DNA of 64,000 nucleotides from positions 1 to 64,000 of the forward strand of contig DASSPH010000061.1 in NCBI GenBank assembly GCA_035699745.1, in the 5' to 3' direction. The position numbers and the translations under genes are program-made. Below are positions 1 through 64,000 of this stretch, one piece after another. Numbering within the stretch: the stretch's first letter is position 1; each line of letters opens with the position of its first letter. This DNA is from Vicinamibacterales bacterium (lineage in GTDB: Bacteria > Acidobacteriota > Vicinamibacteria > Vicinamibacterales > 2-12-FULL-66-21). The notes beneath the pieces are model-generated. The model was given only the letters and a program-made list of their open reading frames with translations. It was not told where the DNA came from and searched no databases.

Positions 1-1
1 C

Positions 2-3000
2 AAGTGGGTGGTGTTCGGCGCGGCGGCCGCGCTCGCGCTCGTGGCCGCGGATGCGCTTCGCAGGACGCCGCTCGACGCGCTCCCCGACCTGTCGGATCCG
101 CAGGTGATCATCTACAGCGAGTGGATGGGACGCAGCCCGGATCTCGTGGAAGACCAGATCACCTACCCGCTGGTCCGCGCGCTCCAGAGCACGCCGGGCG
201 TGCAGACGGTCCGCGGCTACTCGATGTTCGGGATGAGCTTCACCTATGCGCTGTTCGCCGAGGGCACCGACATCTACTGGGCACGGACGCGGGTGCTCGA
301 GCAGCTCGGACGCGTGCAGCAGCAGCTGCCGCAGGGGGTGACCCCGACGCTTGGTCCGGACGCGAGCGGGATTGGCTGGGTCTATCAGTACGTCCTCAAG
401 GACGCCACGGGCCGCATGGATCTCGCGGAGCTGCGCGCCCTGCAGGACTTCACGGTGCGCCCCGCCCTGCAGGCGGTGACGGGCGTGGCGGAAGTGGCGT
501 CACTCGGCGGCTTCGAGCGCCAGTACCAGATCGTCGTCGACCCGGATCGACTCGTCGGCTTCGGGCTGACGCTGACGGACCTGACGCGATCGGTGCGGGA
601 CGCCAACGCCGAAGTCGGCGCCCGCGTGCTCGAGCTCGCCGGCCGCGAATACGTGCTCCGCGGCCGCGGGTACGTGAAAGATCTCCACGACCTCGAGCAG
701 AGTGTCGTGACGGTCGGCGCCGGCGGCACGCCCGTCCGGCTGAGGGACGTCGCCACCGTTCGCCACGGCCCCGAGATTCGCCGCGGCGCCGCGGACTTCA
801 ACGGCACGGGCGAGGCGGTCGGCGGCATCGTCGTGATGCGGATCGGTTCGAACGCGCTGCAGGTCATCGAAGCCGTGAAGCGAGAGATTGCGAACCTGCG
901 GCTGCCCGAAGGCGTCCGCCTCGTGCCGACGTACGATCGCTCGGACCTGATCCTCGGCTCGATCGCGACGCTGCGCGACACCCTGCTTCAGCAGGCCGTG
1001 ATCGTCACGATCATCTGCCTGATCTTCCTGTTCCACGCGCGCTCCGCGCTGGTGGTGATGCTCGTCCTGCCGCTGTCCGTCCTGTTCTCCTTCGTGGCGA
1101 TTCGCTACGCGGGCCTGTCGTCGAACATCATGTCGCTCGGCGGGATCGCGATCGCCATCGGAGAGCTCGCGGATGCGGCGATCGTGCTGATCGAGAACGC
1201 GCACGTCCGCCTGGCGGCCGCGCCGGCAGACGCCGATCGGAAGCGGATCATCGTGGACGCGTGCAAGGAAGTCGGCCGGCCGATCTTCTTTTCGCTCCTG
1301 CTGATCACGATCAGCTTCCTCCCCATCTTCACGCTGGCCGGCCAGGCGGGACGGTTGTTCACGCCCCTGGCGTACACCAAGACGTTTGCCATGTTCGCGG
1401 CGGCGGTTCTGTCGATCACGCTCGCGCCGCCGCTGATGGTGCTCCTGCTGAAAGGGCGCTTTCGCAACGAGCTGACCAACCCGGTCAGCCGCGCCCTGAC
1501 GGCTGTGTACCGTCCGATCGCGACAGTCATCGTCCGGTATCGCGTAGTCGTGGTCGCCGCGGCGGCCGTGCTGATGCTCGCGACCGTCCCGGTGTTCCAG
1601 CGGCTCGGCTCGGAGTTCATGCCGCCGCTCGACGAGGGTTCCCTGCTCGTCATGCCGACGACCTTCCCCGGCATCTCCATCGAGGAAGCGCGGCGGGCGA
1701 TGCAGCGTCAGCACCGGACGGCCATGACGTTCAAGGAGGTCGCGTCCGTGCACGGCAAGGCCGGCAGAGCCGAAACCGCGACCGATCCCGCGCAGCTGGA
1801 CATGATCGAATCGGTCGTCGCCCTGCGTCCGCGCGACGAGTGGCCGACCCGCCACACGCACCGCTGGTACAGCAACGCCGCGCCGGGGTGGCTGAAGCCC
1901 GTGCTGGCCGCCGTCTGGCCGGAAGAGCGGCGACGGACGCTCGCCGAGCTGTCGCGCGATCTCGACGCCGCGCTTCGCATGCCGGGGTACCAGATGGCGA
2001 TCGCACCACCGATCCGGACGCGGATCGACATGTTGACCACAGGCGTACGGACGCCGGTCGGCATCAAGGTGTACGGCGCCGACCTGAACGAGATCGAGCG
2101 GGTCAGCGTCGCGCTGGAAGGCATGCTGCGCCAGGTGCCAGGCACGCGCAGCACGTTCGCCGAGCGGCAGACCGGCCGCGAGTACGTGGACATCGTGCCG
2201 AATCGCGAAACGATCGCGCGCTACGGCCTGACCGTACGCGACGTTCAGGATGTCATCGAAGCGGCGATCGGCGGCATGCCGGTGTCGACCGCGATCGCGG
2301 GACGGGCGCGCTTCTCGATCAATCTGCGATACGCCGCAGACCGGCGTTCTGATCCGCAGGCACTCCGGCGGATCCTCGTGCCGGTGCAGTCCACGAGCGC
2401 CGCGTTCGACATCGGCGGCCCGAATGCCGGGGCGGGTGCAAGCACGCCATCTGGAAGTCTCGTGCGCACGGGGGGCGCCGCCGCGGGCGGCGGCATGGGC
2501 GCGATGGGCGGCGGTTCAACATCTGCGATGTCCTCGGCAGGGACGATGTCAGCCGCGCCTGCGGCGCTGCCGATGAGCGGCGCTGCGCAGCCCCCGGACC
2601 TCCTCGAGCAGTGGCGCCAGCCTGGCGCCGCCGTGCCGCTCGGCGAACTCGCCGACGTCCGCGTCGTCACGGGACCGCCGATGATCAAGGACGAGAACGG
2701 CGTGCTGGTCGGGTACGTATTCGCCGACATCGATCAGACCCGGCGCGATCTCGGCGGCTGGGTGGACGATGCGAAGGCGCTCGTCGCTGCGGAGCTGACG
2801 CTGCCGGAAGGCTACCGGCTGCAGTGGACCGGGCAGTACGAGTTCCTCGCCGAGATGGAGGCCCGTCTGCGGTACATCATCCCGCTCACCCTCGCGCTCG
2901 TGATCGGGCTGCTCTACCTGTCGATGCGCGGATGGCCGCAGACGTTCCTGGTGCTCTCGAGCCTGCCGTTCGCCGTCGCCGGCAGCATCTGGCTGCTCGC

Positions 3001-3397
3001 GTTGATGGACTACAACCTGTCGACCGCGGTCTGGGTAGGGCTGATCGCCGTCGCGGGGGTGGCGGCGGAGACGGGCATCGTGATGGTGGTGTATCTCGAC
3101 GAGGCGTTCACCCGCCACAAGGCGGAAGGAAGGATCCGGAGACCCGAGGACGTCGATGCCGCCGTCGTCGACGGCGCGAGCGCACGGGTGCGGCCGCTCG
3201 TCATGACGGTGGCGACGACCGTCCTCGGTCTGCTGCCGCTGCTGTGGGAGGCGGGTGTCGGTGCGGACGTCTCGGCACGGACGGCCGCTCCGGTCGTGGG
3301 CGGTCTCTGGTCGTGCATGCTGCTGACGCTGCTGGTCCTTCCTGCGGCGTATGCCATGTGGCGCCGCCATCAAGTAGGCGCCGCGCTCGCCGGATGA
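2..3397 (+). CDS. cusA: Cu(I)/Ag(I) efflux RND transporter, CusA family (5' end outside window)
   Basis: Inner-membrane proton-driven pump of a tripartite heavy-metal efflux complex. About 1,130 residues are present and only the first few N-terminal residues are missing. After the first membrane helix the text reads TPLDALPDLSDPQV, a hallmark of the heavy-metal RND family, and the GLSSNIMSLGGIAIAIGELAD stretch (around 1110-1180) carries the TM4 acidic residue of the proton relay. Two of the three CusA metal-binding methionines are present (in AMTFKEV and RIDMLTTG); the third (GGMP) is shifted by one position. That supports copper/silver over zinc or cobalt. A Gly/Ala/Ser linker with five Met is inserted in the periplasmic domain at about 2402-2640. 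The partner CusB and CusC genes should lie upstream, outside the window. Family assignment is secure; the exact substrate is inferred. Confidence 0.93.
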   Translation, partial: KWVVFGAAAALALVAADALRRTPLDALPDLSDPQVIIYSEWMGRSPDLVEDQITYPLVRALQSTPGVQTVRGYSMFGMSFTYALFAEGTDIYWARTRVLEQLGRVQQQLPQGVTPTLGPDASGIGWVYQYVLKDATGRMDLAELRALQDFTVRPALQAVTGVAEVASLGGFERQYQIVVDPDRLVGFGLTLTDLTRSVRDANAEVGARVLELAGREYVLRGRGYVKDLHDLEQSVVTVGAGGTPVRLRDVATVRHGPEIRRGAADFNGTGEAVGGIVVMRIGSNALQVIEAVKREIANLRLPEGVRLVPTYDRSDLILGSIATLRDTLLQQAVIVTIICLIFLFHARSALVVMLVLPLSVLFSFVAIRYAGLSSNIMSLGGIAIAIGELADAAIVLIENAHVRLAAAPADADRKRIIVDACKEVGRPIFFSLLLITISFLPIFTLAGQAGRLFTPLAYTKTFAMFAAAVLSITLAPPLMVLLLKGRFRNELTNPVSRALTAVYRPIATVIVRYRVVVVAAAAVLMLATVPVFQRLGSEFMPPLDEGSLLVMPTTFPGISIEEARRAMQRQHRTAMTFKEVASVHGKAGRAETATDPAQLDMIESVVALRPRDEWPTRHTHRWYSNAAPGWLKPVLAAVWPEERRRTLAELSRDLDAALRMPGYQMAIAPPIRTRIDMLTTGVRTPVGIKVYGADLNEIERVSVALEGMLRQVPGTRSTFAERQTGREYVDIVPNRETIARYGLTVRDVQDVIEAAIGGMPVSTAIAGRARFSINLRYAADRRSDPQALRRILVPVQSTSAAFDIGGPNAGAGASTPSGSLVRTGGAAAGGGMGAMGGGSTSAMSSAGTMSAAPAALPMSGAAQPPDLLEQWRQPGAAVPLGELADVRVVTGPPMIKDENGVLVGYVFADIDQTRRDLGGWVDDAKALVAAELTLPEGYRLQWTGQYEFLAEMEARLRYIIPLTLALVIGLLYLSMRGWPQTFLVLSSLPFAVAGSIWLLALMDYNLSTAVWVGLIAVAGVAAETGIVMVVYLDEAFTRHKAEGRIRRPEDVDAAVVDGASARVRPLVMTVATTVLGLLPLLWEAGVGADVSARTAAPVVGGLWSCMLLTLLVLPAAYAMWRRHQVGAALAG

Positions 3398-3538
3398 CGC
3401 CGGTCACCGGGCTGCCCTGGCGTCTGCCGTCGAGCACGAAACTGTAAGGGAGCGACGAATTGTGACGGTCGGCCCCGGCGTGGGACGCAAATACACGCCG
3501 GTTCTCGCCGGGACCCTGATTTGCTCCGGCCAGACTCG

Positions 3539-3955
3539 ATGCCTGGGTCCGCGGGCGCGCCCATCCTGATCGTCGAGGACGACCGCAACGCGCTGTCAGG
3601 GTACATCGAGTACCTGACGGACGCGGGCTACGAGGTCGTCGGCGTGCCCGATGGCTCCGCCGCGCTCCCGGTTGCGGCCACGCGCGGCGCGAGTGTCGTG
3701 GTCACCGACATTGCGCTGCCTGGAATGGACGGCTTCGACTTGACGGTCGCGCTGCGAGCGGCGCCCCTGACGCAAGACGTGCCGGTCATCGGATTGACCG
3801 CGAACTGGAGCCGCGAGACGCACGTTCGCGCCGCCGCCGTGCAGATGGTCGCGGTCCTGAGGAAGCCCTGTTTGCCATCGCACCTGGTGGCCGAGCTGGA
3901 GCGAGTTCTGGCGGGAGAGCGGCCGGAGCGATCGAGGGACGCGCGTCGGATATAG
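3539..3955 (+). CDS. stand-alone response-regulator receiver protein
   Basis: 138 residues containing only a CheY-like receiver domain. The acidic pair is in ILIVEDD, the phospho-acceptor is Asp57 in VVTDIALPGMDG, the conserved Thr is in GLTAN and the Lys is Lys109 in LRKP. There is no output domain, so it probably acts by protein-protein contact or in a phosphorelay. No histidine kinase is adjacent; the nearest gene upstream is the metal pump, 140 bp away. ATG 3539 is preferred over an in-frame TTG at 3521; neither has a clear ribosome-binding site. Confidence 0.8.
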   Translation: MPGSAGAPILIVEDDRNALSGYIEYLTDAGYEVVGVPDGSAALPVAATRGASVVVTDIALPGMDGFDLTVALRAAPLTQDVPVIGLTANWSRETHVRAAAVQMVAVLRKPCLPSHLVAELERVLAGERPERSRDARRI

Positions 3956-4039
3956 CTGAGCGAACGAGCCCCTGACTGCCGGTCATTCGATCCGCTGTTC
4001 GACCGTCCATCGGATCGACGTTTGACGTACACTCCCCCC

Positions 4040-4345
4040 GTGAGCTTACAGCCGCCATCGCCCCGATCCGACTGGGAGGCGTTCATCGACGTCCTCGACC
4101 TGGCAGGCCAGGCTGGAAACATCGCCGGCGTGACGCTTCCGGCGATTGCCGGGACCTCGGCCGGCAAGCGATTCGACGAGTTGACCAGCCTCGAAGTCAA
4201 GGAGCTGTCGCGCCTGGCGAGCTCGCAGGGGTGCCGCGGCGAAATCCTCGCCGTGATGTGGCGCGACCTGCAGTGGAAAGTGAAGCAGCAGAAGAAGCTG
4301 GATCAGAAGCGAAGCGGCGGCGCCCGGCGCAGCTTCGGCCGCTAG
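4040..4345 (+). CDS. conserved-type small hypothetical protein
   Basis: 101 residues, not recognised. The N-terminal half is mildly hydrophobic (FIDVLDLAGQAGNIAGVTLP) and the C-terminus is strongly basic (KVKQQKKLDQKRSGG), so a nucleic-acid or membrane-surface role is possible but unproven. GTG 4040 is chosen because a -10-like TACACT at 4028-4033 ends six bases before it, the same spacing seen at other genes here, which suggests a leaderless mRNA. An in-frame TTG at 4022 is the alternative start. Confidence 0.5.
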   Translation: MSLQPPSPRSDWEAFIDVLDLAGQAGNIAGVTLPAIAGTSAGKRFDELTSLEVKELSRLASSQGCRGEILAVMWRDLQWKVKQQKKLDQKRSGGARRSFGR

Positions 4346-4373
4346 CCGGATCCCGGGTCGCGGGCAGGAGCCG

Positions 4374-5210
4374 TCAAGCCGCGTTCACTGGATACCTGCC
4401 GAAGAAGGCCGCCAGCGAGGCGGCGACCGGCTCGGGGCGCTGCATGTGCAGGAGGTGGCCGACGCCGGGGATCGTGCACTCCTCGACCTGCGCGAACCAG
4501 GCCCGGAGCTGCTGAGCCACGTCGATCCATAGCGGCTCGGTATTGCTGCCAATCACCGACAGCACCGGCTGGCGGATCGTCGCGGCCTGCTCCACGCCGA
4601 ATGTCCAGGAGGTGAGCGCCGGCAGCTCGATGCCGAAGAAGGTGTCGGCATCCGCGAGGGCCTGCGACACGGCCCCTGGAATGCGATCGTCGAGCAGCGC
4701 CCGGCATGTTTTCCATTCGAGGCCGCTGACCGTGCTCATGAACGCCGCGAGCGCTGCCTCGTGCTCGCCGGCGGAATAAGCCGCGAAGGCGGGCCCGGCC
4801 TTCCCGAGAAAATCTGCGGCACCGGGTACCGATAGAAGCGACGGCTCGAGCAGCGCGAGGGTATGGACGAGCGCCGGACGCTCGGCCGCGAGCTGCAGCG
4901 CGACAGCGGCGCCGCTCGAGTGGCCAACGACGTGCGCGCAGCGCACGCCGAGATGATCGAGCAGCGCGGCGGCGTCCGCCGCATGGTCCGCGATGCCCAC
5001 CGGTGGAGGCGTGTGGGTGCTGCCGGCCCAGCCGCGCTTGTGATACGTGATCAGCCGGTAGCGGTCGGCCAGCGCCCGCTCCGAGGCCAGCGGCAGAAAA
5101 CCGTCCGCGACAACCGGGCTGATGAACAGCACCGGTTCGCCGGCCCCGGCTGCTTCGTATTCGAGTTCCACGCCGTTCACCTGCGCGCGCCGCATCGTGC
5201 GCCGTTGCAT
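4374..5210 (-). CDS. alpha/beta hydrolase
   Basis: 278-residue soluble alpha/beta-hydrolase fold protein. The nucleophile elbow is G-H-S-S-G with Ser98. The oxyanion/lid region follows LFISPVVADG, and the catalytic His lies in GVGHLLHMQRPE near the C-terminus. The usual acid-residue loop reads IGSNTEP rather than the common GxxDP, so the acid may be Glu or sit elsewhere. The start is set at ATG 5210, which has AGGAGG about seven bases upstream; the reading frame stays open further upstream but without family similarity. It is divergent from the TPR regulator at 5354, leaving a 143-bp shared promoter region. Substrate unknown. Confidence 0.85.
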   Translation of the reverse strand: MQRRTMRRAQVNGVELEYEAAGAGEPVLFISPVVADGFLPLASERALADRYRLITYHKRGWAGSTHTPPPVGIADHAADAAALLDHLGVRCAHVVGHSSGAAVALQLAAERPALVHTLALLEPSLLSVPGAADFLGKAGPAFAAYSAGEHEAALAAFMSTVSGLEWKTCRALLDDRIPGAVSQALADADTFFGIELPALTSWTFGVEQAATIRQPVLSVIGSNTEPLWIDVAQQLRAWFAQVEECTIPGVGHLLHMQRPEPVAASLAAFFGRYPVNAA

Positions 5211-5353
5211 GCTCGTCCTCCTGGAATGCCGGATCGCCGGAATCGGCTCTCTGCTTATGAGGGCGTGACAAACGGTGTTACGGTGGGAACTTCGCTCGTC
5301 ACCAAGGACGCCCCGGCGGCGCCGCTCGGATACACGCGACCTCGAGGATCGAC

Positions 5354-7441
5354 ATGCAAGAGGCGACTGACGCGGCGCTTTGCCAGGCGCGAGAGGCCGC
5401 GGCCCGCGGGGACTGGCCGGACGCCTACGAGCGGCTGAGCGCGGCGGACGCGAAGACGCCGCTGGCGGGACCCGACCTGGCGCTGCTTGCCGGCGTCGCG
5501 TATGCGGCAGGCCATCTCGACGCGACCATCGACGCCTGGGAGCGGGTCTACAGGGCCAGTCTGCAGGCCGGCGGCCGCCTCGAGGCGGCCGGTGCGGCGG
5601 TTCGTGTCGCCATGCACCTCCTGTTCGACACGGCTCTCCTGGCGCCGGTGCGCGGGTGGCTCGCGCGCGCCGAACGGCTCCTCGTCGATGTGCAGACCGA
5701 CACGTCCGTTCACGCCTGGCTCGCGGTCGTCCGCAATTACGAACGTCTGTTCTCAGGTGACTTCGCCAGCGCACGAACGTGGGCGCGACGCGCGATCGCG
5801 GCGGGAGCGGAGCACGATCCCGCCGCGGCCGCGATCGGCCGGATCGCGGAGGCGCGCAGCCTGATTCTCCAGGGGGAAGTATCGCGAGGTCTCGCGCTGC
5901 TGAATGAAGCGGCCGTGGCGGCCGTCACCGGCGAGCTCGATCCGCTGTGGACGGGACTGGTCTACTGCGAGGTGGTCTGCGCGTTCCAGGCGCTCGGGCA
6001 GTACGACCTCGCCGAGGAGTGGACCAAGGAGATGGAGCGCTGGCGGCATGGCAAGCCCGTCGGGAGTCTCCACGGCCGCTGCCGCGTGCATCGTGCGGAA
6101 ATCCTCCGGCTGCGCGGGCGGTGCGCCGACGCAGAGACGGAGATCCTGAAGGCCTGCGAGGAACTGCGTCCCTATCTGCGGCGCGAGTTCGGCTGGCCGC
6201 TGACCGAGCTGGGCCGCATCCGGTTCCGCAAGGGCGACATTCACGGCGCGGAGGATGCGTTTCTCGACGCTCACGAAGCGGGATGGGATCCGCAGCCCGG
6301 CCTCGCGCTGGTGTACCTGGCGCGCGGCGACGTCGCGCGTGCCGCCGCGTCCATTCGCGAAGCGCTCGGCGGACGTTCGACGATTCCCTCGAAGGAGTGG
6401 CCGCCGAACACGGAACTCCGCCGCGCGCCGCTGCTCGAGGCGCAAGTGGCGATCGAGATCGCGGCTGGGGATCTCGTCGCGGCGAAGTCGGCGGCGAACG
6501 AACTCGGCCAGGTCGCGGCACTCTTCCAGAGCAAGGCGCTTGCGGCGAGCGCGGCGCTCGCCGGCGCCCGCGTACGAATGGCGGGAGGGGACGCCGCCGG
6601 CGCCAGCACCGACTTCCAGGCCGCGGCACAGGCGTGGAGCGACATCGGCGCCCCGTACGAAACCGCCGGTGCCAGGATGGATCTCGGGCACTCGCTCCGG
6701 GCCCTCGGGAAGGAGGAGCGTGCGCTGCTCGAATTCCGTGCGGCTCGTGCCACGTTCGAACGCATCGGTGCGGCGCATGAGGCGGCCCGCGCCGCTCAGG
6801 CCTGCGCCGCCGCGGCCGAGCCGTCATCAGCGCCGCCGGCTGACGCGCACACCGCCGTCGTGCTTCGCGAAGGTGAGTACTGGTCGGTCGGGTTCGCGGG
6901 CCGCACCTCGCGCCTGCGCGACTCGAAGGGTCTCGGGTATCTTGCGCGCCTGGTCGCCAGCCCCGGAAGAGAGTTCCACGTGCTGGATCTCGTCGCCGCG
7001 CACACCGGGAGACCCGCGGGCAGCGACGCGGGGACCCGTTTTCTTCCCGACGCGGGTGATGCCGGCGAGCACCTCGATCGGCGCGCGGCGCAGGCCTATC
7101 GCCGCCGCCTCGCGGACATCGACGACGACCTCGCGGATGCGCGACAGACGGGCGACATCGAACGCGCGGCGCAGGCGGATGCGGAACGCGAATATCTCAT
7201 TCGGGAACTGGCGCGTGCCGTGGGACTGGGCGGGCGCCATCGACGGGCGGGGTCCGCGTCCGAACGCGCCAGGAGCGCGGTGACGAGGGCGGTCCGCCAG
7301 GCCCTCGCCCGCATCCGCGAGCACCATTCCCCGCTGGGCGAGCATCTCGATCGCACGGTTCGGACCGGCACCCGCTGCGCGTATGAGCCGGCGTTTCGAG
7401 CGGCCATGGCCGGCGGATCGCCGCGACGTCCGCGGCGGTGA
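5354..7441 (+). CDS. TPR-repeat protein with C-terminal regulator-associated domain
   Basis: 695 residues, no signal peptide. Residues about 1-490 are helical TPR-like repeats (for example ALGQYDLAEEW, ALGKEERALLEFRAA). The C-terminal part (GEYWSVGFAGRTSRLRDSKG, then LARLVASPGREFHVLDL) matches a domain found beside AAA/LuxR-type regulatory ATPases in large bacterial regulators, ending in a basic helix-rich region with RTGTRCAYEP. It is probably a cytoplasmic regulatory or scaffold protein; no DNA-binding domain is evident. It is divergent from the alpha/beta hydrolase, which is a plausible target. Its last 245 bases overlap the 3' end of the convergent metallopeptidase frame. Confidence 0.72.
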   Translation: MQEATDAALCQAREAAARGDWPDAYERLSAADAKTPLAGPDLALLAGVAYAAGHLDATIDAWERVYRASLQAGGRLEAAGAAVRVAMHLLFDTALLAPVRGWLARAERLLVDVQTDTSVHAWLAVVRNYERLFSGDFASARTWARRAIAAGAEHDPAAAAIGRIAEARSLILQGEVSRGLALLNEAAVAAVTGELDPLWTGLVYCEVVCAFQALGQYDLAEEWTKEMERWRHGKPVGSLHGRCRVHRAEILRLRGRCADAETEILKACEELRPYLRREFGWPLTELGRIRFRKGDIHGAEDAFLDAHEAGWDPQPGLALVYLARGDVARAAASIREALGGRSTIPSKEWPPNTELRRAPLLEAQVAIEIAAGDLVAAKSAANELGQVAALFQSKALAASAALAGARVRMAGGDAAGASTDFQAAAQAWSDIGAPYETAGARMDLGHSLRALGKEERALLEFRAARATFERIGAAHEAARAAQACAAAAEPSSAPPADAHTAVVLREGEYWSVGFAGRTSRLRDSKGLGYLARLVASPGREFHVLDLVAAHTGRPAGSDAGTRFLPDAGDAGEHLDRRAAQAYRRRLADIDDDLADARQTGDIERAAQADAEREYLIRELARAVGLGGRHRRAGSASERARSAVTRAVRQALARIREHHSPLGEHLDRTVRTGTRCAYEPAFRAAMAGGSPRRPRR

Positions 7442-8000
7442 ACGCCCAGTCCGTCGCGTCGTTTCGCCGAATCTCCGCCGGCGTCCACCTGCGGCGCATC
7501 AGCCCGCGGGGCGTGTGCGCCGGGTTGCGCATCATCAGATGCCCCAGTTCGTGCGCGACCACGCGACTGAGCAACACCGCGACGTCCGTCTCCGTCTCGG
7601 CCGCCAGCTCCGCGACGCAGTTGACGTACACGGTCGCCAGCACGCCGCCCGACTGGCGCACGACCAGGGCTTCACCGAGCGTGATCCGCGTGCCCGCGCA
7701 GCCGGTCGTGTCGCGCAGCAGCAGCACGAGTTCGGACGGCCCGATCGGCACGCCGCAGGTCGCGGGTGAATTCAGGCCCGTGCACTCGTGCCAGCGCACG
7801 TCCACCAGCGCGGCCAGCAGCACGGTCCCCGCGTCCGCGAGCGCCTGTTGCCGCAGCGAGGGAGCAAGGCCGGCGCTCTGATACACCCGAACCGTGAGGC
7901 CGATGCGGGGCACGGCGGCCGCGGCAAGCGAGGTCGGCCGCATCCCCGCGACCGCGCAGGCGAGGATGAAGCCGAGTGAACAGGTGGTGGCGTGGCGCAT
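7197..8000 (-). CDS. secreted HEXXH zinc metallopeptidase-like protein
   Basis: Up to 267 residues. The N-terminus is a Sec-type signal (MRHATTCSLGFILACAVAG). The active site reads VVAHELGHLMMRNPAH followed by RGLM, i.e. HEXXH, a third His eight residues after the motif, and a Met-turn-like GLM. Short secreted proteins with this arrangement recur in Acidobacteriota. Sequence after about AADVAAIRRPW is Arg/Pro/Gly-rich and lies over the 3' end of the convergent TPR gene, so the folded domain probably ends near 7440 and the tail may be nonfunctional read-through. ATG 8000 is preferred over GTG 8006. Substrate unknown. Confidence 0.7.
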   Translation of the reverse strand: MRHATTCSLGFILACAVAGMRPTSLAAAAVPRIGLTVRVYQSAGLAPSLRQQALADAGTVLLAALVDVRWHECTGLNSPATCGVPIGPSELVLLLRDTTGCAGTRITLGEALVVRQSGGVLATVYVNCVAELAAETETDVAVLLSRVVAHELGHLMMRNPAHTPRGLMRRRWTPAEIRRNDATDWAFTAADVAAIRRPWPLETPAHTRSGCRSEPCDRDARPAGNGARGCGRGPGGPPSSPRSWRVRTRTPPVDGARPVPRHAPVPE

Positions 8001-8037
8001 CGACACGGTGTGCAGGACCTCGAGCCGATGCGGACAT

Positions 8038-8865
8038 CTAGCGGATCATTGCGCCGACGAGCCGATTCAGGGCCTGAACCTCCGGCAGGCTGACCTCCCT
8101 GAAGTCGACTGACGGGCCCGTCAGATCGGCGAACGCGATCGCCGCGCCGCTCTGGCTGGTGCAGAAGACCTGCTCGACGTCCTTCACTCGCACCGTCGCC
8201 GCGATGTTGCCGGTTGCCTTGGAGCGGAACCGCACCACGAATTCATAACCGGGGGACGGGCTCGCCTCCACGGTGCAGAAGTTCCCGAGACCGCTCACGT
8301 CCGCGGTGATGATGCCCTGCGGAAAACCAGCCACGCCAGACAGCAGGGTCGGAAGCCGGACGCCCGTCGCCGGATCCTCGACGCCCTCCCGATCGGTCGC
8401 GCCGAAGATGATCGCGTCGCGCCCGGGCCCGCCGATGAACACCTCGCTGCCGTCGCCCGGGGCCCACAGATTCACGTCGTCGCCCGGACCGCCGAACATG
8501 ATGTCGCTGTTGGGCGGACCACCGGGGGCGGCTCCGCCGTCGGGCCCGCCGAGGATGATGTCGTCGCCCGGACCACCATCCATGACGTCGCTGCCGCTCA
8601 GTCCGAACATGACGTCGTTGCCGGACCCGCCGTCGAGGACGTCAGTACGGTTGAGCGACTGGTTCCCGGCCGCGCCCGCCTGAATCAGCGGGTTGGTCTG
8701 GTTGTCGTCGTCGAGGCCGATGAGGAGCTGCGGCCCCTTCCCGATGTCGAGCAGAGCCGCCTGCGTCGGGTGCCCGGAGATCAGGATGAATCCCGCCAAC
8801 GCGGCCAGCGCACCGGCTGACAACGCAGAAAGACCGAAACGGTACCCGAATTTCAACTGACTCAT
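8038..8865 (-). CDS. secreted RTX-type Ca2+-binding repeat protein
   Basis: 275 residues. A signal peptide or membrane anchor (FGLSALSAGALAALAGFILIS) precedes a block of Gly/Asp-rich nonapeptide repeats at about residues 75-150 (GGSGND, GGPGDD, GGPGRD), which fold as a calcium-binding parallel beta-roll. The C-terminal about 120 residues form a separate non-repeat domain with two Cys. The N-terminal Sec signal is unlike classic RTX toxins, which use C-terminal type-1 secretion signals; no type-1 secretion genes are nearby. ATG 8865 has GAGGAG about ten bases upstream. A structural or adhesive surface role is inferred. Confidence 0.78.
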   Translation of the reverse strand: MSQLKFGYRFGLSALSAGALAALAGFILISGHPTQAALLDIGKGPQLLIGLDDDNQTNPLIQAGAAGNQSLNRTDVLDGGSGNDVMFGLSGSDVMDGGPGDDIILGGPDGGAAPGGPPNSDIMFGGPGDDVNLWAPGDGSEVFIGGPGRDAIIFGATDREGVEDPATGVRLPTLLSGVAGFPQGIITADVSGLGNFCTVEASPSPGYEFVVRFRSKATGNIAATVRVKDVEQVFCTSQSGAAIAFADLTGPSVDFREVSLPEVQALNRLVGAMIR

Positions 8866-8905
8866 TGTGGTGTTTTCTCCTCTGATGAACCGCCGCACAT
8901 TGCTG

Positions 8906-8920
8906 TGACTGTCGCAGTCA
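8906..8920. promoter_or_regulatory. short perfect palindrome in a divergent promoter region
   Basis: TGACTG-TCG-CAGTCA lies between the RTX gene (minus) and the DUF5777 cluster (plus). It is an operator-like inverted repeat with a 3-base centre. No regulator is assigned. Confidence 0.3.
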
Positions 8921-9053
8921 GCGTGCGCGCATATCGATCCAACCGGAAGAGACCCGTGGATATTCCACGGCCGCCTGCCAGGCGCGAAACGTACGGATGC
9001 TGTGCGACTGATGTGGGTGGTCGGCGCTGCGAGGACGGCTCACACTGTCCACC

Positions 9054-9230
9054 ATGACCGCAAGCGCTCGACGCGCAGCCGCCACGCGAAGGCAGACGAG
9101 ACGGTTCGCACCGCTGCTGCTCCTTGCATTGCCGTTCGTCGTCGCGCTGGCGCCGGACCTCGCCGAGGCCACGCGCGCCATTCACGTCAGGGTGTCGCAG
9201 GTCCTGTCGGTCGTGACACCACGTTCGTAA
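9054..9230 (+). CDS. 58-residue signal-peptide-like small protein
   Basis: Arg-rich N-terminus (ARRAAATRRQTRR) followed by a hydrophobic stretch (FAPLLLLALPFVVALA) and a short polar tail: the shape of a twin-arginine-like or Sec signal, or of a single-pass micropeptide. It ends 23 bases before the DUF5777 gene and probably shares its transcript. No homologue recognised. Confidence 0.4.
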   Translation: MTASARRAAATRRQTRRFAPLLLLALPFVVALAPDLAEATRAIHVRVSQVLSVVTPRS

Positions 9231-9253
9231 ACGCAGATTCGAAGAAGGCCCTC

Positions 9254-10120
9254 ATGACTGCCATCACGCGTCGTCCGGTCGTCCTCGCAGCCGCCGCGCT
9301 GCTCGCCGTGTTCGCGTCGGGCGCCGCCGCGCAGGACGCGCCCGCGCTCCAGAATCCGCCGCCAAGTCAGCCCGGCGTGGCGAGTGGAGGAGACGATGGA
9401 GCGCTGGTGCGTGCGGAGCCGGATTTCCGCGTGCTGAATCTTCCGTCGACACTGCGGCTGCCGCGGCACGGGTCGAGCTTTCAGCTGACGCACCGCTTCA
9501 ACGGCAACCTCCGCCAGGGCAGTCTCACGGAGAATTCGAGCAATCTCTTCGGGCTCGATCAGGGAGCGGCCGTCGGCTTCGAGTACCGGTTCGGTCTCGC
9601 CCGGCATCTGCAGGCAGCCGTCTATCGCACGGCGATCGACAAGACCTTTCAGTTCCACGGCAAGTACGACGCCGTGCGGCAGGGGCGTTCGATCCCGGTG
9701 TCGCTTTCGGTACTCGCCTCAGTCGAAGGGGCGGACAACTTCCAGGAGCGCTATGCCCCCGCAGTCGGAGTGGCGGTATCGCGCGTCGTCGCCGATCGGC
9801 TCGCCGTCTACGCGACACCCGTCTGGGTTCACAACACGGCCGCGAACCTCGCCATCGATCGCAACACCGTGTTCGTCGGCGTCGGCGGCCGCGTGCGGGT
9901 GGGGGCCAGGGTGTACCTCGTCGGCGAAGTGGCTCCGCGCGTCAGCGGATACCGGCCCGACAAGGCCGCCTACGGCTTCGCCATCGAGAAGCGCGCCGGC
10001 GGGCACCTCTTTCAACTCAACGTCAACAACGGCCAGGGAACCACGTTCGGACAACTCGCGCGTGGCGGATTCTCGGACAGTCTCTACCTCGGCTTCAATC
10101 TCGCCCGGAAATTCTTCTGA
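9254..10120 (+). CDS. DUF5777 family outer-membrane beta-barrel protein
   Basis: 288 residues with a Sec signal (VVLAAAALLAVFASGAAAQ) and amphipathic beta-strand character throughout, ending in a Phe (NLARKFF) as typical for BAM-inserted barrels. Motifs such as LPRHGSSFQLTHRF, GLDQGAAVGFEYRFG and GRRVRVG-like strands match the DUF5777 family. This family is often found with CHRD and cytochrome-type secreted proteins, as here (CHRD lipoprotein 26 bp downstream). ATG 9254 is chosen because the signal peptide starts there. Function unknown. Confidence 0.75.
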   Translation: MTAITRRPVVLAAAALLAVFASGAAAQDAPALQNPPPSQPGVASGGDDGALVRAEPDFRVLNLPSTLRLPRHGSSFQLTHRFNGNLRQGSLTENSSNLFGLDQGAAVGFEYRFGLARHLQAAVYRTAIDKTFQFHGKYDAVRQGRSIPVSLSVLASVEGADNFQERYAPAVGVAVSRVVADRLAVYATPVWVHNTAANLAIDRNTVFVGVGGRVRVGARVYLVGEVAPRVSGYRPDKAAYGFAIEKRAGGHLFQLNVNNGQGTTFGQLARGGFSDSLYLGFNLARKFF

Positions 10121-10146
10121 GCGACTCTCGAAAGGCAGCACACAGC

Positions 10147-10701
10147 ATGACTCGGGTAACAGCACTCATCCTCGGTCTCAGCATTCTCGCGGTGGGATGC
10201 GGCAGCGACTCGTCGCCGGCCGGACCGTCACAGGGAACCACGACCACGTCCACCTTCACGGTGCCGCTCTCGCCCTCGAACGAGGTGCCGGCGATCGCCA
10301 ATGCCGACGCGAGCGGCAGCGGCACGGTGGTGATCGCGCTCACCGTCACCAAAGACGGCGCGGGGACGATCACGTCGGCGTCCGCCAACTTCCAGATCAG
10401 CGTCGCCGGGTTTCCCGCGGCGACGCGCGTGACGGACGCGCACATCCACAGCGCGGCGGCGGGCAGCAACGGCAGCGCCATCATCAACGTCGGCCTGACG
10501 TCGGGTGAGCTGGCGATCACCAACGGCAGCGGCTCGATCAGCAAGAACGGGATCAACGTGCCGGCGGACCGGGCGGCGGCGATCCTGAACAACCGCGCGG
10601 GCTTCTACTTCAACGTTCACACGGGTCTCAACCCCGACGGCGCGATCCGCGGACAGCTGTCCGAGGGCGCGTTCGATCCGGGCACGACGATTCCCTACTG
10701 A
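10147..10701 (+). CDS. CHRD-domain lipoprotein
   Basis: 184 residues. The lipobox LAVGC places the mature N-terminus at Cys19, so it is a lipid-anchored envelope protein. The CHRD domain follows: LSPSNEVP near its start, then THIH-like DAHIHSAAAGSNG, and the closing FNVHTGLNPDGAIRGQL. CHRD domains occur in chordin and in bacterial secreted proteins; their ligand in bacteria is not established. It follows the DUF5777 gene by 26 bp in the same direction and is followed by a GC-rich hairpin at 10744, so it is the last gene of the unit. Confidence 0.85.
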   Translation: MTRVTALILGLSILAVGCGSDSSPAGPSQGTTTTSTFTVPLSPSNEVPAIANADASGSGTVVIALTVTKDGAGTITSASANFQISVAGFPAATRVTDAHIHSAAAGSNGSAIINVGLTSGELAITNGSGSISKNGINVPADRAAAILNNRAGFYFNVHTGLNPDGAIRGQLSEGAFDPGTTIPY

Positions 10702-10743
10702 CACGGGCCGCGCATCCGGCGCGAGCACGACTACGGTGAGGCC

Positions 10744-10769
10744 GGCCGGGCGCGGACACGCGCCCGGCC
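10744..10769. terminator. GC-rich hairpin between convergent genes
   Basis: Perfect 11-bp stem GGCCGGGCGCG / CGCGCCCGGCC with loop GACA, lying between the CHRD gene and the convergent XRE-STAND gene. No T-run follows, so termination may be factor-assisted or the hairpin may stabilise 3' ends. Confidence 0.5.
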
Positions 10770-10863
10770 CGCTTCAGGCGGACGAGATTCAACGCGTCTA
10801 CCGGCGGCCGGCCGGGCGCGGCTCGATTCCGCGGGACGCCGATCTTCGCTGAGCCGCGAGAGG

Positions 10864-13215
10864 TTATCCGCCCGCCGCGGCGCCGATGTCGTCCAGCAGC
10901 GCGTCGATCGACGTTCGACGTCCTGCGGCGTACGACTTCGCCCACCGCGCGGGCCCGAGGCGCGCCCGCACCTCGCGTTCGGCTCGTTCACGCAGGTCCT
11001 GCACCGACGTGTCGACGACCGTCACACCGGTACGGTCCGTGACGGCGTCGCGCGCCCCCAGGATCCGGGCCGCCCACGCGTCGTCCCCCTTGAGCACCGC
11101 CGCGGCGGCGAGCGGCACGAGCGCGTAGACGAACGCGAATTTGTCGTGGAGCTCGCGGATGCGCGTGAGGCTCTCCCGAACCAGCCCGATCGCGGCATCC
11201 GCGTTTCCCCGCCGCACGGCGAGGATGGCGCGGGCGTAGAGCGCCCACGTGAGGAACCACGGGCCGGCCCGACGCAGCTCGCGGGTGGCTTCGTCGAGCC
11301 GCCGCTCCGCGTCCGATGTTTCCCCGGCGGCGAGGTCCAGCACCGCCATGCCGCTGAGCGCCGTTCCGATGCCGGCTGGAAATCCCAGCGTCCGGAATGC
11401 CGCCAGGCTGCTCGCAAACCGCTCGCGCGCGGCGCGGACGTTGCCGGCGGCGTGCTCGACGTGGCCGAACAGGTGCTCGGCGTGTGCGACCACGTCGATG
11501 CGATCGGTGTCGCGAGCGAGCACCATGATGCGATCGAGCCCGGCGCGGGCGCGCGCCAGCTCGCCCTGCGTGTACCACAGCACGGTTGCCGCCGCGAGCG
11601 CCTTGAGCTCCGCGGGAGGCTCCAGCGCAGGCAGGTGCAGAATCTCCTCGGACCAGCGAAGCCCCTCCGCGGCGTGCCCGCGAATCAGCCAGAAGTACTT
11701 CAGGCTCCACGCAATCTCGGCGGCCTCGTCGGCGCGGCGATGCTCGAGGAGCCACGTCAGGGCGCACCGGTAGCTCTCGAGATCTTCGCGCACCCGATCC
11801 AGCCACTGGATTTGCGCGGGACCGACCAGGCCTTCACGGGCCAGGACCGCTTCACCGGTGCAGTACCGGACCAGGCCCTCCACGGCGTCATCACGCTCGC
11901 CGGCCGCGGCCAGCTCCAGCGCGGCGTAGGCCCGCACCGTCTCGAGCATTTCGTACAGCGGACACGTCGCCACGACCGAGTTCGCCATGCGGAGCAGGAG
12001 GCTCTTGTCGATCAGCGCCGCCGTCACGCGGAGGGCATCGGGCTCCTCGGCCGCAGCCGCATCGCGGCCGGCAAGCACCGCCGTCGCCGCGTCGATGGGA
12101 AAGGGCCCGGGCAGCGCCGCAAAGCGACGGAACGCGCGCCGCTCGTCCGGCTCGAGCAGCTGATAACTCCAGGCCACCGTGGCATTCATCGTCTGCTGGC
12201 GCTCGGGCGAATCGCGCGGCCCGATCGTCGACAACAGGACGTCGTGCTTCAGCCGCTCGAGCAGGTTCTCGGGTGTCAGCACCTTGATCCACGGCGCCGC
12301 GAGCTCCAGCGCGAGCGGGAGCGCATCCAGGCGCCGGCAAATCGCCGCGACCGTCGCGCCGTTCGCCGGCGTCAGCCGGAAGTCGGGCTGCATGTCGCGA
12401 ACACGTTCCACGAACAGGCGCACCGCCGGCAGGCGGGCGAGATCGGCCGTCGGCAGCGCCGTCGCATCCGTTCCCAACGAGAGCGGGCCGACGCCATACT
12501 CCCGCTCTCCCCGCACCCGAAGCGGCGCGCGGCTGGTCGCGAGCAGCCTGAGCGTGGGGACGGTCGACAGGAGATCGGCGATCAGCGGCGCCGCATCCAG
12601 CACCTGCTCGAGGTTGTCGAGCACCAGCAGCGTCGGCCGGCCCTCGCACACGACCCGTGCGTGGACCGGGAGACCGGCCGACATGACGTCGGACAACCCC
12701 AGCGCTTCGGCGATTGCCGACGCGACGAACGCCGGCGTGCGGATCGCGGCCAGCGGAACGAACACCACGCGGAGCGTTCCCTTCTCGCTGATCTCGCGCG
12801 CCAGCTCCAGCGCCAGGCGCGTCTTGCCGGATCCTCCCGGCCCGGTGAGCGTGATGAGGCGCGCGCCGGGATCGTCCAGCCAGCGCCGCAGCGACTGCAG
12901 ATCGGCTTCGCGTCCGCGAAGCGGCGTAAGGGGCACCGGCACGTACGAGCCGCTCAGTTCGTCGGCCGCCGGTTCGGACGCCGGCGCGCGGGCGCTCCCG
13001 ACGAACGCGTCGCGCGCCGGACCGGTCAGGTCGAGTGCGGCGCAGAGCGCCCGGACGGTTTCCACGTGAGGACGGCGCCGTTCACCGCGCTCGAGGGCGC
13101 TCACGGCGTGCACCGAGAGCCCCGCGATCGTTGCGAGCTCCTCCTGGGTGAAGCCTGCCGTTTCGCGGAGTGCCCTGAGTTGCGTGCCAAATGACCCGTG
13201 GATGACGGGTTTCAC
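10864..13215 (-). CDS. XRE-HTH / STAND ATPase / TPR transcriptional regulator
   Basis: 783 residues. Residues about 8-65 form an XRE-type helix-turn-helix (TQEELATIAGLSVHAVSALERG). An NB-ARC-like STAND ATPase follows, with Walker A GPGGSGKT at about 125-132, Walker B LLVLDNLEQ, and the sensor-like TSRAPL and LPLALELAA. The C-terminal half is TPR-like helices. Such proteins are ligand-gated switches in which the TPR part senses and the ATPase oligomerises; the HTH suggests a transcriptional output. GTG 13215 starts the HTH directly. It may act on the divergent lipocalin-like gene 62 bp away. Ligand unknown. Confidence 0.82.
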   Translation of the reverse strand: MKPVIHGSFGTQLRALRETAGFTQEELATIAGLSVHAVSALERGERRRPHVETVRALCAALDLTGPARDAFVGSARAPASEPAADELSGSYVPVPLTPLRGREADLQSLRRWLDDPGARLITLTGPGGSGKTRLALELAREISEKGTLRVVFVPLAAIRTPAFVASAIAEALGLSDVMSAGLPVHARVVCEGRPTLLVLDNLEQVLDAAPLIADLLSTVPTLRLLATSRAPLRVRGEREYGVGPLSLGTDATALPTADLARLPAVRLFVERVRDMQPDFRLTPANGATVAAICRRLDALPLALELAAPWIKVLTPENLLERLKHDVLLSTIGPRDSPERQQTMNATVAWSYQLLEPDERRAFRRFAALPGPFPIDAATAVLAGRDAAAAEEPDALRVTAALIDKSLLLRMANSVVATCPLYEMLETVRAYAALELAAAGERDDAVEGLVRYCTGEAVLAREGLVGPAQIQWLDRVREDLESYRCALTWLLEHRRADEAAEIAWSLKYFWLIRGHAAEGLRWSEEILHLPALEPPAELKALAAATVLWYTQGELARARAGLDRIMVLARDTDRIDVVAHAEHLFGHVEHAAGNVRAARERFASSLAAFRTLGFPAGIGTALSGMAVLDLAAGETSDAERRLDEATRELRRAGPWFLTWALYARAILAVRRGNADAAIGLVRESLTRIRELHDKFAFVYALVPLAAAAVLKGDDAWAARILGARDAVTDRTGVTVVDTSVQDLRERAEREVRARLGPARWAKSYAAGRRTSIDALLDDIGAAAGG

Positions 13216-13277
13216 GGCTGCTCCATCTTACCGCCGATCGCAGAACTCCCTTGCGCTGCCCGCACGCCAGGGTCACA

Positions 13278-13805
13278 ATGCCTCGAGCCTTCCCCACCAT
13301 GCTGTCCTGTCGAAGAATCCGTGTCTTCGTCGCCGTACTTGCACTCGGTGCACTGCCGCTGACGGCGGCAGCCGCGCAATCGGCGCAGCCGCTCACGGGG
13401 ACCTGGAAACTGAATCTCGCGAAGTCGACGTTCTCGCCGCCGGATCTGTCCGCCCCGAGCCTCCTGGTCACCTACGAGGTGACCCGCGATACGGTCAGGG
13501 CGTCGCTCAACGGAGTGGATTCGAGCGGCCGCGCCGTGCACTCCGAGTACACGGCGACGTTCGACGGCAGGCAGCATCCGGTCACGGGAACCGTCGACGG
13601 CAAGCCTGCGCCGAACCAGGGTTCGGTCTCGTGGAAGAGGATCGACGACCGGACGTACGAAGTCCGCAACGTGTCCAGTGCGCAAGTGGTCACGACGCGG
13701 CGGATTGTCGTCTCGCCTGACGGCAAGAGCCGGATCACCACCGTCACCGGCCGAGACGCGCAGGGGCGAACGGTTCACCACGTCATGTTCTTCGACCGGC
13801 AGTAG
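13278..13805 (+). CDS. secreted lipocalin-like 'GTWKLN' protein
   Basis: 175 residues with a signal peptide (IRVFVAVLALGALPLTAAAAQ). The mature start GTWKLNLAKSTFSPP is typical of a family of small secreted beta-barrel proteins that is abundant in Acidobacteriota. Ligand and function are not known. ATG 13278 is chosen; ATG 13299, just before the signal sequence, is the alternative. Confidence 0.65.
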   Translation: MPRAFPTMLSCRRIRVFVAVLALGALPLTAAAAQSAQPLTGTWKLNLAKSTFSPPDLSAPSLLVTYEVTRDTVRASLNGVDSSGRAVHSEYTATFDGRQHPVTGTVDGKPAPNQGSVSWKRIDDRTYEVRNVSSAQVVTTRRIVVSPDGKSRITTVTGRDAQGRTVHHVMFFDRQ

Positions 13806-13852
13806 AACCACCCGCACGGAATATTCTGCGGTCCCGGCCGGTTCGGATCGGC

Positions 13853-14767
13853 GTGCCCAGCACTCCGTCTCACCTCAACGCAACGCTCTTCCACGTCGAT
13901 GTCTTTGCCACCGCCCCCCTCACCGGCAACGGATTGACGGTGTTCCTCGAGACGGACGGCTGGCCGCAGTCGACGCTGCAGCGCCTGACTCGAGAGATGA
14001 AACAGTTCGAGTCCATCTTCCTCTCCGACGTCACTGCTGACGGGGCCACGGCGCGCATCTTCACGGTCGAGGAGGAACTGCCCTTCGCGGGACACCCGGT
14101 CCTGGGGGCCGCGGCCGTGCTTCATCGCACGCAGGCCGCGGACGCCGGGTTCCGTGCCTGGGCGCTGCGACTGCCTCACGGGACGATCGCGGTGACGACC
14201 AGGGATCTCGGCGGCCACCACCTGTGCGAAATGAATCAGGGGGCGGCGGTGTCCGGCGGCAGCGTTGGGGCGGACGAACTGAAGCCGTTCCTCGCGCGGC
14301 TTGGTCTCGACGAGGCAGATTCCGTCGCTGGCATCAGCGCGGCTGTCGTGTCGACCGGTCTCCCCTACCTGATCGTGCCGGTTCGACCTGCGGCGCTGGC
14401 GCGCGCGGCGATCCGGGGCTCGGACCTCGAACATCTGCTCGCGACGATCGGCGCGAAATTCGTGCTGGTGCTGGACGTCGAGCGGCCGGAGATCCGAACC
14501 TGGGACAACCTGGGCCAGGTGGAAGACGTCGCGACGGGGAGTGCCGCCGGTCCCGCCGCCGCCTACCTGTTCAGCGTGGGCCTGGCCGACCCGAACGTGC
14601 CCGTTCACGTCGCGCAGGGGCGCTTTGCCGGCCGTCCGAGCAATCTGACCGTGGCCCGGAACACCGAAGGGCACCTCCTGGTCAGCGGCGAGGTCTGGCC
14701 CGTCAGCCATGGTGTCCTCGACCTGAATCTACGCCGCAGCGACGCGCGCCCCATCGGCGAGGTCTGA
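13853..14767 (+). CDS. PhzF family isomerase/epimerase
   Basis: 304 residues with the two-lobed diaminopimelate-epimerase-like fold of PhzF. The conserved catalytic Glu is in KQFESIF (MNLSETTF in PhzF), and TVEEELPFAGHPVLGAA and ATGSAAGPAAAYL match the two active-site loops. PhzF isomerises trans-2,3-dihydro-3-hydroxyanthranilate; most homologues have undetermined small-molecule substrates, and no phenazine genes are visible here. GTG 13853 is the only start that retains the N-terminal FHVDVFATAPLTGN motif. Confidence 0.88.
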   Translation: MPSTPSHLNATLFHVDVFATAPLTGNGLTVFLETDGWPQSTLQRLTREMKQFESIFLSDVTADGATARIFTVEEELPFAGHPVLGAAAVLHRTQAADAGFRAWALRLPHGTIAVTTRDLGGHHLCEMNQGAAVSGGSVGADELKPFLARLGLDEADSVAGISAAVVSTGLPYLIVPVRPAALARAAIRGSDLEHLLATIGAKFVLVLDVERPEIRTWDNLGQVEDVATGSAAGPAAAYLFSVGLADPNVPVHVAQGRFAGRPSNLTVARNTEGHLLVSGEVWPVSHGVLDLNLRRSDARPIGEV

Positions 14768-14839
14768 CTCGCGGTCGTACGGGTCCTGTGCGGGTGTTGT
14801 CAGTGGGCGGCGCTTCATCCGCGCCGCACACTGGGAACC

Positions 14840-15781
14840 ATGGCAACCGCCACCCGCGCCACCACGTTCGTCACTGGAGCCGCGGGATTCATCGGGTCGG
14901 CGCTGGTCAGGCTCCTCGTCGCGCGCCGCCATCGCGTGTTCGGTCTCGCGGACTCGGTGGAGGCGGCGGCGCGCGTCCGGCAGGCGGGAGCGGTGCCCGT
15001 CATCGGCGACCTGCTCGAGCCGGGTCCCTGGCAGGACGAGGCCGCGGCCGACTGGGTGTTTCACCTGGTGCCCCACCCGGTATGCGGACCGCGCGTGACG
15101 TGGCGGCGCGCCGCCTGCCTCGCGCGCGCGCGGGTGTCGATGGACGCGCACCTGCTCGACGCCGTCGCCGCAGGCGCGACGCGGCGGATTGTCTACGTCG
15201 CGGACACGAGCTGGTACGGTGGCACGGGCCCGCGTCCGATCACCGAAGACACCCCGCCGCGCCCCTCCACCTGGGGCCACTGTCTGGCACCGGCGCTCGA
15301 ACGGCTCGAGGGATACCTCGTCGCCGGCCAGCCGATCGTCGCCGCCTTGCCCGGGTGGGTCTACGGCAACGGCGGGTGGTTCCGTGAACGTGTCATCGAG
15401 CCGGTCATGGCTGGCCGTCGGGTGCTGCAGTTCGGCAAGACGGGGCCCTGGGTCTCGCCAATCCACGTCGACGACTGCGCCCGCGCCCTGGTGCATCTCG
15501 CCGAACACGGAGAACCCGGCGGCCGCTATTTCCTCGTCAACCCGGCGCCGATTCGTCTCCATGAATTCGCCGGGACGTTCGCCCGCCTCGCACACCGTCC
15601 GCTGCGCCTCCTTCGCGTGCCGAAACTCGCCACCCGCCTCGTCGTCGGGCCCGTCCTCGCGGACCACCTGCACTCCAATGCGGTGTTCTCGAACATCCGG
15701 CTGCGCGGCATCGGATTCCGTTTCCGGTATCCCACGCTCGAACACGGGCTGAGGCAGGTCCTCGGTGCTCTCCATGAGTAA
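14840..15781 (+). CDS. NAD(P)-binding epimerase/dehydratase-like SDR with degenerate active site
   Basis: 313 residues, extended short-chain dehydrogenase fold. The Rossmann motif TGAAGFIGS is intact, and the YVADTSWYG segment holds the usual Ser/Thr region. The catalytic YxxxK is not seen: where SPYGxxK is expected the protein reads STWGHCLAPALE, so both Tyr and Lys are missing. It probably binds a dinucleotide but may be a non-catalytic or atypical reductase. It overlaps the ECF sigma factor start by 8 bases, so the two are translationally coupled. Confidence 0.75.
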   Translation: MATATRATTFVTGAAGFIGSALVRLLVARRHRVFGLADSVEAAARVRQAGAVPVIGDLLEPGPWQDEAAADWVFHLVPHPVCGPRVTWRRAACLARARVSMDAHLLDAVAAGATRRIVYVADTSWYGGTGPRPITEDTPPRPSTWGHCLAPALERLEGYLVAGQPIVAALPGWVYGNGGWFRERVIEPVMAGRRVLQFGKTGPWVSPIHVDDCARALVHLAEHGEPGGRYFLVNPAPIRLHEFAGTFARLAHRPLRLLRVPKLATRLVVGPVLADHLHSNAVFSNIRLRGIGFRFRYPTLEHGLRQVLGALHE

Positions 15782-16349
15782 CCACCCGGGAGAGAGCTTC
15801 GACGCCGTCGTCCTTCCACACCTCGACGCCGGCTACCGGCTGGCGCGCTGGCTGATGCGCGATGAAAGCGATGCCGAGGAGGTGGTGCAGGAGGCGTCCC
15901 TCCGGGCGTTTCGATACTTCCGGACGTTCGTCGGCGGAGACGGGCGGGCCTGGTTCCTGCGCATCGTCCGCAACACCTGTCACGGGTGGCGTCGCCAGCG
16001 GTACCAGCCTCCGACCGATTCGTTCGAGGAGGAGCAGCACAGCAGCGCGCAGCCGCAGTCGGATCCGGAAACGCTGCTGCTCAGGAACGACGACGCCAGG
16101 TGCGTCGCGCAGGCGCTCGATCGATTGCCCGGTCACTTTCATCGACTGCTCGTGCTTCGTGAGCTCCAGGGCCTGTCCTACCGGGAGCTGTCGGAAGTGA
16201 TGGGAATACCGATGGGCACGGTGATGTCGAGGCTATCGCGTGCGCGTCAGGCCTTCCGCAGGGAGATCGCCGCTGCGGTTCCCCGGCCGGGCACGTCATC
16301 GCGAGCAGGGGCTCGAGAACAGCCGGCGGATGCGGTCGCCTTCACATAG
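15774..16349 (+). CDS. ECF subfamily RNA polymerase sigma factor
   Basis: 191 residues. Region 2 includes AGYRLARWLMRDESDAEEVVQEASLRAF and the FRTFVGGDGRAWFLRIVRN segment; region 4 contains the HTH GLSYRELSEVMGIPMGTVMSRLSRAR. It directs core polymerase to a specific promoter set. ATG 15774 overlaps the stop of the SDR gene. No anti-sigma gene is adjacent (the next gene is convergent), so control is not obvious. The 25-residue tail after the HTH is basic and probably disordered. Confidence 0.92.
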   Translation: MSNHPGESFDAVVLPHLDAGYRLARWLMRDESDAEEVVQEASLRAFRYFRTFVGGDGRAWFLRIVRNTCHGWRRQRYQPPTDSFEEEQHSSAQPQSDPETLLLRNDDARCVAQALDRLPGHFHRLLVLRELQGLSYRELSEVMGIPMGTVMSRLSRARQAFRREIAAAVPRPGTSSRAGAREQPADAVAFT

Positions 16350-16379
16350 CAGCAGCGACGCCGCGCCGCGGACGCGGAC

Positions 16380-17672
16380 TTACAGCTCCTTGTGGCAGAG
16401 CTCGCAGTCCTGGCGGACCTTCTTTTCGGGATTGCCCTTGATCGTGTGCGTGTCGGTGTGGCACCGGAAGCAGCCGGTGTCGTTGATGTGGAACAGCTGG
16501 TTGGTGTACGTGCCCCACGTGATCTTCATCCGCGGAAACACGTTCTCCCGATAGAGCCGCTGCGCCACCTGGACGGCCTGGCGCGCCTCCGGCGTCCCCG
16601 TGCCGAGGATCTTCGTGAGCCGGTCGGCGATCGCCTGCGAGGCGTCCGTCCCCGCCGGCCGCTCCTCGCCCAACGCCTCCACCAGGTGATTCCGCACGAA
16701 GGGAACCTTCGTGCTGATCTCGCCGCGGGCAATCGCGCGGTCCACCACCTGCGCCGGCGAGGCTGACAGCGTGTGCGCGGGACGGTTGTGGCAGTCCAGG
16801 CAATCCATCCGCCGCAGCGGCTGTCCCGCGGGCGGCGCGGTGACGTTCTCGGCGAAGTACTCGGTCGTGGTGCCGCGCTCCGTGACCTTGACGTAGGGGA
16901 TCGTCGACAGCGTCTTGTCGGTCGCCGCGTACTCGACGACGACGTCGGGCCTGGCGTGCCAGTGGCTCCGGCCCGAATACATCATCAGCGTTGTCGTGAT
17001 CTCACTGCTCTGTTCGTTGTCCTTGTGCTCGCGGAAGGTCCGTTTGATCTCGCGCTCCGGTTCCATCGGCGCGTGACAACGCTCGCACGTGGCCGCAGGC
17101 ACCGGAATGCGATCCCGGGGCGAAGGAATCGGCCGGTTGTAGCTGTTCGTCACCAGCTCGTACAGCTGGCGCGTGCCGTTCAGCTTGGCTTTGAGAAAGC
17201 CGGCTGCCGTGGGGATGACATGGCAGTCGACGCAGCGGATCTTCGAATGCGGCGACAGCTGGTGGGTCGTGTACTCGGGCTCCATCGGCACGTGGCAGAC
17301 CTGCCCGCAGAAGGAGTTCGACTCCGAGTAGTGCACGGCGCCGAGGCTGGCGACCGCGATGATGGTGATGTTGACGAGCGTCAGCGCGGTAATCAGCGCG
17401 ATGGCGGCGCGCGTCCGGCTCTGACCCAGGTCGATCGCCGGCCACTGCCAGGCGGCATGGCCGGCGCGGCGGCGGCGCGCCTCGCGCCAGATACCGATCG
17501 GGATGAGGACGAGACCGACCGCGAAGATCGCGGGCACCACCACGAACCCGAACAGTCCCGCGTACGGGCTGGCCAGCAGCCCGAACTGGTCGAGGGCCAG
17601 ATAGGTGACGAACGCGCAGACGCTCAGAGTGGTGATCCAAGCGCCTGCGATCGAAATCGGATTGCGCGCCAA
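16380..17672 (-). CDS. NapC/NirT-like membrane hexaheme cytochrome c (quinol dehydrogenase)
   Basis: 430 residues. Three hydrophobic N-terminal helices (about residues 12-32, 40-62, 87-112) anchor a periplasmic domain. Heme c motifs are CGQVCH (a CX3CH form common in this group), CVDCH, CERCH, CLDCH, CFRCH and CELCH, i.e. six hemes. The region SFCGQVCHVPMEPEY resembles the first heme site of NapC/NrfH quinol oxidases. It probably oxidises menaquinol and passes electrons to the periplasmic cytochrome (17679) and the outer-membrane conduit encoded upstream in the same operon. Confidence 0.85.
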   Translation of the reverse strand: MARNPISIAGAWITTLSVCAFVTYLALDQFGLLASPYAGLFGFVVVPAIFAVGLVLIPIGIWREARRRRAGHAAWQWPAIDLGQSRTRAAIALITALTLVNITIIAVASLGAVHYSESNSFCGQVCHVPMEPEYTTHQLSPHSKIRCVDCHVIPTAAGFLKAKLNGTRQLYELVTNSYNRPIPSPRDRIPVPAATCERCHAPMEPEREIKRTFREHKDNEQSSEITTTLMMYSGRSHWHARPDVVVEYAATDKTLSTIPYVKVTERGTTTEYFAENVTAPPAGQPLRRMDCLDCHNRPAHTLSASPAQVVDRAIARGEISTKVPFVRNHLVEALGEERPAGTDASQAIADRLTKILGTGTPEARQAVQVAQRLYRENVFPRMKITWGTYTNQLFHINDTGCFRCHTDTHTIKGNPEKKVRQDCELCHKEL

Positions 17673-17678
17673 CGCGAG

Positions 17679-18041
17679 CTACTTCTTGGTCAGTGTCTGC
17701 ATGTACGCCACGAGGGCGTCGATTTCTCCAGGCTCGATGCCCTTGTTCTTGAGCGCGTGGGACATCGCGTCGGTGCCCTTCGGCTTCTTCTCGAGCTTCG
17801 CTTCCATCTCGGCGGGGTGGGTGAACCAGCGCTTGATGTCTTCCTTCGACAGCTTGGCGCCGACGCCGTCGAGCGGCCCCTTCTTGCTGCCGCGCCCGGC
17901 GATCGAGTGGCACTTGTCGCACTTGTAGGTCACGTAGAGCTTCTTGCCGTCGTTCGCCAGCTTGGGGTCGGGCGCCTGTGCCGCCGCTGCCGTCCCTGCC
18001 AGCGAGAGTGCCACCGCGATGAGTCCGATCGTCCGTGTCAT
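17679..18041 (-). CDS. monoheme c-type cytochrome
   Basis: 120 residues with a signal peptide (MTRTIGLIAVALSLAGTAAAAQ). One heme motif CDKCH is preceded by KLYVTYK, and the distal ligand is probably the Met in GTDAMSHAL. The fold is a small class-I cytochrome c. It lies 6 bp upstream of the NapC-like gene and is a likely periplasmic electron shuttle between that enzyme and the decaheme protein. AAGGAGG stands upstream of the ATG. Confidence 0.9.
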   Translation of the reverse strand: MTRTIGLIAVALSLAGTAAAAQAPDPKLANDGKKLYVTYKCDKCHSIAGRGSKKGPLDGVGAKLSKEDIKRWFTHPAEMEAKLEKKPKGTDAMSHALKNKGIEPGEIDALVAYMQTLTKK

Positions 18042-18072
18042 GTGCTCCCTGCCTCCTTGGGCATACTATCCA

Positions 18073-20310
18073 TCAGAATCGGTAGACCGTTCGCAAAAAC
18101 ACGGTGGCAGCCGTGTAGGGCAGGTACTGATAGCCCAGCAGCAGCGCGCCCGCCGGATCGAGCCGGGTGAGCGCGTCGGCATCGAGGCTGAAATCCTTCA
18201 CGCGGTAGCGCTCGAATCCGACCGAGGCGCCGATCCCCCACCGCTCCCTGAGCGTGTAGAACACGTCGACGTTGCCCCGGCCCAGGTCGCTCCGCACCGG
18301 CGGCAGCTGCGTCGGCGGCGGCAGCGAGGTGGGCACGATCGTCTCCTCGGGAAGCGTGCGATCCGGCACCGGTCCGGTGATGTAGCGATACAGCCCGCGG
18401 GTACGGCTGTAGTCGAAGAACATCGTCAGATCGACGTTCCGAACGATCTGCAGGAATTCCGCGTGGCCGATGATCGAATGCGCCTTGTCGGTCGCGTCGG
18501 TGGCCCAGTTGCGCGACGCATCGTCGAACTGCACGCCGGGACTGGCCTGGCGCGATCGGGACAGGGAGTTGTAGCGCTCGAACGAGTACGACACGCCGGC
18601 GCTGCGGTACTCGTCGGGGGCGTACTCGACGCCCGCCGAATACACCCGGTGGCGATTATCGCGGAGCCCGAACACGCTCTCGCCGTAGTCGTCCTTCCCC
18701 ACCGCGAGCGAGGCGCTCAGCGACATGCTGCTGAGCGGCACGACCGCGCCGGTGATCGTCACGCGGTCGCGATCGCGCGACGCGATGTCGAAGTGCCGCA
18801 TGCCGCCCTGCTCGCCGATGGCGATCAACTCCGCCGCGATCGCCGCCGCGTCCCCCTCACCCCGGCGCTGCGTGTGTTCGTACTTCGAGCGCAGGGTGAA
18901 CCGGCTGTTCCCCACCGTGTCGAACGACAGGCGGAACGTGTTGTCGGTGATCTCTTCGAAGATGCGATGCGTCCGCTCCTCCGCCTGGTGGCCGAAGCCC
19001 ACCCCCGCGGAGAACGTCTGCAGCGGGTTGAACCGGACGTCGGCGTCGAACGTGGCGCGCTTCACGCCGAACGGCTCGGTCTCCTGGAGCGCCGGATTGG
19101 TGACGGTCGACACCGCGTTGTCGTAGCCCACGCGCTGCGTGACCCGGAAGACCGGCGTCTTGTTGTCGTAGTCGTAGGTCCGGAAGCGGACGTCGAAGTC
19201 CACCGTCCGCGTCGGCCTCGAGGTGAAGGTGAGATTCACCGCCGAGGTCCGGGCATGACCGTCCGTCGTGGCGCGTTCGAGCGGCACCACCGGCAGCGCG
19301 GTGTTGATCGTGAACGGCAGGAGCGCCGCGTCGTCGTCACGCAGGCTGCCGGCCGAGACGTAGACGCTGGCCCGCGACTTGTACGGCAGCTTGTACGACA
19401 GCAGGCCGTTGACGCCGATGAACGAGTTGTTCGGCGCGAGCGCGATGCGGCCGCGCGATCCGCCGGAGGTGGTGTCGGTCACGCGGAACGGGTTGTCGAA
19501 CGTCAATGCCGGCACGTCGTTGTGGAACCAGGATCCGGTGTAGCCGCCGCGCACCAGCACGTCGCCGTAGACGTACTCGGCCGACGAATCGACGTCGGTC
19601 AGCTTGTGCTCCACCGGCGCGAACGTCTCGACGACGTTGCCGTGGCCGAAGCTGCCGCCGAACGGAATCGCGCCGTCGCGGTTCGTCTGCCGCACGTTGG
19701 TCTGGATGGTGAAGCCGTTCCTGGCCACGTACTCGGCGCCGCCGTCGAAGATGTGCCGGCGCGAGCTGAGGTCGAACGTGCGCGCGGTCTGCACCGCCGT
19801 CGCCAGATACGACGCCTGCGCCTGCACCTGGGACTGGATGGCGTCGTCGATCTGCAGCTCTCCGGGGGATGTCGCCGAGAAGAGCGTCCGCGTCGTGCGG
19901 CTCATCAACATCGGAATCTGGTCCCACTGCCCCCAGATCTTGAACTGACCGGGGCGCGCCGCCAGGCCGGCGAACCGCTGATCGCGGCGGCCGGCGTGGT
20001 CGGCCGCGAGGTCGAACATCCAGCCGCCCTTTTCCGTGTTGTAGCGCGCCCGATCGAGGAACAGGCCGTCGCCGAGATCGCGGTACCGCTCGTAGCGCGC
20101 GCCGTCGCCGTCGATGTGCGTCCCGCGGACGCCGAAGTCGATGGAGCCGTAGGTCGTCGGCAGCGGCGGGTGTTCGTCGGCTTCGGCGGCCGGCGCCGGG
20201 ATGGGCGGCTGCGCGCCGGGCGGCTTCGGCGTGGCCGGCGGCGTCTGGCCGGCGGCACGGACCGGCAGCAGTCCGAGGAGGATGGCAAGGAACAATAGGC
20301 GAATCCGCAT
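18073..20310 (-). CDS. MtrB/PioB-like decaheme-associated outer-membrane beta-barrel
   Basis: 745 residues with a signal peptide (IRLLFLAILLGLLPVRAAGQ) and a Pro/Ala-rich linker, then an about 28-strand-type barrel pattern: GSIDFGVRG near the start, repeated alternating strands, and a terminal aromatic (VYRF). The overall size and the pairing with a decaheme cytochrome match MtrB/PioB porins, which sheath a multiheme cytochrome to carry electrons across the outer membrane. The signal peptide fixes the start at ATG 20310; an open frame continues upstream but is antisense-like. The decaheme gene ends 11 bp upstream. Confidence 0.85.
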   Translation of the reverse strand: MRIRLLFLAILLGLLPVRAAGQTPPATPKPPGAQPPIPAPAAEADEHPPLPTTYGSIDFGVRGTHIDGDGARYERYRDLGDGLFLDRARYNTEKGGWMFDLAADHAGRRDQRFAGLAARPGQFKIWGQWDQIPMLMSRTTRTLFSATSPGELQIDDAIQSQVQAQASYLATAVQTARTFDLSSRRHIFDGGAEYVARNGFTIQTNVRQTNRDGAIPFGGSFGHGNVVETFAPVEHKLTDVDSSAEYVYGDVLVRGGYTGSWFHNDVPALTFDNPFRVTDTTSGGSRGRIALAPNNSFIGVNGLLSYKLPYKSRASVYVSAGSLRDDDAALLPFTINTALPVVPLERATTDGHARTSAVNLTFTSRPTRTVDFDVRFRTYDYDNKTPVFRVTQRVGYDNAVSTVTNPALQETEPFGVKRATFDADVRFNPLQTFSAGVGFGHQAEERTHRIFEEITDNTFRLSFDTVGNSRFTLRSKYEHTQRRGEGDAAAIAAELIAIGEQGGMRHFDIASRDRDRVTITGAVVPLSSMSLSASLAVGKDDYGESVFGLRDNRHRVYSAGVEYAPDEYRSAGVSYSFERYNSLSRSRQASPGVQFDDASRNWATDATDKAHSIIGHAEFLQIVRNVDLTMFFDYSRTRGLYRYITGPVPDRTLPEETIVPTSLPPPTQLPPVRSDLGRGNVDVFYTLRERWGIGASVGFERYRVKDFSLDADALTRLDPAGALLLGYQYLPYTAATVFLRTVYRF

Positions 20311-20321
20311 GCTGCCTCCCC

Positions 20322-21344
20322 TCACCGGATGAAGAATCGCCCGCTCGGGTGATTCGAGCCGTGGATGCTCGCGTGGCACGTCACGCAGGACCGGGCGTAG
20401 ACGCGGACGCTCGTGTTGATCAGCGACTGGTCGTAGATCGTGCTGGGATGCCGGGTGGCCACGTGACACCGCTGGCACAGCATCGGCGTCTTGACGACCA
20501 GCATGCGTTCGTTCGACGAACCGTGCGGGTCGTGGCAGGTGACGCACCCGTCCCGGCTCGGCGCATGCTCGAACAGGAACGGCCCGCGCTTGTCGGCATG
20601 ACACGACGCGCACATCTCCGCGATCGAGTCCCCCTTCCTGAGCAGCTTGACGTTGGTCGAGCCGTGCAGGTTGTGGCACGTCGAGCACGCCATCTTCCCT
20701 TCGCGCAGCGGCATGTGGCCGGAGCGATCCAGCTTGGCCGCCTTGTCGCGATGGCAGGTGGCGCAGATCTCGGTTTCCGTCTTCGCCTTGAGCAGCGCCT
20801 TGTCCGACAGCGACTTGTGCTGGCTGTGGCAGGTCGTGCAGCTGACGTCGCGGCGCTCGTGCTGGCTGCCGTCCCAGAGCGCATGCTCGCCCCGGTTGTG
20901 GCAGGTGGCGCAGACCGCATTGACCTCGCCCGGCTTCATCGCCTTGAAGTCGTTGACGGCGCGAATGTGATCGGGGTCTTCCGCGTGAAGGCTGCCGGGG
21001 CCATGACAGGTTTCGCAGCCTTGTTTCGCGGCCGGCGTCCGCGGATCCGCAGCCCAGTGGTGAGGGCTCCTCTCGTACCCGGGCTGCTCCTTGTCGTGAC
21101 AGCCGAGGCAGCTCTGGTCCCCGACGTAGGTCGCCTGACCTTTTCCCTGCGTGCGGACTGGCTGGGGCTTGGGAGTCTGGGTGGACTGCGGAAATTTTCC
21201 GGAGGGTGCGTATTCTTTCGCGGCGGGAGGGGTGGTGCCGTCCGTTCCGACACTGGCGCCAACCCCAGCGAGTGCGGCCAACCACACCGCGAAACCCAGC
21301 GCCAACGGCAGCGCGGGGCCCATTTTCCTGACACGTCGGTTCAT
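20322..21344 (-). CDS. decaheme c-type cytochrome, MtrA/DmsE-like
   Basis: 340 residues. One N-terminal membrane/signal segment (LPLALGFAVWLAALAGVGA), a linker, then ten CXXCH motifs: CLGCH, CETCH, CATCH, CTTCH, CATCH, CSTCH, CASCH, CVTCH, CQRCH and CVTCH. The even spacing and distal His residues (SPHHW, SLHAED, SGHMP, EHAPS) fit the MtrA/DmsE group that inserts into an MtrB barrel. It is the first gene of the four-gene operon. ATG 21344 is chosen because the signal sequence starts just after it. Confidence 0.9.
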   Translation of the reverse strand: MNRRVRKMGPALPLALGFAVWLAALAGVGASVGTDGTTPPAAKEYAPSGKFPQSTQTPKPQPVRTQGKGQATYVGDQSCLGCHDKEQPGYERSPHHWAADPRTPAAKQGCETCHGPGSLHAEDPDHIRAVNDFKAMKPGEVNAVCATCHNRGEHALWDGSQHERRDVSCTTCHSQHKSLSDKALLKAKTETEICATCHRDKAAKLDRSGHMPLREGKMACSTCHNLHGSTNVKLLRKGDSIAEMCASCHADKRGPFLFEHAPSRDGCVTCHDPHGSSNERMLVVKTPMLCQRCHVATRHPSTIYDQSLINTSVRVYARSCVTCHASIHGSNHPSGRFFIR

Positions 21345-21506
21345 GCCAACCCCGCTAAGATATCGGCACAACGGTTGCTCCTGCGTCCGGCCGGACGTAT
21401 GGCAGGCATACATCCGAGCCGACGCCGCTCAGCATTTCATAGCACGCGGCCGGATCGCCGGCCAACTTGATGAAGAAGTTTTAATCATTCATTTCGGCGG
21501 ATCGCC

Positions 21507-22208
21507 ATGAACGCTTCGCAGCCTCTGGATCACTCGCGTGCCGTGCTCACCATCGAGGATGAGCCCCGAATTGCGCGGAGCATCGCGCGCCGCCTTCAGC
21601 AGGACGGATTCGCCGTCGACGTGGCGCCGGATGCCGCGACCGGCATGGAACAGCTGCGGCGACACGTTTATGGCTCCGTGATTCTCGATACCACCCTGCC
21701 CGACGGCGACGGGTTCTCGACCTGCCGGCGGATGCGCGCCATGGGCATCAGGGCGCCCATCCTTCTGATCTCCCCTCACGGCCGTATCGCCGATCGCGTC
21801 AGGGGGCTCGATTCCGGCGCCGACGATTACGTGACCAAACCGTTCGCCACGAGCGAATTGAGCGCTCGCGTCCGCGCCCTCTTCCGCCGAAGCGGGTTCG
21901 TGGACGCCCACCGGCTCGTGGTCTCTGACTTGACGCTCAATCCAGTGACCCGCCGGGTCAACCGCGGCAAACGGGAGATCGATCTGACGCCGAAGGAGTT
22001 CGCCCTCCTCGAGTTCCTGATGCGCCGCGCGGGACGGCCGGTGGCGCGCCGTCTCATTGCCGAGCACGTCTGGGGCGTCAACTGGGATCGCCGCACCAAC
22101 GTCATCGACGTGGTGATCAGCAACCTGCGCAAGAAGATCGAACTGCGGACCGAGCGGCCGCTGCTGAGCCCGGTGCGGGGCGTCGGCTACCTGATCGGCG
22201 GCGTGTGA
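21507..22208 (+). CDS. OmpR/PhoB-family response regulator
   Basis: 233 residues. Receiver domain with IEDE, phospho-acceptor Asp61 in [12 protein letters not shown], Ser in the switch position (LLISPHG) and Lys in VTKPF, then a winged-helix DNA-binding domain ([16 protein letters not shown], and [15 protein letters not shown]). No kinase is adjacent. It is divergent from the electron-conduit operon with 162 bp between, making that operon a plausible target. Its 3' end overlaps the convergent cysteine-synthase-like gene by 22 bp. Confidence 0.92.
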
Positions 22209-23326
22209 CCTGCCGCGGGCGCGGGCCGGTGATCGATACAGCCGGAACAGACGCGCGGCAGCGCGCTGAAGCCGATCAATTCGGTCTCGCCTGAGACGTA
22301 CCCCGCCCGAATCGGCTCTTCACAGAGGAGCGCCGTACTCAGATACTTCTTGTTGGAGTCCGGAAACACCGTCACGACGACGGCATCGTCAGGCATATCG
22401 TCCTGAATCGCGAGCGCGGCGGCGAGGTTGGCGCCGGAGGAGATACCGACGCCGAGCCCCAGGTCGCGCGCCAGCATCTGCGCCATCACGATCGCGTCGC
22501 CGTCATGAACGGCCACGATCGCGTCCAGCTCGTCGAGCTTCACCACCGCCGGAATGAATTCGTCGGAAATCCCCTGGATGCGGTGACGGCCGTTCTTGCG
22601 GCCGGTGGACAGCGTCGGCGATTCCGCGGGCTCTACCGGGTGAATGCGCACCGTGGCGCTGCGCGCGCGCAGGCACCGCCCCACGCCCATGACCGTACCG
22701 CCGGTCCCGACGCCGGCGACGAAGGCGTCCGGCACGCGCCCGGCGAGCGCGAGCTGTTCGAGGATCTCACGGCCCGTGCTCGTCTCGTGCGCGTCGGGAT
22801 TGGCGATGTTGGAGAACTGCGCCGGCAGGAAGACGCGCGGATCCGCGGCGGCCATCTCCTCCGCGCGGCGCACGCTGCCCAGAAAACCACCCTCTTCGGC
22901 GCTGACGTTCACGATGCGGGCGCCGAAACTCGTCATGAGATCCCGGCGCTCACGGCTCATCCAGTCCGGCATGAAGATCCTCACGGGATGCCCGAGCGCG
23001 CGGCCGATGGCGGCGAACGAGATGCCGGTGTTCCCGCTGGTCGCTTCGACGATGGTGTCACCGGGACGGAGTCGATCTTCGCGGTAGGCGCGCTCGAGAA
23101 TGTGCAGCGCCATCCGATCCTTGATGCTGCCGGTCAGGTTGAACTGCTCGCACTTGGCGTAGACGGTGCGCCGCCGGCCGCGAACGCTGCAGGCGACGAC
23201 CAGCATCGGCGTATTCCCCACGAGCCGCCGCATCGTCCATAGCCGGTCCTCGACGTCCGCGATGCGAGTGGGGATTATTCCAGCCGGCGCGGATTTTTCC
23301 ACGGCCGGACGGACCGAGATGTCCAC
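22187..23326 (-). CDS. cysteine-synthase-like PLP-dependent beta-replacing enzyme
   Basis: 379 residues, fold-type II PLP enzyme. The PLP Lys is in [11 protein letters not shown], the substrate loop is EATSGNTG, the phosphate-binding loop is [12 protein letters not shown], and GVGISSGAN holds the pyridine-N Ser. The core matches CysK/CysM (O-acetylserine sulfhydrylase). About 40 residues after the usual C-terminus carry CSGCIDHRP, a possible metal or redox site not typical of CysK. GTG 23326 overlaps by one base the stop of an upstream 25-codon frame. Cystathionine beta-synthase-type activity cannot be excluded. Confidence 0.85.
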
Positions 23327-23403
23327 TATTTCACCCCAATCTGGAGGTTTGCCCTGGCGGGAGCAAGATTCACTCCCGGCATCCCGTGGAGGTTCATGTT
23401 CAT
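23326..23403 (-). CDS. 25-residue upstream peptide coupled to the cysK-like gene
   Basis: Met- and Asn-rich N-terminus ([13 protein letters not shown]); its TAG stop shares one base with the GTG start of the cysteine-synthase-like gene. It may be a translational-coupling leader. It has no Cys run, so a classic attenuation peptide is not evident. Confidence 0.3.
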
Positions 23404-23479
23404 GTTCGCGCAGAGGGGCGGGGCAGTCGCGGAAGCGTGTGGAGAGCGTCGACGAAGGCGCCTTAGACCGGCCGGATCC

Positions 23480-23749
23480 TCAGCGCCGCGGCCGGCGGCG
23501 TTCGACGCGCAGGGCGCGCGGCCCGCTGATGGGATCTTCGAGCAGCTCGAAGGTGAGCACTTCGCCGATCGCGAGATCGCTGAATCCCGTCCCCTCGCAC
23601 AAGTCGCTCCGGTGGAAGAAGACATGGCGGCGATCGGCCAGGCGGATGAAACCGTGCCCCTGCCCGAGCACCAGCGTCACGATTCGGCCCGACCGCGACG
23701 GCCCTCGCGGCGGCACATTCATCGGCGCGCCCGTCGGAGGTTGTCGCAC
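23480..23749 (-). CDS. cold-shock-domain protein
   Basis: 89 residues. A single OB-fold cold-shock domain begins at SGRIVTLVLGQGHGFIRL, where GHGFI stands for RNP1 (KGFGFI), and HVFFHRSDL stands for RNP2. Such proteins bind single-stranded RNA/DNA and act as RNA chaperones. The domain is preceded by about 20 Pro/Gly-rich residues. GTG 23749 follows the upstream stop by one base, indicating translational coupling; ATG 23722 is the alternative start. It is the last gene of the small operon with the omega-like gene at 24207. Confidence 0.78.
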   Translation of the reverse strand: MRQPPTGAPMNVPPRGPSRSGRIVTLVLGQGHGFIRLADRRHVFFHRSDLCEGTGFSDLAIGEVLTFELLEDPISGPRALRVERRRPRR

Positions 23750-23750
23750 C

Positions 23751-24002
23751 TCAACGGGTCCACGGACCGTACTCGCACCGATTCACGCCGGCAGGTTCAC
23801 CACTGTCCCGGTGGCGTCCTTCGATTTCGGCGCTGATGCGCACCCGGCGCTGCTGCACTTCGACGAAACGGGCGTACTCGACGACACTGCCCGTGATCTC
23901 CCCGCCAACGGCAGGCGATCGGTCGGGAGCGGATGCCGGCGTTCGGAAATCGGTGATCTGCAATGGCGTGCTCCAGTCCGTTTCAGACGCGTCCGCGGTC
24001 AA
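23751..24002 (-). CDS. 83-residue hypothetical protein in the cold-shock operon
   Basis: Not recognised. The middle (GEITGSVVEYARFVEVQQRRVRISAEIEG) looks like an alternating beta/helical folded segment. It starts at a TTG inside the omega-like gene (20-base overlap) and stops one base before the cold-shock gene, so the position argues for a real coupled gene. Function unknown. Confidence 0.45.
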   Translation of the reverse strand: MTADASETDWSTPLQITDFRTPASAPDRSPAVGGEITGSVVEYARFVEVQQRRVRISAEIEGRHRDSGEPAGVNRCEYGPWTR

Positions 24003-24207
24003 CCGCCTGGACGACCTTGCCCTGCGAGACTTCCAGCTGCGCGACGACGGTGTTCCGGTGAACGCCGCCGATCCTCGGCGAACACCCGCGCGTCAATTGA
24101 ATCGCCCTGAGCGAGGCAAGGATGACGAATTGAAACGCCCCGATTCCAGGCGGGCGGCGGATCACGGAACCGGCGGTGATAAGAGGTGAAGACGAGTCCA
24201 CAGCCAT
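23983..24207 (-). CDS. second RNA polymerase omega-like (RpoZ paralogue) protein
   Basis: 74 residues. From residue about 25 it reads FQFVILASLRAIQLTRGCSPR, and then VVAQLEVSQGKV. Aligned by eye with the window's own RpoZ (60185-60343) it keeps F-F-V, A, R-A, Q-L, R-G-C, P-R, G, A, E-V and G-K-V, i.e. close to half of 45 positions. Omega binds the beta' subunit and helps polymerase assembly. The about 24 residues before this core are extra. It heads a tight operon with a hypothetical protein and a cold-shock protein. The ATG lies 5 bases after a strong hairpin. It could be an alternative omega used under stress. Confidence 0.65.
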   Translation of the reverse strand: MAVDSSSPLITAGSVIRRPPGIGAFQFVILASLRAIQLTRGCSPRIGGVHRNTVVAQLEVSQGKVVQAVDRGRV

Positions 24208-24212
24208 TCGAA

Positions 24213-24239
24213 CCCTCACCAGGAAAGCTTTGGTGAGGG
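24213..24239 (-). promoter_or_regulatory. perfect hairpin directly upstream of the omega-like gene
   Basis: On the minus strand CCCTCACCA - 9-base loop - TGGTGAGGG ends five bases before ATG 24207. The 3' arm contains the only Shine-Dalgarno-like sequence (GTGAGGG), so the stem would hide the ribosome-binding site. A TATACT -10-like hexamer at 24289-24284 would give a leader of about 70 nt that includes this hairpin. Confidence 0.55.
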
Positions 24240-24452
24240 CTCGGGCCGGGTCGGCCGAAGAGCTCAGAAAAGCAGGTGGCGCAAGTATACACGGCGGGCC
24301 GCAGGCCGCCGATCATTTCTCGCCCTGATCCTGCCCCGCCGATGTGACGGCCCGGGCGCGCAACCGTGATACGCTGAAGCTCCTTTCCTGAAGTTCCTTC
24401 GCTGCGTTCGCAGGGGCGGCTGAGCATTTCCTCGAGAGAGAGGCATCACGTG

Positions 24453-24653
24453 ATGGACCGAGCAGAAGCGCAGGCGCGCGCGGTGCTTGCCGCCGCACTC
24501 ATCGTCCGCGGAGCGGTGGAAGTTCCGTCGATCCCGTCAGGCGCACGACCGCTGCCCGACGCGGCCGGCGTGCGGCTGCGCGACCTCACGGACTACCTGT
24601 ACCGGCTGATCACCACCGACGACCCGACGGATTCGGACGCGGGACCGCGTTAG
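24453..24653 (+). CDS. small hypothetical protein (66 aa)
   Basis: Acidic, helix-forming protein (AEAQARAVLAAALIVRGAVEVP, then LRDLTDYLYRLITT). Not recognised. GAGAGAGAGG lies upstream of ATG 24453, and a possible promoter (TGTGAC ... ATACGCT) lies at about 24335-24375. It is followed 23 bp later by another small gene of similar size and probably forms an operon with it. Confidence 0.5.
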   Translation: MDRAEAQARAVLAAALIVRGAVEVPSIPSGARPLPDAAGVRLRDLTDYLYRLITTDDPTDSDAGPR

Positions 24654-24676
24654 ACCTTGCGGATGTGAGGACCTCC

Positions 24677-24886
24677 ATGAACACACCAACGCCCCGAACG
24701 GCGGTGAACCCGGCCGACCTCGCCCGCGACCTCGAGGAGCTGATCACTGCTCTCGATCGGCGGCTTCCAGGCGTTGCGCAGGCGGGAGAAGTGGACATCG
24801 CGCGCGACGCCGCTGCCCTGCGCGCCAAGGCCGTCGAGCGGCTCGAGCAGTTGAAGCAGACGACCCGCTCGGGCACGCCCGGTTAG
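24677..24886 (+). CDS. small hypothetical protein (69 aa)
   Basis: Predicted all-helical (LARDLEELITALDRRLPG, then ALRAKAVERLEQLKQ), possibly a short coiled coil. Not recognised. ATG 24677 has GAGG about seven bases upstream. Probably cotranscribed with the preceding small gene. Confidence 0.5.
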   Translation: MNTPTPRTAVNPADLARDLEELITALDRRLPGVAQAGEVDIARDAAALRAKAVERLEQLKQTTRSGTPG

Positions 24887-24955
24887 GCAACTCACGGCCC
24901 GCGATTCATCTGCGCGTGCCGCCGCCGCGGCAACGCCGCGCTCTCGCCATTCTTT

Positions 24956-24973
24956 ACGGAATTCTTATTCCGT
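24956..24973 (+). promoter_or_regulatory. hairpin in the kup 5' region
   Basis: Perfect inverted repeat ACGGAAT-TCTT-ATTCCGT, AT-richer than its surroundings, about 65 bases upstream of the proposed kup start. It could be an operator or an mRNA leader stem. Confidence 0.35.
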
Positions 24974-25039
24974 TCCACGGTATCAATCAGGAGACCGTCC
25001 GCTCCCCTCGAGGCGCGGGCGAGCGCTCCTGGAGGCATC

Positions 25040-26917
25040 CTGCCAACCGTCCGACGCATTTCGCCACAGCTCTTTCCTCTCACACTCACCGCGATCGGCG
25101 TCGTCTACGGCGACATCGGGACGAGCCCGCTGTATGCGATGCGCGAGTGTTTCTTCGGATCCCACTCCGTGCCCCCCACGCAGGCCAACGTGCTCGGCGT
25201 CCTCTCGCTGATCATCTACTCGCTGCTCGTCGTCATCTCCGTCAAGTACATCGCCGTCGTCATGCGGGCCGACAACCAGGGGGAAGGCGGCATCCTCGCC
25301 CTGACCGCGCTCCTGCCGCGCGCTGCCGCCAACCCGAAGCGGTGGAGCGTGTTCGTCCTGATGGGCATCTTCGGCGCCGCGCTGCTGTACGGCGACGGCA
25401 TGATCACGCCGGCGATCACCGTCCTCGGCGCTGTCGAAGGACTGAAGGTCGCCACGCCGCTGTTCGAGCCGTACGTGGTTCCGATCGCCGTCGGCATATT
25501 GATCGGGGTGTTTGCGGTGCAGCGGCACGGCACGCATCGCATCGGCCGGCTGTTCGGGCCGATCATGGTGCTGTGGTTCGCCGTCATCGCGATGCTCGGC
25601 ATCCGCTGGCTCGTGCGTGAACCCGTGGTGCTGAGCGCTGTCGATCCACGCCATGCGGTGGCGTTCTTCCGTGAGCACGGCGGGCACGGATTCGCGGTGC
25701 TCGGCGCCGTGTTCCTCGTCGTGACCGGCGGGGAGGCGCTCTACGCCGACATGGGGCACTTCGGCAAACGGCCGATCCGCGTGGCCTGGTTCGGTCTGGT
25801 GCTGCCTGCGCTGCTGCTGAACTACTTCGGCCAGGGCGCGCTGCTGCTGCAGAATCCGCGCGCGGCCGAACAGCCGTTCTTCCTGCTGGCACCCGACTGG
25901 GCGCTGTTCCCGCTCGTCGGACTCGCGACGGCGGCAGCGATCATCGCCTCCCAGGCGCTGATTTCCGGCGCCTTCTCACTGACGCGGCAGGCCATTCAGC
26001 TCGGGTATGCGCCGCGTCTGGATATCGCGCACACGTCCTCGCACGAGATCGGCCAGGTGTACGTGCCGCAGGTCAACTGGGCCCTGATGCTCAGCACCAT
26101 CGCGATCGTGATCGCCTTCGGGTCGTCAACCGCGCTGGCCGCCGCCTACGGCATTGCCGTCACGCTGACGATGATCATCACCGCGATCCTGCTTCACGTC
26201 ATCGCGACGGAGCGATGGCGGTGGCCGGTGTGGATCGCCTTCACGGTGACCGGGATCTTCCTCAGCATCGACCTGGCGTTCTTTGGCGCCAACGCCCTCA
26301 AGATTGCGCACGGCGGCTGGCTGCCGCTGGCCATAGGCGGTGTGCTCTTCACGCTGATGACCACCTGGAAGACCGGGCGCCAGATCGTCGCACAGCGACT
26401 GACGGCGCGGGCCGTGCCGCTCGAGCAATTCCTGGCCACGGTGGCGGAGAGCCGCCCGGCTCGCGTCCCCGGAACCGCGGTGTTCATGACGGCGCAGCCG
26501 CGCGGCACGCCGCCGGCGCTCGCCCACAACTTGCGCTACAACAAGGTGCTGCATTCACGGGTGGTGACCTTGATGGTGGCAACGCAGCCGGTTCCTCATG
26601 TGCCGGCCAGCGAACAGATTGCCCTCCAGTCGCTCGGCCAGGGTGTCTTCGACCTCGTGGTGCAGTACGGCTTCATGGAAGACCCCGACGTCCCAGCCGC
26701 GCTCCGGCAGGCGAAGGCGCAGGGGCTCGAGCTCGACGACCAGGACGTCACCTACTTTCTGGGAAGAGAGACGCTGATTGTCAGCCGTGTTTCGGGTATG
26801 GCGACCTGGCGGGAACACCTGTTCGTGCTGATGGCCCGCAACGCGGTCCGGGCAACGGCCTTCTTCCGCCTGCCGCCGGAGCGCGTCGTCGAACTGGGCG
26901 TGCAGGTGGAGATCTGA
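25040..26917 (+). CDS. kup: Kup/Trk-type K+:H+ symporter
   Basis: 625 residues with about 12 transmembrane helices and a cytoplasmic C-terminal domain. The first helix carries the family signature LTAIGVVYGDIGTSPLYAMRECF; NQGEGGILAL and LLYGDGMITPAITVLGAVEGL follow. It imports potassium with protons and is the constitutive or low-pH system that complements Kdp. The signature begins upstream of the first ATG (25139), and no in-frame ATG, GTG or TTG exists before it. CTG 25040, preceded by GGAGG at 25031-25035, is therefore the best start and gives the usual family length. Next gene 49 bp downstream is the KdpD-type kinase. Confidence 0.92.
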   Translation: MPTVRRISPQLFPLTLTAIGVVYGDIGTSPLYAMRECFFGSHSVPPTQANVLGVLSLIIYSLLVVISVKYIAVVMRADNQGEGGILALTALLPRAAANPKRWSVFVLMGIFGAALLYGDGMITPAITVLGAVEGLKVATPLFEPYVVPIAVGILIGVFAVQRHGTHRIGRLFGPIMVLWFAVIAMLGIRWLVREPVVLSAVDPRHAVAFFREHGGHGFAVLGAVFLVVTGGEALYADMGHFGKRPIRVAWFGLVLPALLLNYFGQGALLLQNPRAAEQPFFLLAPDWALFPLVGLATAAAIIASQALISGAFSLTRQAIQLGYAPRLDIAHTSSHEIGQVYVPQVNWALMLSTIAIVIAFGSSTALAAAYGIAVTLTMIITAILLHVIATERWRWPVWIAFTVTGIFLSIDLAFFGANALKIAHGGWLPLAIGGVLFTLMTTWKTGRQIVAQRLTARAVPLEQFLATVAESRPARVPGTAVFMTAQPRGTPPALAHNLRYNKVLHSRVVTLMVATQPVPHVPASEQIALQSLGQGVFDLVVQYGFMEDPDVPAALRQAKAQGLELDDQDVTYFLGRETLIVSRVSGMATWREHLFVLMARNAVRATAFFRLPPERVVELGVQVEI

Positions 26918-26930
26918 CGGTTCCCTGGAT

Positions 26931-26959
26931 TTGACCCCGCGTTCCCGCCAGCGTATGTT
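26931..26959 (+). promoter_or_regulatory. sigma70-type promoter of the KdpD-type kinase gene
   Basis: TTGACC (26931-26936), 17-base spacer, TATGTT (26954-26959). Predicted transcription would begin at or next to GTG 26967, giving a leaderless mRNA. Confidence 0.6.
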
Positions 26960-26966
26960 CCGGGCC

Positions 26967-28481
26967 GTGCGGCGATGGCGGCACGATGCCTTCGTGAGTA
27001 CCGCGGCGCTCGTCGCCATCGCCGCGGTCGTCACCGTGCTGCGAACGGCGCAGCCCCATCCCAACCCCACCATCGCGGCGCTGCTCTTCCTGCTCATCGT
27101 CCTCATGGCGGCGACCGTCGCGCAGCTCCGCGTGTCGATCGCGATCGCCGTGGCAGCCATGCTCGCGTTCAACTTCTTCCTGCTGCCGCCGTTCTACACG
27201 CTCACCATCGCCGACCCGCAGAACTGGGTGGCGCTGTTCGTGTTCGTCGTGGTTGCGGTCATCGCCAGTCAGCTCTCCGCCGTTGCGCGACGCCGCGCAA
27301 CGGAAGCCGAGACCAGCAAGCAGGAAGTGACGCGCCTGTTCGATCTCAGCCGCGACATTCTGCTCACCACCGACAGCGGCCGCGCGGTCGCCGACGTCGC
27401 GCGCTACGTGGCGCTTCGGTTCGACGTGGACGCCGCCGCGATCTGCCTGCCCACCGACCACGGCTGGGAACTGCACCAGGGGGGCAGGAAGTCCGTGGAG
27501 CCATCGGCGCAGCAACTCGACGAGGCGCTCGCCCGGCTGCGCGGCCCGCTCGAATACGATGCACGTCGGCGCGCGTACGGCGGGCACATGCGGTTGGACC
27601 GGCCGGACGGCGCCCGCGTGACGCTGGTACCCTTGCGGCTGGGCACGAAACCGCTCGGCCTGCTCGCCGTCAGGTCCACCCACCTCGAAGTCGGCACGCT
27701 CGATGCGCTCGGCGGTGTCGTCGCCATCGCAATCGAGCGCGCGCACTTTCTCGCCGAGCGCAAGAAAGCGGAATTGGCGAGCCAGCGCGCCGATCTGGCG
27801 TCGGCCCTCCTGGCCTCGTTCAGCCATGACCTGCGCACGCCGGTCACCTCCGTCCGTGTGGCCGTCACCAACCTGCTGGACCCCGGCCTTCCGGCCGACG
27901 AGCGGCAGGGCCAGGGGCAGCTTGCGCTTCAGCAGCTGGACCGTCTGAACCGGCTGTTTGCCGACATTCTCGACATGGCCAGGATCGACGCGGCTGCGGT
28001 CAACCCCGAGCGCCAGTGGGTCTCGCCGGCGGACGTCGTCGATGCCGCCATCGCGCATGCCGGTCCAGCCCTGAGCGCACACACACTCCGCATCGACGCC
28101 GACAGTGAGCACGAAATCTCCATCGATCCCAGGCTGACGTCCACCGCCCTGGCGCACGTGCTCGAGAACGCCGTCCGGTATTCGCCCGCCGCGGCGCCAA
28201 TCGCCGTGCGCGCCTGGACCGACGATGACGGTGCCCACTTTGCGGTCCGCGATCATGGCCCTGGTCTTGACGCGTCCGACCTCGATCACGTGTTCGAGCC
28301 GTTCTACCGGAGCCCGAAGACGCGGCACGCCACCGGCACCGGTCTGGGTCTGGCGATCACGCGCGGTCTGCTCGCCGCAGAGGGTGGCCGCATCTGGTGC
28401 GAGAACGCCCTGGACGGTGGAGCGCAGTTTACGATTGCCGTGCCCGCGCCGGTGCGCGCCGCCAGCGCACCGGTCTCATAG
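26967..28481 (+). CDS. KdpD C-terminal-type sensor histidine kinase (DUF4118-GAF-HisKA-HATPase)
   Basis: 504 residues, corresponding to the C-terminal half of KdpD. Four closely spaced helices of a DUF4118 domain (AALLFLLIVLMAATVAQLRV, FNFFLLPPFYTLTI) are followed by a GAF-like domain, the H-box LASFSHDLRTPVTSVRV with His287, N-box HVLENAVRYSP, and G boxes DHGPGLD and GTGLGLAITRG. The usual N-terminal KdpD ATP-binding and USP domains are absent and are encoded separately at 33880. GTG 26967 is chosen over TTG 26931 and ATG 26955 because these overlap the promoter. It should phosphorylate KdpE, encoded 2 bp downstream. Confidence 0.87.
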   Translation: MRRWRHDAFVSTAALVAIAAVVTVLRTAQPHPNPTIAALLFLLIVLMAATVAQLRVSIAIAVAAMLAFNFFLLPPFYTLTIADPQNWVALFVFVVVAVIASQLSAVARRRATEAETSKQEVTRLFDLSRDILLTTDSGRAVADVARYVALRFDVDAAAICLPTDHGWELHQGGRKSVEPSAQQLDEALARLRGPLEYDARRRAYGGHMRLDRPDGARVTLVPLRLGTKPLGLLAVRSTHLEVGTLDALGGVVAIAIERAHFLAERKKAELASQRADLASALLASFSHDLRTPVTSVRVAVTNLLDPGLPADERQGQGQLALQQLDRLNRLFADILDMARIDAAAVNPERQWVSPADVVDAAIAHAGPALSAHTLRIDADSEHEISIDPRLTSTALAHVLENAVRYSPAAAPIAVRAWTDDDGAHFAVRDHGPGLDASDLDHVFEPFYRSPKTRHATGTGLGLAITRGLLAAEGGRIWCENALDGGAQFTIAVPAPVRAASAPVS

Positions 28482-28483
28482 CC

Positions 28484-29170
28484 ATGCCCTCACGCGTGCT
28501 GATCGTGGACGATGAGCCGGCGATTCTGGCCACCACCGCCCCCCTCCTGCGTGCGCGCGGCTACGAGGTATCCACGGCCATGTCGGCGAAAGCGTGCCTC
28601 GAGAGCGTCGAGCGGCTCGAGCCGGACTTGATCATCCTCGATCTCGGCTTGCCGGACCTCGATGGCGTCGAGGTCTGCCGGCTGCTGCGTGACGGACGGT
28701 CGATGCCGATCATCGTGCTCTCCGCTCGCGGCGGCGAGCGCGACAAGGTCGGCGCGCTGGATGCGGGGGCCGATGACTACGTCACCAAGCCGTTCGGCGC
28801 CGAGGAGCTCCTGGCGCGCATTCGCGTGGCCTTGCGCCGGGTGGAGTCGGCTCCCTCGAGCCAGGGCCTGCTCGTCCGCGGTGAGCTGGTGATCGATCGC
28901 GATCGTCACACGGTCACGCGCGCGGGGGACAAGCTGCGGCTGACACCCAAGGAGTTCGAGCTGCTGGTGTTCCTGGCGCAGCACCCCGGCCGGGTCATGA
29001 CGCATCGAGCCATTCTCAAGGCGATCTGGGGCCCGCACGCCGTCGATCAGCCCGAGCACCTCCGCGTCCTGCTCGGATCACTTCGAAAGAAGCTCGAGCG
29101 GGATCCCTCTCGTCCACGCTACATCGTGACCGAGCCCTGGGTCGGCTATCGTTTCGCCGATCCCGAGTAG
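28484..29170 (+). CDS. kdpE: KdpE response regulator
   Basis: 228 residues, OmpR family. Receiver with VDDE, Asp53 in [19 protein letters not shown] and VTKPFG; winged helix with [18 protein letters not shown], and [17 protein letters not shown]. The closing [13 protein letters not shown] is typical of KdpE. It activates the kdpFABC promoter under potassium limitation. ATG 28484 lies 2 bp after the kinase stop. Its last 25 bases overlap the 3' end of the convergent kdpC gene. Confidence 0.92.
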
Positions 29171-29790
29171 CGCTCGTCGAGCGCCAGATTCAGCAGCAGA
29201 ACGTTCACCCGCGGCTCCCCCAGCACGCCAAACTGCCGCGGCTCCGTCAGCTCCGCGACGAGCCGCCTGATCCCGGCCTCGCTGACGCCCCGGTCGCGCG
29301 CCACACGCGGTACCTGGAACTCAGCCGCCGCAGGTGACAGGTGCGGATCGAGACCGGATGCCGATGCCGTCACCAGTTCGATCGGCACCGCCGCTCCGGG
29401 ATTGGCGGCCTGGAGCCGATCCCGCTCGGCCGCCACTCTCGCGACCAGCGCCGCGCTCGTCGGACCGAGGTTCGAACCGCCCGACGCCGCCGCATCGTAG
29501 CCGTCTCCCGCCGCCGATGGACGCGGCCAGAAATAGCCCGGGCCAGAGAAGCGCTGCCCGATGAGCGCCGACCCGACCACGACCCCGTGCCGGTCGATCA
29601 ACGATCCGTTCGCCCGCGCCGGAAACAACGCCTGGGCGGCCGCGGTGACCAGCAGCGGGTAGGCGAGCCCGCACACGAGCGTCGTCGCCACCGTGAAGGC
29701 CATCGCGACATAGAGCCGCCGCACCACGCCGATCGTGATCCCGGCAGCGGCGGTAATCCCCGAGGCAATCTCGAAACCGATGTTCGACAT
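29146..29790 (-). CDS. kdpC: K+-transporting ATPase subunit C
   Basis: 214 residues. One N-terminal helix ([22 protein letters not shown]) and a periplasmic domain with [52 protein letters not shown], and [11 protein letters not shown], all family signatures. KdpC stabilises the KdpAB complex and aids nucleotide affinity. The N-terminus is about 25 residues longer than in E. coli KdpC. Starts 4 bp after kdpB. Confidence 0.95.
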
Positions 29791-29794
29791 GACG

Positions 29795-31840
29795 TCACCC
29801 CAGTCCGAGCGCGGCGATCAGGACGTCGATGGCCTTGATGCCGACGAACGGCGCGACCAGGCCGCCCACGCCATAGACCAGCAGGTTGCGGCGCAACAGG
29901 CCCTCGGCGCCCTGCGGCCGATACGGGATCCCCTTCAGCGCTAGAGGCACCAGACAGACGATGACCACCGCATTGAAGATGACCGCGGACAGAATCGCCG
30001 ATTGCGGCGAGCGCAGACCCATGACGTTGAGGGCGGCGAGCCCGGGGAACGCGGTCAGGAACATGGCCGGGATGATCGCAAAGTACTTGGCTACGTCATT
30101 CGCGATCGAGAACGTGGTGAGCGCACCGCGCGTAATGAGCAGCTGCTTGCCGACTTCGACGACTTCGATGAGCTTCGTCGGGTTCGAGTCGAGGTCGACC
30201 ATGTTGCCGGCCTCTTTCGCCGCCTGCGTCCCGGTGTTCATCGCCACCCCGACATCCGCCTGCGCCAGCGCGGGAGCGTCGTTGGTGCCGTCGCCAGTCA
30301 TCGCGACGAGTTTCCCCTGCGCCTGCTCGCGCTTGATCAGCTCCAGCTTCGCCTCGGGCGTCGCTTCGGCGAGAAAGTCGTCGACGCCGGCTTCTGCCGC
30401 GATTGCCGCGGCGGTCAGGGGATTGTCCCCCGTGACCATGACGGTGCGGATGCCCATGGCCCGCAGGTGGGCGAACCGTTCGCGCATGCCGCCCTTCACC
30501 ACGTCTTTCAGGTGCACCACGCCGAGCGCCTGCGCGTTCTCTGCCACGACGAGCGGCGTCCCCCCGGATCGCGCGACGCGCTGCACGATGGTACGCAGCG
30601 CGTCCGGGACGGCGCCGCCACGCTGGGCGACATACCGCTCGATCGCGTCCGCCGCGCCTTTGCGAATATCGCGCCCGTCCACCTCGATGCCCGACATCCG
30701 GGTGGTCGCCGAGAACGGAATGAAGGTGGCTCGCTGCGGCGACAACTCGCGCTGGCGCAGACCGTAGCGCTCCTTGGCGAGCACGACGATGGAGCGGCCC
30801 TCGGGAGTTTCGTCGGCGAGCGACGCCAGCTGCGCCGCATCCGCGAGTTGCCGATCGGTCCGCCCCGGAACAGGAACGAACTCGGCCGCCTGACGGTTCC
30901 CGAGCGTGATGGTCCCCGTCTTGTCCAGCAGCAGCGTGTGGACGTCGCCGGCGGCTTCCACGGCCCGCCCCGACATCGCGAGGACATTGTGCTGCACCAT
31001 GCGGTCCATGCCGGCGATGCCGATCGCGGAGAGCAGTCCTCCAATCGTCGTCGGGATGAGGCAGACCAGCAGCGACACCAGCACGAAGACGCTCTGCGGC
31101 GCGTTCGAGTAGATCGCCAGCGGTTCGAGCGTGACGACTGCCACCAGGAAGACGATCGTGAGGCCGGACAGCAGGATGTTCAGCGCGATCTCGTTCGGCG
31201 TCTTCTGGCGCGCGGCGCCTTCGACGAGCGCGATCATGCGATCGAGAAAGGTCTCCCCCGGATTGGCGGTGATCCGGACCTTGATCCAGTCCGACAGCAC
31301 CCGCGTCCCGCCGGTCACCGCTGAGCGGTCGCCGCCCGCCTCGCGGATCACCGGAGCCGATTCGCCGGTGATCGCCGATTCGTCCACCGAGGCCACGCCC
31401 TCGACAATCTCGCCGTCGCCGGGGATCACCTCGCCTGCCGAGACCATCACCAGGTCCCCGCGCAGCAGCCGTGCCGCAGGGACCCGCTCGATGGCGTTGC
31501 CATAGACCACGCGATTGGCGAGGGTATCCGTCCTGGCGCGGCGGAGCGTGTCGGCCTGCGCCTTGCCGCGTCCCTCCGCCATCGCTTCCGCGAAGTTCGC
31601 AAACAGCACGGTCAGCCATAGCCACGCAACGATCTGCCCCTCGAACAGGAGGCCGCCGCGCCCGAGCGCCACATCGACGACGAACCGGCCGCTCACCAGC
31701 ACCGCGCCGACTTCCACGACGAACATCACCGGGGTGCGGGCCATCGTTGCCGGATTGAGCTTCCACAGCGCCGCGACGAGGGCGCCGCGAACGAGCCTCG
31801 GATCGAATCTCGACGCCGCTGACGAGCGCGTGCCTGACAC
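29795..31840 (-). CDS. kdpB: K+-transporting P-type ATPase subunit B
   Basis: 681 residues. Catalytic ATPase of the Kdp pump. The phosphorylation motif is [14 protein letters not shown], the actuator motif is [11 protein letters not shown], and the hinge/P-domain motifs are [21 protein letters not shown] and [10 protein letters not shown]. Hydrolysis drives inward K+ transport through KdpA. GTG start 4 bp after the kdpA stop. Confidence 0.97.
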
Positions 31841-31844
31841 GGCT

Positions 31845-33545
<1,701 letters not shown>

Positions 33546-33555
33546 GCCAGCACCG

Positions 33556-33645
33556 TCAGAAACGTTCGGGATACAGCAGCGCCGCGAGCAGATAGATCAG
33601 CAACCCGACGGCGATCAGCAGTCCGATGAAGAGCTCGCCGGTCAT
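33556..33645 (-). CDS. kdpF: KdpF small subunit
   Basis: 29 residues, one transmembrane helix (FIGLLIAVGLLIYLLAALL) and the typical ending YPERF. It is a lipid-like stabiliser of the KdpABC complex. It sits directly before kdpA with the expected length, spacing and sequence. Confidence 0.9.
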   Translation of the reverse strand: MTGELFIGLLIAVGLLIYLLAALLYPERF

Positions 33646-33652
33646 GGGCGGC

Positions 33653-33739
33653 TCACCTGAGGCGCTCGCAGCCGGAGACGTACGCGGCGGCGGCGAGGAA
33701 GAACAGCAGTGTGATCGCGATGAACGCCGCGTCGCCCAT
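33653..33739 (-). CDS. 28-residue single-pass peptide at the head of the kdp operon
   Basis: Sequence pattern: GDAAFIAITLLFFLAAAAYV then SGCERLR. One transmembrane helix with a short Cys-containing basic tail. It ends 7 bp before kdpF in the same direction. I recall similar short frames in front of kdpF in other high-GC bacteria, but no function is established. It may be a second small Kdp accessory subunit. Confidence 0.6.
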   Translation of the reverse strand: MGDAAFIAITLLFFLAAAAYVSGCERLR

Positions 33740-33801
33740 TACCAGATCCCCTTCCTGGTGCCACGCACGATATCCATGGCTTCAGCATCGGCCCGGTGAC
33801 C

Positions 33802-33837
33802 GTAACGGAGCGATCAAAACTCCGTAAAAACTCCGTT
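33802..33837. promoter_or_regulatory. candidate KdpE operator between divergent kdp units
   Basis: AAAACTCCGTA and AAAACTCCGTT form a perfect 11-bp tandem repeat at 33816-33837 (10 of 11 bases identical). An inverted copy of the core, GTAACGGAG, lies at 33802-33810. Tandem repeats at 11-bp spacing on one DNA face are typical of OmpR-family sites. It lies about 65-100 bp upstream of the small kdp gene and 29 bp upstream of the -10 of the sensor gene. Confidence 0.6.
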
Positions 33838-33879
33838 AAGACCGTGCGATCGATCAGGCCGGCCCGTACGATGGCGATC

Positions 33880-35013
33880 GTGGCCGAGGATCGCCCCACT
33901 CCTGAGCAACTGCTCGCGCGCATGCAGCACGCGGAACGGGCGCGGCTGCGGATCTACATCGGGGCGGCGCCTGGTGTCGGCAAGACGTACGCGCTCCTGC
34001 GCGATGCGCACCGGGAGCGGCGGCAGGGGGTCGACGTCGTGATCGGGCTGGTGGAGACGTACGGGCGCGCTGAAACAGAGGCGCAGCTCCGCGATCTGGA
34101 GGTCGTTCCCAGGCGCGCGGTCCCCTACCGCGGCGTCGTCCTGGAGGAAATGGATCTCGACGCCATTCTCGCCCGCCGCCCCGAGCTGTGCGTCGTCGAC
34201 GAGCTCGCGCACAGCAACGCCGCCGGCGGCCGGCACGAGAAGCGCTACCAGGACGTGATCGAGCTGCTCGATCACGGCATCGGCGTGCTCACCGCGGTCA
34301 ACATTCAGCATCTCGAAACGCTGAACGACGCCGTCGGGCGCGTCACCGGCATCCGGGTCCGCGAAACCGTGCCCGACACGTTTCTCGCGCGAGCCGACGA
34401 AGTCGTCAACGTGGATATCACGGTCGAGGAGTTGCGCAGCCGGCTGCGCCAAGGCAAGGTCTACAAGCCTGAGCAGGTCGAGCAGGCGCTCACCCACTTC
34501 TTCACCGAAGGGAATCTCTCGACCCTGCGCGAGCTTGCCTTGCGTGCGGTGGCCGATGAAGTGGGTGCGAAAGCGGCCTCCTACCGGCAGCGCGAAGGCC
34601 TGGAGCCCGGGTTGATCCCCGAACGGGTGATGGTCTGCACCAGTTCCGCGGCGCAGGCGCCCCGCGTGCTGCGGACCGGCGCCCGCATCGCCGGCAGACT
34701 GGGTGCACGGTGGTACGCCGTCTATGTCGAGACACCCCGGGAGGCGCCGGGCCACATCGAGCCGGCGGATCGTGAAGCGCTGGCACGAAACCTGGCGCTG
34801 GCCGAGAGTCTCGGCGCGACCGTCGTCCGGGTCAAGGCGGATCGGCCGGCTGACGGCTTGATTGCGTTCGCCAAGCGCGAGGGGATCACGCACGTCATCT
34901 TCGGCCAGTCGGCGCGCTCGCGCCTCGAGATCCTCTGGAAAGGGTCGACCCTGAACCGGTTTCTCGAAGAGGTGCGCGACGCCGCGGTCCAGGTCGTGCC
35001 GTTCGACGCATAG
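33880..35013 (+). CDS. KdpD N-terminal sensor protein with USP domain (kinase-less)
   Basis: 377 residues equivalent to the cytoplasmic N-terminal half of KdpD. ATP-binding part: GAAPGVGKTYALL (Walker A), DVVIGLVETYGRAET, CVVDELAHSN (Walker B), HGIGVLTAVNIQHLETLND, and the FFTEGNLSTLRELALR end. A universal-stress-protein-like domain follows (about residue 245 on) and ends with THVIFGQSARSR, VVPFDA. There are no membrane helices and no kinase domain. It probably controls the separate kinase at 26967. GTG 33880 is chosen because a -10-like TACGAT (33867-33872) overlaps the in-frame ATG 33871. Confidence 0.85.
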   Translation: MAEDRPTPEQLLARMQHAERARLRIYIGAAPGVGKTYALLRDAHRERRQGVDVVIGLVETYGRAETEAQLRDLEVVPRRAVPYRGVVLEEMDLDAILARRPELCVVDELAHSNAAGGRHEKRYQDVIELLDHGIGVLTAVNIQHLETLNDAVGRVTGIRVRETVPDTFLARADEVVNVDITVEELRSRLRQGKVYKPEQVEQALTHFFTEGNLSTLRELALRAVADEVGAKAASYRQREGLEPGLIPERVMVCTSSAAQAPRVLRTGARIAGRLGARWYAVYVETPREAPGHIEPADREALARNLALAESLGATVVRVKADRPADGLIAFAKREGITHVIFGQSARSRLEILWKGSTLNRFLEEVRDAAVQVVPFDA

Positions 35014-35284
35014 ACGCGCAACATCCGACGATTTCCAACAGGGCCGCGCACACGACCAACGTCCGCCGTCCCGCCAGTCCGGTGACACCCAACGTGGCAA
35101 TCCGAGGTCCGGCTCACCGCCCGATGTCTGTTCGGTTGGAGGGTGCGAGCCGTTACACCAGTTATCGCTCAACAGGCGAGGCGGCTGCGGCTTCGTGCGA
35201 ACACGATACCCGTCGCGGTCGTCCGGACAGACCCTTCTAGGGCGTTCACCGAAACTCGAAATCCGCTTTCACGAGGAGGCTCAC

Positions 35285-38200
35285 ATGAAGAGTCGATCGC
35301 GTCCCCAAGTGTACGGGTCTGCGCGAAAGGTGATCATGGCGCTGGCGATGGTCGCCCTGGTGCCCGTACTCACGCAGACGGCCACGGACGTCCGCACGGG
35401 CCTTGGCGGCAACGAACCCACGTCGGCGGCCGTCAACCCGCTCAGTCCGAATATCATCGCGGTGGCGCGGGGCCTGTCGGTCGCAATTTCCACCGACTTC
35501 GGCGTGACGTTTCCGACCACGGTGACTGCGACCACCAACGTGCCGGTCTACGGCACGATCGCGTCGTGGAGCGGCTGCGGCGACGCGTCGGTCACGTTCG
35601 ATTCGCAGGGCCGGCTGTTCTTCAGCTACCTGCTCTGCGGCAACGACAACGCCGTGCCGGCGAATCGCGTCGACATCTCCGCATTCGTTCAACAAATCAA
35701 CGCGACCACCGGTGCCACCGTCGGGAATCCGATCGAGGTGAGCGGCGGCGCGCTGAACTTCGACGACAAGGAATGGATCGTCGCCGACAGCAACCCGTCC
35801 AGCCCGTTCCGCGACAATTTGTACGTGATCTGGACGAGGCTCGACGGCCCGTCTCAGGTGATGTTCACGCGCTCGACCAACGGCGGCGCGACGTGGTCGG
35901 CCCCTGCGGCGATCGACGGCGGCGAAGGCTTCGTCTGGCCATCGCACATCGCCGTTGCGCCGAACGGCGACGTCTACGCCACGTATCACAGCGACACGTG
36001 CGGTTCGGCGACGGCGCCCATGTTCGTGCTGCGCGACACCACGGGCGGGGCCCAGTTCCAGGCCGCCGCGGGATTTCAGAAGACCTCCTTCACCGCGGCG
36101 GTCACGTGTAACGTGCAGTCGGCGGCTGCCACCGCCATCCCGAATACCACCTTCTGGATGCAGGGCGCCAATCAGGGATTCGTGATTCCCGATCCGGTCC
36201 GCACCGGGCAGGTGTACGTCGTGGCGAATCACGACCCGAACGACGACTTCACCTCGGGTGACGGCGGCGACATCATCCTGGCGCGCTCATCGGACGACGG
36301 CTTGAGCTGGACCGTCAGCACGATCAGCCATGGCCCCGTCGGCACGCTGCAGGCGTACCCGACCGGGGCGATCGACCAGCTCGGCAACCTCGTCGTGACC
36401 TGGTGGGACACGCGCCGTGGACTGACCAATGCCGCCGGCACGCTGATGCTCGACCAGTACGCGACGGTGAGCCGGGACGGCGGCGAGACGTTCACCTTCG
36501 ACTTCAGAGTCAGCGACGCCGCGATGGATCCGGACCTGAACGCCCCCTGCCGCTTCGGCACGCTGCCGACCTGCGGCGGAGCGGACGCCGGGCCCAATAC
36601 GCTGCGCATCGGCGAGTACAACGGCACGGCCGCGGCCGACGGCATCGGCTACGCGATCTGGACCGGCAACAACGGCACCAACCCGCCGAGCGGCGGCCAG
36701 ACCACATACTTCGACGCGTTCTCGATCCTCGGCGCCTTCGCCGACCCGATGGAGCCCAATGATGCGTGGGATCCAGGGGTCGCATCCGTCCTTGGCTCGT
36801 TCGGCAGCTACAACAATCAGAACTTGACCATCCACTCGGACACCGACGAAGACTTCTTCAAGGTGGTCGCCCACTCCACGGGGAAGCTGGCCTTCCGCAT
36901 CACCTACAACGGCCGCCTGTCGGATCTGGATATCCAGGTGCGTGACAAGTTCAACAACGCCGTCGCCACGTCGTCGACAGGCCTCGACAGCAACAACCTC
37001 GAGACGCTCACGATTCCCGCGGTGGCCGGAGAGGCGTACTTCCTCCGCGTGTTCGCTGAACCCGGGCAGGCACCGCCGATCAACGTCTACGATCTCGACA
37101 TCCTCAACACGCCCGCCCCGACGCCCTTCGGGCTGTCGCTCGCCGCCGCGGACGATACCGGCGGCAACGGGCTCGATAACATCACCAACGATCCGATGCC
37201 GACGATCACGCTCGCGGTCGATCTCAACCCGCTCGCGCCGCTGGCGTTCTCGCCTGACAACGGCACCGCGTCACTGGCAGACGACCCGCCGGGCTACAAG
37301 GTGGAGATCTATCGCAACGGCACGGCGGTCGGGCGCGCGACGCCAGTCGCTGGACAGCCCGGCATCTTCACGTTCACCTTCACGACGCCGCTGACGGAAG
37401 GACTCAACTTCATCACCGCGCGGGTCGTGGTCGTCGACAACTCCGATGCGATCGGCGGTGGAACCGTGCACGCCGTCGGTCAGGGCGGCGAATCGTTCGC
37501 GTTGCTCGTCACTCTCGACACCACGGCGCCCGGGCCCGGCGCGCTGGGTCCGCTCGACCTGCTGGCGTCGAGCGACAGCGGCGGCATCGACGATGACGAC
37601 ATCACGACGTTCAGCACGCCTTCGTTCAGCATCGGCGTCAACGCGCCGGGCCTGGTGAGGGTGTACGCACAGAAGCTGCCGGCGGGGGCAAACGTGCAGG
37701 TCGCACAATTCGTGGTCGTCAGCCCCAACGTCTGGCAGTTCACGGTGCCCTCGCTGAGCGACGGCGTGTACAACCTCACTGCCACGCTGGAAGACGGCGC
37801 CGGCAACGTGGGCCCGCCCACCGCGCCGCTCAAAGTGACGATCGCGCAGTTCTCGCTGACGCTCCCTGGCGAGACGACGAACGCGGCGGCCGGCCCAGTG
37901 GTCATGGATCTCGCCGCGCGGACGATACAGGGCTTCGCCAGCGTCTCAGCGACCGGCGTGATCGGCATTTCCGGCATTCCGGTCGTGAACGTGAACGGCA
38001 ACGGGCAGACCCTCACCGTGAATCTGACGGCCGGCAGCGACACGCTGGGCTATACCCCGTCGGGACCGGCCGCCGGCAGCTTCACCCTCGAGGGCTCGGG
38101 ACAGACGGTCAACTTCAGCAACGCCGGTGTGTTCACCGTCAATCCGCTCACCGGTGACGATACCGTGACGACGATTGGCAGCGCCGCCGACGACAGCGTC

Positions 38201-38560
38201 GCGGTGACCGTCACGACGATGCTGTCCGTGCAGGTGGGTCTGAGCAGGGCCCTGAACATGCCGGCAGCCGACATCGAGAAGGTCGGCATCGCCACGCTGC
38301 AGGGCAACGACACGATCGGAGTCAACATCTTCGATACGGTCGACGCCCGTCTGTTCGTCGATGGCGGTGAACCCACGACCGTGAACAAGGGGAACGATAC
38401 GCTGAACCTGTTCGACATGTCGGTCGGCCGGAAAGGCGTGTATTCCAACATCTCCGGCGGATCGACCGCGGGCGCGGGAGCCGTCGCGCTGTCGTTCAAG
38501 GCGACGGGCAAGTCGACGCGCGTCGACTACGTCGCGATCGAAAAGCAGACGCGGCGATAG
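35285..38560 (+). CDS. very large secreted protein with BNR/sialidase-like propeller, PPC and Ig-like domains
   Basis: 1,091 residues with an N-terminal membrane/signal stretch (VIMALAMVALVPVLTQT). Residues about 30-490 form a BNR-type propeller (RSTNGGATWSAP, RSSDDGLSWTVS, VSRDGGETFTFD). Next is a PPC-like domain (DTDEDFFKVVAHSTGKLAFRI ... GEAYFLRVFAEPG), then Ig-like segments with DTTAPGPG and ADDTGGNG, and a C-terminal repeat region rich in GNDT/GDDTV. No complete sialidase active site was identified, so enzymatic activity is uncertain; a surface-binding role is likely. GAGGAGG precedes ATG 35285. A strong hairpin follows at 38578. Confidence 0.75.
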   Translation: MKSRSRPQVYGSARKVIMALAMVALVPVLTQTATDVRTGLGGNEPTSAAVNPLSPNIIAVARGLSVAISTDFGVTFPTTVTATTNVPVYGTIASWSGCGDASVTFDSQGRLFFSYLLCGNDNAVPANRVDISAFVQQINATTGATVGNPIEVSGGALNFDDKEWIVADSNPSSPFRDNLYVIWTRLDGPSQVMFTRSTNGGATWSAPAAIDGGEGFVWPSHIAVAPNGDVYATYHSDTCGSATAPMFVLRDTTGGAQFQAAAGFQKTSFTAAVTCNVQSAAATAIPNTTFWMQGANQGFVIPDPVRTGQVYVVANHDPNDDFTSGDGGDIILARSSDDGLSWTVSTISHGPVGTLQAYPTGAIDQLGNLVVTWWDTRRGLTNAAGTLMLDQYATVSRDGGETFTFDFRVSDAAMDPDLNAPCRFGTLPTCGGADAGPNTLRIGEYNGTAAADGIGYAIWTGNNGTNPPSGGQTTYFDAFSILGAFADPMEPNDAWDPGVASVLGSFGSYNNQNLTIHSDTDEDFFKVVAHSTGKLAFRITYNGRLSDLDIQVRDKFNNAVATSSTGLDSNNLETLTIPAVAGEAYFLRVFAEPGQAPPINVYDLDILNTPAPTPFGLSLAAADDTGGNGLDNITNDPMPTITLAVDLNPLAPLAFSPDNGTASLADDPPGYKVEIYRNGTAVGRATPVAGQPGIFTFTFTTPLTEGLNFITARVVVVDNSDAIGGGTVHAVGQGGESFALLVTLDTTAPGPGALGPLDLLASSDSGGIDDDDITTFSTPSFSIGVNAPGLVRVYAQKLPAGANVQVAQFVVVSPNVWQFTVPSLSDGVYNLTATLEDGAGNVGPPTAPLKVTIAQFSLTLPGETTNAAAGPVVMDLAARTIQGFASVSATGVIGISGIPVVNVNGNGQTLTVNLTAGSDTLGYTPSGPAAGSFTLEGSGQTVNFSNAGVFTVNPLTGDDTVTTIGSAADDSVAVTVTTMLSVQVGLSRALNMPAADIEKVGIATLQGNDTIGVNIFDTVDARLFVDGGEPTTVNKGNDTLNLFDMSVGRKGVYSNISGGSTAGAGAVALSFKATGKSTRVDYVAIEKQTRR

Positions 38561-38577
38561 CGCCGTGTGTACGGCGT

Positions 38578-38607
38578 CGCGCCCGGCTGGACGTCCGGCC
38601 GGGCGCG
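38578..38607. terminator. GC-rich hairpin between convergent genes
   Basis: Perfect 10-bp stem CGCGCCCGGC / GCCGGGCGCG with a 10-base loop, 18 bp after the large secreted-protein gene and upstream of the nhaA 3' end. No clear T-run. Confidence 0.5.
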
Positions 38608-38749
38608 GCGCTTTGCGGAGGGCGCCGTCACCAGCGACTCTCGGCGGTGTGCCGGCCATCGCGCGCCGCGCCACGTAAGTGGACCGCGGCGGTGTGAAGA
38701 AAGCGACTGGCAGTCAGCGGCGTCATCTTCGAATCCTCCAGGCGTCGCG

Positions 38750-39916
38750 TCAGACCTCGCGCGCATGCTCGTGGACGGCACGACCACGGGGTGAGCGCCG
38801 GACGATCCGGGACAGCAGGAGGGCCAGCGGCGCCGCGGCAAAGCTGAGCACCGCCCCCATCTTCGTCTCCGCCAGCGCAGTGCCTCCGGGAAACGCGGCG
38901 GTGGCAAAGAACAGCGAGACGGTGAATCCCATCGAGGCGACGATGCCCACCACCAGGAGATCGGCGGTGTGAAGTCCCTTTGGCAAGCGCGCACCTGCGA
39001 GCCGCACCGCGCCCGTCATCACGAGCACGCCCGCCGGCTTACCGACGAGGAGGCCTGCCAGCACGTAATACGTGCCCGGCCCGATCGATTCGAACGCGAC
39101 GCCGGCGTTGGCAAACCCGAAGAGCATCAGAATCACCTGCACCGGCTTCGCCCACCAGTGCTCGAACCTGTTCAGCGTGTCCGTCCGGCTGTCTTCGCGG
39201 GAGTCGAAGATCCCGAGATCCCGCGCGCAGTGCGGCATGAACGGGACGACGGGCACGAGGGCCAGTGCAGGATGCAGGCCTCCGAGGTACAGTGCGGCCC
39301 ACGACAGCGACCCTGCGGCGGCGACGTACGGCCAGAAGCTCGGTGTCCGGCGGCGGCGCAGCCACACGGCGACGACCACCGCGGCCGTCATCAGCGTCAC
39401 GACCCAGGTGAGCGACAACGGTGCGGACGGATAGAACACGGCCAGAATGATCAGCCCGAGGGCATCGTCCGCGATCGCCAGCAGCAGGAGGAACGGGATC
39501 GCCGGATGCCTGGCCGGAAAGATCGCCCGCGCCACCATGGCCGAGAACGCGATGTCCGTGGCACAAGGAATCGCCCACCCGCGCGCCAGTTCTGGAGGTC
39601 CCATCGCCGCCACGAGCGCGCTGTAGATCAGCGCGGGCGCGGCCATTCCGCCCGCGGCAGCCGCCAGCGGCGACAGGGCGTGCCGCGGCGAGGCCAGGGA
39701 GCCCCCCGGGAGCGTCGCCTCGAAGACCTCCTTCGCCGCCAGCGCGAAGAAGAACACCATGCCCACGTCGTTCACCCAGAAATGCAGTGGATGCGCGACA
39801 CGGGCGTAGCTCGCCTGGTCCACGTTGGCCCAGATCAACGCGGCTACGGTACCCGCGACGAGGAGGAGTGAGTTGTCGAAGAGAAAGTGCGCGAGACGCG
39901 AACGTGGGTGTGGCAT
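38750..39916 (-). CDS. nhaA: Na+/H+ antiporter NhaA
   Basis: 388 residues, 12 transmembrane helices. The ion-binding aspartate pair is in LLLAIADDALGLIILAVFY, and the pH/transport signature WAIPCATDIAFSAMV is intact, as is GLLVGKPAGVLVMTGAVRLAG. It exchanges cytoplasmic Na+ for periplasmic H+. Placed near the potassium island, but transcribed alone. ATG 39916. Confidence 0.95.
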   Translation of the reverse strand: MPHPRSRLAHFLFDNSLLLVAGTVAALIWANVDQASYARVAHPLHFWVNDVGMVFFFALAAKEVFEATLPGGSLASPRHALSPLAAAAGGMAAPALIYSALVAAMGPPELARGWAIPCATDIAFSAMVARAIFPARHPAIPFLLLLAIADDALGLIILAVFYPSAPLSLTWVVTLMTAAVVVAVWLRRRRTPSFWPYVAAAGSLSWAALYLGGLHPALALVPVVPFMPHCARDLGIFDSREDSRTDTLNRFEHWWAKPVQVILMLFGFANAGVAFESIGPGTYYVLAGLLVGKPAGVLVMTGAVRLAGARLPKGLHTADLLVVGIVASMGFTVSLFFATAAFPGGTALAETKMGAVLSFAAAPLALLLSRIVRRSPRGRAVHEHAREV

Positions 39917-40086
39917 CGATGACGGACCTGCCAGGGGATGGCGGCCCGACCACCCAGCCTACCTGCAGCGGGACTTCCCCGCCACACCCGGATCGATTAT
40001 ATCGAAGCTGGCTGCTGGCGCCCGCTCACTCGGATATCCGTGCGCCGGCAATCCGAACCGATCGCGCGGTGCCGACCATCGGGAGA

Positions 40087-41175
40087 TCAGGGGTTTGCGT
40101 GACCTTCTTGCGCGCGCGTCCGAAGCAGGGTCACTTTCGGTGTCGCCGTGGCGCGCCTCATCAACGCGATGACCTCGGTCGCGGGCCCCAGGATCGTCGT
40201 GATCAGGCCCAGTCGCCGCGCGTCCCAATCGATGAACGCACCGTCGGGACACCGGGAATGGAGATCGGGCGGTAACTTCTCCGGCCGGACCCAGTGGCCA
40301 TCGCGCAGTGCCGTGTAACCGGTCAGTTCGCCGCCGGCTGCCGGTTGCCGGTAGTGGTAGTAGACGACGACGCCGTCATCATACCCATACGGCGCGTCGG
40401 CAGCGCCGAGGCGCCGCCGCGATGCCATGGTCGTCCGAACCACGTTCTCGGAGAGCACCATCAGGCGGGGATCGGTTTCCGCCTGCACCCGTCTCACCAT
40501 GCCATCGTGGTGATCCATTCCTGCCTGGATCCTGGCGACGAGGTCCTGCGCCGCATCCGTCTGCCCGGACCCGGCCTGTTCCTGAAGCAGCAACAGGTGA
40601 ATGCCGAGGATGATGAGATAGCCGGGATAGGCAGCGAGACCCGCAGCGCTCAGGCGCGTCAACATCGCGGCCGTCCGGTCGAGCAGCGGCGCCAGCCTCG
40701 AACGTGACGGGATGCGGACGTACTCGACTACCCGCTGGAGCAGCGCCCTCGCATCGGTGATACACATCGCAAGGTCATGTCCACCTGTCGTGCCGCGCAG
40801 GTGTCGTTCCGTCTCCCGCATTTGCTCCGCGAAGAGCGCCTCGATGCTCGTTGACTGAGCGTCGAGCACGCGAACGAATCCGTCGAGCACCAGTGCCGCG
40901 ATCCCGGCTTCTGCACCGGCAGCCAGCGTGATCGCGCTCCATGCCCACGAACACCTCGTCACCCGCCAGCCACTGCACTTCAGATCTCGTGCTCCGACGT
41001 CGAGTGCGGAGTAAGCGCACGGTTGCTCGGGACCGGCCGGATGAAGGTAACTCAGACCGCCAATCAGTCCATCCCGAAACAGGCCAGAGCTGGCATCAGG
41101 CTCCAGCCGCCGGTTGGTCCAGTGGCGCGGTGGGAGCCGGCCGATGGCGCTTGGGGCGCCGCAGGTTTTCCTCAT
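40087..41175 (-). CDS. helical protein of unknown function
   Basis: Up to 362 residues. The central part (about residues 85-230) is predicted all-helical with one strongly hydrophobic helix (YPGYLIILGIHLLLLQEQ) flanked by amphipathic helices, a shape that recalls the helical domain of pore-forming insecticidal proteins, though this is only a resemblance. The C-terminal part has aromatic beta-like segments (GVVVYYHYRQPAAG, GHWVRPEKLPPDLH). The first about 75 residues have poor protein character, so the true start may be a GTG near residue 70. No family recognised. Confidence 0.45.
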   Translation of the reverse strand: MRKTCGAPSAIGRLPPRHWTNRRLEPDASSGLFRDGLIGGLSYLHPAGPEQPCAYSALDVGARDLKCSGWRVTRCSWAWSAITLAAGAEAGIAALVLDGFVRVLDAQSTSIEALFAEQMRETERHLRGTTGGHDLAMCITDARALLQRVVEYVRIPSRSRLAPLLDRTAAMLTRLSAAGLAAYPGYLIILGIHLLLLQEQAGSGQTDAAQDLVARIQAGMDHHDGMVRRVQAETDPRLMVLSENVVRTTMASRRRLGAADAPYGYDDGVVVYYHYRQPAAGGELTGYTALRDGHWVRPEKLPPDLHSRCPDGAFIDWDARRLGLITTILGPATEVIALMRRATATPKVTLLRTRAQEGHANP

Positions 41176-41420
41176 CTCATTCGGCTGCTTGCGGAGGCCG
41201 CGGCCCGACGTGCCGGCGACGCACGGGTGTCCGGTTCCGAGGCGAAGCGGAATGCCTGGCGGTCATCTCAGCCCCGTAGCGCCAGTCCAATCGACGAGCG
41301 CTGAATGCCCTGCTCCGATGTGAGCAGGTCGTCACAATCGCGAGACGCCATGACGAGTCGGACAGCACATCGTCTCGCGTTTCGAGCCGCGTGAACATAC
41401 GCGCCACGCATTAGGCTCGA
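41176..41420. other. intergenic stretch without a supported gene
   Basis: About 245 bp, with adjoining doubtful 5' sequence of the unknown helical gene. Open frames on both strands lack protein-like composition. Confidence 0.4.
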
Positions 41421-41660
41421 CTACGTCTTTGGTTGTAGCCGATGGTCAGAACGGCCTGTCGCTCGGCGAGCCGCCCGCATGGCGAGCAGGGTCACGGCCA
41501 GGAACAGAACGGTCGCTGCAACGAGAACCGCCAGTCCGAGCGCTGAAGCGATCCTGGCAACTCTTCCATGCGACCCTGCATGCTGCGATGCAGACCCGGC
41601 GGAGCGACGGCGGGACTCCGGCAGGCCGCGCGCCCGGGCACCGTGTCGTCGGGGAGTCAC
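41421..41660 (-). CDS. small basic single-pass membrane protein
   Basis: 79 residues: an Arg/Ser-rich N-terminus, one transmembrane helix (ALGLAVLVAATVLFLAVTLL) and a basic tail. Its GTG start shares bases with the TGA of the upstream 44-residue gene (GTGA overlap), which supports translational coupling. Not recognised. Confidence 0.4.
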   Translation of the reverse strand: MTPRRHGARARGLPESRRRSAGSASQHAGSHGRVARIASALGLAVLVAATVLFLAVTLLAMRAARRATGRSDHRLQPKT

Positions 41661-41791
41661 AGGCCCGCGATCAGCATCGCGCCGGCGAGAACCGCCGCCA
41701 GGAGAGCGCTCTCCTGGAACCAGTTGTCATCCCGGACGCGCCACGGACGAGAGGCCAAGAGCGACGCGGCCGCAAGGAGGATCAGCCACAT
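41657..41791 (-). CDS. 44-residue two-helix membrane micropeptide
   Basis: Two hydrophobic segments (WLILLAAASLLA and LLAAVLAGAMLIAGL) joined by a polar turn (SRPWRVRDDNWFQE). It begins at ATG 41791, divergent from the NarL-type regulator at 41898, and overlaps the next small gene by 3 bases. The WRVRDDNWFQE turn suggests a real folded hairpin. Not recognised. Confidence 0.45.
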   Translation of the reverse strand: MWLILLAAASLLASRPWRVRDDNWFQESALLAAVLAGAMLIAGL

Positions 41792-41897
41792 GTTTGATGA
41801 ACGATGTGACCTTGCGTACTATCTGATCAGGCGGCGCGCGTAAATAGATGCAAAGCAGTAACCCGCCCTACACCGCTTGGACTATACGAGTCAGCGC

Positions 41898-42536
41898 ATG
41901 CGCATTCGCGTGATCCTCGTCGATGACCACCCGATCGTCTTGCAGGGTCTCGAACATCTGTTTCTGAGGCACGACGACTTCGAGGTGGTGGCCGCGTGCG
42001 GGTGCGCCGAGGACGCGCTGCAGGCAGCCGCCGCGCGTGCTCCCGACGTCGTCGTGACGGATCTCCGGATGCCCCAAAGCAGTGGACTCGATCTGCTCGG
42101 TGCACTTCGGCGAGACTATCCCGCCTGTCGCGTCGTGCTGCTGACCGCGGCCATATCAGACGCCCAGGTGGTGGAAGCGATCAAGCTCGGAGCCACCGGT
42201 CTGGTGATGAAGGATGCTGCGCCGCAGCAGCTCATCGACTGCGTCAGACGGGTGCATCGCGGCGAGGAATGCCTCGCTTCTGAGACTGTGTCCCGCGCGT
42301 TGAAGTCCGTGCTGGAGCGCGAGACGGTGCGCGGCGCACTCTCGCGCACGCTCACCGCCAGAGAGATCGAAATCATCCGGATGGTCGCGCAGGGCCTCAA
42401 GAACCGGGCCGTCGGCGAGCGCCTGGCCATCACCGAGGCCACCGTGAAGGTGCACCTGCATAACATCTATGAAAAGGTCGGCGTGACGGGGCGCGTGGAG
42501 CTATTGCTCTTCGCGCAGCAGAAGGGGCTGGTCTAG
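41898..42536 (+). CDS. NarL/FixJ-family response regulator
   Basis: 212 residues. Receiver with VDDHPIVLQGL, Asp55 in VVVTDLRMPQSSG, LLTAA and MKDAAPQQL; C-terminal LuxR HTH (LTAREIEIIRMVAQGLKNRAVGERLAITEATVKVHLHNIYEKVG). Its stop codon abuts the stop of the convergent histidine kinase, its likely partner. ATG 41898; a TATACG hexamer lies nine bases upstream. Confidence 0.93.
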   Translation: MRIRVILVDDHPIVLQGLEHLFLRHDDFEVVAACGCAEDALQAAAARAPDVVVTDLRMPQSSGLDLLGALRRDYPACRVVLLTAAISDAQVVEAIKLGATGLVMKDAAPQQLIDCVRRVHRGEECLASETVSRALKSVLERETVRGALSRTLTAREIEIIRMVAQGLKNRAVGERLAITEATVKVHLHNIYEKVGVTGRVELLLFAQQKGLV

Positions 42537-44045
42537 CTAGCGCCGCAGAATGATCTCCACCCGGGACCCGGTGGGGGCCGAGGTGATCGAGAGTCGTCCC
42601 CCCAGGCCGCTCACGCGCTCACGCAGGCTGGCCGGGCCGACGTTCTCCCGGCGGAGCGCCTCGTGATCGAGCGTGCCATGGAATCGAAAGCCCCGGCCAT
42701 CGTCCGTGACCGTGAGCCGAAGGTCTCTGTCTTCCGCCAGCATGGCGACGTCGACGCGCGACGGATGACCGTGCTTCAAGGCGTTGATGATCGCCTCGTG
42801 GGTCATCAGGCGCACCTCATGATCGAGCGCCGATGGCAGCGCCAATTCGCCCGGGGTGACGCGAACCGTGATCGGCGTCTTCCACTCCCCTGTCAGGCGC
42901 GCGGCTGCGGCCTCGAGTGATGCGCGCAGCGTGCCTGTCGGCGCACCGGGAGTGTCCGGTTTCAGGCCGTCGATGAATCGTCTGAGCTCGCGCTGCTCCA
43001 GCGCCATCGCGCGCTCGGCGGCGAGCAACCGATCCTTGACACCCGGGTGTGCGGCGCAGTCCTCAGCGATATCCTGCAGCTCCAGTCGTATGCCGGTGAG
43101 CGCCTGCAGGACGCCGTCGTGCAGATCGCGGGACAGACGCAGGCGATCCTCACGAACCGCGAGCGCCCGGCTGCGCTCCGCCACGTATAGATGCGCCAGC
43201 GAGTTTCCGATCTCACGCGCGATCACCTCCGCGGGCGTGATGAGGGCCTGGGGGTCCGCGTCGGTTCCCAGGCCGCCGAAGAACACGCGCCCCGCGACGT
43301 GCTCGGTGTGAAACGGCACTTCGGCGGCCAGGCCCCCAGGCAGCAGCGCGCGGATCGGCTCGGGAACGACGTGCGGCGCTCTGCTGATCTCGTAGATCGC
43401 GGTTGCGGTGCGGTCCCCGTTCAGGAGTTGGACGAAATGCGCCGGAGGCTGCCGCGATGTCGGATCGTCGCCAGGACGAGCGCTCGTGACGTACACCCAC
43501 GGTTCCTCTTCGGCCATCCAGACCGCCACCGCCGTCGTCGCGCCCAGTGCCGTGGCGCCATGCGAGAGAATCTGGCGCATGCTCGTCGAGGTGTCGGCGT
43601 CAGCGACCAACGGCCAGGCGCTGACCCGGCGCATCACGTCCAACGCGCCCTGCAGGTCTGCCAGCGCAAGGCGCTCCGCCTCCTCAGCGCGGCGCCGCGC
43701 CGAGCTCACCCAGGCGGTCGCGTACGACACGATGGCAAAGACCAGCAGTCGCAGCGCGTCGTCGCTGCCGATGTTCAAGGAGAATCGCGGGGGAATGAAA
43801 AGAAAGGCGAGGCACAACGTCGACAGCATCGTCGCGAGCAGTGCCGGGCCGAAGCCGCCGTAAATCGCCGACAGCACAACTGCCGGGAAGAAGAAGAGTG
43901 AGAGGCTGGCGCCCATCCAGCCGCGCAAGACCAGCGTGGCCACCACCGCCGCCCCGACACCGGCGACTGAACCAACATAGGCGCGCGCCAGCAATCCCGG
44001 GCGGCGGACGTTGCTGTGCGATGGCCGGCCTGAGTCTACGCGCAT
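42537..44045 (-). CDS. DUF4118-GAF-HisKA_3 sensor histidine kinase
   Basis: 502 residues. Several N-terminal helices form a DUF4118-type membrane domain (YVGSVAGVGAAVVATLVL, LSLFFFPAVVLSAIYGGFG, LCLAFLFIPPRFSL). A GAF-like domain follows (about residues 145-300), then the HisKA_3 dimerisation helix with the phospho-His in SRDLHDGVLQALTGIRLELQ, and a HATPase domain (LMTHEAIINALKHGHPS, VTDDGRGF, GPASLRERVSGLGG). It probably phosphorylates the NarL-type regulator convergent with it. The start is set at ATG 44045, leaving the frame clear of the gene ending at 44120. Confidence 0.88.
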   Translation of the reverse strand: MRVDSGRPSHSNVRRPGLLARAYVGSVAGVGAAVVATLVLRGWMGASLSLFFFPAVVLSAIYGGFGPALLATMLSTLCLAFLFIPPRFSLNIGSDDALRLLVFAIVSYATAWVSSARRRAEEAERLALADLQGALDVMRRVSAWPLVADADTSTSMRQILSHGATALGATTAVAVWMAEEEPWVYVTSARPGDDPTSRQPPAHFVQLLNGDRTATAIYEISRAPHVVPEPIRALLPGGLAAEVPFHTEHVAGRVFFGGLGTDADPQALITPAEVIAREIGNSLAHLYVAERSRALAVREDRLRLSRDLHDGVLQALTGIRLELQDIAEDCAAHPGVKDRLLAAERAMALEQRELRRFIDGLKPDTPGAPTGTLRASLEAAAARLTGEWKTPITVRVTPGELALPSALDHEVRLMTHEAIINALKHGHPSRVDVAMLAEDRDLRLTVTDDGRGFRFHGTLDHEALRRENVGPASLRERVSGLGGRLSITSAPTGSRVEIILRR

Positions 44046-44119
44046 GGCGTCGCGGCGGGGATCCCGCAATCGTTCGGCGAAACTGGCGATGCGTAGGAAC
44101 CGCGTCCATGCATTGTTGA

Positions 44120-44790
44120 TCAACGTCGCGTCCAGTCGCCTATCGGCCACCGCTCGTGCCACCAATCCGGGAACGCAGGCTCCCAGGCCGCAGTCCAGAC
44201 TCGCCCGTCCATCCCGACGACGAACGCATCCAGCTTGTCGGAACTGCGGGACACACAGGTGACCGGCGCTCCGGGTGCTGCCCGGCCGCCTTGAGATCCC
44301 ACCATCCGTGCCAACCGTCCGTGAAGGATGGTTCCCATGCCGCCGTCACGATGGCGCCGTCGACATCGGTGCCGAATACATCGAGTTTGTCTGCGCTTCG
44401 CGACACGCAGTGAATCGATCGCCCGTGTGTAGCAGCAGGCACTGGAGCGAACGCCGGCCGGGGAAACACCTCGTACGGCCCCCGCCCGGCGTCCCAGTAA
44501 ATCGATCCGTGCTGAAAGTGGCTGACGCGGCCGAAATGGTGCGGCGTATCCATCTCGTCGCTGGTTGGATAGCCGAGCGTGCTCGTCTCCCATCCCACGG
44601 ACGACCACAATCCGTGGATGGCTCCGTGCACCTCGTGCGCTGCCGTCGATGGCGTCCAGTAGATCGATCCGTGCTGATAGTGGCGGAAACGTCCGATCCC
44701 GTCGGGACACGGCTGCTCCGCGCTCGTCGGTGATCCGAGGACACCGCCCGCGGCTCCGAGCGCCGCGTACTTGTCGTCGATTGCAGTCAT
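44120..44790 (-). pseudogene. LGFP-repeat / lectin-like repeat protein with an internal frameshift
   Basis: The first frame (44790 down to about 44285) encodes two LGFP repeats (RFRHYQHGSIYW, SHFQHGSIYWDAG) and one propeller-like repeat (CVSRSADKLDVFGTD ... TAAWEPSFTDGWHGWW). A second copy of that repeat (CVSRSSDKLDAFVVG ... TAAWEPAFPDWWHERW) follows at once but in another frame, ending at 44120. A one-base change at about 44265-44290 thus separates the two. LGFP repeats bind cell-wall or surface sugars; the propeller repeats resemble fungal-lectin-like blades. The gene is either recently broken, or the base is a sequencing error. Confidence 0.7.
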
Positions 44791-45124
44791 ACGCCCCGAC
44801 CAAGAGACCTGAGGCGCGCACGTCTGCGGACGTGCAACTTAGCACAACGAGCCGCGCGTGACGCTGACGGATCCGAACCGCTCGGACGAGGTCCGTGGCG
44901 CAGGACTCACGCGGCCCTGCTACGAAGCGCGCATTCCGCCGGCCTCGCGGGGACGCCGCTGTCCAAGGCGTTGTCAGGAGTCCGAATGATTCGACGGCAC
45001 AGCCTCGCGATTTCCGCGGGCGCCTCCGGAAGCGTCGACTATCGGCCGAGGCGCGCCCAGGATCTCCGCCGGCCAGAAGGCACGGTGGGCGCGGCACCAC
45101 GGCGGCAAGGGGGATAATGCGTGG
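44791..45124. other. intergenic region without a supported gene
   Basis: 334 bp between divergent genes. Only antisense-type open frames of atypical composition were seen. It should contain promoters for both neighbours; the clearest element is GATAAT at 45113-45118, six bases before GTG 45125. Confidence 0.5.
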
Positions 45125-46498
45125 GTGACCCGCCTTGCCGGTTTGACACGAGTCGGGGCGACGCTCAGCCCCGCGCTCGTGTTCCTCGTCGTCTACGGCT
45201 CCGCCGCCGGCCACGGCTTCATCTCGGACGATTTCGGGTGGATCGTTCAGAGCCGCGTCGATTCCATTGCCGGCGCGATCGACCTGTTCCGCACCAACCA
45301 CGGCTTCTACAGGCCGCTCGTCTCTCTGAGCTTCGCGCTGAATTACGCGCTGTTCGGCATCCATCCGCAGGGATACGGCTGGACCAACCTGCTGCTCGCC
45401 CTGCTGTGTGGCGTGCTGCTCCAGTGGCTGCTGAAATCCCTCGGCCTCAGCCGCGGCGCCGCCTGGATGGGCGCGGTCGTCTGGCTGCTGAACTTTCACG
45501 GCATCAGCATGGCCGTGCTGTGGATCAGCGGCCGCACCGCGCTGCTCCTGATCGCCGGCGCGCTCGTCGCGGCAATAGGCGCCGTGCGCGGAGCGCCGGC
45601 GGTGGCGCTGGGCGGATTCGCCTTCGCACTCTGGTCGAAGGAGGAGGCGATCCTCATTCCGGCGATCTGGGCCGCGATGTTCCTGCTGAAGCTCGTCGCC
45701 CCGGCGCGCGCGCGGAGGACGGCGATCGCGCTGGCTGCCGGTACGTGCGCCGTCTTCGTCGCATATGCGTTCCTGCGCGCGCAATCGGGCGCGATGACCC
45801 CTTCGACGGCGCCGTCGTACTACACCCTGACGTTTACGCCCACCCTCATCGCGCGCAACGTCGCCGAGTACGCCGACCGGGCGTGCACGTTCGCGATCGC
45901 GGTCACGCTGATCGGGTGGATCGCCCTGCGCCCGGCGGCATCCGCATCGCCGCGAACACTGCTCGCGCTCGGAGCCGTGTGGCTGGCGGCGGGCTACGCG
46001 ATCACGATCTGGATTCCGAGCCGGTCCAGTTTGTACGCGTGCTTCCCCTCCGTGGGCGCGATCATCGCCGCGTCGGCCTTGTGGGATGGCTGGTGGCGCG
46101 GCAGCACGCCGCGCCGGCAACACACGGCGCTGATCGCGGCGGCGGTCATTCCGCTGCTCTGCACCCCGATCTGCATCGCCCGCAACGAACGCTGGACGCG
46201 CCTCGCGGATTTTTCGCAGGCGACCTTGGACTTCGTCCGGCCGCACGCGCAGTCGGCGCCTCCGGACACCTGGATCGTGCTCGTCGACGATCGCGCGCGC
46301 CGGGTCAACGTGCAGTCCGCGTTCGGCTCGCTGCTCGAGGACGCGCTCCTGCTCTGGACCGGCCGCGCGGTGAAAGTGTGGGTCGACCCACCTCTCACCG
46401 GCGCGGCCCTCGCGGGGCTGACGGGACCGTGCGCCGACTGTCCGCGGATCAGACTCGCCGTGTCTGAACGCGCGTTCGAGCGCCTCGACGGCCGCTGA
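45125..46498 (+). CDS. polytopic GT-C-like glycosyltransferase / membrane protein
   Basis: 457 residues with about 10-11 transmembrane helices. The first periplasmic loop carries an acidic pair in HGFISDDFGWIVQSR followed by HGFYRPLVSLSFALNY, the arrangement seen in GT-C enzymes that use polyprenyl-phosphate sugars. The C-terminal about 90 residues form a soluble domain with TWIVLVDDRARRVN. Donor and acceptor are unknown. GTG 45125 lies six bases after GATAAT, suggesting a leaderless mRNA. Confidence 0.7.
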   Translation: MTRLAGLTRVGATLSPALVFLVVYGSAAGHGFISDDFGWIVQSRVDSIAGAIDLFRTNHGFYRPLVSLSFALNYALFGIHPQGYGWTNLLLALLCGVLLQWLLKSLGLSRGAAWMGAVVWLLNFHGISMAVLWISGRTALLLIAGALVAAIGAVRGAPAVALGGFAFALWSKEEAILIPAIWAAMFLLKLVAPARARRTAIALAAGTCAVFVAYAFLRAQSGAMTPSTAPSYYTLTFTPTLIARNVAEYADRACTFAIAVTLIGWIALRPAASASPRTLLALGAVWLAAGYAITIWIPSRSSLYACFPSVGAIIAASALWDGWWRGSTPRRQHTALIAAAVIPLLCTPICIARNERWTRLADFSQATLDFVRPHAQSAPPDTWIVLVDDRARRVNVQSAFGSLLEDALLLWTGRAVKVWVDPPLTGAALAGLTGPCADCPRIRLAVSERAFERLDGR

Positions 46499-46509
46499 CA
46501 CGCGAAATT

Positions 46510-46586
46510 TGGTCGGGATGGCGGGATTCGAACCCACGACCCCCTGACCCCCAGTCAGGTGCGCTACCAGGCTGCGCTACATCCCG
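46510..46586 (-). tRNA. tRNA-Pro (anticodon GGG)
   Basis: 77 nt, with encoded CCA. Acceptor stem CGGGATG pairs with the 3' strand before ACCA; the D arm has AGCGCAGCCTGGTAGCGC; the anticodon stem-loop CCTGA-CTGGGGG-TCAGG gives anticodon GGG; the T arm has GTGGGTTCGAATCCC. All cloverleaf arms pair. Confidence 0.97.
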
Positions 46587-46611
46587 AATCGATCTGGCCA
46601 CCGGCGTGGGC

Positions 46612-46645
46612 GATCACCCGATCCCCCGATCACCGGATCGCCCGA
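46612..46645. repeat. 8-bp-period tandem repeat
   Basis: Four imperfect octamers GATCACCC, GATCCCCC, GATCACCG, GATCGCCC and a partial fifth, between tRNA-Pro and the MerR gene. Confidence 0.75.
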
Positions 46646-46650
46646 TGGTA

Positions 46651-47136
46651 CTACTTCCGCTTCTTCGCGGGTGTCTTCGGCGCCGCTGCCGGCACGGCCT
46701 TGCGCGCCACGGGGCGCTTCACCGCCGGCGCTTCGAGCACGAACTCGTCGAGCGGCGCGCCGGGGCGCTGCGCCAGCATCGCCGACAGTTCTCGCAGCGA
46801 CCTCCGGACCGAGAGAATCCGCTCGCGCGCGTCGGAGGTCAACAGTTCGTCGAGCACGCTGCCGTCGGGCGGCGGCGCGCCCTGCTCGTCCTGCATCCGA
46901 CGCCGTGCGCCCGCCAGCGTCAGCCCCTCGACGAACAGCAGGTGCTTGATCTTCAGCACCCGCTCGACGTCGGCCTTGCGGTAGACGCGCGGCCCGCCCT
47001 GCACCTTCGCGACCCCGAGATCCTGGAACTCCGCTTCCCACGAGCGCAGCACGTACGGCTGCACCTGGGCAATCTCGCATACCTCAGGCTGCCGAAACAG
47101 CGACCGATTCGGAATCTGACCGGCGTCTGGGATCAT
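46651..47136 (-). CDS. MerR-family transcriptional regulator
   Basis: 161 residues. An N-terminal MerR winged helix (LFRQPEVCEIAQVQPYVLRSWEAEF, then GGPRVYRKADVERVLKIKHLLFVEGLTLAGARRRM) is followed by a short helical region and a Lys/Ala/Pro-rich tail. There is no metal- or ligand-binding Cys cluster, so it resembles the MlrA/CarA-like or HspR-like branch rather than metal sensors. Target unknown. It lies beside tRNA-Pro. Confidence 0.85.
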   Translation of the reverse strand: MIPDAGQIPNRSLFRQPEVCEIAQVQPYVLRSWEAEFQDLGVAKVQGGPRVYRKADVERVLKIKHLLFVEGLTLAGARRRMQDEQGAPPPDGSVLDELLTSDARERILSVRRSLRELSAMLAQRPGAPLDEFVLEAPAVKRPVARKAVPAAAPKTPAKKRK

Positions 47137-47277
47137 TCGCAGGAGGCCGCAGTTCGCAGGTGACTGCTAAGGCTCAGTATAGCAAACGCCCGGTGTGCAG
47201 CAGCTCGCAAAACGCTCTCGCGTGGTGCGCCGCGCGCTCACGCTGCGCCGCAGTCCCGTTCAGCGTCAGCCCCGGAC

Positions 47278-47323
47278 GGCGGAGGGTGAAACGAGAAAGC
47301 GGCGGAGGTTGAAACGAGAGAGC
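47278..47323. repeat. 23-bp tandem direct repeat
   Basis: Two adjacent 23-bp copies (GGCGGAGGGTGAAACGAGAA... and GGCGGAGGTTGAAACGAGAG...) with two mismatches, upstream of the first kinase gene. Confidence 0.75.
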
Positions 47324-47334
47324 GTGCCGGGGAG

Positions 47335-47357
47335 TCCGAGGGGCGAAGCCCCTCGGA
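47335..47357. repeat. short perfect palindromic hairpin (REP-like)
   Basis: TCCGAGGGGC-GAA-GCCCCTCGGA, 10-bp stem with a 3-base loop, 12 bp before the TAGAAT -10-like hexamer of the kinase gene. It follows the 23-bp tandem repeat closely. Confidence 0.65.
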
Positions 47358-47381
47358 TGAGAAAAGCACTAGAATCCCTCG

Positions 47382-50198
47382 GTGAATTCGGCCCTCAGGT
47401 GTCCGTCGTGCGGCGCCCCCGCCGACGCCGCGCGCGGGACGTGCCCGTCGTGCGACACGCCGCTCCCCTGGAATGCCGACGAGACGCGGCTGGCGTCACC
47501 CGATCCCGACGCGACTCGGTTGGCCGCATCGAATCGCCCCGCCGAAGCGATCGGCCACGGATCCGGCAGCCAGGTCTCCGGCGCGCCGCGAAGCGGCACC
47601 GCGCGGTCCGCACACCGCAGCCGCGGCGTGACCAGCAGCAGCGGCTGGGCCAGCAGCACCTCTGATATCGATCACGGCCGCTTCGAGCCCGGCGCGATCT
47701 TCGACGACCGGTACCGCATCCTCGGCCGTCTCGGCAAGGGCGGCATGGGCGAGGTGTATCGCGCCGACGACCTGAAGCTCGGACAGCCCGTCGCCCTGAA
47801 GTTCCTGCCCGAGGCCGTCGACCGCGACCCGGCGCGGCTCACCCAGCTCCATACCGAAGTACGGATGGCGCGCCAGGTGTCGCATCCCAACGTCTGCCGG
47901 GTCTACGACGTCGGCGAATTCGAGGGGCACACCTTCCTCTCGATGGAATACGTCGATGGCGAGGACCTCGCCTCCCTGCTCCGCCGCATCGGCCGTTTCC
48001 CGCAGGACCGCGCCATCGAGCTCGCGCGCCAGACCTGCGCCGGCCTCGCCGCCGCGCACGACCGCGGCGTCGTCCATCGCGATCTCAAGCCGGCCAACAT
48101 CATGCTCGACGGCAGCGGGCGGATCCGCATCACCGACTTCGGCCTCGCCGGCGCCACCGGCGAGACGCTCCGCGCCGGCACGCCCGCCTACATGGCGCCG
48201 GAGCAGCTCGCCGGCGGCGAAGTCACACCGCGCAGCGACATCTACGCGCTCGGCCTCGTGCTCTACGAACTGTTCACCGGCCAGCGCGCGCTCGACGCCC
48301 CGACGATGGCGGAGCTGATCGCCCGCCGCGAACAGGGGGACATCGTCCCGCCCACGGCGCTGGTGCGCGATCTCGATGAAGGGATCGAGCGCGCGATCAT
48401 GCGGTGCCTCGATCCGGATCCGGCGCGCCGGCCGCCGTCGGCGCTGGCCGTGTCGGCGGCGCTGCCGGGCGGCGATCCGCTCGCCGCGGCGCTCGCCGCC
48501 GGCCAGACCCCGTCGCCGGAGATGGTCGCCGCGGCCGGCACCGCGGGGACGATGTCTGCCGCGGCGGCGATGACGATTGGCGCGGCGATCGTCATCGCGG
48601 GCGCGCTGCTCATCGGCCTGTACCAGCGAGCACAATTGAGCAACATCGCGCTGCTGCCGAAACCGCCGGCGGCGCTCGCCGATCGCGCGCAGGAGATCGT
48701 CGCGAAACTGGGCTACGGCGACAACGCCGCCGCGAGCGCGTCCGGATTTGCCACCTCGCGCGACTGGGCGAACTACATCGCCGCGACGTCGAACGATCCG
48801 TCGCGCTGGAACCGGCTGCGCGTCACCCGGCCCGAGACCTACGTGTTCTGGTACCGCACCAGTCCGCGGGTGCTGCGGCCGATCGGCGACACCAATCCCA
48901 TCGAAGGCTTGAACCCGCCGATGACCATCGCCGGCATGACGCTGGTCGTGGTCGATCCGGCAGGACGGCTGGTCGAACTGCTCGCGGTGCCCGAGCCCAT
49001 TCAGCCCGACGGCGCGGCGCCGGCGCGGGCGGACTGGAACGCGTTGTTCGACGCCGCGGGGCTGCCGATCGGGTCGTTCACGCCGGTTGCGCCGCGATGG
49101 CGCCCGTCGGTGTTCGCCGACGAGCGCATGGCGTGGGAGGGCAAGCTGCCGGAGCTGCCCGACGTCACCGTCCGCGTCGAAGCGGCGGCGACGGCAGGCC
49201 GTCCCGTGTTCTTTGCCATCACCGGCCCGTGGTCCCGCTCGCTCCGGACGCAGACCGGGACGACGCCCCCGCTGCTCAATCGCATTACCGCCGCGATCAC
49301 GTCGCTCATCATGCCGTCGCTGATGCTGGCGGGCGCGCTGCTCGCGCGCCGCAACCTGAAGTCGGGGCGCGGCGATCGGCGCGGCGCGCTCCGCGCCGCC
49401 ACCGCCGTGTTCCTGCTGCTGATGGGCGGCTGGCTGCTCGGCAACAATCACACCGGATCGCTCGCGATCGAAGTGGAGCGGATGTTCGGCGCGATCAGCG
49501 TGGGGCTGTTCAACGCCGCGCTCGTGTGGCTCGCCTATCTGGGCGTCGAACCGTACGTGCGCCGGTTCTCCGCCGACACGCTGATCGGGTGGTCCCGCCT
49601 GCTCGCCGGCAACTGGCGCGACCCGCGGGTCGGGCGCGATGTCGCGATCGGCGTGATCGTCGGCCTCGCGATGACGGTCGTGTTCGCCGCGCACAACCTC
49701 GTGCCGCCGCTGCTCGGCCAGCCCGAGCCGATGCCGTTCGTGCCGGATCCGACGCCGCTCATCGCCGTCCGCTACGCGCTGGCGCGGATCTTCGGCCAGG
49801 TGCAGGACGCGATGACGTCGGCGATGCTCGGCCTCGGCGGGTTCGTCGTGCTGCGCATCTGGCTCGGGAACCGGCTGCTGGCCGGCGCCATCTCGGTCGT
49901 CCTCTACGTCGGCGTGGTGATGAACGGCATGTTCTCTCCGGGCTCGCCGGCCGTCGACCTCGCGTTCGGGCTGATCATCACGTCGGCGTTCGTCGGCGTG
50001 CTCGGCTGGGCGGGACTCCTGACGGCGATCTCGACCCTCGCCACGCATTTCGTCCTGATGCGCGCACCGCTGACCGCGGACTTCTCGAGCTGGCGCGCGC
50101 CGACCTCGTTCGTGTTCCTGGGCGCGGTGCTGCTGCTCGGCGTGGGCGGCTGCTACATCGCCGCCCGCCCCGCGCCGCGCGCCGCGGCGAGGATCTGA
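47382..50198 (+). CDS. membrane Ser/Thr protein kinase 1 (zinc ribbon, kinase, multipass C-terminus)
   Basis: 938 residues. N-terminal zinc ribbon (CPSCGAP ... CPSCDTP), linker, Hanks-type kinase at about 110-365: GRLGKGGMGEVYRA, invariant Lys in VALKFL, HRDLKPANIM, DFGLAG and MAPEQL. One helix (about 390-412), a soluble domain (WYRTSPRVLRPIGDTNPIEG), then about 6-7 C-terminal helices from residue 640 on. It is expected to phosphorylate cytoplasmic substrates in response to envelope or membrane signals. GTG 47382 is six bases after TAGAAT. It is followed 3 bp later by a close paralogue. Confidence 0.9.
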   Translation: MNSALRCPSCGAPADAARGTCPSCDTPLPWNADETRLASPDPDATRLAASNRPAEAIGHGSGSQVSGAPRSGTARSAHRSRGVTSSSGWASSTSDIDHGRFEPGAIFDDRYRILGRLGKGGMGEVYRADDLKLGQPVALKFLPEAVDRDPARLTQLHTEVRMARQVSHPNVCRVYDVGEFEGHTFLSMEYVDGEDLASLLRRIGRFPQDRAIELARQTCAGLAAAHDRGVVHRDLKPANIMLDGSGRIRITDFGLAGATGETLRAGTPAYMAPEQLAGGEVTPRSDIYALGLVLYELFTGQRALDAPTMAELIARREQGDIVPPTALVRDLDEGIERAIMRCLDPDPARRPPSALAVSAALPGGDPLAAALAAGQTPSPEMVAAAGTAGTMSAAAAMTIGAAIVIAGALLIGLYQRAQLSNIALLPKPPAALADRAQEIVAKLGYGDNAAASASGFATSRDWANYIAATSNDPSRWNRLRVTRPETYVFWYRTSPRVLRPIGDTNPIEGLNPPMTIAGMTLVVVDPAGRLVELLAVPEPIQPDGAAPARADWNALFDAAGLPIGSFTPVAPRWRPSVFADERMAWEGKLPELPDVTVRVEAAATAGRPVFFAITGPWSRSLRTQTGTTPPLLNRITAAITSLIMPSLMLAGALLARRNLKSGRGDRRGALRAATAVFLLLMGGWLLGNNHTGSLAIEVERMFGAISVGLFNAALVWLAYLGVEPYVRRFSADTLIGWSRLLAGNWRDPRVGRDVAIGVIVGLAMTVVFAAHNLVPPLLGQPEPMPFVPDPTPLIAVRYALARIFGQVQDAMTSAMLGLGGFVVLRIWLGNRLLAGAISVVLYVGVVMNGMFSPGSPAVDLAFGLIITSAFVGVLGWAGLLTAISTLATHFVLMRAPLTADFSSWRAPTSFVFLGAVLLLGVGGCYIAARPAPRAAARI

Positions 50199-50201
50199 CC
50201 G

Positions 50202-53009
50202 ATGCCCGCCTGCCCGAGCTGCGCCGCAGAGATCCCGGACTCCGCCGCCTTCTGCCCGCGATGTTCGGCGCCGACGCCCTGGTCGTCGGACGACGTGACG
50301 CACCTGCGCACCGCGCCGGCGGCCGGACGCAAGACGGGGTCGACGACGAGCTGGCTCACCAGCACCGACGCGATCGACCACGGACGGTTTCAGCCGGGCG
50401 CGATCTTCGACGACCGCTATCGGATCATCGGACGGCTCGGCAAGGGCGGCATGGGCGAGGTCTATCGCGCCGACGATCTGAAGCTCGGACAACCCGTCGC
50501 GCTGAAGTTCCTGCCGCCGGACGTCGACACCGATCCGGCCCGCCTCACGCAGCTCCATACCGAGGTGCGGATGGCGCGGCAGGTGTCGCATCCCAACGTC
50601 TGCCGCGTCTACGACGTCGGCGAAGTCGAGGGGCACACCTTCCTGTCGATGGAATACGTCGACGGCGAGGATCTCGCGTCGTTGATCCGCCGCGTCGGCC
50701 GGTTCCCGCAGGACCGCGGCGTCGAGCTGGCGCGGCAGATCTGCGCCGGCCTCGCCGCCGCGCACGATCGCGGCGTCGTCCATCGCGATCTCAAGCCGGC
50801 GAACATCATGCTCGACGGCGGCGGCAGGATCCGGATCACGGACTTCGGTCTGGCCGGCGCCGCTGGGGAAACGATGCGATCCGGCACGCCGGCGTACATG
50901 GCGCCGGAGCAGCTCGCCGGCGGCGAAGTCACGCCGCGCAGCGACATCTACGCGCTCGGGCTGGTGTTGTACGAGCTGTTCACCGGCCGGCGCGCCCTGG
51001 AAGGACGCAGCCTCGCGGAGCTGATCGCCAAGCGCGAGCAGGACGGCATCAGCGCCCCCTCCACGGTGATCCGCGATCTGGATCCGGCAATCGATCGCGC
51101 GATCATGCGGTGCATCGAGTCGGATCCGGCGCAGCGGCCCGCGTCGGCGCTCGCGGTGGCCGCCGCGCTTCCCGGCGGCGACCCGCTGGCCGCGGCGCTG
51201 GCTGCCGGGGAAACGCCGTCGCCCGAGATGGTCGCCGCCGCCGGAACGACCAGCGCGCTTCGTCCGGCGGGCGCGTTCCTCGGTCTGGGCGTCACCCTGG
51301 CCGCGATCGCCGCATGGGCGGTGCTGTCGGATCGGCTTCTCGTCACCAGCGTCGTCCCGCTGCCGAAGCCGCCGATCCTGCTGGCCGAACGCGCGAAGGA
51401 GATCCTGGTCTCGCTGGGACATTCACCCGGCATCGACTCGGCGTCCGGGCTGATGCCGGCGAACTTCCTCGGCTACGGACGCCAGCGGCCGGATCTCGCG
51501 ACGCGCGAACGGCTCGCGTCCGGGACGCCCGGCGCGCTGCACTTCTGGTATCGCGGCAGTCCCACGGTAATGGTTCCACCGGAAAACGAACCGAGGGTGA
51601 CCACCGACCAGCCGCTCTTCAACATCTCGGGCATGAGCCTGGTCGTCACGGACGCTGAGGGACGCCTGCAGCGGCTGTCCGTGATCCCGCCGCAGGTCGA
51701 TCCGCCTTCGCCAAAAACCGGCTTCGGCGGGACAGGTCCGCTGTCGCCAAAGAACGGCTTCGGCGAGACAGGTCCGCCTTCGCCAAAGAACGGCTTCGGC
51801 GGGACAGGTCCGCTGTCGGCGCAGAACGGGGTCGCTGACGACACGAACTGGAAGGCGCTGTTCGACGCGGCCGGTCTGGACTTCGCGGCCTACACGCGCG
51901 TCGAGCCCGAGTGGACGCCGCCGCTCTACGCCGACGTCCGCGTGGCGTGGACGGGCCCGGTGCCGAACGTCCCGGGCGAAACGCTGCGCGTCGAAGCGGC
52001 CGCATACCGCGGCAAGGCGGTCTACTTCCATCAGGTCGCGCGCTGGACCACGCCGACGCGGATGCCCGCCACGATCGCCGAGCGCACGCGCGTGCGGTGG
52101 TCGTCGGCGCTGGTGCAGGTCGTCGTGCTCGCGATGTTTCTGGCCGCCGGCCTGATCGCGCGTCACAACCTGCGCAAGGGGCGGGGCGATCGGCGCGGCG
52201 CGTTCCTGCTGGCCGCCACGATCTCGCTCGCGGCGGTCGGCGTGTGGGTCCTGGATTCGAAGCACGTGCCGGATCCCGGCATCGAGATGTCGCGCTTTTT
52301 CGTCGGCCAGCCTCTGTGGGCGGCGGGGCTGCTGTGGTTGATCTATCTCGCGCTGGAGCCGTACGTCCGCCGCTTCTGGCCGACGACGCTGGTGTCCTGG
52401 TCGCGGCTCATGGCCGGACAGTGGCGCGATCCGCTCGTCGGGCGCGACATTCTGTTCGGCGCGGCGCTGGGGGCGGTGATGACGGTGATCGGCTACTCGA
52501 GCGACTACCTCAATCTCGCGCTCGGCTATCCGACGCCGCCCGTCCTGCCCGAGCTGCGCCAGTTGCTGGGAACGCACGTGGTCATCGCGCGCCAGCTCAA
52601 TCAGGTCTTCAACGCGCTGCTCAACGCCCTGTTCGCCGTCTACGGGATGGTGCTGCTGAAGATGTTCGTCAAGCGGGAGCGGGTTGCCGTCGCGGTCGCG
52701 ATCCTGCTCTCGTTCCTGCTCGCGGTGCGCGGCATCTTCGACGGCGGGTCGGCGATCGTCAACGGCGCGGCGGGGTTCCTCCTGATCGCGATCATCGTGC
52801 TGACGATCGATCGGCTCGGGCTGGTCGCGACCGTCACGCTGTTCCTGGTCAACATGATGATGAACACCGCCGTGGTGACGCTCGATTCGTCCCGCTGGTT
52901 CTTCGGCAACTCGCTGCTGCTGATCGCGATGCCGGCGGCAGTGGCGTGCTACGGCTTCTACGTCTCCCGGGGCGGCGAACCGCTCCTCGGCCGCCGCGTC
53001 CTCGACTAA
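50202..53009 (+). CDS. membrane Ser/Thr protein kinase 2, paralogue of kinase 1
   Basis: 935 residues, same architecture as kinase 1: zinc ribbon (CPSCAAE ... CPRCSAP), kinase domain (GKGGMGEVYRADDL, HRDLKPANIM, DFGLAG), one helix, soluble domain, about 6-7 helices. The kinase domains of the two copies are nearly identical by eye, while the C-terminal membrane parts have diverged, so they may sense different signals. The soluble domain contains an insertion of three and a half 12-residue repeats (SPKNGFGGTGP type) encoded by a 36-bp DNA repeat at 51705. Probably cotranscribed with kinase 1. Confidence 0.9.
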   Translation: MPACPSCAAEIPDSAAFCPRCSAPTPWSSDDVTHLRTAPAAGRKTGSTTSWLTSTDAIDHGRFQPGAIFDDRYRIIGRLGKGGMGEVYRADDLKLGQPVALKFLPPDVDTDPARLTQLHTEVRMARQVSHPNVCRVYDVGEVEGHTFLSMEYVDGEDLASLIRRVGRFPQDRGVELARQICAGLAAAHDRGVVHRDLKPANIMLDGGGRIRITDFGLAGAAGETMRSGTPAYMAPEQLAGGEVTPRSDIYALGLVLYELFTGRRALEGRSLAELIAKREQDGISAPSTVIRDLDPAIDRAIMRCIESDPAQRPASALAVAAALPGGDPLAAALAAGETPSPEMVAAAGTTSALRPAGAFLGLGVTLAAIAAWAVLSDRLLVTSVVPLPKPPILLAERAKEILVSLGHSPGIDSASGLMPANFLGYGRQRPDLATRERLASGTPGALHFWYRGSPTVMVPPENEPRVTTDQPLFNISGMSLVVTDAEGRLQRLSVIPPQVDPPSPKTGFGGTGPLSPKNGFGETGPPSPKNGFGGTGPLSAQNGVADDTNWKALFDAAGLDFAAYTRVEPEWTPPLYADVRVAWTGPVPNVPGETLRVEAAAYRGKAVYFHQVARWTTPTRMPATIAERTRVRWSSALVQVVVLAMFLAAGLIARHNLRKGRGDRRGAFLLAATISLAAVGVWVLDSKHVPDPGIEMSRFFVGQPLWAAGLLWLIYLALEPYVRRFWPTTLVSWSRLMAGQWRDPLVGRDILFGAALGAVMTVIGYSSDYLNLALGYPTPPVLPELRQLLGTHVVIARQLNQVFNALLNALFAVYGMVLLKMFVKRERVAVAVAILLSFLLAVRGIFDGGSAIVNGAAGFLLIAIIVLTIDRLGLVATVTLFLVNMMMNTAVVTLDSSRWFFGNSLLLIAMPAAVACYGFYVSRGGEPLLGRRVLD
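51705..51829. repeat. 36-bp tandem repeat inside kinase 2
   Basis: Three full 36-bp units (51705-51740, 51741-51776, 51777-51812) and a partial fourth. Each contains a CGCC...GGCG imperfect hairpin (TTCGCCAAAGAACGGCTTCG type) and keeps the reading frame. Confidence 0.9.
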
Positions 53010-53015
53010 CCCGTC

Positions 53016-53076
53016 AAAACGGGGACAGTCCCCATTTCCGCTGACGCCCGTCGGAAATGGGGACTGTCCCCGTTTT
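53016..53076. repeat. 25-bp perfect inverted repeat between convergent genes
   Basis: Arms at 53016-53040 and 53052-53076, perfectly complementary, with an 11-base loop. Each arm contains the smaller palindrome GGGGACAGTCCCC. It lies between kinase 2 and der, its right arm ends inside the der stop codon, and it can form a bidirectional terminator. Confidence 0.93.
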
Positions 53077-54422
53077 CAGCGGGAGCGCTTGCGGACCTGG
53101 ATCCGGATGGGCGTGCCTTCCAGGCCGAAGGACTCGCGCAGCTGGTTCTTCAGGAAGCGCTCGTACGAGAAGTGGAACGTCGTCGCGACGTTGGTGAAGA
53201 ACACGAACTCCGGCGGCGCGACGCCCACCTGCGCGGCGTAGAGAATGCGAACCTCCCGCCGACCCGGGCTCGCGGGCGGATGCGCCGCCGTGACCGCCTG
53301 CACGAACCGATTGAGCTCGCCGGTCGAAATCCGCCGCAGCCGGGCGGCCGCCACCTTGTCGATCGCCTCCAGCAGTTTCGGCGTGCGCTCGCCGGTGAGC
53401 GCGGAGATGTGCAGGATCTGCGCGTAGTCCAGGAACTTCAATTGCTGCCGCAGCTTGTCGTCGAAGCCCTTCGAGAAGTCCGGACCGCGCCCCTTCATCA
53501 GGTCCCACTTGTTCACCGCCACGATCACGCCGCAGCCGGTCTTCTCCGCCGCACCCGCAATCGTCGCGTCCTGGTCGGTCGCGCCCTCGACCGCATCCAC
53601 CACCAGAACCGCCACATCCGCTTGCGCGATGGCGCGCCTGGCGATCAGCACGCTCAGCGTCTCGACGTCGCCGCCGCGGGCGACCCGGCCGGCCCGCCGG
53701 ATCCCGGCAGTGTCGAGGATGCGAAACGTCCGCTTGTGCCACTTCAGGATCGAATCGACGGTGTCGCGCGTCGTCCCCGGCATGGCGCTGACGATCGACC
53801 GCTCCTCGCGCAGTAAGCGATTGACGAGAGACGACTTGCCGACGTTCGGCCGCCCCACGATGGCGACCTTCGTCTCGGGCTCCGCCGCCGGCTCGGATCC
53901 GTGGCGGCGCCCCTCGGGAAACCGGGCGACGATCTCGTCGAGCAGATCGCCGACGCCCTGGCCGTGCTCGGCGGCAATCTCGACCACCGGCTCGAAGCCA
54001 AGCGTGTAGAACTCGACCGAGCGGCCGTGCGCGCGGCGATCGTCGGTCTTGTTGACGGCGACCACCACCGGCGCGCTCGTCGCGCGCAGCGCGCCCGCGA
54101 TCTCCTCGTCCCCCGACACCAGCCCGTCGCGGCCGTCGACGACGAAGACGACAAGGTCCGCCGACTCAATAGCTTTGCGCCCCTGTTCGACGACGAGCGC
54201 GTGGAGCGGATCGGCGCTGGCGCCGAACATCCCGCCGGTGTCGACGACGGAGAACGCCGCTCCCTGCCAGGTCGCCGGCTGCGCGATCGTGTCGCGCGTC
54301 GTCCCCGCCACCGGCGCGACGATCGCGCGGCGCGTATCGGTGATCCGGTTGAACAGCGTGGACTTCCCGACGTTGGGGCGGCCCACCAGCACGACCGTTG
54401 GAAGTCGGCCCGGCCGCGTCAT
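53076..54422 (-). CDS. der: ribosome-assembly GTPase Der (EngA)
   Basis: 448 residues. Two tandem GTPase domains, each with GRPNVGKS (G1), PGTTRDT/AGTTRDT (G2/G3 region), DTGG or DTAG, and NKTD or NKWD (G4), followed by a KH-like C-terminal domain ending in GTPIRIQVRKRSR. Needed for late 50S ribosomal subunit assembly. Length and domain order are standard. Its stop codon uses the edge of the adjacent inverted repeat. Confidence 0.97.
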   Translation of the reverse strand: MTRPGRLPTVVLVGRPNVGKSTLFNRITDTRRAIVAPVAGTTRDTIAQPATWQGAAFSVVDTGGMFGASADPLHALVVEQGRKAIESADLVVFVVDGRDGLVSGDEEIAGALRATSAPVVVAVNKTDDRRAHGRSVEFYTLGFEPVVEIAAEHGQGVGDLLDEIVARFPEGRRHGSEPAAEPETKVAIVGRPNVGKSSLVNRLLREERSIVSAMPGTTRDTVDSILKWHKRTFRILDTAGIRRAGRVARGGDVETLSVLIARRAIAQADVAVLVVDAVEGATDQDATIAGAAEKTGCGVIVAVNKWDLMKGRGPDFSKGFDDKLRQQLKFLDYAQILHISALTGERTPKLLEAIDKVAAARLRRISTGELNRFVQAVTAAHPPASPGRREVRILYAAQVGVAPPEFVFFTNVATTFHFSYERFLKNQLRESFGLEGTPIRIQVRKRSR

Positions 54423-54477
54423 CGCTTGGTGAAGTGGAGTCTAGAGGACATGTCAGAAAGTGCAGTTAGGGCGAAGC

Positions 54478-54506
54478 TTGACAGCGTAAGTGACGATATA
54501 TATGAT
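54478..54506 (+). promoter_or_regulatory. near-consensus sigma70 promoter of the HU/IHF gene
   Basis: TTGACA (54478-54483), 17-base spacer, TATGAT (54501-54506). The region is unusually AT-rich for the window. AGGAG at 54521-54525 precedes ATG 54535. Confidence 0.85.
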
Positions 54507-54534
54507 ATTTACACTTCCCTAGGAGCCAGTAAGC

Positions 54535-54807
54535 ATGATCAAGGTCGACATCGTCAACGAGGTGTCGCGCGTTGCCGACATCACCAAGGTCAAGGCCGAG
54601 GTGGCTGTCGACGCGGTGTTCGAGGCGATGCGGATCTCCATGCAGCGCGGCGAGCGCATCGAGCTGCGGGGCTTCGGGGTGTTTCAGGTGAAGCCGCGGA
54701 AGCGCGGAATCGGCCGCAATCCCCGTACAGGTAAGGAAGTTCGCATTCCTCCCGGCCGCACCATCCGCTTCAAGCCCGGCAAGGACCTCCAGAATATCGG
54801 AGGTTGA
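54535..54807 (+). CDS. HU/IHF-family nucleoid DNA-binding protein
   Basis: 90 residues, the usual length. The beta-arm signature ELRGFGVFQVKPRKRGIGRNPRTG is intact, including the RNPxTG tip, and the tail KPGKDLQN is typical. It bends and compacts DNA as a dimer. Transcribed from the strong promoter at 54478. Its stop overlaps the TTG start of the M50 protease gene. Confidence 0.94.
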   Translation: MIKVDIVNEVSRVADITKVKAEVAVDAVFEAMRISMQRGERIELRGFGVFQVKPRKRGIGRNPRTGKEVRIPPGRTIRFKPGKDLQNIGG

Positions 54808-55706
54808 CCGTTTTCCCGCCGGCTCTCCCTCCTCGCCGGTTCCAGCACCGGTGGTGGGTGCACATCCTCCTCTTCCTGGCCACGGTCGTGACCACGACGG
54901 CGGTCGGCGCCGACCATTATCTCTCGTTCACGTCGCAGTTCGGGACGCGCGACGTGGCCGTGAGCTGGGATCTTCTGTGGCCGGCGCTCGCCTACAGCGC
55001 GGCGGTGCTCTCGATCCTCGGCGCCCACGAGATGGGCCACTACCTCGCGTGCCGCTGGTACCAGGTCGACGCGACCCTTCCCTACTTCCTGCCGTTCATC
55101 TCTCTCTCGGGGACGATGGGGGCGGTGATCAAGATCCGCGAGGCCTTCCCGACGCGCGCGGCGCTGTTCGACATTGCCGTGGCCGGCCCGATCGGCGGCT
55201 TCGTCGTGCTCGTGCCGCTGCTGTTCTGGGGCATGGGCCTGTCGAACGTCATCCCGGTGCCCGCCGACATGAACGGCTGGTCGCTGGGCGAGCCGCTGCT
55301 CTTCCGGCTGGCGGCGTGGCTGCAGTTCGGCCAGATCGCGGACGGCTACTCGGTCAACATCCACCCGATCGTGTTCGCCGCCTGGTTCGGCATGCTGGCG
55401 ACGGCGTGGAACCTGCTGCCGTTCGGCCAGCTCGATGGCGGGCACATCACCTACGCCACGCTGGGGGACCGCGCGAGCTTCTTCTCGTACGCCACCGTCG
55501 CCGCCGCGGTGGCGATGTGCTTCGTGTCCTACAGCTGGATCGCGATGACGGTGATGATGATCGCGATGCTGTTCCTGCTCGGCCCGCGCCATCCGCGGGT
55601 CATCGACGAGCACGAGCCGCTCAGCGGGGCGCGCTTCGCGCTGGCGGTGTTCGCGCTGGTGATGTTCATCATCTGCTTCACGCCCACGCCGATCGATCCG
55701 CTATAA
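54804..55706 (+). CDS. M50-family intramembrane zinc metalloprotease
   Basis: 300 residues with 6-7 membrane helices. The zinc site is H-E-M-G-H at residues 75-79 in ILGAHEMGHYLACRWY, and the third ligand is in PFGQLDGGH. No PDZ domain. This is the class of site-2-like proteases that cleave membrane-bound regulators, though the substrate is unknown. The TTG start overlaps the HU stop (TTGA), implying coupling. The 3' end overlaps the convergent priA stop by 6 bases. Confidence 0.88.
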   Translation: MTVFPPALPPRRFQHRWWVHILLFLATVVTTTAVGADHYLSFTSQFGTRDVAVSWDLLWPALAYSAAVLSILGAHEMGHYLACRWYQVDATLPYFLPFISLSGTMGAVIKIREAFPTRAALFDIAVAGPIGGFVVLVPLLFWGMGLSNVIPVPADMNGWSLGEPLLFRLAAWLQFGQIADGYSVNIHPIVFAAWFGMLATAWNLLPFGQLDGGHITYATLGDRASFFSYATVAAAVAMCFVSYSWIAMTVMMIAMLFLLGPRHPRVIDEHEPLSGARFALAVFALVMFIICFTPTPIDPL

Positions 55707-58175
55707 CACCGTCATCGGATCGACGTCGACGATGGTGCGCCGCTTCAGTTCCGGACGCGCCTCGAGCACCGTCAGCAGCGCCTTGCGCATTGCCGTGCGG
55801 TGCGTCCCCTTGATGAAGATCTGCGCGCGGTGCTCCCCCTTCAGGCGTCCGAGCGGCGCCGGCGCGGGTCCGAGGACCCGCCACGCGTCGAACCCCGGCA
55901 GCCGCATCCCCTCGGCGATCGTCCCCGCATCGTCCATCGCCTGCTGCCGCGACTTCGCCTTCACGATGACGTTGATCAAGGCGACCGCCGGCGGGTAGCG
56001 CATGGCGCGCCGGAACTTCATCTCGTCCTCGTAGAACGCCCCGTAGTCCTGCCGGCAGGCGTGCCGGATGCTGTAATGCGACGGATAGAGCGTCTGGACC
56101 ACGGCTTCCCCGGCGATCTCGCCGCGCCCGGCGCGTCCCGCCACCTGCGTCAGCAGCTGGAACGTGCGTTCGGCGGCGCGGAAGTCGGCCAGCCCGAGGC
56201 CGACGTCGGCGCTGATCACGCCCACGAGCGTGACGCGCGGGAAGTCGTGCCCCTTGGCGATCATCTGCGTGCCGACGAGGACGTCGAGCTCCTTGTTGGC
56301 GAAGCTCGCCAGCATCGACGCGATCGCGCCGCGCCGGCGGACGGTGTCGCGATCGACACGCCCGACGCGCGCCTGCGGAAACGCCGCGCGCAGCTCCGCC
56401 TCGATCCGCTCGGTGCCGAACCCGAGCTGCTCGAGGTACGGACCGGCGCACTTGCCGCACACCTTCGGCAGTCCGGTGGCGTAGTTGCAGTAGTGACACC
56501 GCGCCCGGCCCGCCGCCTTGTGGACCGTCAGGGACACGCTGCAGTTCGGGCACTCGAGCGTGTCGCCGCACTGCCGGCAGAACACCACCGTGGCATAGCC
56601 GCGGCGGTTCAGCAGGACGATCGCCTGCTCGCCGCGCTCGAGGCGCGACGCGAGCGCGTCGCGGAGCGGCGTGCTCAGGATCACGCCGGGCCCTTCGGCG
56701 GCGAACTCGGCGCGCATGTCGACCACCGCCACGGACGCCATCGGCCGATCGAGCACGCGCCGCTGCAGCGACACCAGCTCGTAGCGGCCGTTCTCGGCGT
56801 TGTGATAGCTCTCGAGCGACGGCGTCGCGGACCCGAGCACCACCAGCGCGCCGGCGGCGCGGCCGCGGACCACCGCGACGTCGCGTCCGTTGTAGCGCGG
56901 GCTCTCCTCCTGCTTGTAGGAGGCGTCGTGCTCCTCGTCCACGACGATCAGTCCGAGGTTCGGCAGCGGCGTGAACACCGCGCTGCGCGTGCCGACGACG
57001 ACGTCGATCTCGCCGCGGCGGATGCGCTGCCACTGATCGTAGCGCTCGCCGTCCGACAGGCCGCTGTGCTGGATGGCGACGCGGGGGCCGAACGCGGCGC
57101 GGAAGATCGCGGCGGCCGCCGGCGTGAGCGCGATCTCGGGCACCATCAGGAGCACGCCCCTGCCCGAGGCGCGGACGTCGCGCGCCAGACGCAGATAGAT
57201 CTCGGTCTTCCCGCTGCCCGTGACGCCGTGCAGCAGCGCGACGTGATACTGGTTCGCGGCGGCGCGTGCGGCCAGCGTGCGGACCGCCGCCTGCTGTTCG
57301 TCGGTGAGATCGAGAACGGCGGCGCGGGCGATCCGATCGGCGCCCGACTCGAACGGGTCGCGTTCGACGCGGCGCCGTTCGATGGTCACGAGGCCCAGCT
57401 GCGCCAGCCGCGCGACCGACTCCGACGGAATGTCCTCGTCCGCAAGATCGGCGAGCGGCATTCCGTCCGGCGCGCCGCGCAGCAGATCCAGCGCCTGCTG
57501 CTGCCGGACGCCAAGCTTGATCTCCGTCTGCTCGGCGCCCTGCGCGGTGAGCACGGCGACGCGGACCGTGCGCGAGGCGTCGGCCGTGCCTTTCAGCGGG
57601 CGGGTCAGGCTGACGCAGCCGTCCGCCTCCAGAGCCGCGACGATCGCGGCGGCGCCCTTTGCCTTCCTGCTCAGCGCCGCGACGGAGACGACGCGTCCGC
57701 CGGTGAGATGCTCGAGCATCTCGCGCCGCGCGCCGCGCTCCACGAGCAGGCGGGCTTCGCCGGCGTCCGTAATCGCGACGTGCCGTTCGCTTTCGATCCA
57801 CGCGCGGGGCGGCATCGCGGTGGCGATGGCTTCGCCGACGCCGGCGGCGTAGTAGTCCGCCACCCAGGTGGCAAGTTCTACGACGTGCGCGGGCAGAAAC
57901 GGCTCCGTCTCGAGCACGTCCACCAGCGGCCTGACCTCGACCGCCTCTCCGCGGCCAAAAGGGGTCAGACCCGGGTCTGACCCCTGCGCAATAACGATGC
58001 CGGTCAGGGTGCGCTTGCCGAGGGGGACGAGGACGCGGGCGCCGATCGGCGGATCCGGAAAGCCGTCCGGGACGGCGTAGGTCAGCGCGCCGATCCCGGG
58101 AACGGGAACGGCCACCGAAATCACTCGCCCGGAGGGGGGGACCCCCGGGAGCGTTGCCTCGTGCGCGCCGCTCAT
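55701..58175 (-). CDS. priA: primosomal replication-restart helicase PriA
   Basis: 824 residues. The N-terminal 3'BD domain is followed by the helicase core: Walker A GVTGSGKTEIY, DEEH in VVDEEHDASYKQ, GSATPSLES, and AGRAGRG near the end. A zinc-binding insertion carries eight Cys (CRQCGDTLECPNCS, then CHYC and CGKC). It reloads the replisome at stalled forks. A 24-bp perfect palindrome (57961-57984) is read in frame as part of an extra loop (GSDPGLTPFG) in the N-terminal domain. Confidence 0.95.
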   Translation of the reverse strand: MSGAHEATLPGVPPSGRVISVAVPVPGIGALTYAVPDGFPDPPIGARVLVPLGKRTLTGIVIAQGSDPGLTPFGRGEAVEVRPLVDVLETEPFLPAHVVELATWVADYYAAGVGEAIATAMPPRAWIESERHVAITDAGEARLLVERGARREMLEHLTGGRVVSVAALSRKAKGAAAIVAALEADGCVSLTRPLKGTADASRTVRVAVLTAQGAEQTEIKLGVRQQQALDLLRGAPDGMPLADLADEDIPSESVARLAQLGLVTIERRRVERDPFESGADRIARAAVLDLTDEQQAAVRTLAARAAANQYHVALLHGVTGSGKTEIYLRLARDVRASGRGVLLMVPEIALTPAAAAIFRAAFGPRVAIQHSGLSDGERYDQWQRIRRGEIDVVVGTRSAVFTPLPNLGLIVVDEEHDASYKQEESPRYNGRDVAVVRGRAAGALVVLGSATPSLESYHNAENGRYELVSLQRRVLDRPMASVAVVDMRAEFAAEGPGVILSTPLRDALASRLERGEQAIVLLNRRGYATVVFCRQCGDTLECPNCSVSLTVHKAAGRARCHYCNYATGLPKVCGKCAGPYLEQLGFGTERIEAELRAAFPQARVGRVDRDTVRRRGAIASMLASFANKELDVLVGTQMIAKGHDFPRVTLVGVISADVGLGLADFRAAERTFQLLTQVAGRAGRGEIAGEAVVQTLYPSHYSIRHACRQDYGAFYEDEMKFRRAMRYPPAVALINVIVKAKSRQQAMDDAGTIAEGMRLPGFDAWRVLGPAPAPLGRLKGEHRAQIFIKGTHRTAMRKALLTVLEARPELKRRTIVDVDPMTVL
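57961..57984. repeat. 24-bp perfect palindrome inside priA
   Basis: GGGGTCAGACCC followed directly by its reverse complement GGGTCTGACCCC. REP-like; in frame in the coding sequence. Confidence 0.93.
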
Positions 58176-58188
58176 CCCGACGTGAACG

Positions 58189-58941
58189 TTACTTGACGGT
58201 CGTGACCGGCGAGGTCAGCAGGGCGCGGGCGCGTTTGAGATCCTCCCACGCATCGCGCTTCCGATCGGGGCTGCGCAACAGGTACGACGGATGGAACGTC
58301 GGGATCAGCCGGGCCCCCTGAAAGTCGTAGATGCGGCCGCGCAGGCGCGAGATCGATTCCTCGCTGCGCAGCAGCGTCCTGGCGGCGAACGAGCCGAGCG
58401 CCACGATCACCTTGGGATTGATCGCGGCGATCTGCTGCAACAGGAACGGGGCGCACTCCGCGATCTCGTCGGGTTCGGGGTTCCGGTTGCCGGGCGGACG
58501 GCACTTGATCACGTTGGCGATGTAGACGTCCTCGCGCCGCAGGTTGATCGCCTCGATCATCTTCGTCAGGAGCTGCCCGGCGCGGCCGACGAACGGGATG
58601 CCCTGGATGTCCTCGTCGGCCCCCGGCGCCTCGCCGACGAACATCAGATCCGCGTCGGGATTGCCGACGCCGAAGACCACCTGCGTGCGACCGAGGGTGT
58701 GCAGCTTGCAGCGGGAGCAGTCGTCGCCGACCTCCGTGCGGACGGCCGCGAGGGCTTCGCCGGCGCTGCCGAAGACGCGGAGCGGCGCGGCGGCGTCCGA
58801 CGTCCCGGATCCGGCGTCGGGCGTCCGGGCGTGATCAGCGGCGTCGGGGCGTCCAGACCAGCGGGGATCACTGCTCACGCCGGTGGCACCCAGCTCCGTG
58901 AAGAAACGCAGGTGCTCTGCGAGTTGCCGCGTGTCGCTCAT
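58189..58941 (-). CDS. type-4 (4Fe-4S) uracil-DNA glycosylase
   Basis: 250 residues. The catalytic motif [20 protein letters not shown], the HPSYLLR motif, and four Cys in the order DCSRC, IKCRPP and AECAPF match the iron-sulfur uracil-DNA glycosylase family. It removes uracil from DNA. The N-terminal about 65 residues before the conserved domain are low-complexity and encoded partly by a 7-bp-period tract. The start overlaps the coaBC end by 4 bases. Confidence 0.93.
58792..58833. repeat. 7-bp-period tract in the UDG linker
   Basis: Consecutive heptamers GGCGTCC, GACGTCC, CGGATCC, GGCGTCG, GGCGTCC, GGGCGTG. Confidence 0.7.
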
Positions 58942-60179
58942 CGAGTTTCGGATGCCGGCCTGCCGACGCCGGTCGCCGGGCGCCGGGCGCCGGACAGCAT
59001 CTGCTCGACGCGATCCAGGATGCTCGCCGCCAGCACCGCTTTCGCCTGCAGCGGCGTCTCCGTTTCACCATCGGCGGCGATCAGCCAGGCGGCGTTCGTC
59101 TCGACGTCGAACCCCGCGCCTTCGCGCGAGACGTCGTTCGCGACGATCAGATCGACCTGCTTGGAGGCGAGCTTCTGCCGGGCGCGCGGCCGCGGATCCC
59201 CGGTCTCGGCGGCGAAGCCGACGAGCACCGGCGTGCGCGCGGCGCCGCGGGCGCGCCCCAGTTCGGCGAGGATATCGGGGGTCCGCACCAGCGTCAGCGT
59301 CATCGGGCCGTCGGTCTTGACGATCTTGCCGGCGGTGGCGCCTCCCTCGGGCATGTAATCGGCGACCGCCGCAGACATGACGACCGCGTCGGCTCCTTGC
59401 GCGTGCCGGGTCACGGCGGCCGCCATCTCGAGGGCGCTGCGCACCCGTTCGACCTGCGCGCCGGCCGGCGGATCGAGCTTCGTCGGTCCGGTCACCAGCA
59501 CCACGTGCGCGCCGCGCCGCGAGGCCTCGGCGGCGATCGCGTACCCCATGCGGCCGCTGGAGCGATTGCCGATGTAGCGGACCGGATCGATGTCCTCGTA
59601 GGTCGGCCCGGCGGACACGACAATGCGGCGCCCGAGCAGCGATCCGGCGGGCTTCAGCATCTGCTCGGCGGCCTCGACGATGGCCTCCGGCGCCGCCAGC
59701 CGCCCCTTCCCGATCCACCCGCAGGCGAGAAACCCTTCGCCGGGATCGACGAAGCGAACGCCGCGCGACGCCAGCGTCTGCAGGTTCCGCTGCACCGCCG
59801 GGTGCTCGAGCATGTTGGTGTTCATCGCCGGGGCGAGCAGCACCGGCGCCCGGGTGGCGAGATAGAGCGAGGTGAGGAAATCGTCGGCGATGCCGTTGGC
59901 CAGCTTGCCGATCGTGTTCGCCGTCGCCGGCGCCACCAGCAGGAGCCCGATGTCGGTCGCCAGGGCGATGTGCTCGATGCTGGCGTTGGCGCCGCGGGCG
60001 TACTGATCGGTGATCACGGCGCGCCGCGTGATCGCCTCGAAGGTGACCTCGCCGACGAACTTGCGCGCCGAGCGGGTCATGATCGCGACGACGTCGTGGC
60101 CGCGCTTCTGCAGCCCGCGCGCGACTTCGACGGCCTTGTAGGCGCCGATTCCGCCGGTGACGCCGAGCGCGATCAACAT
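58938..60179 (-). CDS. coaBC: bifunctional CoaBC (phosphopantothenoylcysteine synthase / decarboxylase)
   Basis: 413 residues. The N-terminal flavoprotein decarboxylase domain begins GVTGGIGAYKAVEVARGL, with the active-site PAMNTNML motif and HIALA. The C-terminal synthetase domain carries VSAGPTYEDIDPVRYIGNRSSGRMG and VLVGFAAET. It performs steps two and three of CoA synthesis from pantothenate. ATG 60179 is chosen; the frame is open further but without similarity. The extreme C-terminus (GARRPATGVGRPASE) is encoded by a 7-bp-period repeat. Confidence 0.96.
   Translation of the reverse strand: MLIALGVTGGIGAYKAVEVARGLQKRGHDVVAIMTRSARKFVGEVTFEAITRRAVITDQYARGANASIEHIALATDIGLLLVAPATANTIGKLANGIADDFLTSLYLATRAPVLLAPAMNTNMLEHPAVQRNLQTLASRGVRFVDPGEGFLACGWIGKGRLAAPEAIVEAAEQMLKPAGSLLGRRIVVSAGPTYEDIDPVRYIGNRSSGRMGYAIAAEASRRGAHVVLVTGPTKLDPPAGAQVERVRSALEMAAAVTRHAQGADAVVMSAAVADYMPEGGATAGKIVKTDGPMTLTLVRTPDILAELGRARGAARTPVLVGFAAETGDPRPRARQKLASKQVDLIVANDVSREGAGFDVETNAAWLIAADGETETPLQAKAVLAASILDRVEQMLSGARRPATGVGRPASETR
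58950..58998. repeat. 7-bp-period tract at the 3' end of coaBC
   Basis: Seven heptamers from GGATGCC to GGACAGC, including GGTCGCC and two GGGCGCC units; reads into the last residues of CoaBC. Confidence 0.7.
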
Positions 60180-60184
60180 GCCGA

Positions 60185-60343
60185 TCAGTCCTCGGCCGGC
60201 TGGACCTTCTCGACCTTTCCGAGCTTGACTTCCTTCATCGCGAGGCGCGCCTTCTTGTCGCTGCCCTCGACGCGCGGCGTGCACCCGCGCTGCAGCTGCT
60301 TCGCCCGCTCACCCGCCACCACGACGAACTCGAACTTGTTCAC
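60185..60343 (-). CDS. rpoZ: RNA polymerase omega subunit
   Basis: 52 residues, short as usual in this phylum: NKFEFVVVAGERAKQLQRGC, then TPRVEG and ARLAMKEV. Omega supports folding and assembly of beta'. GTG 60343 overlaps the gmk stop by 4 bases (GTGA); coaBC starts 5 bp downstream. Confidence 0.9.
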   Translation of the reverse strand: MNKFEFVVVAGERAKQLQRGCTPRVEGSDKKARLAMKEVKLGKVEKVQPAED

Positions 60344-60981
60344 TCTGGATCCTTTCCACTGACCGCAAAAGACGCGGCAATCTGCGCGACCGCGGGGGCC
60401 ATCACCCGCGACCGCGACCGCTCCGCGAGGACGATGGCGCGGAGGCGATCGACGCAACTCTCCAACTGATCGTTCACGATGACGTATTCGTACTCGGCGA
60501 CGGCGCGCACCTCGCGGCGGGCCGTCGCCAGCCGCTTCCGGATCGCCTCTTCCGAGTCCTTGCTGCGTCCCCGCAGCCGCTGCTCGAGCGCGTCGAACGA
60601 CGGCGGCAGCACGAACACGCCGATCGTCTGCGCCCCGCGCGAGCGCACCTGCCGCGCCCCCTGCACGTCGATCACGAGCACGAGGTCGCGCCCCCCCGCC
60701 AGCTCCTGTTCGGCATCGTCCCGGCAGGTACCGTAGAGGTTGCCGAAGACGTCCGCCCACTCGAGGAAGGCGTCTTCCGCGATCATCGCCTCGAACCGTG
60801 GGCGTGTAATGAAATTATAGTCCACCCCGTCCGCTTCCCCTGCACGCATCGCCCGCGAGGTGTAGGAGCGCGACAGGGCCAGGTCCGGGACGACCTGCAC
60901 CAACCGTTCGACCACCGTCGTCTTGCCGGTCCCCGACGGGGCCGAGACGACGAACAGCAGCCCCCGCCGGCTACTCGACAT
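60340..60981 (-). CDS. gmk: guanylate kinase
   Basis: 213 residues. P-loop SAPSGTGKTTV, the GMP-binding SRSYTSRAMRAGEADGVDY, and IDVQGARQVR. It phosphorylates GMP to GDP. The C-terminal 20 residues extend past the usual end. Overlaps yicC by 11 bases and rpoZ by 4, so the genes are coupled. Confidence 0.96.
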   Translation of the reverse strand: MSSSRRGLLFVVSAPSGTGKTTVVERLVQVVPDLALSRSYTSRAMRAGEADGVDYNFITRPRFEAMIAEDAFLEWADVFGNLYGTCRDDAEQELAGGRDLVLVIDVQGARQVRSRGAQTIGVFVLPPSFDALEQRLRGRSKDSEEAIRKRLATARREVRAVAEYEYVIVNDQLESCVDRLRAIVLAERSRSRVMAPAVAQIAASFAVSGKDPE

Positions 60982-61855
60982 TCTGGACCTGCTCCCGCAT
61001 CTTCTCCAGCTCGGCCTTGAGCGCCACGACCAGCTCCGTGACGCCCAGCCCTTCCGCCTTGGACCCGAGGGTGTTCACTTCCCGGTTCATCTCCTGGAGC
61101 AGGAAATCGAGCTTGCGTCCGCACGGCTCCGGCGCGTCGCTGAGCCCGCGCCAGTGCTCGAGGTGGGCGCGAAAGCGCACCGTCTCTTCCGTGATGTCCG
61201 ACCGGTTGGCGAACCGCACGATCTCCTGCGCGATCGCCGCGGCGTCCACCGCCGCGTCCGCCTGCAGCTCCTTCACCCGATCGGCGAGACGCGCGCGCAG
61301 CGTTCCGGCGCCCGCCTCCGCGGCGGCGGCCGCACGCTCGAACATCTCGCCCAGCAGCACCCGCCGCGCGTCGAGATCGCCGCGCAGCAGCAGGCCCTCA
61401 CTGGCGCGCATGACGTTCAATTGATCCAGCGCGCGGCCGAGCGCCGACTCGACGTCGGCGAACACTTCGGGGGCGGCCGACTCCTTGGCTTCCGTGACCG
61501 TGATCGCCTGCGGGAAGCGCAGCAGATCGCCCGGCGTCAGCGGGCCGGCGACCAGGCCCCGCTCCCGGGCGCGCTCGAGCGCCGCCGAGAGGCTTTCGAC
61601 GACGCCGTCGTTCACTTCGACGGCGATCGCGGCCGTGGTGAAACGCCCCTGCGCCGCAACGGTGGCTTCGATGCGTCCGCGCGCGACCTTCTGCTGCACG
61701 ATCGCACGGAGCCGCGACTCGATCGGCGCGAGCGTGGACGGCAGGCGCAGCTGCAGGTCGAGGAAGCGGTGATTCACGCCCTTGACGGTGACGGTGACGG
61801 TCGCGGCGGCTCCCTCGTGCGTCAGCGAGGCGAACCCGGTCATGGATCGGATCAT
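60971..61855 (-). CDS. yicC: YicC/YloC family endoribonuclease
   Basis: 294 residues. The family starts with MIRSMTGFA, and the C-terminal DUF1732 part carries EIVRFANRSDITEETVRFRAHLEHW and KLDFLLQEMNREVNTLGSKA. YicC proteins are reported as RNA-degrading enzymes. ATGA overlap with the ABC exporter upstream. Confidence 0.95.
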   Translation of the reverse strand: MIRSMTGFASLTHEGAAATVTVTVKGVNHRFLDLQLRLPSTLAPIESRLRAIVQQKVARGRIEATVAAQGRFTTAAIAVEVNDGVVESLSAALERARERGLVAGPLTPGDLLRFPQAITVTEAKESAAPEVFADVESALGRALDQLNVMRASEGLLLRGDLDARRVLLGEMFERAAAAAEAGAGTLRARLADRVKELQADAAVDAAAIAQEIVRFANRSDITEETVRFRAHLEHWRGLSDAPEPCGRKLDFLLQEMNREVNTLGSKAEGLGVTELVVALKAELEKMREQVQNVE

Positions 61856-63636
61856 GATGGTCTGTGCGGACCGACGGCCGCCGCCGGCGGCTGCGGCTCG
61901 CGGCCGAAGATCTGCAGCGCGTAGAGCTTGGCGTAGACGCCGGCGGGCCGCGCCAGCAGCTCCTCGTGCCTGCCGATCTCGGCGACGCGCCCGCGCTCGA
62001 GCGCGACGATCGCGTCCGCGCGGCGGACCGTCGAGAGCCGGTGGGCGATGACGAACGCGGTGCGGTTGCGCATCAGATTGGCCAGCGCATCCTGCACCAG
62101 CAGCTCCGACTGCGCGTCCAGCGACGACGTCGCTTCGTCCAGAATGAGGATCGGCGAGTCCTTCAGGATCGCGCGCGCGATTGCCAGGCGCTGCCGCTGC
62201 CCGCCGGAGAGGCGCTGCCCGCGCTCCCCGATCCGCGTCTCGTACTTGTTCGGCAGGTCCCGTACGATGAACTCGTGCGCGTGCGCGGCGCGTGCCGCTT
62301 CCTCGATCGCCGCCTGGCTCGTGCCCGGCAGTCCGTAGGCAATGTTGTTGGCGACCGTGTCGTCGAAGAGCACCGTCTCCTGCGTGACGATCCCGATCTG
62401 CCGGCGCAGCGACGCCAGCGTGACATCGCGGATGTCGACGCCGTCGATCAGGATCGCGCCGCCGGTCACGTCGTAGAAGCGCGGCAGCAGGTTCACCAGC
62501 GTGGTCTTGCCGGCGCCGCTCAGCCCCACCAGCGCGATCACCTGCCCCGCCTTGGCCGAGAACGACACGTTCTTCAACACCGTCTTTCCCGCCCCGTCGT
62601 CATACGCGAAGCTGACGTCGCGGAACTCGATGCCGCGCGCGAGCGGCGCGAGCGGCTTCGCGCCGGGACGCTCGCGGACCTCGGAATGGGTGTCGAGGAC
62701 CTCGAAGATGCGGGTGGCCGCGGCAAGCGCCTGCTGCAGATTGGCGTTGACGCGGCTGAGGCGCTTCACCGGCGTGTAGAGCATGAAGGCGGCGAAGATG
62801 AACGCCAGGAACGCCCCCGCCGTCATCCCGGCAGCGATGCGGCGCTGCCCGTACCACAGCAGCGCGACGATCGCGACGCCGCCGAGGAACTCCATGATCG
62901 GCGGAAGGATCGAGACCGTGCTCACCACCTTCAGGTTCGTGCGGTAGAGCCGATGCGAGGCCGCGCCAAAGCGCTGCGCTTCGTGCGCCTCGGCGCCGAA
63001 CGCCTTCACGATGCGATGCCCGGTGAACGCTTCGGCCGTGAGATGCGACAGATGCTCGAGCTCTTCCTGGCTGCGGCGCGTCGATCGGCGGACGCGCTGG
63101 CCGAGGCGGACGAGCGGATACAGCACCAGGGGGGCGCCGGTCATCGTCACGAGCGTGAGTTTCCAGTCCCACCAGAACATCAGCGCGATCCAGCCGACGG
63201 CCGAGAGCCCCTCGCGGATCAGATCGCCGATCGTCTCGGACACGGCCTGCTGCACCTGCGTCACGTCGCTGGTGATGCGCGACATCAGCTGGCCGGTGGT
63301 GCGGCGGCTGAAGAAGGCGGCGGATTGATCGAGGATGTGCCGGAACAGCTGGTTGCGGATGTCCCGGACGACGCGCTGGCCGACGTCGGTCATCAGGTAG
63401 GTGGAGAAGTACGATCCCAGCCCCTTGGCCACATAGGCGCCGATGACCAGCGCGGCCCACATCGAGAACGGCACGTCCGTGGTGCCGGGCAGCACCTGAT
63501 CGATGATCGGCTTGACCAGATAGCCGACGTACGCCGACGCCGCCGCGTAGACGAGCATCGCGCCGACGGCCAGGCTGAATCGCCCGCGGTACGGCCGCGA
63601 AAACGCGAGGAGCCGCCGCAAGGGTTCCCGGGTCAA
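61852..63636 (-). CDS. MsbA-like ABC exporter (lipid/lipid A flippase type)
   Basis: 594 residues, half-transporter: six helices (first LAVGAMLVYAAASAYVGYLV), then the ATPase with Walker A GLSGAGKTT, Q-loop VTQETVLFDD, signature RLSGGQRQRLAIARA, Walker B ILILDEATSSLD and the H-loop AHRLSTVRRAD. Similarity is highest to MsbA-type exporters that flip lipid A core; a drug-export role is possible. It overlaps galE and yicC by 4 bases each. Confidence 0.9.
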   Translation of the reverse strand: MTREPLRRLLAFSRPYRGRFSLAVGAMLVYAAASAYVGYLVKPIIDQVLPGTTDVPFSMWAALVIGAYVAKGLGSYFSTYLMTDVGQRVVRDIRNQLFRHILDQSAAFFSRRTTGQLMSRITSDVTQVQQAVSETIGDLIREGLSAVGWIALMFWWDWKLTLVTMTGAPLVLYPLVRLGQRVRRSTRRSQEELEHLSHLTAEAFTGHRIVKAFGAEAHEAQRFGAASHRLYRTNLKVVSTVSILPPIMEFLGGVAIVALLWYGQRRIAAGMTAGAFLAFIFAAFMLYTPVKRLSRVNANLQQALAAATRIFEVLDTHSEVRERPGAKPLAPLARGIEFRDVSFAYDDGAGKTVLKNVSFSAKAGQVIALVGLSGAGKTTLVNLLPRFYDVTGGAILIDGVDIRDVTLASLRRQIGIVTQETVLFDDTVANNIAYGLPGTSQAAIEEAARAAHAHEFIVRDLPNKYETRIGERGQRLSGGQRQRLAIARAILKDSPILILDEATSSLDAQSELLVQDALANLMRNRTAFVIAHRLSTVRRADAIVALERGRVAEIGRHEELLARPAGVYAKLYALQIFGREPQPPAAAVGPHRPS

Positions 63637-64000
63637 CGGCGCGTGGTCCCCGCTGGCCGCTCTCCGCTGGCCGCTCCCCGCTCCCCGTTCCCCGGTGCCC
63701 GGTCGCCGACGCCCGATCCCCGATCACCGTATCCGTTCGGGTGCTTGTCGCGCCACCGGTAGGCGGTTTCGACGATGACGTCAATGGCTTCGTAGCGGGG
63801 CGCCCACCCCAGTTCCTGGCGAATCTTCCCGCTCGACGCGAACAGCACGGCGGGGTCGCCGGGGCGGCGCGGCCCGGTCTTGTCGGGCAGCCTGCGCCCG
63901 GTCACGCGCTCGACGCTGTTCACGACTTCGCGGACAGACACCGGTTTACCGTTGCCGAGATTGTACGCCGTCGACCGCGCGCCGGCGCGAAGAGAATCGA
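63633..64000 (-). CDS. galE: UDP-glucose 4-epimerase, C-terminal part (5' end outside window)
   Basis: About 122 residues visible. The end STAYNLGNGKPVSVREVVNS, then GPRRPGDPAVLFAS and LGWAPRYEAIDVIVETAYRW, is typical of GalE. It interconverts UDP-glucose and UDP-galactose. The last about 30 residues (GYGDRGSGVGDRAPGNGER type) are encoded by a 7-bp-period tract and are probably unstructured. Confidence 0.92.
   Translation of the reverse strand, partial: DSLRAGARSTAYNLGNGKPVSVREVVNSVERVTGRRLPDKTGPRRPGDPAVLFASSGKIRQELGWAPRYEAIDVIVETAYRWRDKHPNGYGDRGSGVGDRAPGNGERGAASGERPAGTTRR
63648..63731. repeat. 12-unit 7-bp-period tract encoding the GalE tail
   Basis: Twelve heptamers with consensus NNCCGNT: CCCCGCT, GGCCGCT, CTCCGCT, GGCCGCT, CCCCGCT, CCCCGTT, CCCCGGT, GCCCGGT, CGCCGAC, GCCCGAT, CCCCGAT, CACCGTA. 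Confidence 0.85.

Follow-up and report, generated by a model that had tools for sequence, protein, structure and literature searches.

Why would a bacterium that already encodes the omega subunit of RNA polymerase carry a second omega-like gene, and how might a hairpin over its ribosome-binding site control it? The question is raised by a minus-strand locus in the window, by which we mean the whole 64,000-nucleotide stretch of DNA analysed here, from a 6.3 Mb genome of the order Vicinamibacterales described as that of a soil-type Acidobacterium. The customary view of omega is of one subunit that does not change. The original prediction, made from the sequence alone, held that a second omega (hereafter omega-2) heads a cold-shock operon and may be switched by temperature or stress through a hairpin that hides its Shine-Dalgarno (SD) sequence. 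We compared the locus with its relatives, modelled its leader RNA and examined the genes that share this leader. The features of the window are collected in Table 1.

Table 1 Features of the omega-2 locus, and related genes, in the window.
Feature	Position	Strand	Basis or remark
Putative -10 box TATACT of the omega-2 promoter	24284-24289	-	10 nt upstream of the element
Leader RNA element, state A, 47 nt, conserved	24227-24273	-	Covariance models R1 and R2
State-B competing hairpin	24209-24243	-	ViennaRNA minimum free energy (MFE) fold
Omega-2, 74 aa from ATG; conserved core from GTG 24165	23983-24207	-	Family, fold, tree
83-aa ORF, probably not a gene	23751-24002	-	TTG start, third-position GC, no homologue
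Cold-shock-domain protein, ATG start (alternative GTG 23749)	23480-23722	-	Pfam CSD
Canonical omega gene (rpoZ), flanked by gmk and coaBC	60185-60343	-	Pfam Rpb6 38.7 bits, flanking ORFs
Divergent small ORF	24665-24886	+	Homology to an element-downstream protein

The omega-2 family and its neighbourhood

The likeness of omega-2 to the window's own RpoZ, put by eye in the original prediction at nearly half of 45 positions, amounts to 20 identities in 44 positions (45%), and tblastn aligns the two at 43% identity (E = 1e-6). Taken alone, omega-2 scores 16.7 bits against Pfam PF01192 (Rpb6; E = 0.0077), below the cut-off of 26, and we based its membership of the omega family on a family profile, a tree and a predicted fold. 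Across 60 relatives, tblastn revealed homologues up to 63% identical that are distinct from the gmk-linked omega. A profile built from 16 omega-2 members (A1) was run on 162 genomes of the order and gave about 49-50 loci with high scores, often in genomes that bear a canonical omega as well; run against the PDB, all 21 of its 21 matches were omega subunits (best E = 2.6e-7). The AF2 model of omega-2 reached a pLDDT of 85.4, and its top Foldseek matches were omega, RpoK and Rpb6, with probabilities of 0.9-1.0 for most and TMq of 0.6-0.7, the E-values for this short chain all lying above 0.09. In a tree of 67 rows, omega-2 formed a single clade (support 97/81) apart from the gmk-coaBC omegas; this tree rests on 67 columns, and branching within the omega-2 clade is unsafe.

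Omega-2 thus shares with RpoZ (PF01192, TIGR00690) its fold, its core residues and about 45% identity to the host omega, but falls in a separate clade, is preceded by a new leader element and often sits beside a cold-shock-domain (CSD) gene. The canonical copy has the gmk-rpoZ-coaBC context and omega-2 lies outside this cluster, so that we file omega-2 as a paralogue rather than as an rpoZ orthologue. Comparative genomics bears out the claim of a second omega: judged by sequence and predicted fold, omega-2 is an alternative omega subunit belonging to an order-wide paralogue family, and would be expected to enter RNA polymerase. A literature search that covered few subscription journals returned nothing relevant on paired rpoZ genes or an alternative omega. 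Synechocystis without omega is heat-sensitive (PMC4227741), which offers a precedent for a stress role of the subunit.

A third omega-like ORF, of 84 aa, lies elsewhere in the same genome (G000:C44:9999-10166; L002 1453-1707, +), where it adjoins Hsp20-like ORFs. It scores 26.3 bits against Pfam Rpb6, just above the cut-off, and weak matches of this kind also occur in other genomes of the order.

In relatives, omega-2 starts at (GTG/ATG)-(I/V)-x-R-P, which here corresponds to GTG 24165, 42 nt after the ATG at 24207. This ATG has the better SD and would add a plausible 14-residue extension, which is not conserved in relatives. At three other loci (L034, L061 and L068) the leader precedes a small membrane-type ORF upstream of omega-2, and a similar upstream start may have fused to omega-2 in the window copy.

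Only part of the predicted operon, in which omega-2, an 83-aa gene and a cold-shock gene were thought to follow one another with overlap or one-base spacing, withstood comparison: the CSD ORF is present, and the middle gene and the tight coupling fell away. The 83-aa ORF has a third-position GC of 0.57 in its non-overlapping part, as against 0.85 in the CSD ORF, matches nothing in Pfam or NCBIfam, and has no homologue at any of the relatives' loci examined. Without coding bias or homologue it was rejected as an operon gene; as it is probably no gene, the CSD gene lies about 260 nt downstream of omega-2 and is not tightly coupled to it. The CSD ORF itself scores 26.3 bits against Pfam PF00313, where the cut-off is 27, and contains the motifs GHGFI and HVFFH; its relatives, 45-62% identical, adjoin omega-2 in other genomes, and a closely related class shows good conservation. 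Of 49 omega-2 loci, 17 have a CSD gene no more than 1.2 kb away, on the same strand in 12. The number of CSD genes per genome ranged from 0 to 10 in those sampled from the order, and even at 10 per genome chance would account for far fewer than one such locus. The association of omega-2 with CSD genes is real, with a variable gene order. For the term 'cold-shock operon', support extends to genomic association and no further.

A leader element with two exclusive predicted folds

When the sequences upstream of the genes were aligned, a conserved block came to light that immediately follows a TATACT/TATAAT box and has the core GCUUU-YC-UGAG ... CUCA-YC-AAAGC. At 65 of 94 copies of this element, a hexamer within one mismatch of TATA(A/C)T is present 6-23 nt upstream, compared with 2 of 92 control windows taken 200 nt upstream; the position of the element is promoter-proximal. 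In one fold of the element, state A, P1 (GCUUU/AAAGC) pairs 24269-24273 with 24227-24231 and P2 (UGAG/CUCA) pairs 24263-24266 with 24234-24237, with a 2x2 loop UC/CC between them and a P3 and a variable apical stem beyond. Across 94 copies, in an alignment that was fitted to the covariance model, 95.5% of cells pair, rising to 99.5% for those of P1 and P2. The covariation score of state A was reached in 0 of 500 shuffles and was lost when the partners were slid, the covariation in P2 and most of P1, which are near-invariant, coming from few pairs. P1 varies in step, as GCUUU/AAAGC or GCUGU/AYGGC, and the YC/YC loops are conserved; the length of the element ranges from 41 to 85 nt, with widely variable arm spacing.

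The window element scores 63.9 bits with covariance model R1 (E = 1.3e-11 in its own genome) and 61.7 bits with R2. R1 found 113 copies in 65 of the 162 genomes of the order; across 396 genomes of the phylum its copies were restricted to the order, apart from one weak match in the same class, and this restriction serves as a specificity control for the model. Scanning 84,980 species genomes with a strict pattern returned 49 stretches, almost all titled Acidobacteriota, and several of the exceptions look mis-titled. Neither the window leader nor 13 other element loci matched Rfam 15 at E<=1, the sole Rfam 15 match in the window being a chance snoRNA elsewhere in the stretch (E = 1.6). The leader element is thus previously uncatalogued.

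The element stands upstream of 30 of 49 omega-2 genes, the other 19 having no recognisable copy. Among omega-2 leaders, those of L045, L046, L048 and L059 are of a divergent type that R2 does not recognise. Model R2 likewise passes over L036, L037 and L055, which have another conserved leader (GAGCCAGC...GCCTGGGACTCCCG) and a B12-radical-SAM gene after omega-2. The host genome holds two copies, the second (C107:178324-178369, L151) being weak at 32 bits and preceding a small zinc-ribbon ORF (CPTCRS...YWRCGACGEVWN). Close-set copies on the same strand occur in L084 (1397, 1501) and L094 (1435, 1501), 66-104 nt apart from start to start.

The perfect 9-bp stem on which the original prediction was built (CCCTCACCA/TGGTGAGGG, ending five bases before the ATG, with the SD-like GAGGG inside) was confirmed, and ViennaRNA extends it to 13 bp including one G.U. 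In this second fold, state B, CGAGCCCUCACCA (24231-24243) pairs with UGGUGAGGGUUCG (24209-24221), and the SD GAGGG (24213-24217) lies within the helix. State B is the MFE fold of the window leader at all temperatures tested, from 4 to 50 C, and at -25.3 kcal/mol is the strongest of 93 copies. The mean state-B duplex reaches -12.25 kcal/mol, compared with -10.45 +/- 0.21 when partners are swapped and -8.55 +/- 0.23 kcal/mol when the downstream sequence is shuffled; for the whole 3' arm the excess is smaller (-13.54 against -12.12 swapped), and the element's 5' arm also pairs well with downstream sequence. Compensatory versions of the helix lie beside start codons in relatives (AGCCCUC/GAGGGCU, AGCUCUC/GAGAGCC, AGUCCUC/GAGGACA and GGUUCCUC/GAGGAACC). 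Given these compensatory changes, the RBS-hiding hairpin goes beyond chance.

States A and B share the 3' arm of the stem and are mutually exclusive, state B being clear in roughly 60% of copies and weak or absent in roughly 40%. For the element alone, the predicted probability of state A, P(A), averages 0.97-0.98; with 40 downstream nucleotides it averages 0.43 at 37 C and 0.53 at 10 C, the added sequence moving about half of the copies out of state A. In these folding models, such a shift is what one would expect if the leader were a translational switch acting during transcription. A few other copies, among them L085 (P(A) 0.96 to 0.05), respond to temperature in the cold-ON direction. A switch that simply melts is not predicted for the window copy, in which ViennaRNA keeps the SD fully paired from 4 to 50 C; melting alone thus does not explain regulation here, and on this prediction the window copy does not class as an RNA thermometer. 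Its state B is in fact so stable that equilibrium folding alone would hold omega-2 off.

In five copies (L125, L129, L131, L141 and L147) an alternative pairing, AAGCCC/GGGCUU, takes the place of CCCUC/GAGGG, and in some of these an AAAGG-like SD falls in the loop. The sign of the switch may be opposite in these copies.

Genes downstream of the element

Because sampling was seeded from omega-2, the following are counts of loci and not frequencies, and some of the genes stand second or third in line after the element: omega-2 at 31 loci, a small zinc-ribbon protein at 23, an NdvB-type protein at 16 (matching the cyclic beta-1,2-glucan synthase NdvB at 1.9e-67), CSD proteins at 7, and groESL, a BlaI-type repressor and B12-radical-SAM proteins at 3 each. 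Conserved ORFs for small membrane proteins also follow copies of the element, as do an RpoD-like, group-2-type sigma-70 factor at one locus (L149; element at 301-366, +) and a cNMP-binding-domain regulator at another (L152). These associations, read from sequence, outline a set of stress-type genes. The SD-hiding helix proposed as an omega switch stands, and an omega-specific thermometer does not, since the bistable leader, of which that helix is one half, precedes other genes too. The parts of the original prediction are sound once the middle ORF and a plain thermometer are set aside, and it understates the locus, whose leader is probably an uncatalogued RNA switch specific to the order and placed over a stress regulon with an alternative omega among its members.

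In two genomes (L106, L119) the element lies ahead of groES-groEL, an unusual leader for groESL. It resembles the CIRCE/HrcA operator in being an inverted repeat upstream of these genes, but differs in sequence, in its variable spacing, in its RNA-type mismatched loops and in the many other genes that it precedes. In the window, the divergent ORF at 24665-24886 has 53% identity across 57 aa with a protein of L116, and its homologues lie downstream of the element in L073, L112, L116 and L121.

A proposed switch and its possible effectors

We consider it likely, from the comparative sequence evidence, that omega-2 is an alternative omega under an uncatalogued bistable translational leader shared by a stress regulon of the order. 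The nascent leader would first adopt state A, whose stem contains two pyrimidine-rich internal loops; this fold would lock CCCUCA and leave the SD free. Once the SD had been transcribed, CCCUCAC could instead bind it in state B, shutting translation off. The gene would be turned on by a signal that makes state A more stable or aids the opening of state B, making A the presumed ON state and B the presumed OFF state, with an effector choosing between them. The same element would govern a stress-type regulon in Vicinamibacterales, and omega-2 would join RNA polymerase under the inducing condition.

Within this explanation, three kinds of effector can be weighed. Tentatively, state A may be a metabolite or ion aptamer of an orphan riboswitch class, whose ligand at the YC/YC loops would keep the SD free; the loop nucleotides are strongly conserved, the element lies at the mRNA 5' end with a competing expression platform, and L084 and L094 carry their copies close-set. 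However, no metabolite is common to transcription factors, chaperones, a glucan synthase and membrane proteins, and such an aptamer would be small and simple. As in the SD-sequestering translational riboswitches (preQ1, SAM-II, THF-II), a structured 5' domain competes with an anti-SD/SD helix, but the element has no Rfam match, has another conserved sequence and stands before heterogeneous stress genes, and any ligand is a candidate only. We do not file the leader as a riboswitch; an aptamer-like domain in many 5' leaders, and an exclusive platform, are present.

We are equally reserved about a second effector, a protein that binds state A, perhaps the regulon's own cold-shock protein or a translational regulator that holds or melts the hairpins. 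Cold-shock genes are both members of the regulon and neighbours of omega-2, and the pyrimidine-rich conserved loops would suit a single-strand-binding protein; against this, the specificity of CSD proteins is usually loose, and the binding is putative.

A cold RNA thermosensor, in which low temperature favours or traps state A with its SD free and warmth favours state B, is unlikely. The cold-shock neighbours, the higher mean P(A) at 10 C than at 37 C, the response of L085 and the need for omega in the thermal acclimation of Synechocystis (PMC4227741) speak for it, but the window copy is predicted to stay in state B at every temperature between 4 and 50 C that was modelled, such loop conservation is unusual for a thermometer, and groESL and NdvB are atypical as cold genes. 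Like known RNA thermosensors (the cspA leader, ROSE, fourU), the element is linked to cold- and heat-shock genes and to an SD that is hidden or exposed; unlike them, it has conserved internal loops and no Rfam match, and its window copy is not predicted to open over that range.

That omega-2 might instead be a relic or an acquired copy that plays no part in RNA polymerase would fit the absence of a high-scoring omega-2 match from the 11 further genomes sampled in the host's family, yet this reading is very improbable given the confident predicted omega fold, the intact omega-2 genes in many genomes and the omega residues that are invariant across 16 members (F13, L19, R20, Q23, L24, G27, A42 and E45). 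Least credible of all is a DNA operator for a repressor, which the inverted arms adjoining the promoter might suggest but which we disfavour, the arms being no DNA palindromes (YC faces YC, not GR), their variable spacing (41-85 nt elements) leaving no fixed half-site distance, the copies lying downstream of the -10 box, and one arm pairing with the SD through compensatory changes.

If the favoured reading of an alternative omega under a bistable translational leader is true, placing a conserved second omega under a dedicated RNA switch would turn core-enzyme subunit exchange into a regulated event, and one that is directly testable. The leader itself would be an orphan regulatory RNA, known in about 100 copies, whose two states both covary and whose set of genes is defined, and past riboswitch ligands have been found from starting points like this one. 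It would also give a handle on stress responses in Vicinamibacterales, which are known largely from metagenome-assembled genomes. We see even chances that a new, order-specific class of RNA switch coordinates a general stress regulon translationally and alters RNA polymerase via both an alternative omega and a sigma factor. The analysis suggests that an RNA switch may let bacteria of this order reshape both their RNA polymerase and their response to stress.

Follow-up and report, generated by a model that had tools for sequence, protein, structure and literature searches.

A 44-bp array of four direct 11-bp boxes upstream of kdpF, at positions 33798-33841 of the window (the whole stretch of 64,000 nucleotides analysed here), is a candidate four-half-site operator that, judged from sequence, very probably serves the KdpE response regulator encoded at 28484-29170. 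The array is best read from 33841 to 33798 on the minus strand, the kdpF-sense strand, as TCTTAACGGAG, TTTTTACGGAG, TTTTGATCGCT and CCGTTACGGTC, and is most likely a control site of an ordinary kind, extended here to four boxes. This proposal is based on the sequence itself and its phasing, on the conservation of the array at fixed distances from both -10 elements, and on covariation with KdpE in relatives. Under potassium shortage, phosphorylated KdpE would line up on the 11-bp boxes, the last of which ends 8 bp before the kdpF -10; the array thus stands at the place of a -35 and may recruit RNA polymerase to the operon formed by a small ORF and kdpFABC. An earlier note had placed a KdpE operator, phased at 11 bp, between the divergent kdp genes. 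This layout was found at the kdp loci of most relatives examined, but the extent of the operator has been revised to four boxes and 44 bp.

Boxes 1 and 2, scored with a half-site matrix built from relatives, form a pair of direct TTTA-type half-sites spaced by 11 bp and read in the kdpF direction, TTAACG and TTTACG, the first of which has A instead of T at base 3 (TTAA). The sequence, coordinates and 11-bp period of the tandem repeat first noticed here are correct, but its copies (AAAACTCCGTA at 33816-33826 and AAAACTCCGTT at 33827-33837) are identical at 10/11 positions and therefore not strictly perfect, as had been claimed. When the 140-bp gap was dinucleotide-shuffled 5000 times, such tandems (at least 10/11 matches) appeared in 5 shuffles, while shuffled versions of the 64-kb window contained 2.9 start positions on average (maximum 12 in 100 shuffles) and the real window has 7, in three places. 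With a few expected per 64 kb, the repeat by itself is only mildly unusual, and it is conservation that lifts it above chance. The inverted copy described next to it does exist, as perfect 8-bp arms 20 nt apart (TAACGGAG at 33803-33810 and CTCCGTTA at 33831-33838), but is better read as a direct fourth box: CCGTTACGG is close to a palindrome, so that box 4, viewed on the opposite strand, gives the inverted copy.

Table 1. Features of the window related to the candidate KdpE operator.
Feature	Position	Strand	Basis or remark
Box 1, TCTTAACGGAG	33831..33841	-	Leave-window-out matrix; half-site score 9.9 bits
Box 2, TTTTTACGGAG	33820..33830	-	Leave-window-out matrix; half-site score 13.6 bits
Box 3, TTTTGATCGCT	33809..33819	-	Leave-window-out matrix; degenerate, as in relatives
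Box 4, CCGTTACGGTC	33798..33808	-	Leave-window-out matrix and relatives; earlier "inverted copy" read as a direct copy
Candidate kdpFABC -10, GATGCT	33784..33789	-	Predicted from relatives' layout; 8 nt after box 4
Small hydrophobic ORF, MGDAAFIAITLLFFLAAAAYVSGCERLR	33653..33739	-	First gene of the kdp operon; no match in NCBIfam
kdpF	33556..33645	-	TIGR02115, 38.7 bits (cut-off 26.85)
kdpA	31845..33545	-	Homology
kdpB	29795..31840	-	Homology
kdpC	29146..29790	-	Homology
kdpD-N (KdpD sensor and Usp domains, no kinase)	33880..35013	+	GTG start by homology
kdpD-N -10, TACGAT	33867..33872	+	25 bp from box 1; 7 nt before GTG
KdpE response regulator, proposed binder	28484..29170	+	Best PDB match E. 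coli KdpE, 4kny
KdpD kinase half (DUF4118, HisKA, HATPase)	26931..28481	+	KdpD model positions 392-882
Candidate two-box KdpE site, TCTTTACGGAA and TTCTTATTCCG	24951..24972	+	Upstream of kup-kinase-kdpE; 44-mer matrix 13.8 bits, second in window

Relatives were searched with kdpD-N (60 relatives, 20 with a match) and with KdpA (162 genomes of the order, 35 with a match), and their kdp upstream regions were found to carry 11-bp phased boxes. A 44-bp matrix, derived from 12 sites of 11 genomes with the window excluded, ranks the minus-strand site 33841-33798 first on both strands of the 64 kb with 21.3 bits, followed by 13.8 bits at 24951; 10 Mb of random sequence contains a single position with at least 13.8 bits and none with 17. 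Likewise, when the 6.3-Mb genome that contains the site is scanned with a profile of 31 sites that excludes the window, this site comes out on top (E 0.03 at 17.4 bits, against E 0.3 for the runner-up), a score that falls short of the E 0.01 cut of the order-wide profile run. Footprinting of kdp upstream regions, the check suggested in the earlier note, thus revealed the box array in most relatives: when the retrieved surroundings of kdp or kinase-kdpE genes are scored, 31 of the 35 kdpA-bearing genomes of the order, and 20/24 of those outside matrix training, have a site that reaches 16 bits. No site of at least 16 bits was found in the four others, G060 (3.0), G022 (6.8), G018 (14.1) and G101 (2.2, in a 3-kb fragment). 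Strong profile matches (E at most 1e-5) were detected in 25/35 kdpA-bearing versus 4/127 other genomes, a contrast that is largely circular because 24 of the 35 gave profile sites; among the 11 that gave none, three have strong matches, and no weight is placed on the Fisher value of the contrast. One of the 32 relatives' sites, that of G052, was dropped before one of the counts. Two loci (L036 3587-3674 in G051 and L062 4232-5130 in G054) contain several W-type four-box sites (see below) in both orientations, suggesting that KdpE controls more genes there. By eye, a second kdp type (L047, L048, L050 and L077), with the KdpE helix DYLRVF or DYLRVV, displays TAACG, TAATGAC and TTATGAC words in 11-bp steps.

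Both predicted promoters flanking the array have characteristic distances to it. In 31/32 relatives' sites, a TAnnnT motif, which played no part in choosing these sites, begins 6-9 nt after box 4 (background 0.4 percent); the window's GATGCT is without its first T. Downstream, the genes follow on the minus strand in the order small hydrophobic ORF, kdpF, kdpA, kdpB and kdpC. Similar ORFs ending in ...C.RL or C.RV were seen by eye ahead of kdpF in many relatives, and a tblastn search of plasmids for a KdpF-like peptide returned no match. On the other side, the genes are indeed divergent, as noted earlier, but the sensor is only the N-terminal half of KdpD; its architecture fits NF038185, a KdpD-like non-kinase potassium sensor, but its score of 417 bits lies below the curated cut-off, 550. 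The claim that the sensor promoter has the -10 TACGAT and no -35 holds: the hexamer 17 bp upstream is GTGCGA, a sigma-70 scan of 33640-33960 found no promoter pair, and the six genomes in which kdpD-N faces the operator (G000, G036, G056, G028, G114 and G047) share one geometry, with box 1, 24-26 bp, TAnnnT, 5-7 nt and the start codon. This geometry supports GTG 33880 as the predicted start of kdpD-N and suggests a leaderless transcript, which would probably be activated by the same operator, from the box 1 side.

The proposed regulator is encoded with the kinase half of a split KdpD about 5-7 kb from the operator, behind kup, in a kup-kinase-kdpE operon that meets kdpC end to end. The kinase half scores below the whole-length cut-off of the KdpD model. 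Alignment with 4kny indicates that the DNA-contact residues R193, R200 and T215 of E. coli KdpE are all kept in the window KdpE, R193 as R194 and T215 as the wing T. Ahead of kup, the two-box sequence at 24951-24972 is a weak candidate for a second KdpE site, a reading that its letters and position tip slightly in its favour. The candidate -10 TATCAA (24981-24986) lies 8 nt after it, in the same phase, yet the poorer of the two halves of the site has 3.2 bits, less than the 3.8 found at two further positions of the window in the same pair test, and the profile does not list it. A kup gene is present beside kinase-KdpE in four of the 10 regions compared (window, G036, G125 and G114), all with half-site pairs between or near kup and kinase-KdpE. 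In G036 (L230 5737-6051, minus strand) and G125 (L114 5046-5507, plus strand), the KdpE-type site and kup are separated by a small ORF that apparently encodes a membrane protein. Within 24998-25139 of the window, no in-frame ATG, GTG or TTG precedes the conserved GVVYGDIGTSPLYAM stretch of kup, the first being ATG 25139 within that stretch, and GGAGG directly precedes an ATCCTG; kup may thus begin with a rare start codon or contain a sequence error.

Comparison with known systems places the array among KdpE sites. In E. coli, the half-sites S1 (TTTATA) and S2 (TTTACA) are separated by 5 bp, KdpE covers -72 to -50, and binding is weakened by single changes in the shared TTTA and lost when two of its bases are changed (PMC3264566). 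Read on the kdpF strand, TTAACG/TTTACG and TTTATA/TTTACA are of the same kind, namely direct half-sites with a TTTA core and an 11-bp period in the kdpF-sense direction, so that the difference from the T-rich E. coli site claimed earlier is largely an effect of strand. As far as the E. coli site is described in that source, it differs from the window in having two half-sites located farther upstream, whereas the window has four boxes extending to 8 bp before the -10, and a divergent kdpD-N promoter. The 22-bp site of M. smegmatis, called dissimilar from other KdpE sites in the available text of its authors (PMC5401905), contains on its reverse complement CTTGATGG and CTTTACGG 11 bp apart, the word of window boxes 1 and 2; CCTTGATGGTT scores 6.5 bits by the half-site matrix, and the other half is cut by the end of the 22-mer. 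Unlike the window, this site has two half-sites, and KdpE is described there as not binding the kdpDE promoter. A split kdpD is known from Deinococcus radiodurans, where, like in the window, the N-terminal half of KdpD is apart from the kinase and the regulator, and the regulator binds between structural and signalling genes, as proposed here; however, kdpBAC and kdpD-N form one operon, and the available text describes the 38-bp site only as T-rich (PMC5716572). Sinorhizobium fredii KdpE binds the kdpFABC promoter, consistent with the window proposal, but is reported in the part seen of PMC9239096 not to bind kup, in contrast to the candidate site before kup in the window. Among the literature matches listed, which leave most subscription papers uncovered, no paper on KdpE sites of this bacterial group was found.

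Several other explanations deserve consideration. It is very improbable that the tandem is a functionless chance repeat, as both leave-out models rank the site first, exactly at the kdp promoter, and relatives have the same layout in the same place, even if 64 kb should contain a few such tandems by chance and the genome-wide E of 0.03 is modest. Nor is there much to be said for the inverted arms forming an RNA hairpin or serving as a two-fold operator, which we regard as hardly conceivable despite their perfect 8-bp match at a distance of 20 nt: the arm is missing from all 32 relatives' sites, the arms lie upstream of both predicted starts, and no terminator-like site was found. Inverted-repeat and hairpin readings were dropped on the first two of these grounds. 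A more serious possibility, although one we consider somewhat doubtful, is that KdpE uses the boxes for kdpFABC alone, next to a constitutive kdpD-N promoter. The boxes are read in the kdpF direction, and the M. smegmatis KdpE, which according to the accessible part of PMC5401905 ignores its own kdpDE promoter, indicates that KdpE does not control the divergent gene everywhere; against this stand the distance from box 1 to the kdpD-N -10, fixed at 24-26 bp in six genomes, and the missing -35 of this promoter.

The boxes might also be bound by another regulator of the OmpR/PhoB family. Direct repeats of 11 bp are typical of the entire family, the genomes of the order encode many such regulators, and W-like arrays are also present in two genomes without a kdpA match, G031 and G145. 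This reading is nonetheless unlikely, since the word matches the E. coli KdpE half-sites and covaries with a KdpE recognition residue, and several strong sites away from kdpA adjoin a kinase-KdpE pair (G075, G062, G070, G037 and G104). A Pho box, with direct repeats of TGTCA(T/C), was rejected: the PhoB half-site word TGTCA, as given in the part consulted of PMC3264566, is absent from the 44-mer. The arrays of G031 (L110, C3, 4653-4696) and G145 (L115, 4147-4190) comprise four boxes with TCTTCAGGAAC repeated, and tblastn with the window kdp proteins found none near them. A contig end of G039 (L109, C29, 17-148), a genome also without a kdpA match, bears a long W-type half-site array in which near-perfect 11-bp copies of TCTTCAGGGGC follow one another. 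The KdpE reading gains further support from 51 named loci in other phyla, where the spacing of half-site pairs upstream of kdpA has its peak at 11 on the kdpF strand (17/51, with a mean of 3.4 at other spacings and 2/51 on the opposite strand), and 9 of 27 Acidobacteriota loci have this spacing. A control in kdpA coding DNA displayed no peak at 11 (4/78) but 13/78 at spacing 21, so single pairs at threshold 4 mean little and only the peak counts. Two of the 80 named loci had too little upstream DNA; of the remaining 78, the 25 that were anchored on pairs had an additional half-site scoring 4 bits or more in 16 percent of cases at each of +32, +33, +43 and +44, and in 0-8 percent elsewhere outside the anchored pair.

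An initial pattern, in which KdpE with R at the R193-equivalent position (R-type) occurs beside TTTA(C/T)G and KdpE with W (W-type) beside TT(C/T)AGG, led to nine predictions noted beforehand, all of which came out as predicted. Base 5 of boxes 1 and 2 is a pyrimidine in 22/22 cases for R and G in 60/60 for W (41 sites, 32 genomes), a tabulation that leaves aside the R-type sites of G119, G120 and G125 and the second kdp type of G060, G022 and G018; box 4 is less strict at this base (8/11 for R, 28/30 for W). The T215-equivalent residue is T in 16/16 R-type proteins and S in 22/23 W-type proteins, the other being N. Among the 80 named KdpA loci, the nearest of which belong to Acidobacteriota MAGs, 58 have a KdpE match, comprising 56 R, one W (L204) and one H. 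In the tree, W forms one clade (support 93/96); the covariation is thus a single evolutionary event, in which T215 changed along with W. Protein and DNA word therefore appear to have changed together in relatives. Whether KdpE of the order has switched its DNA specificity, from R to W at the R193 equivalent (with T215 replaced by S, once N) and from TTTA(C/T)G to TT(C/T)AGG, with the window keeping the ancestral pair and KdpE of its lineage also controlling kup, is in our judgement evenly balanced on these comparisons.

The array brings KdpE sites described as unlike each other, T-rich in E. coli and A-rich in M. smegmatis, under one half-site word with an 11-bp period, and presents an extended four-box form next to a predicted leaderless divergent promoter. 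The part worth following is the proposed natural KdpE specificity switch in relatives. The natural covariation makes testable a question that PMC3264566, as far as it can be consulted, does not settle, namely whether R193 itself reads a base or has an indirect effect. If the switch is real, R193 would be the reader of base 5, and these genomes would constitute a ready-made switch set.
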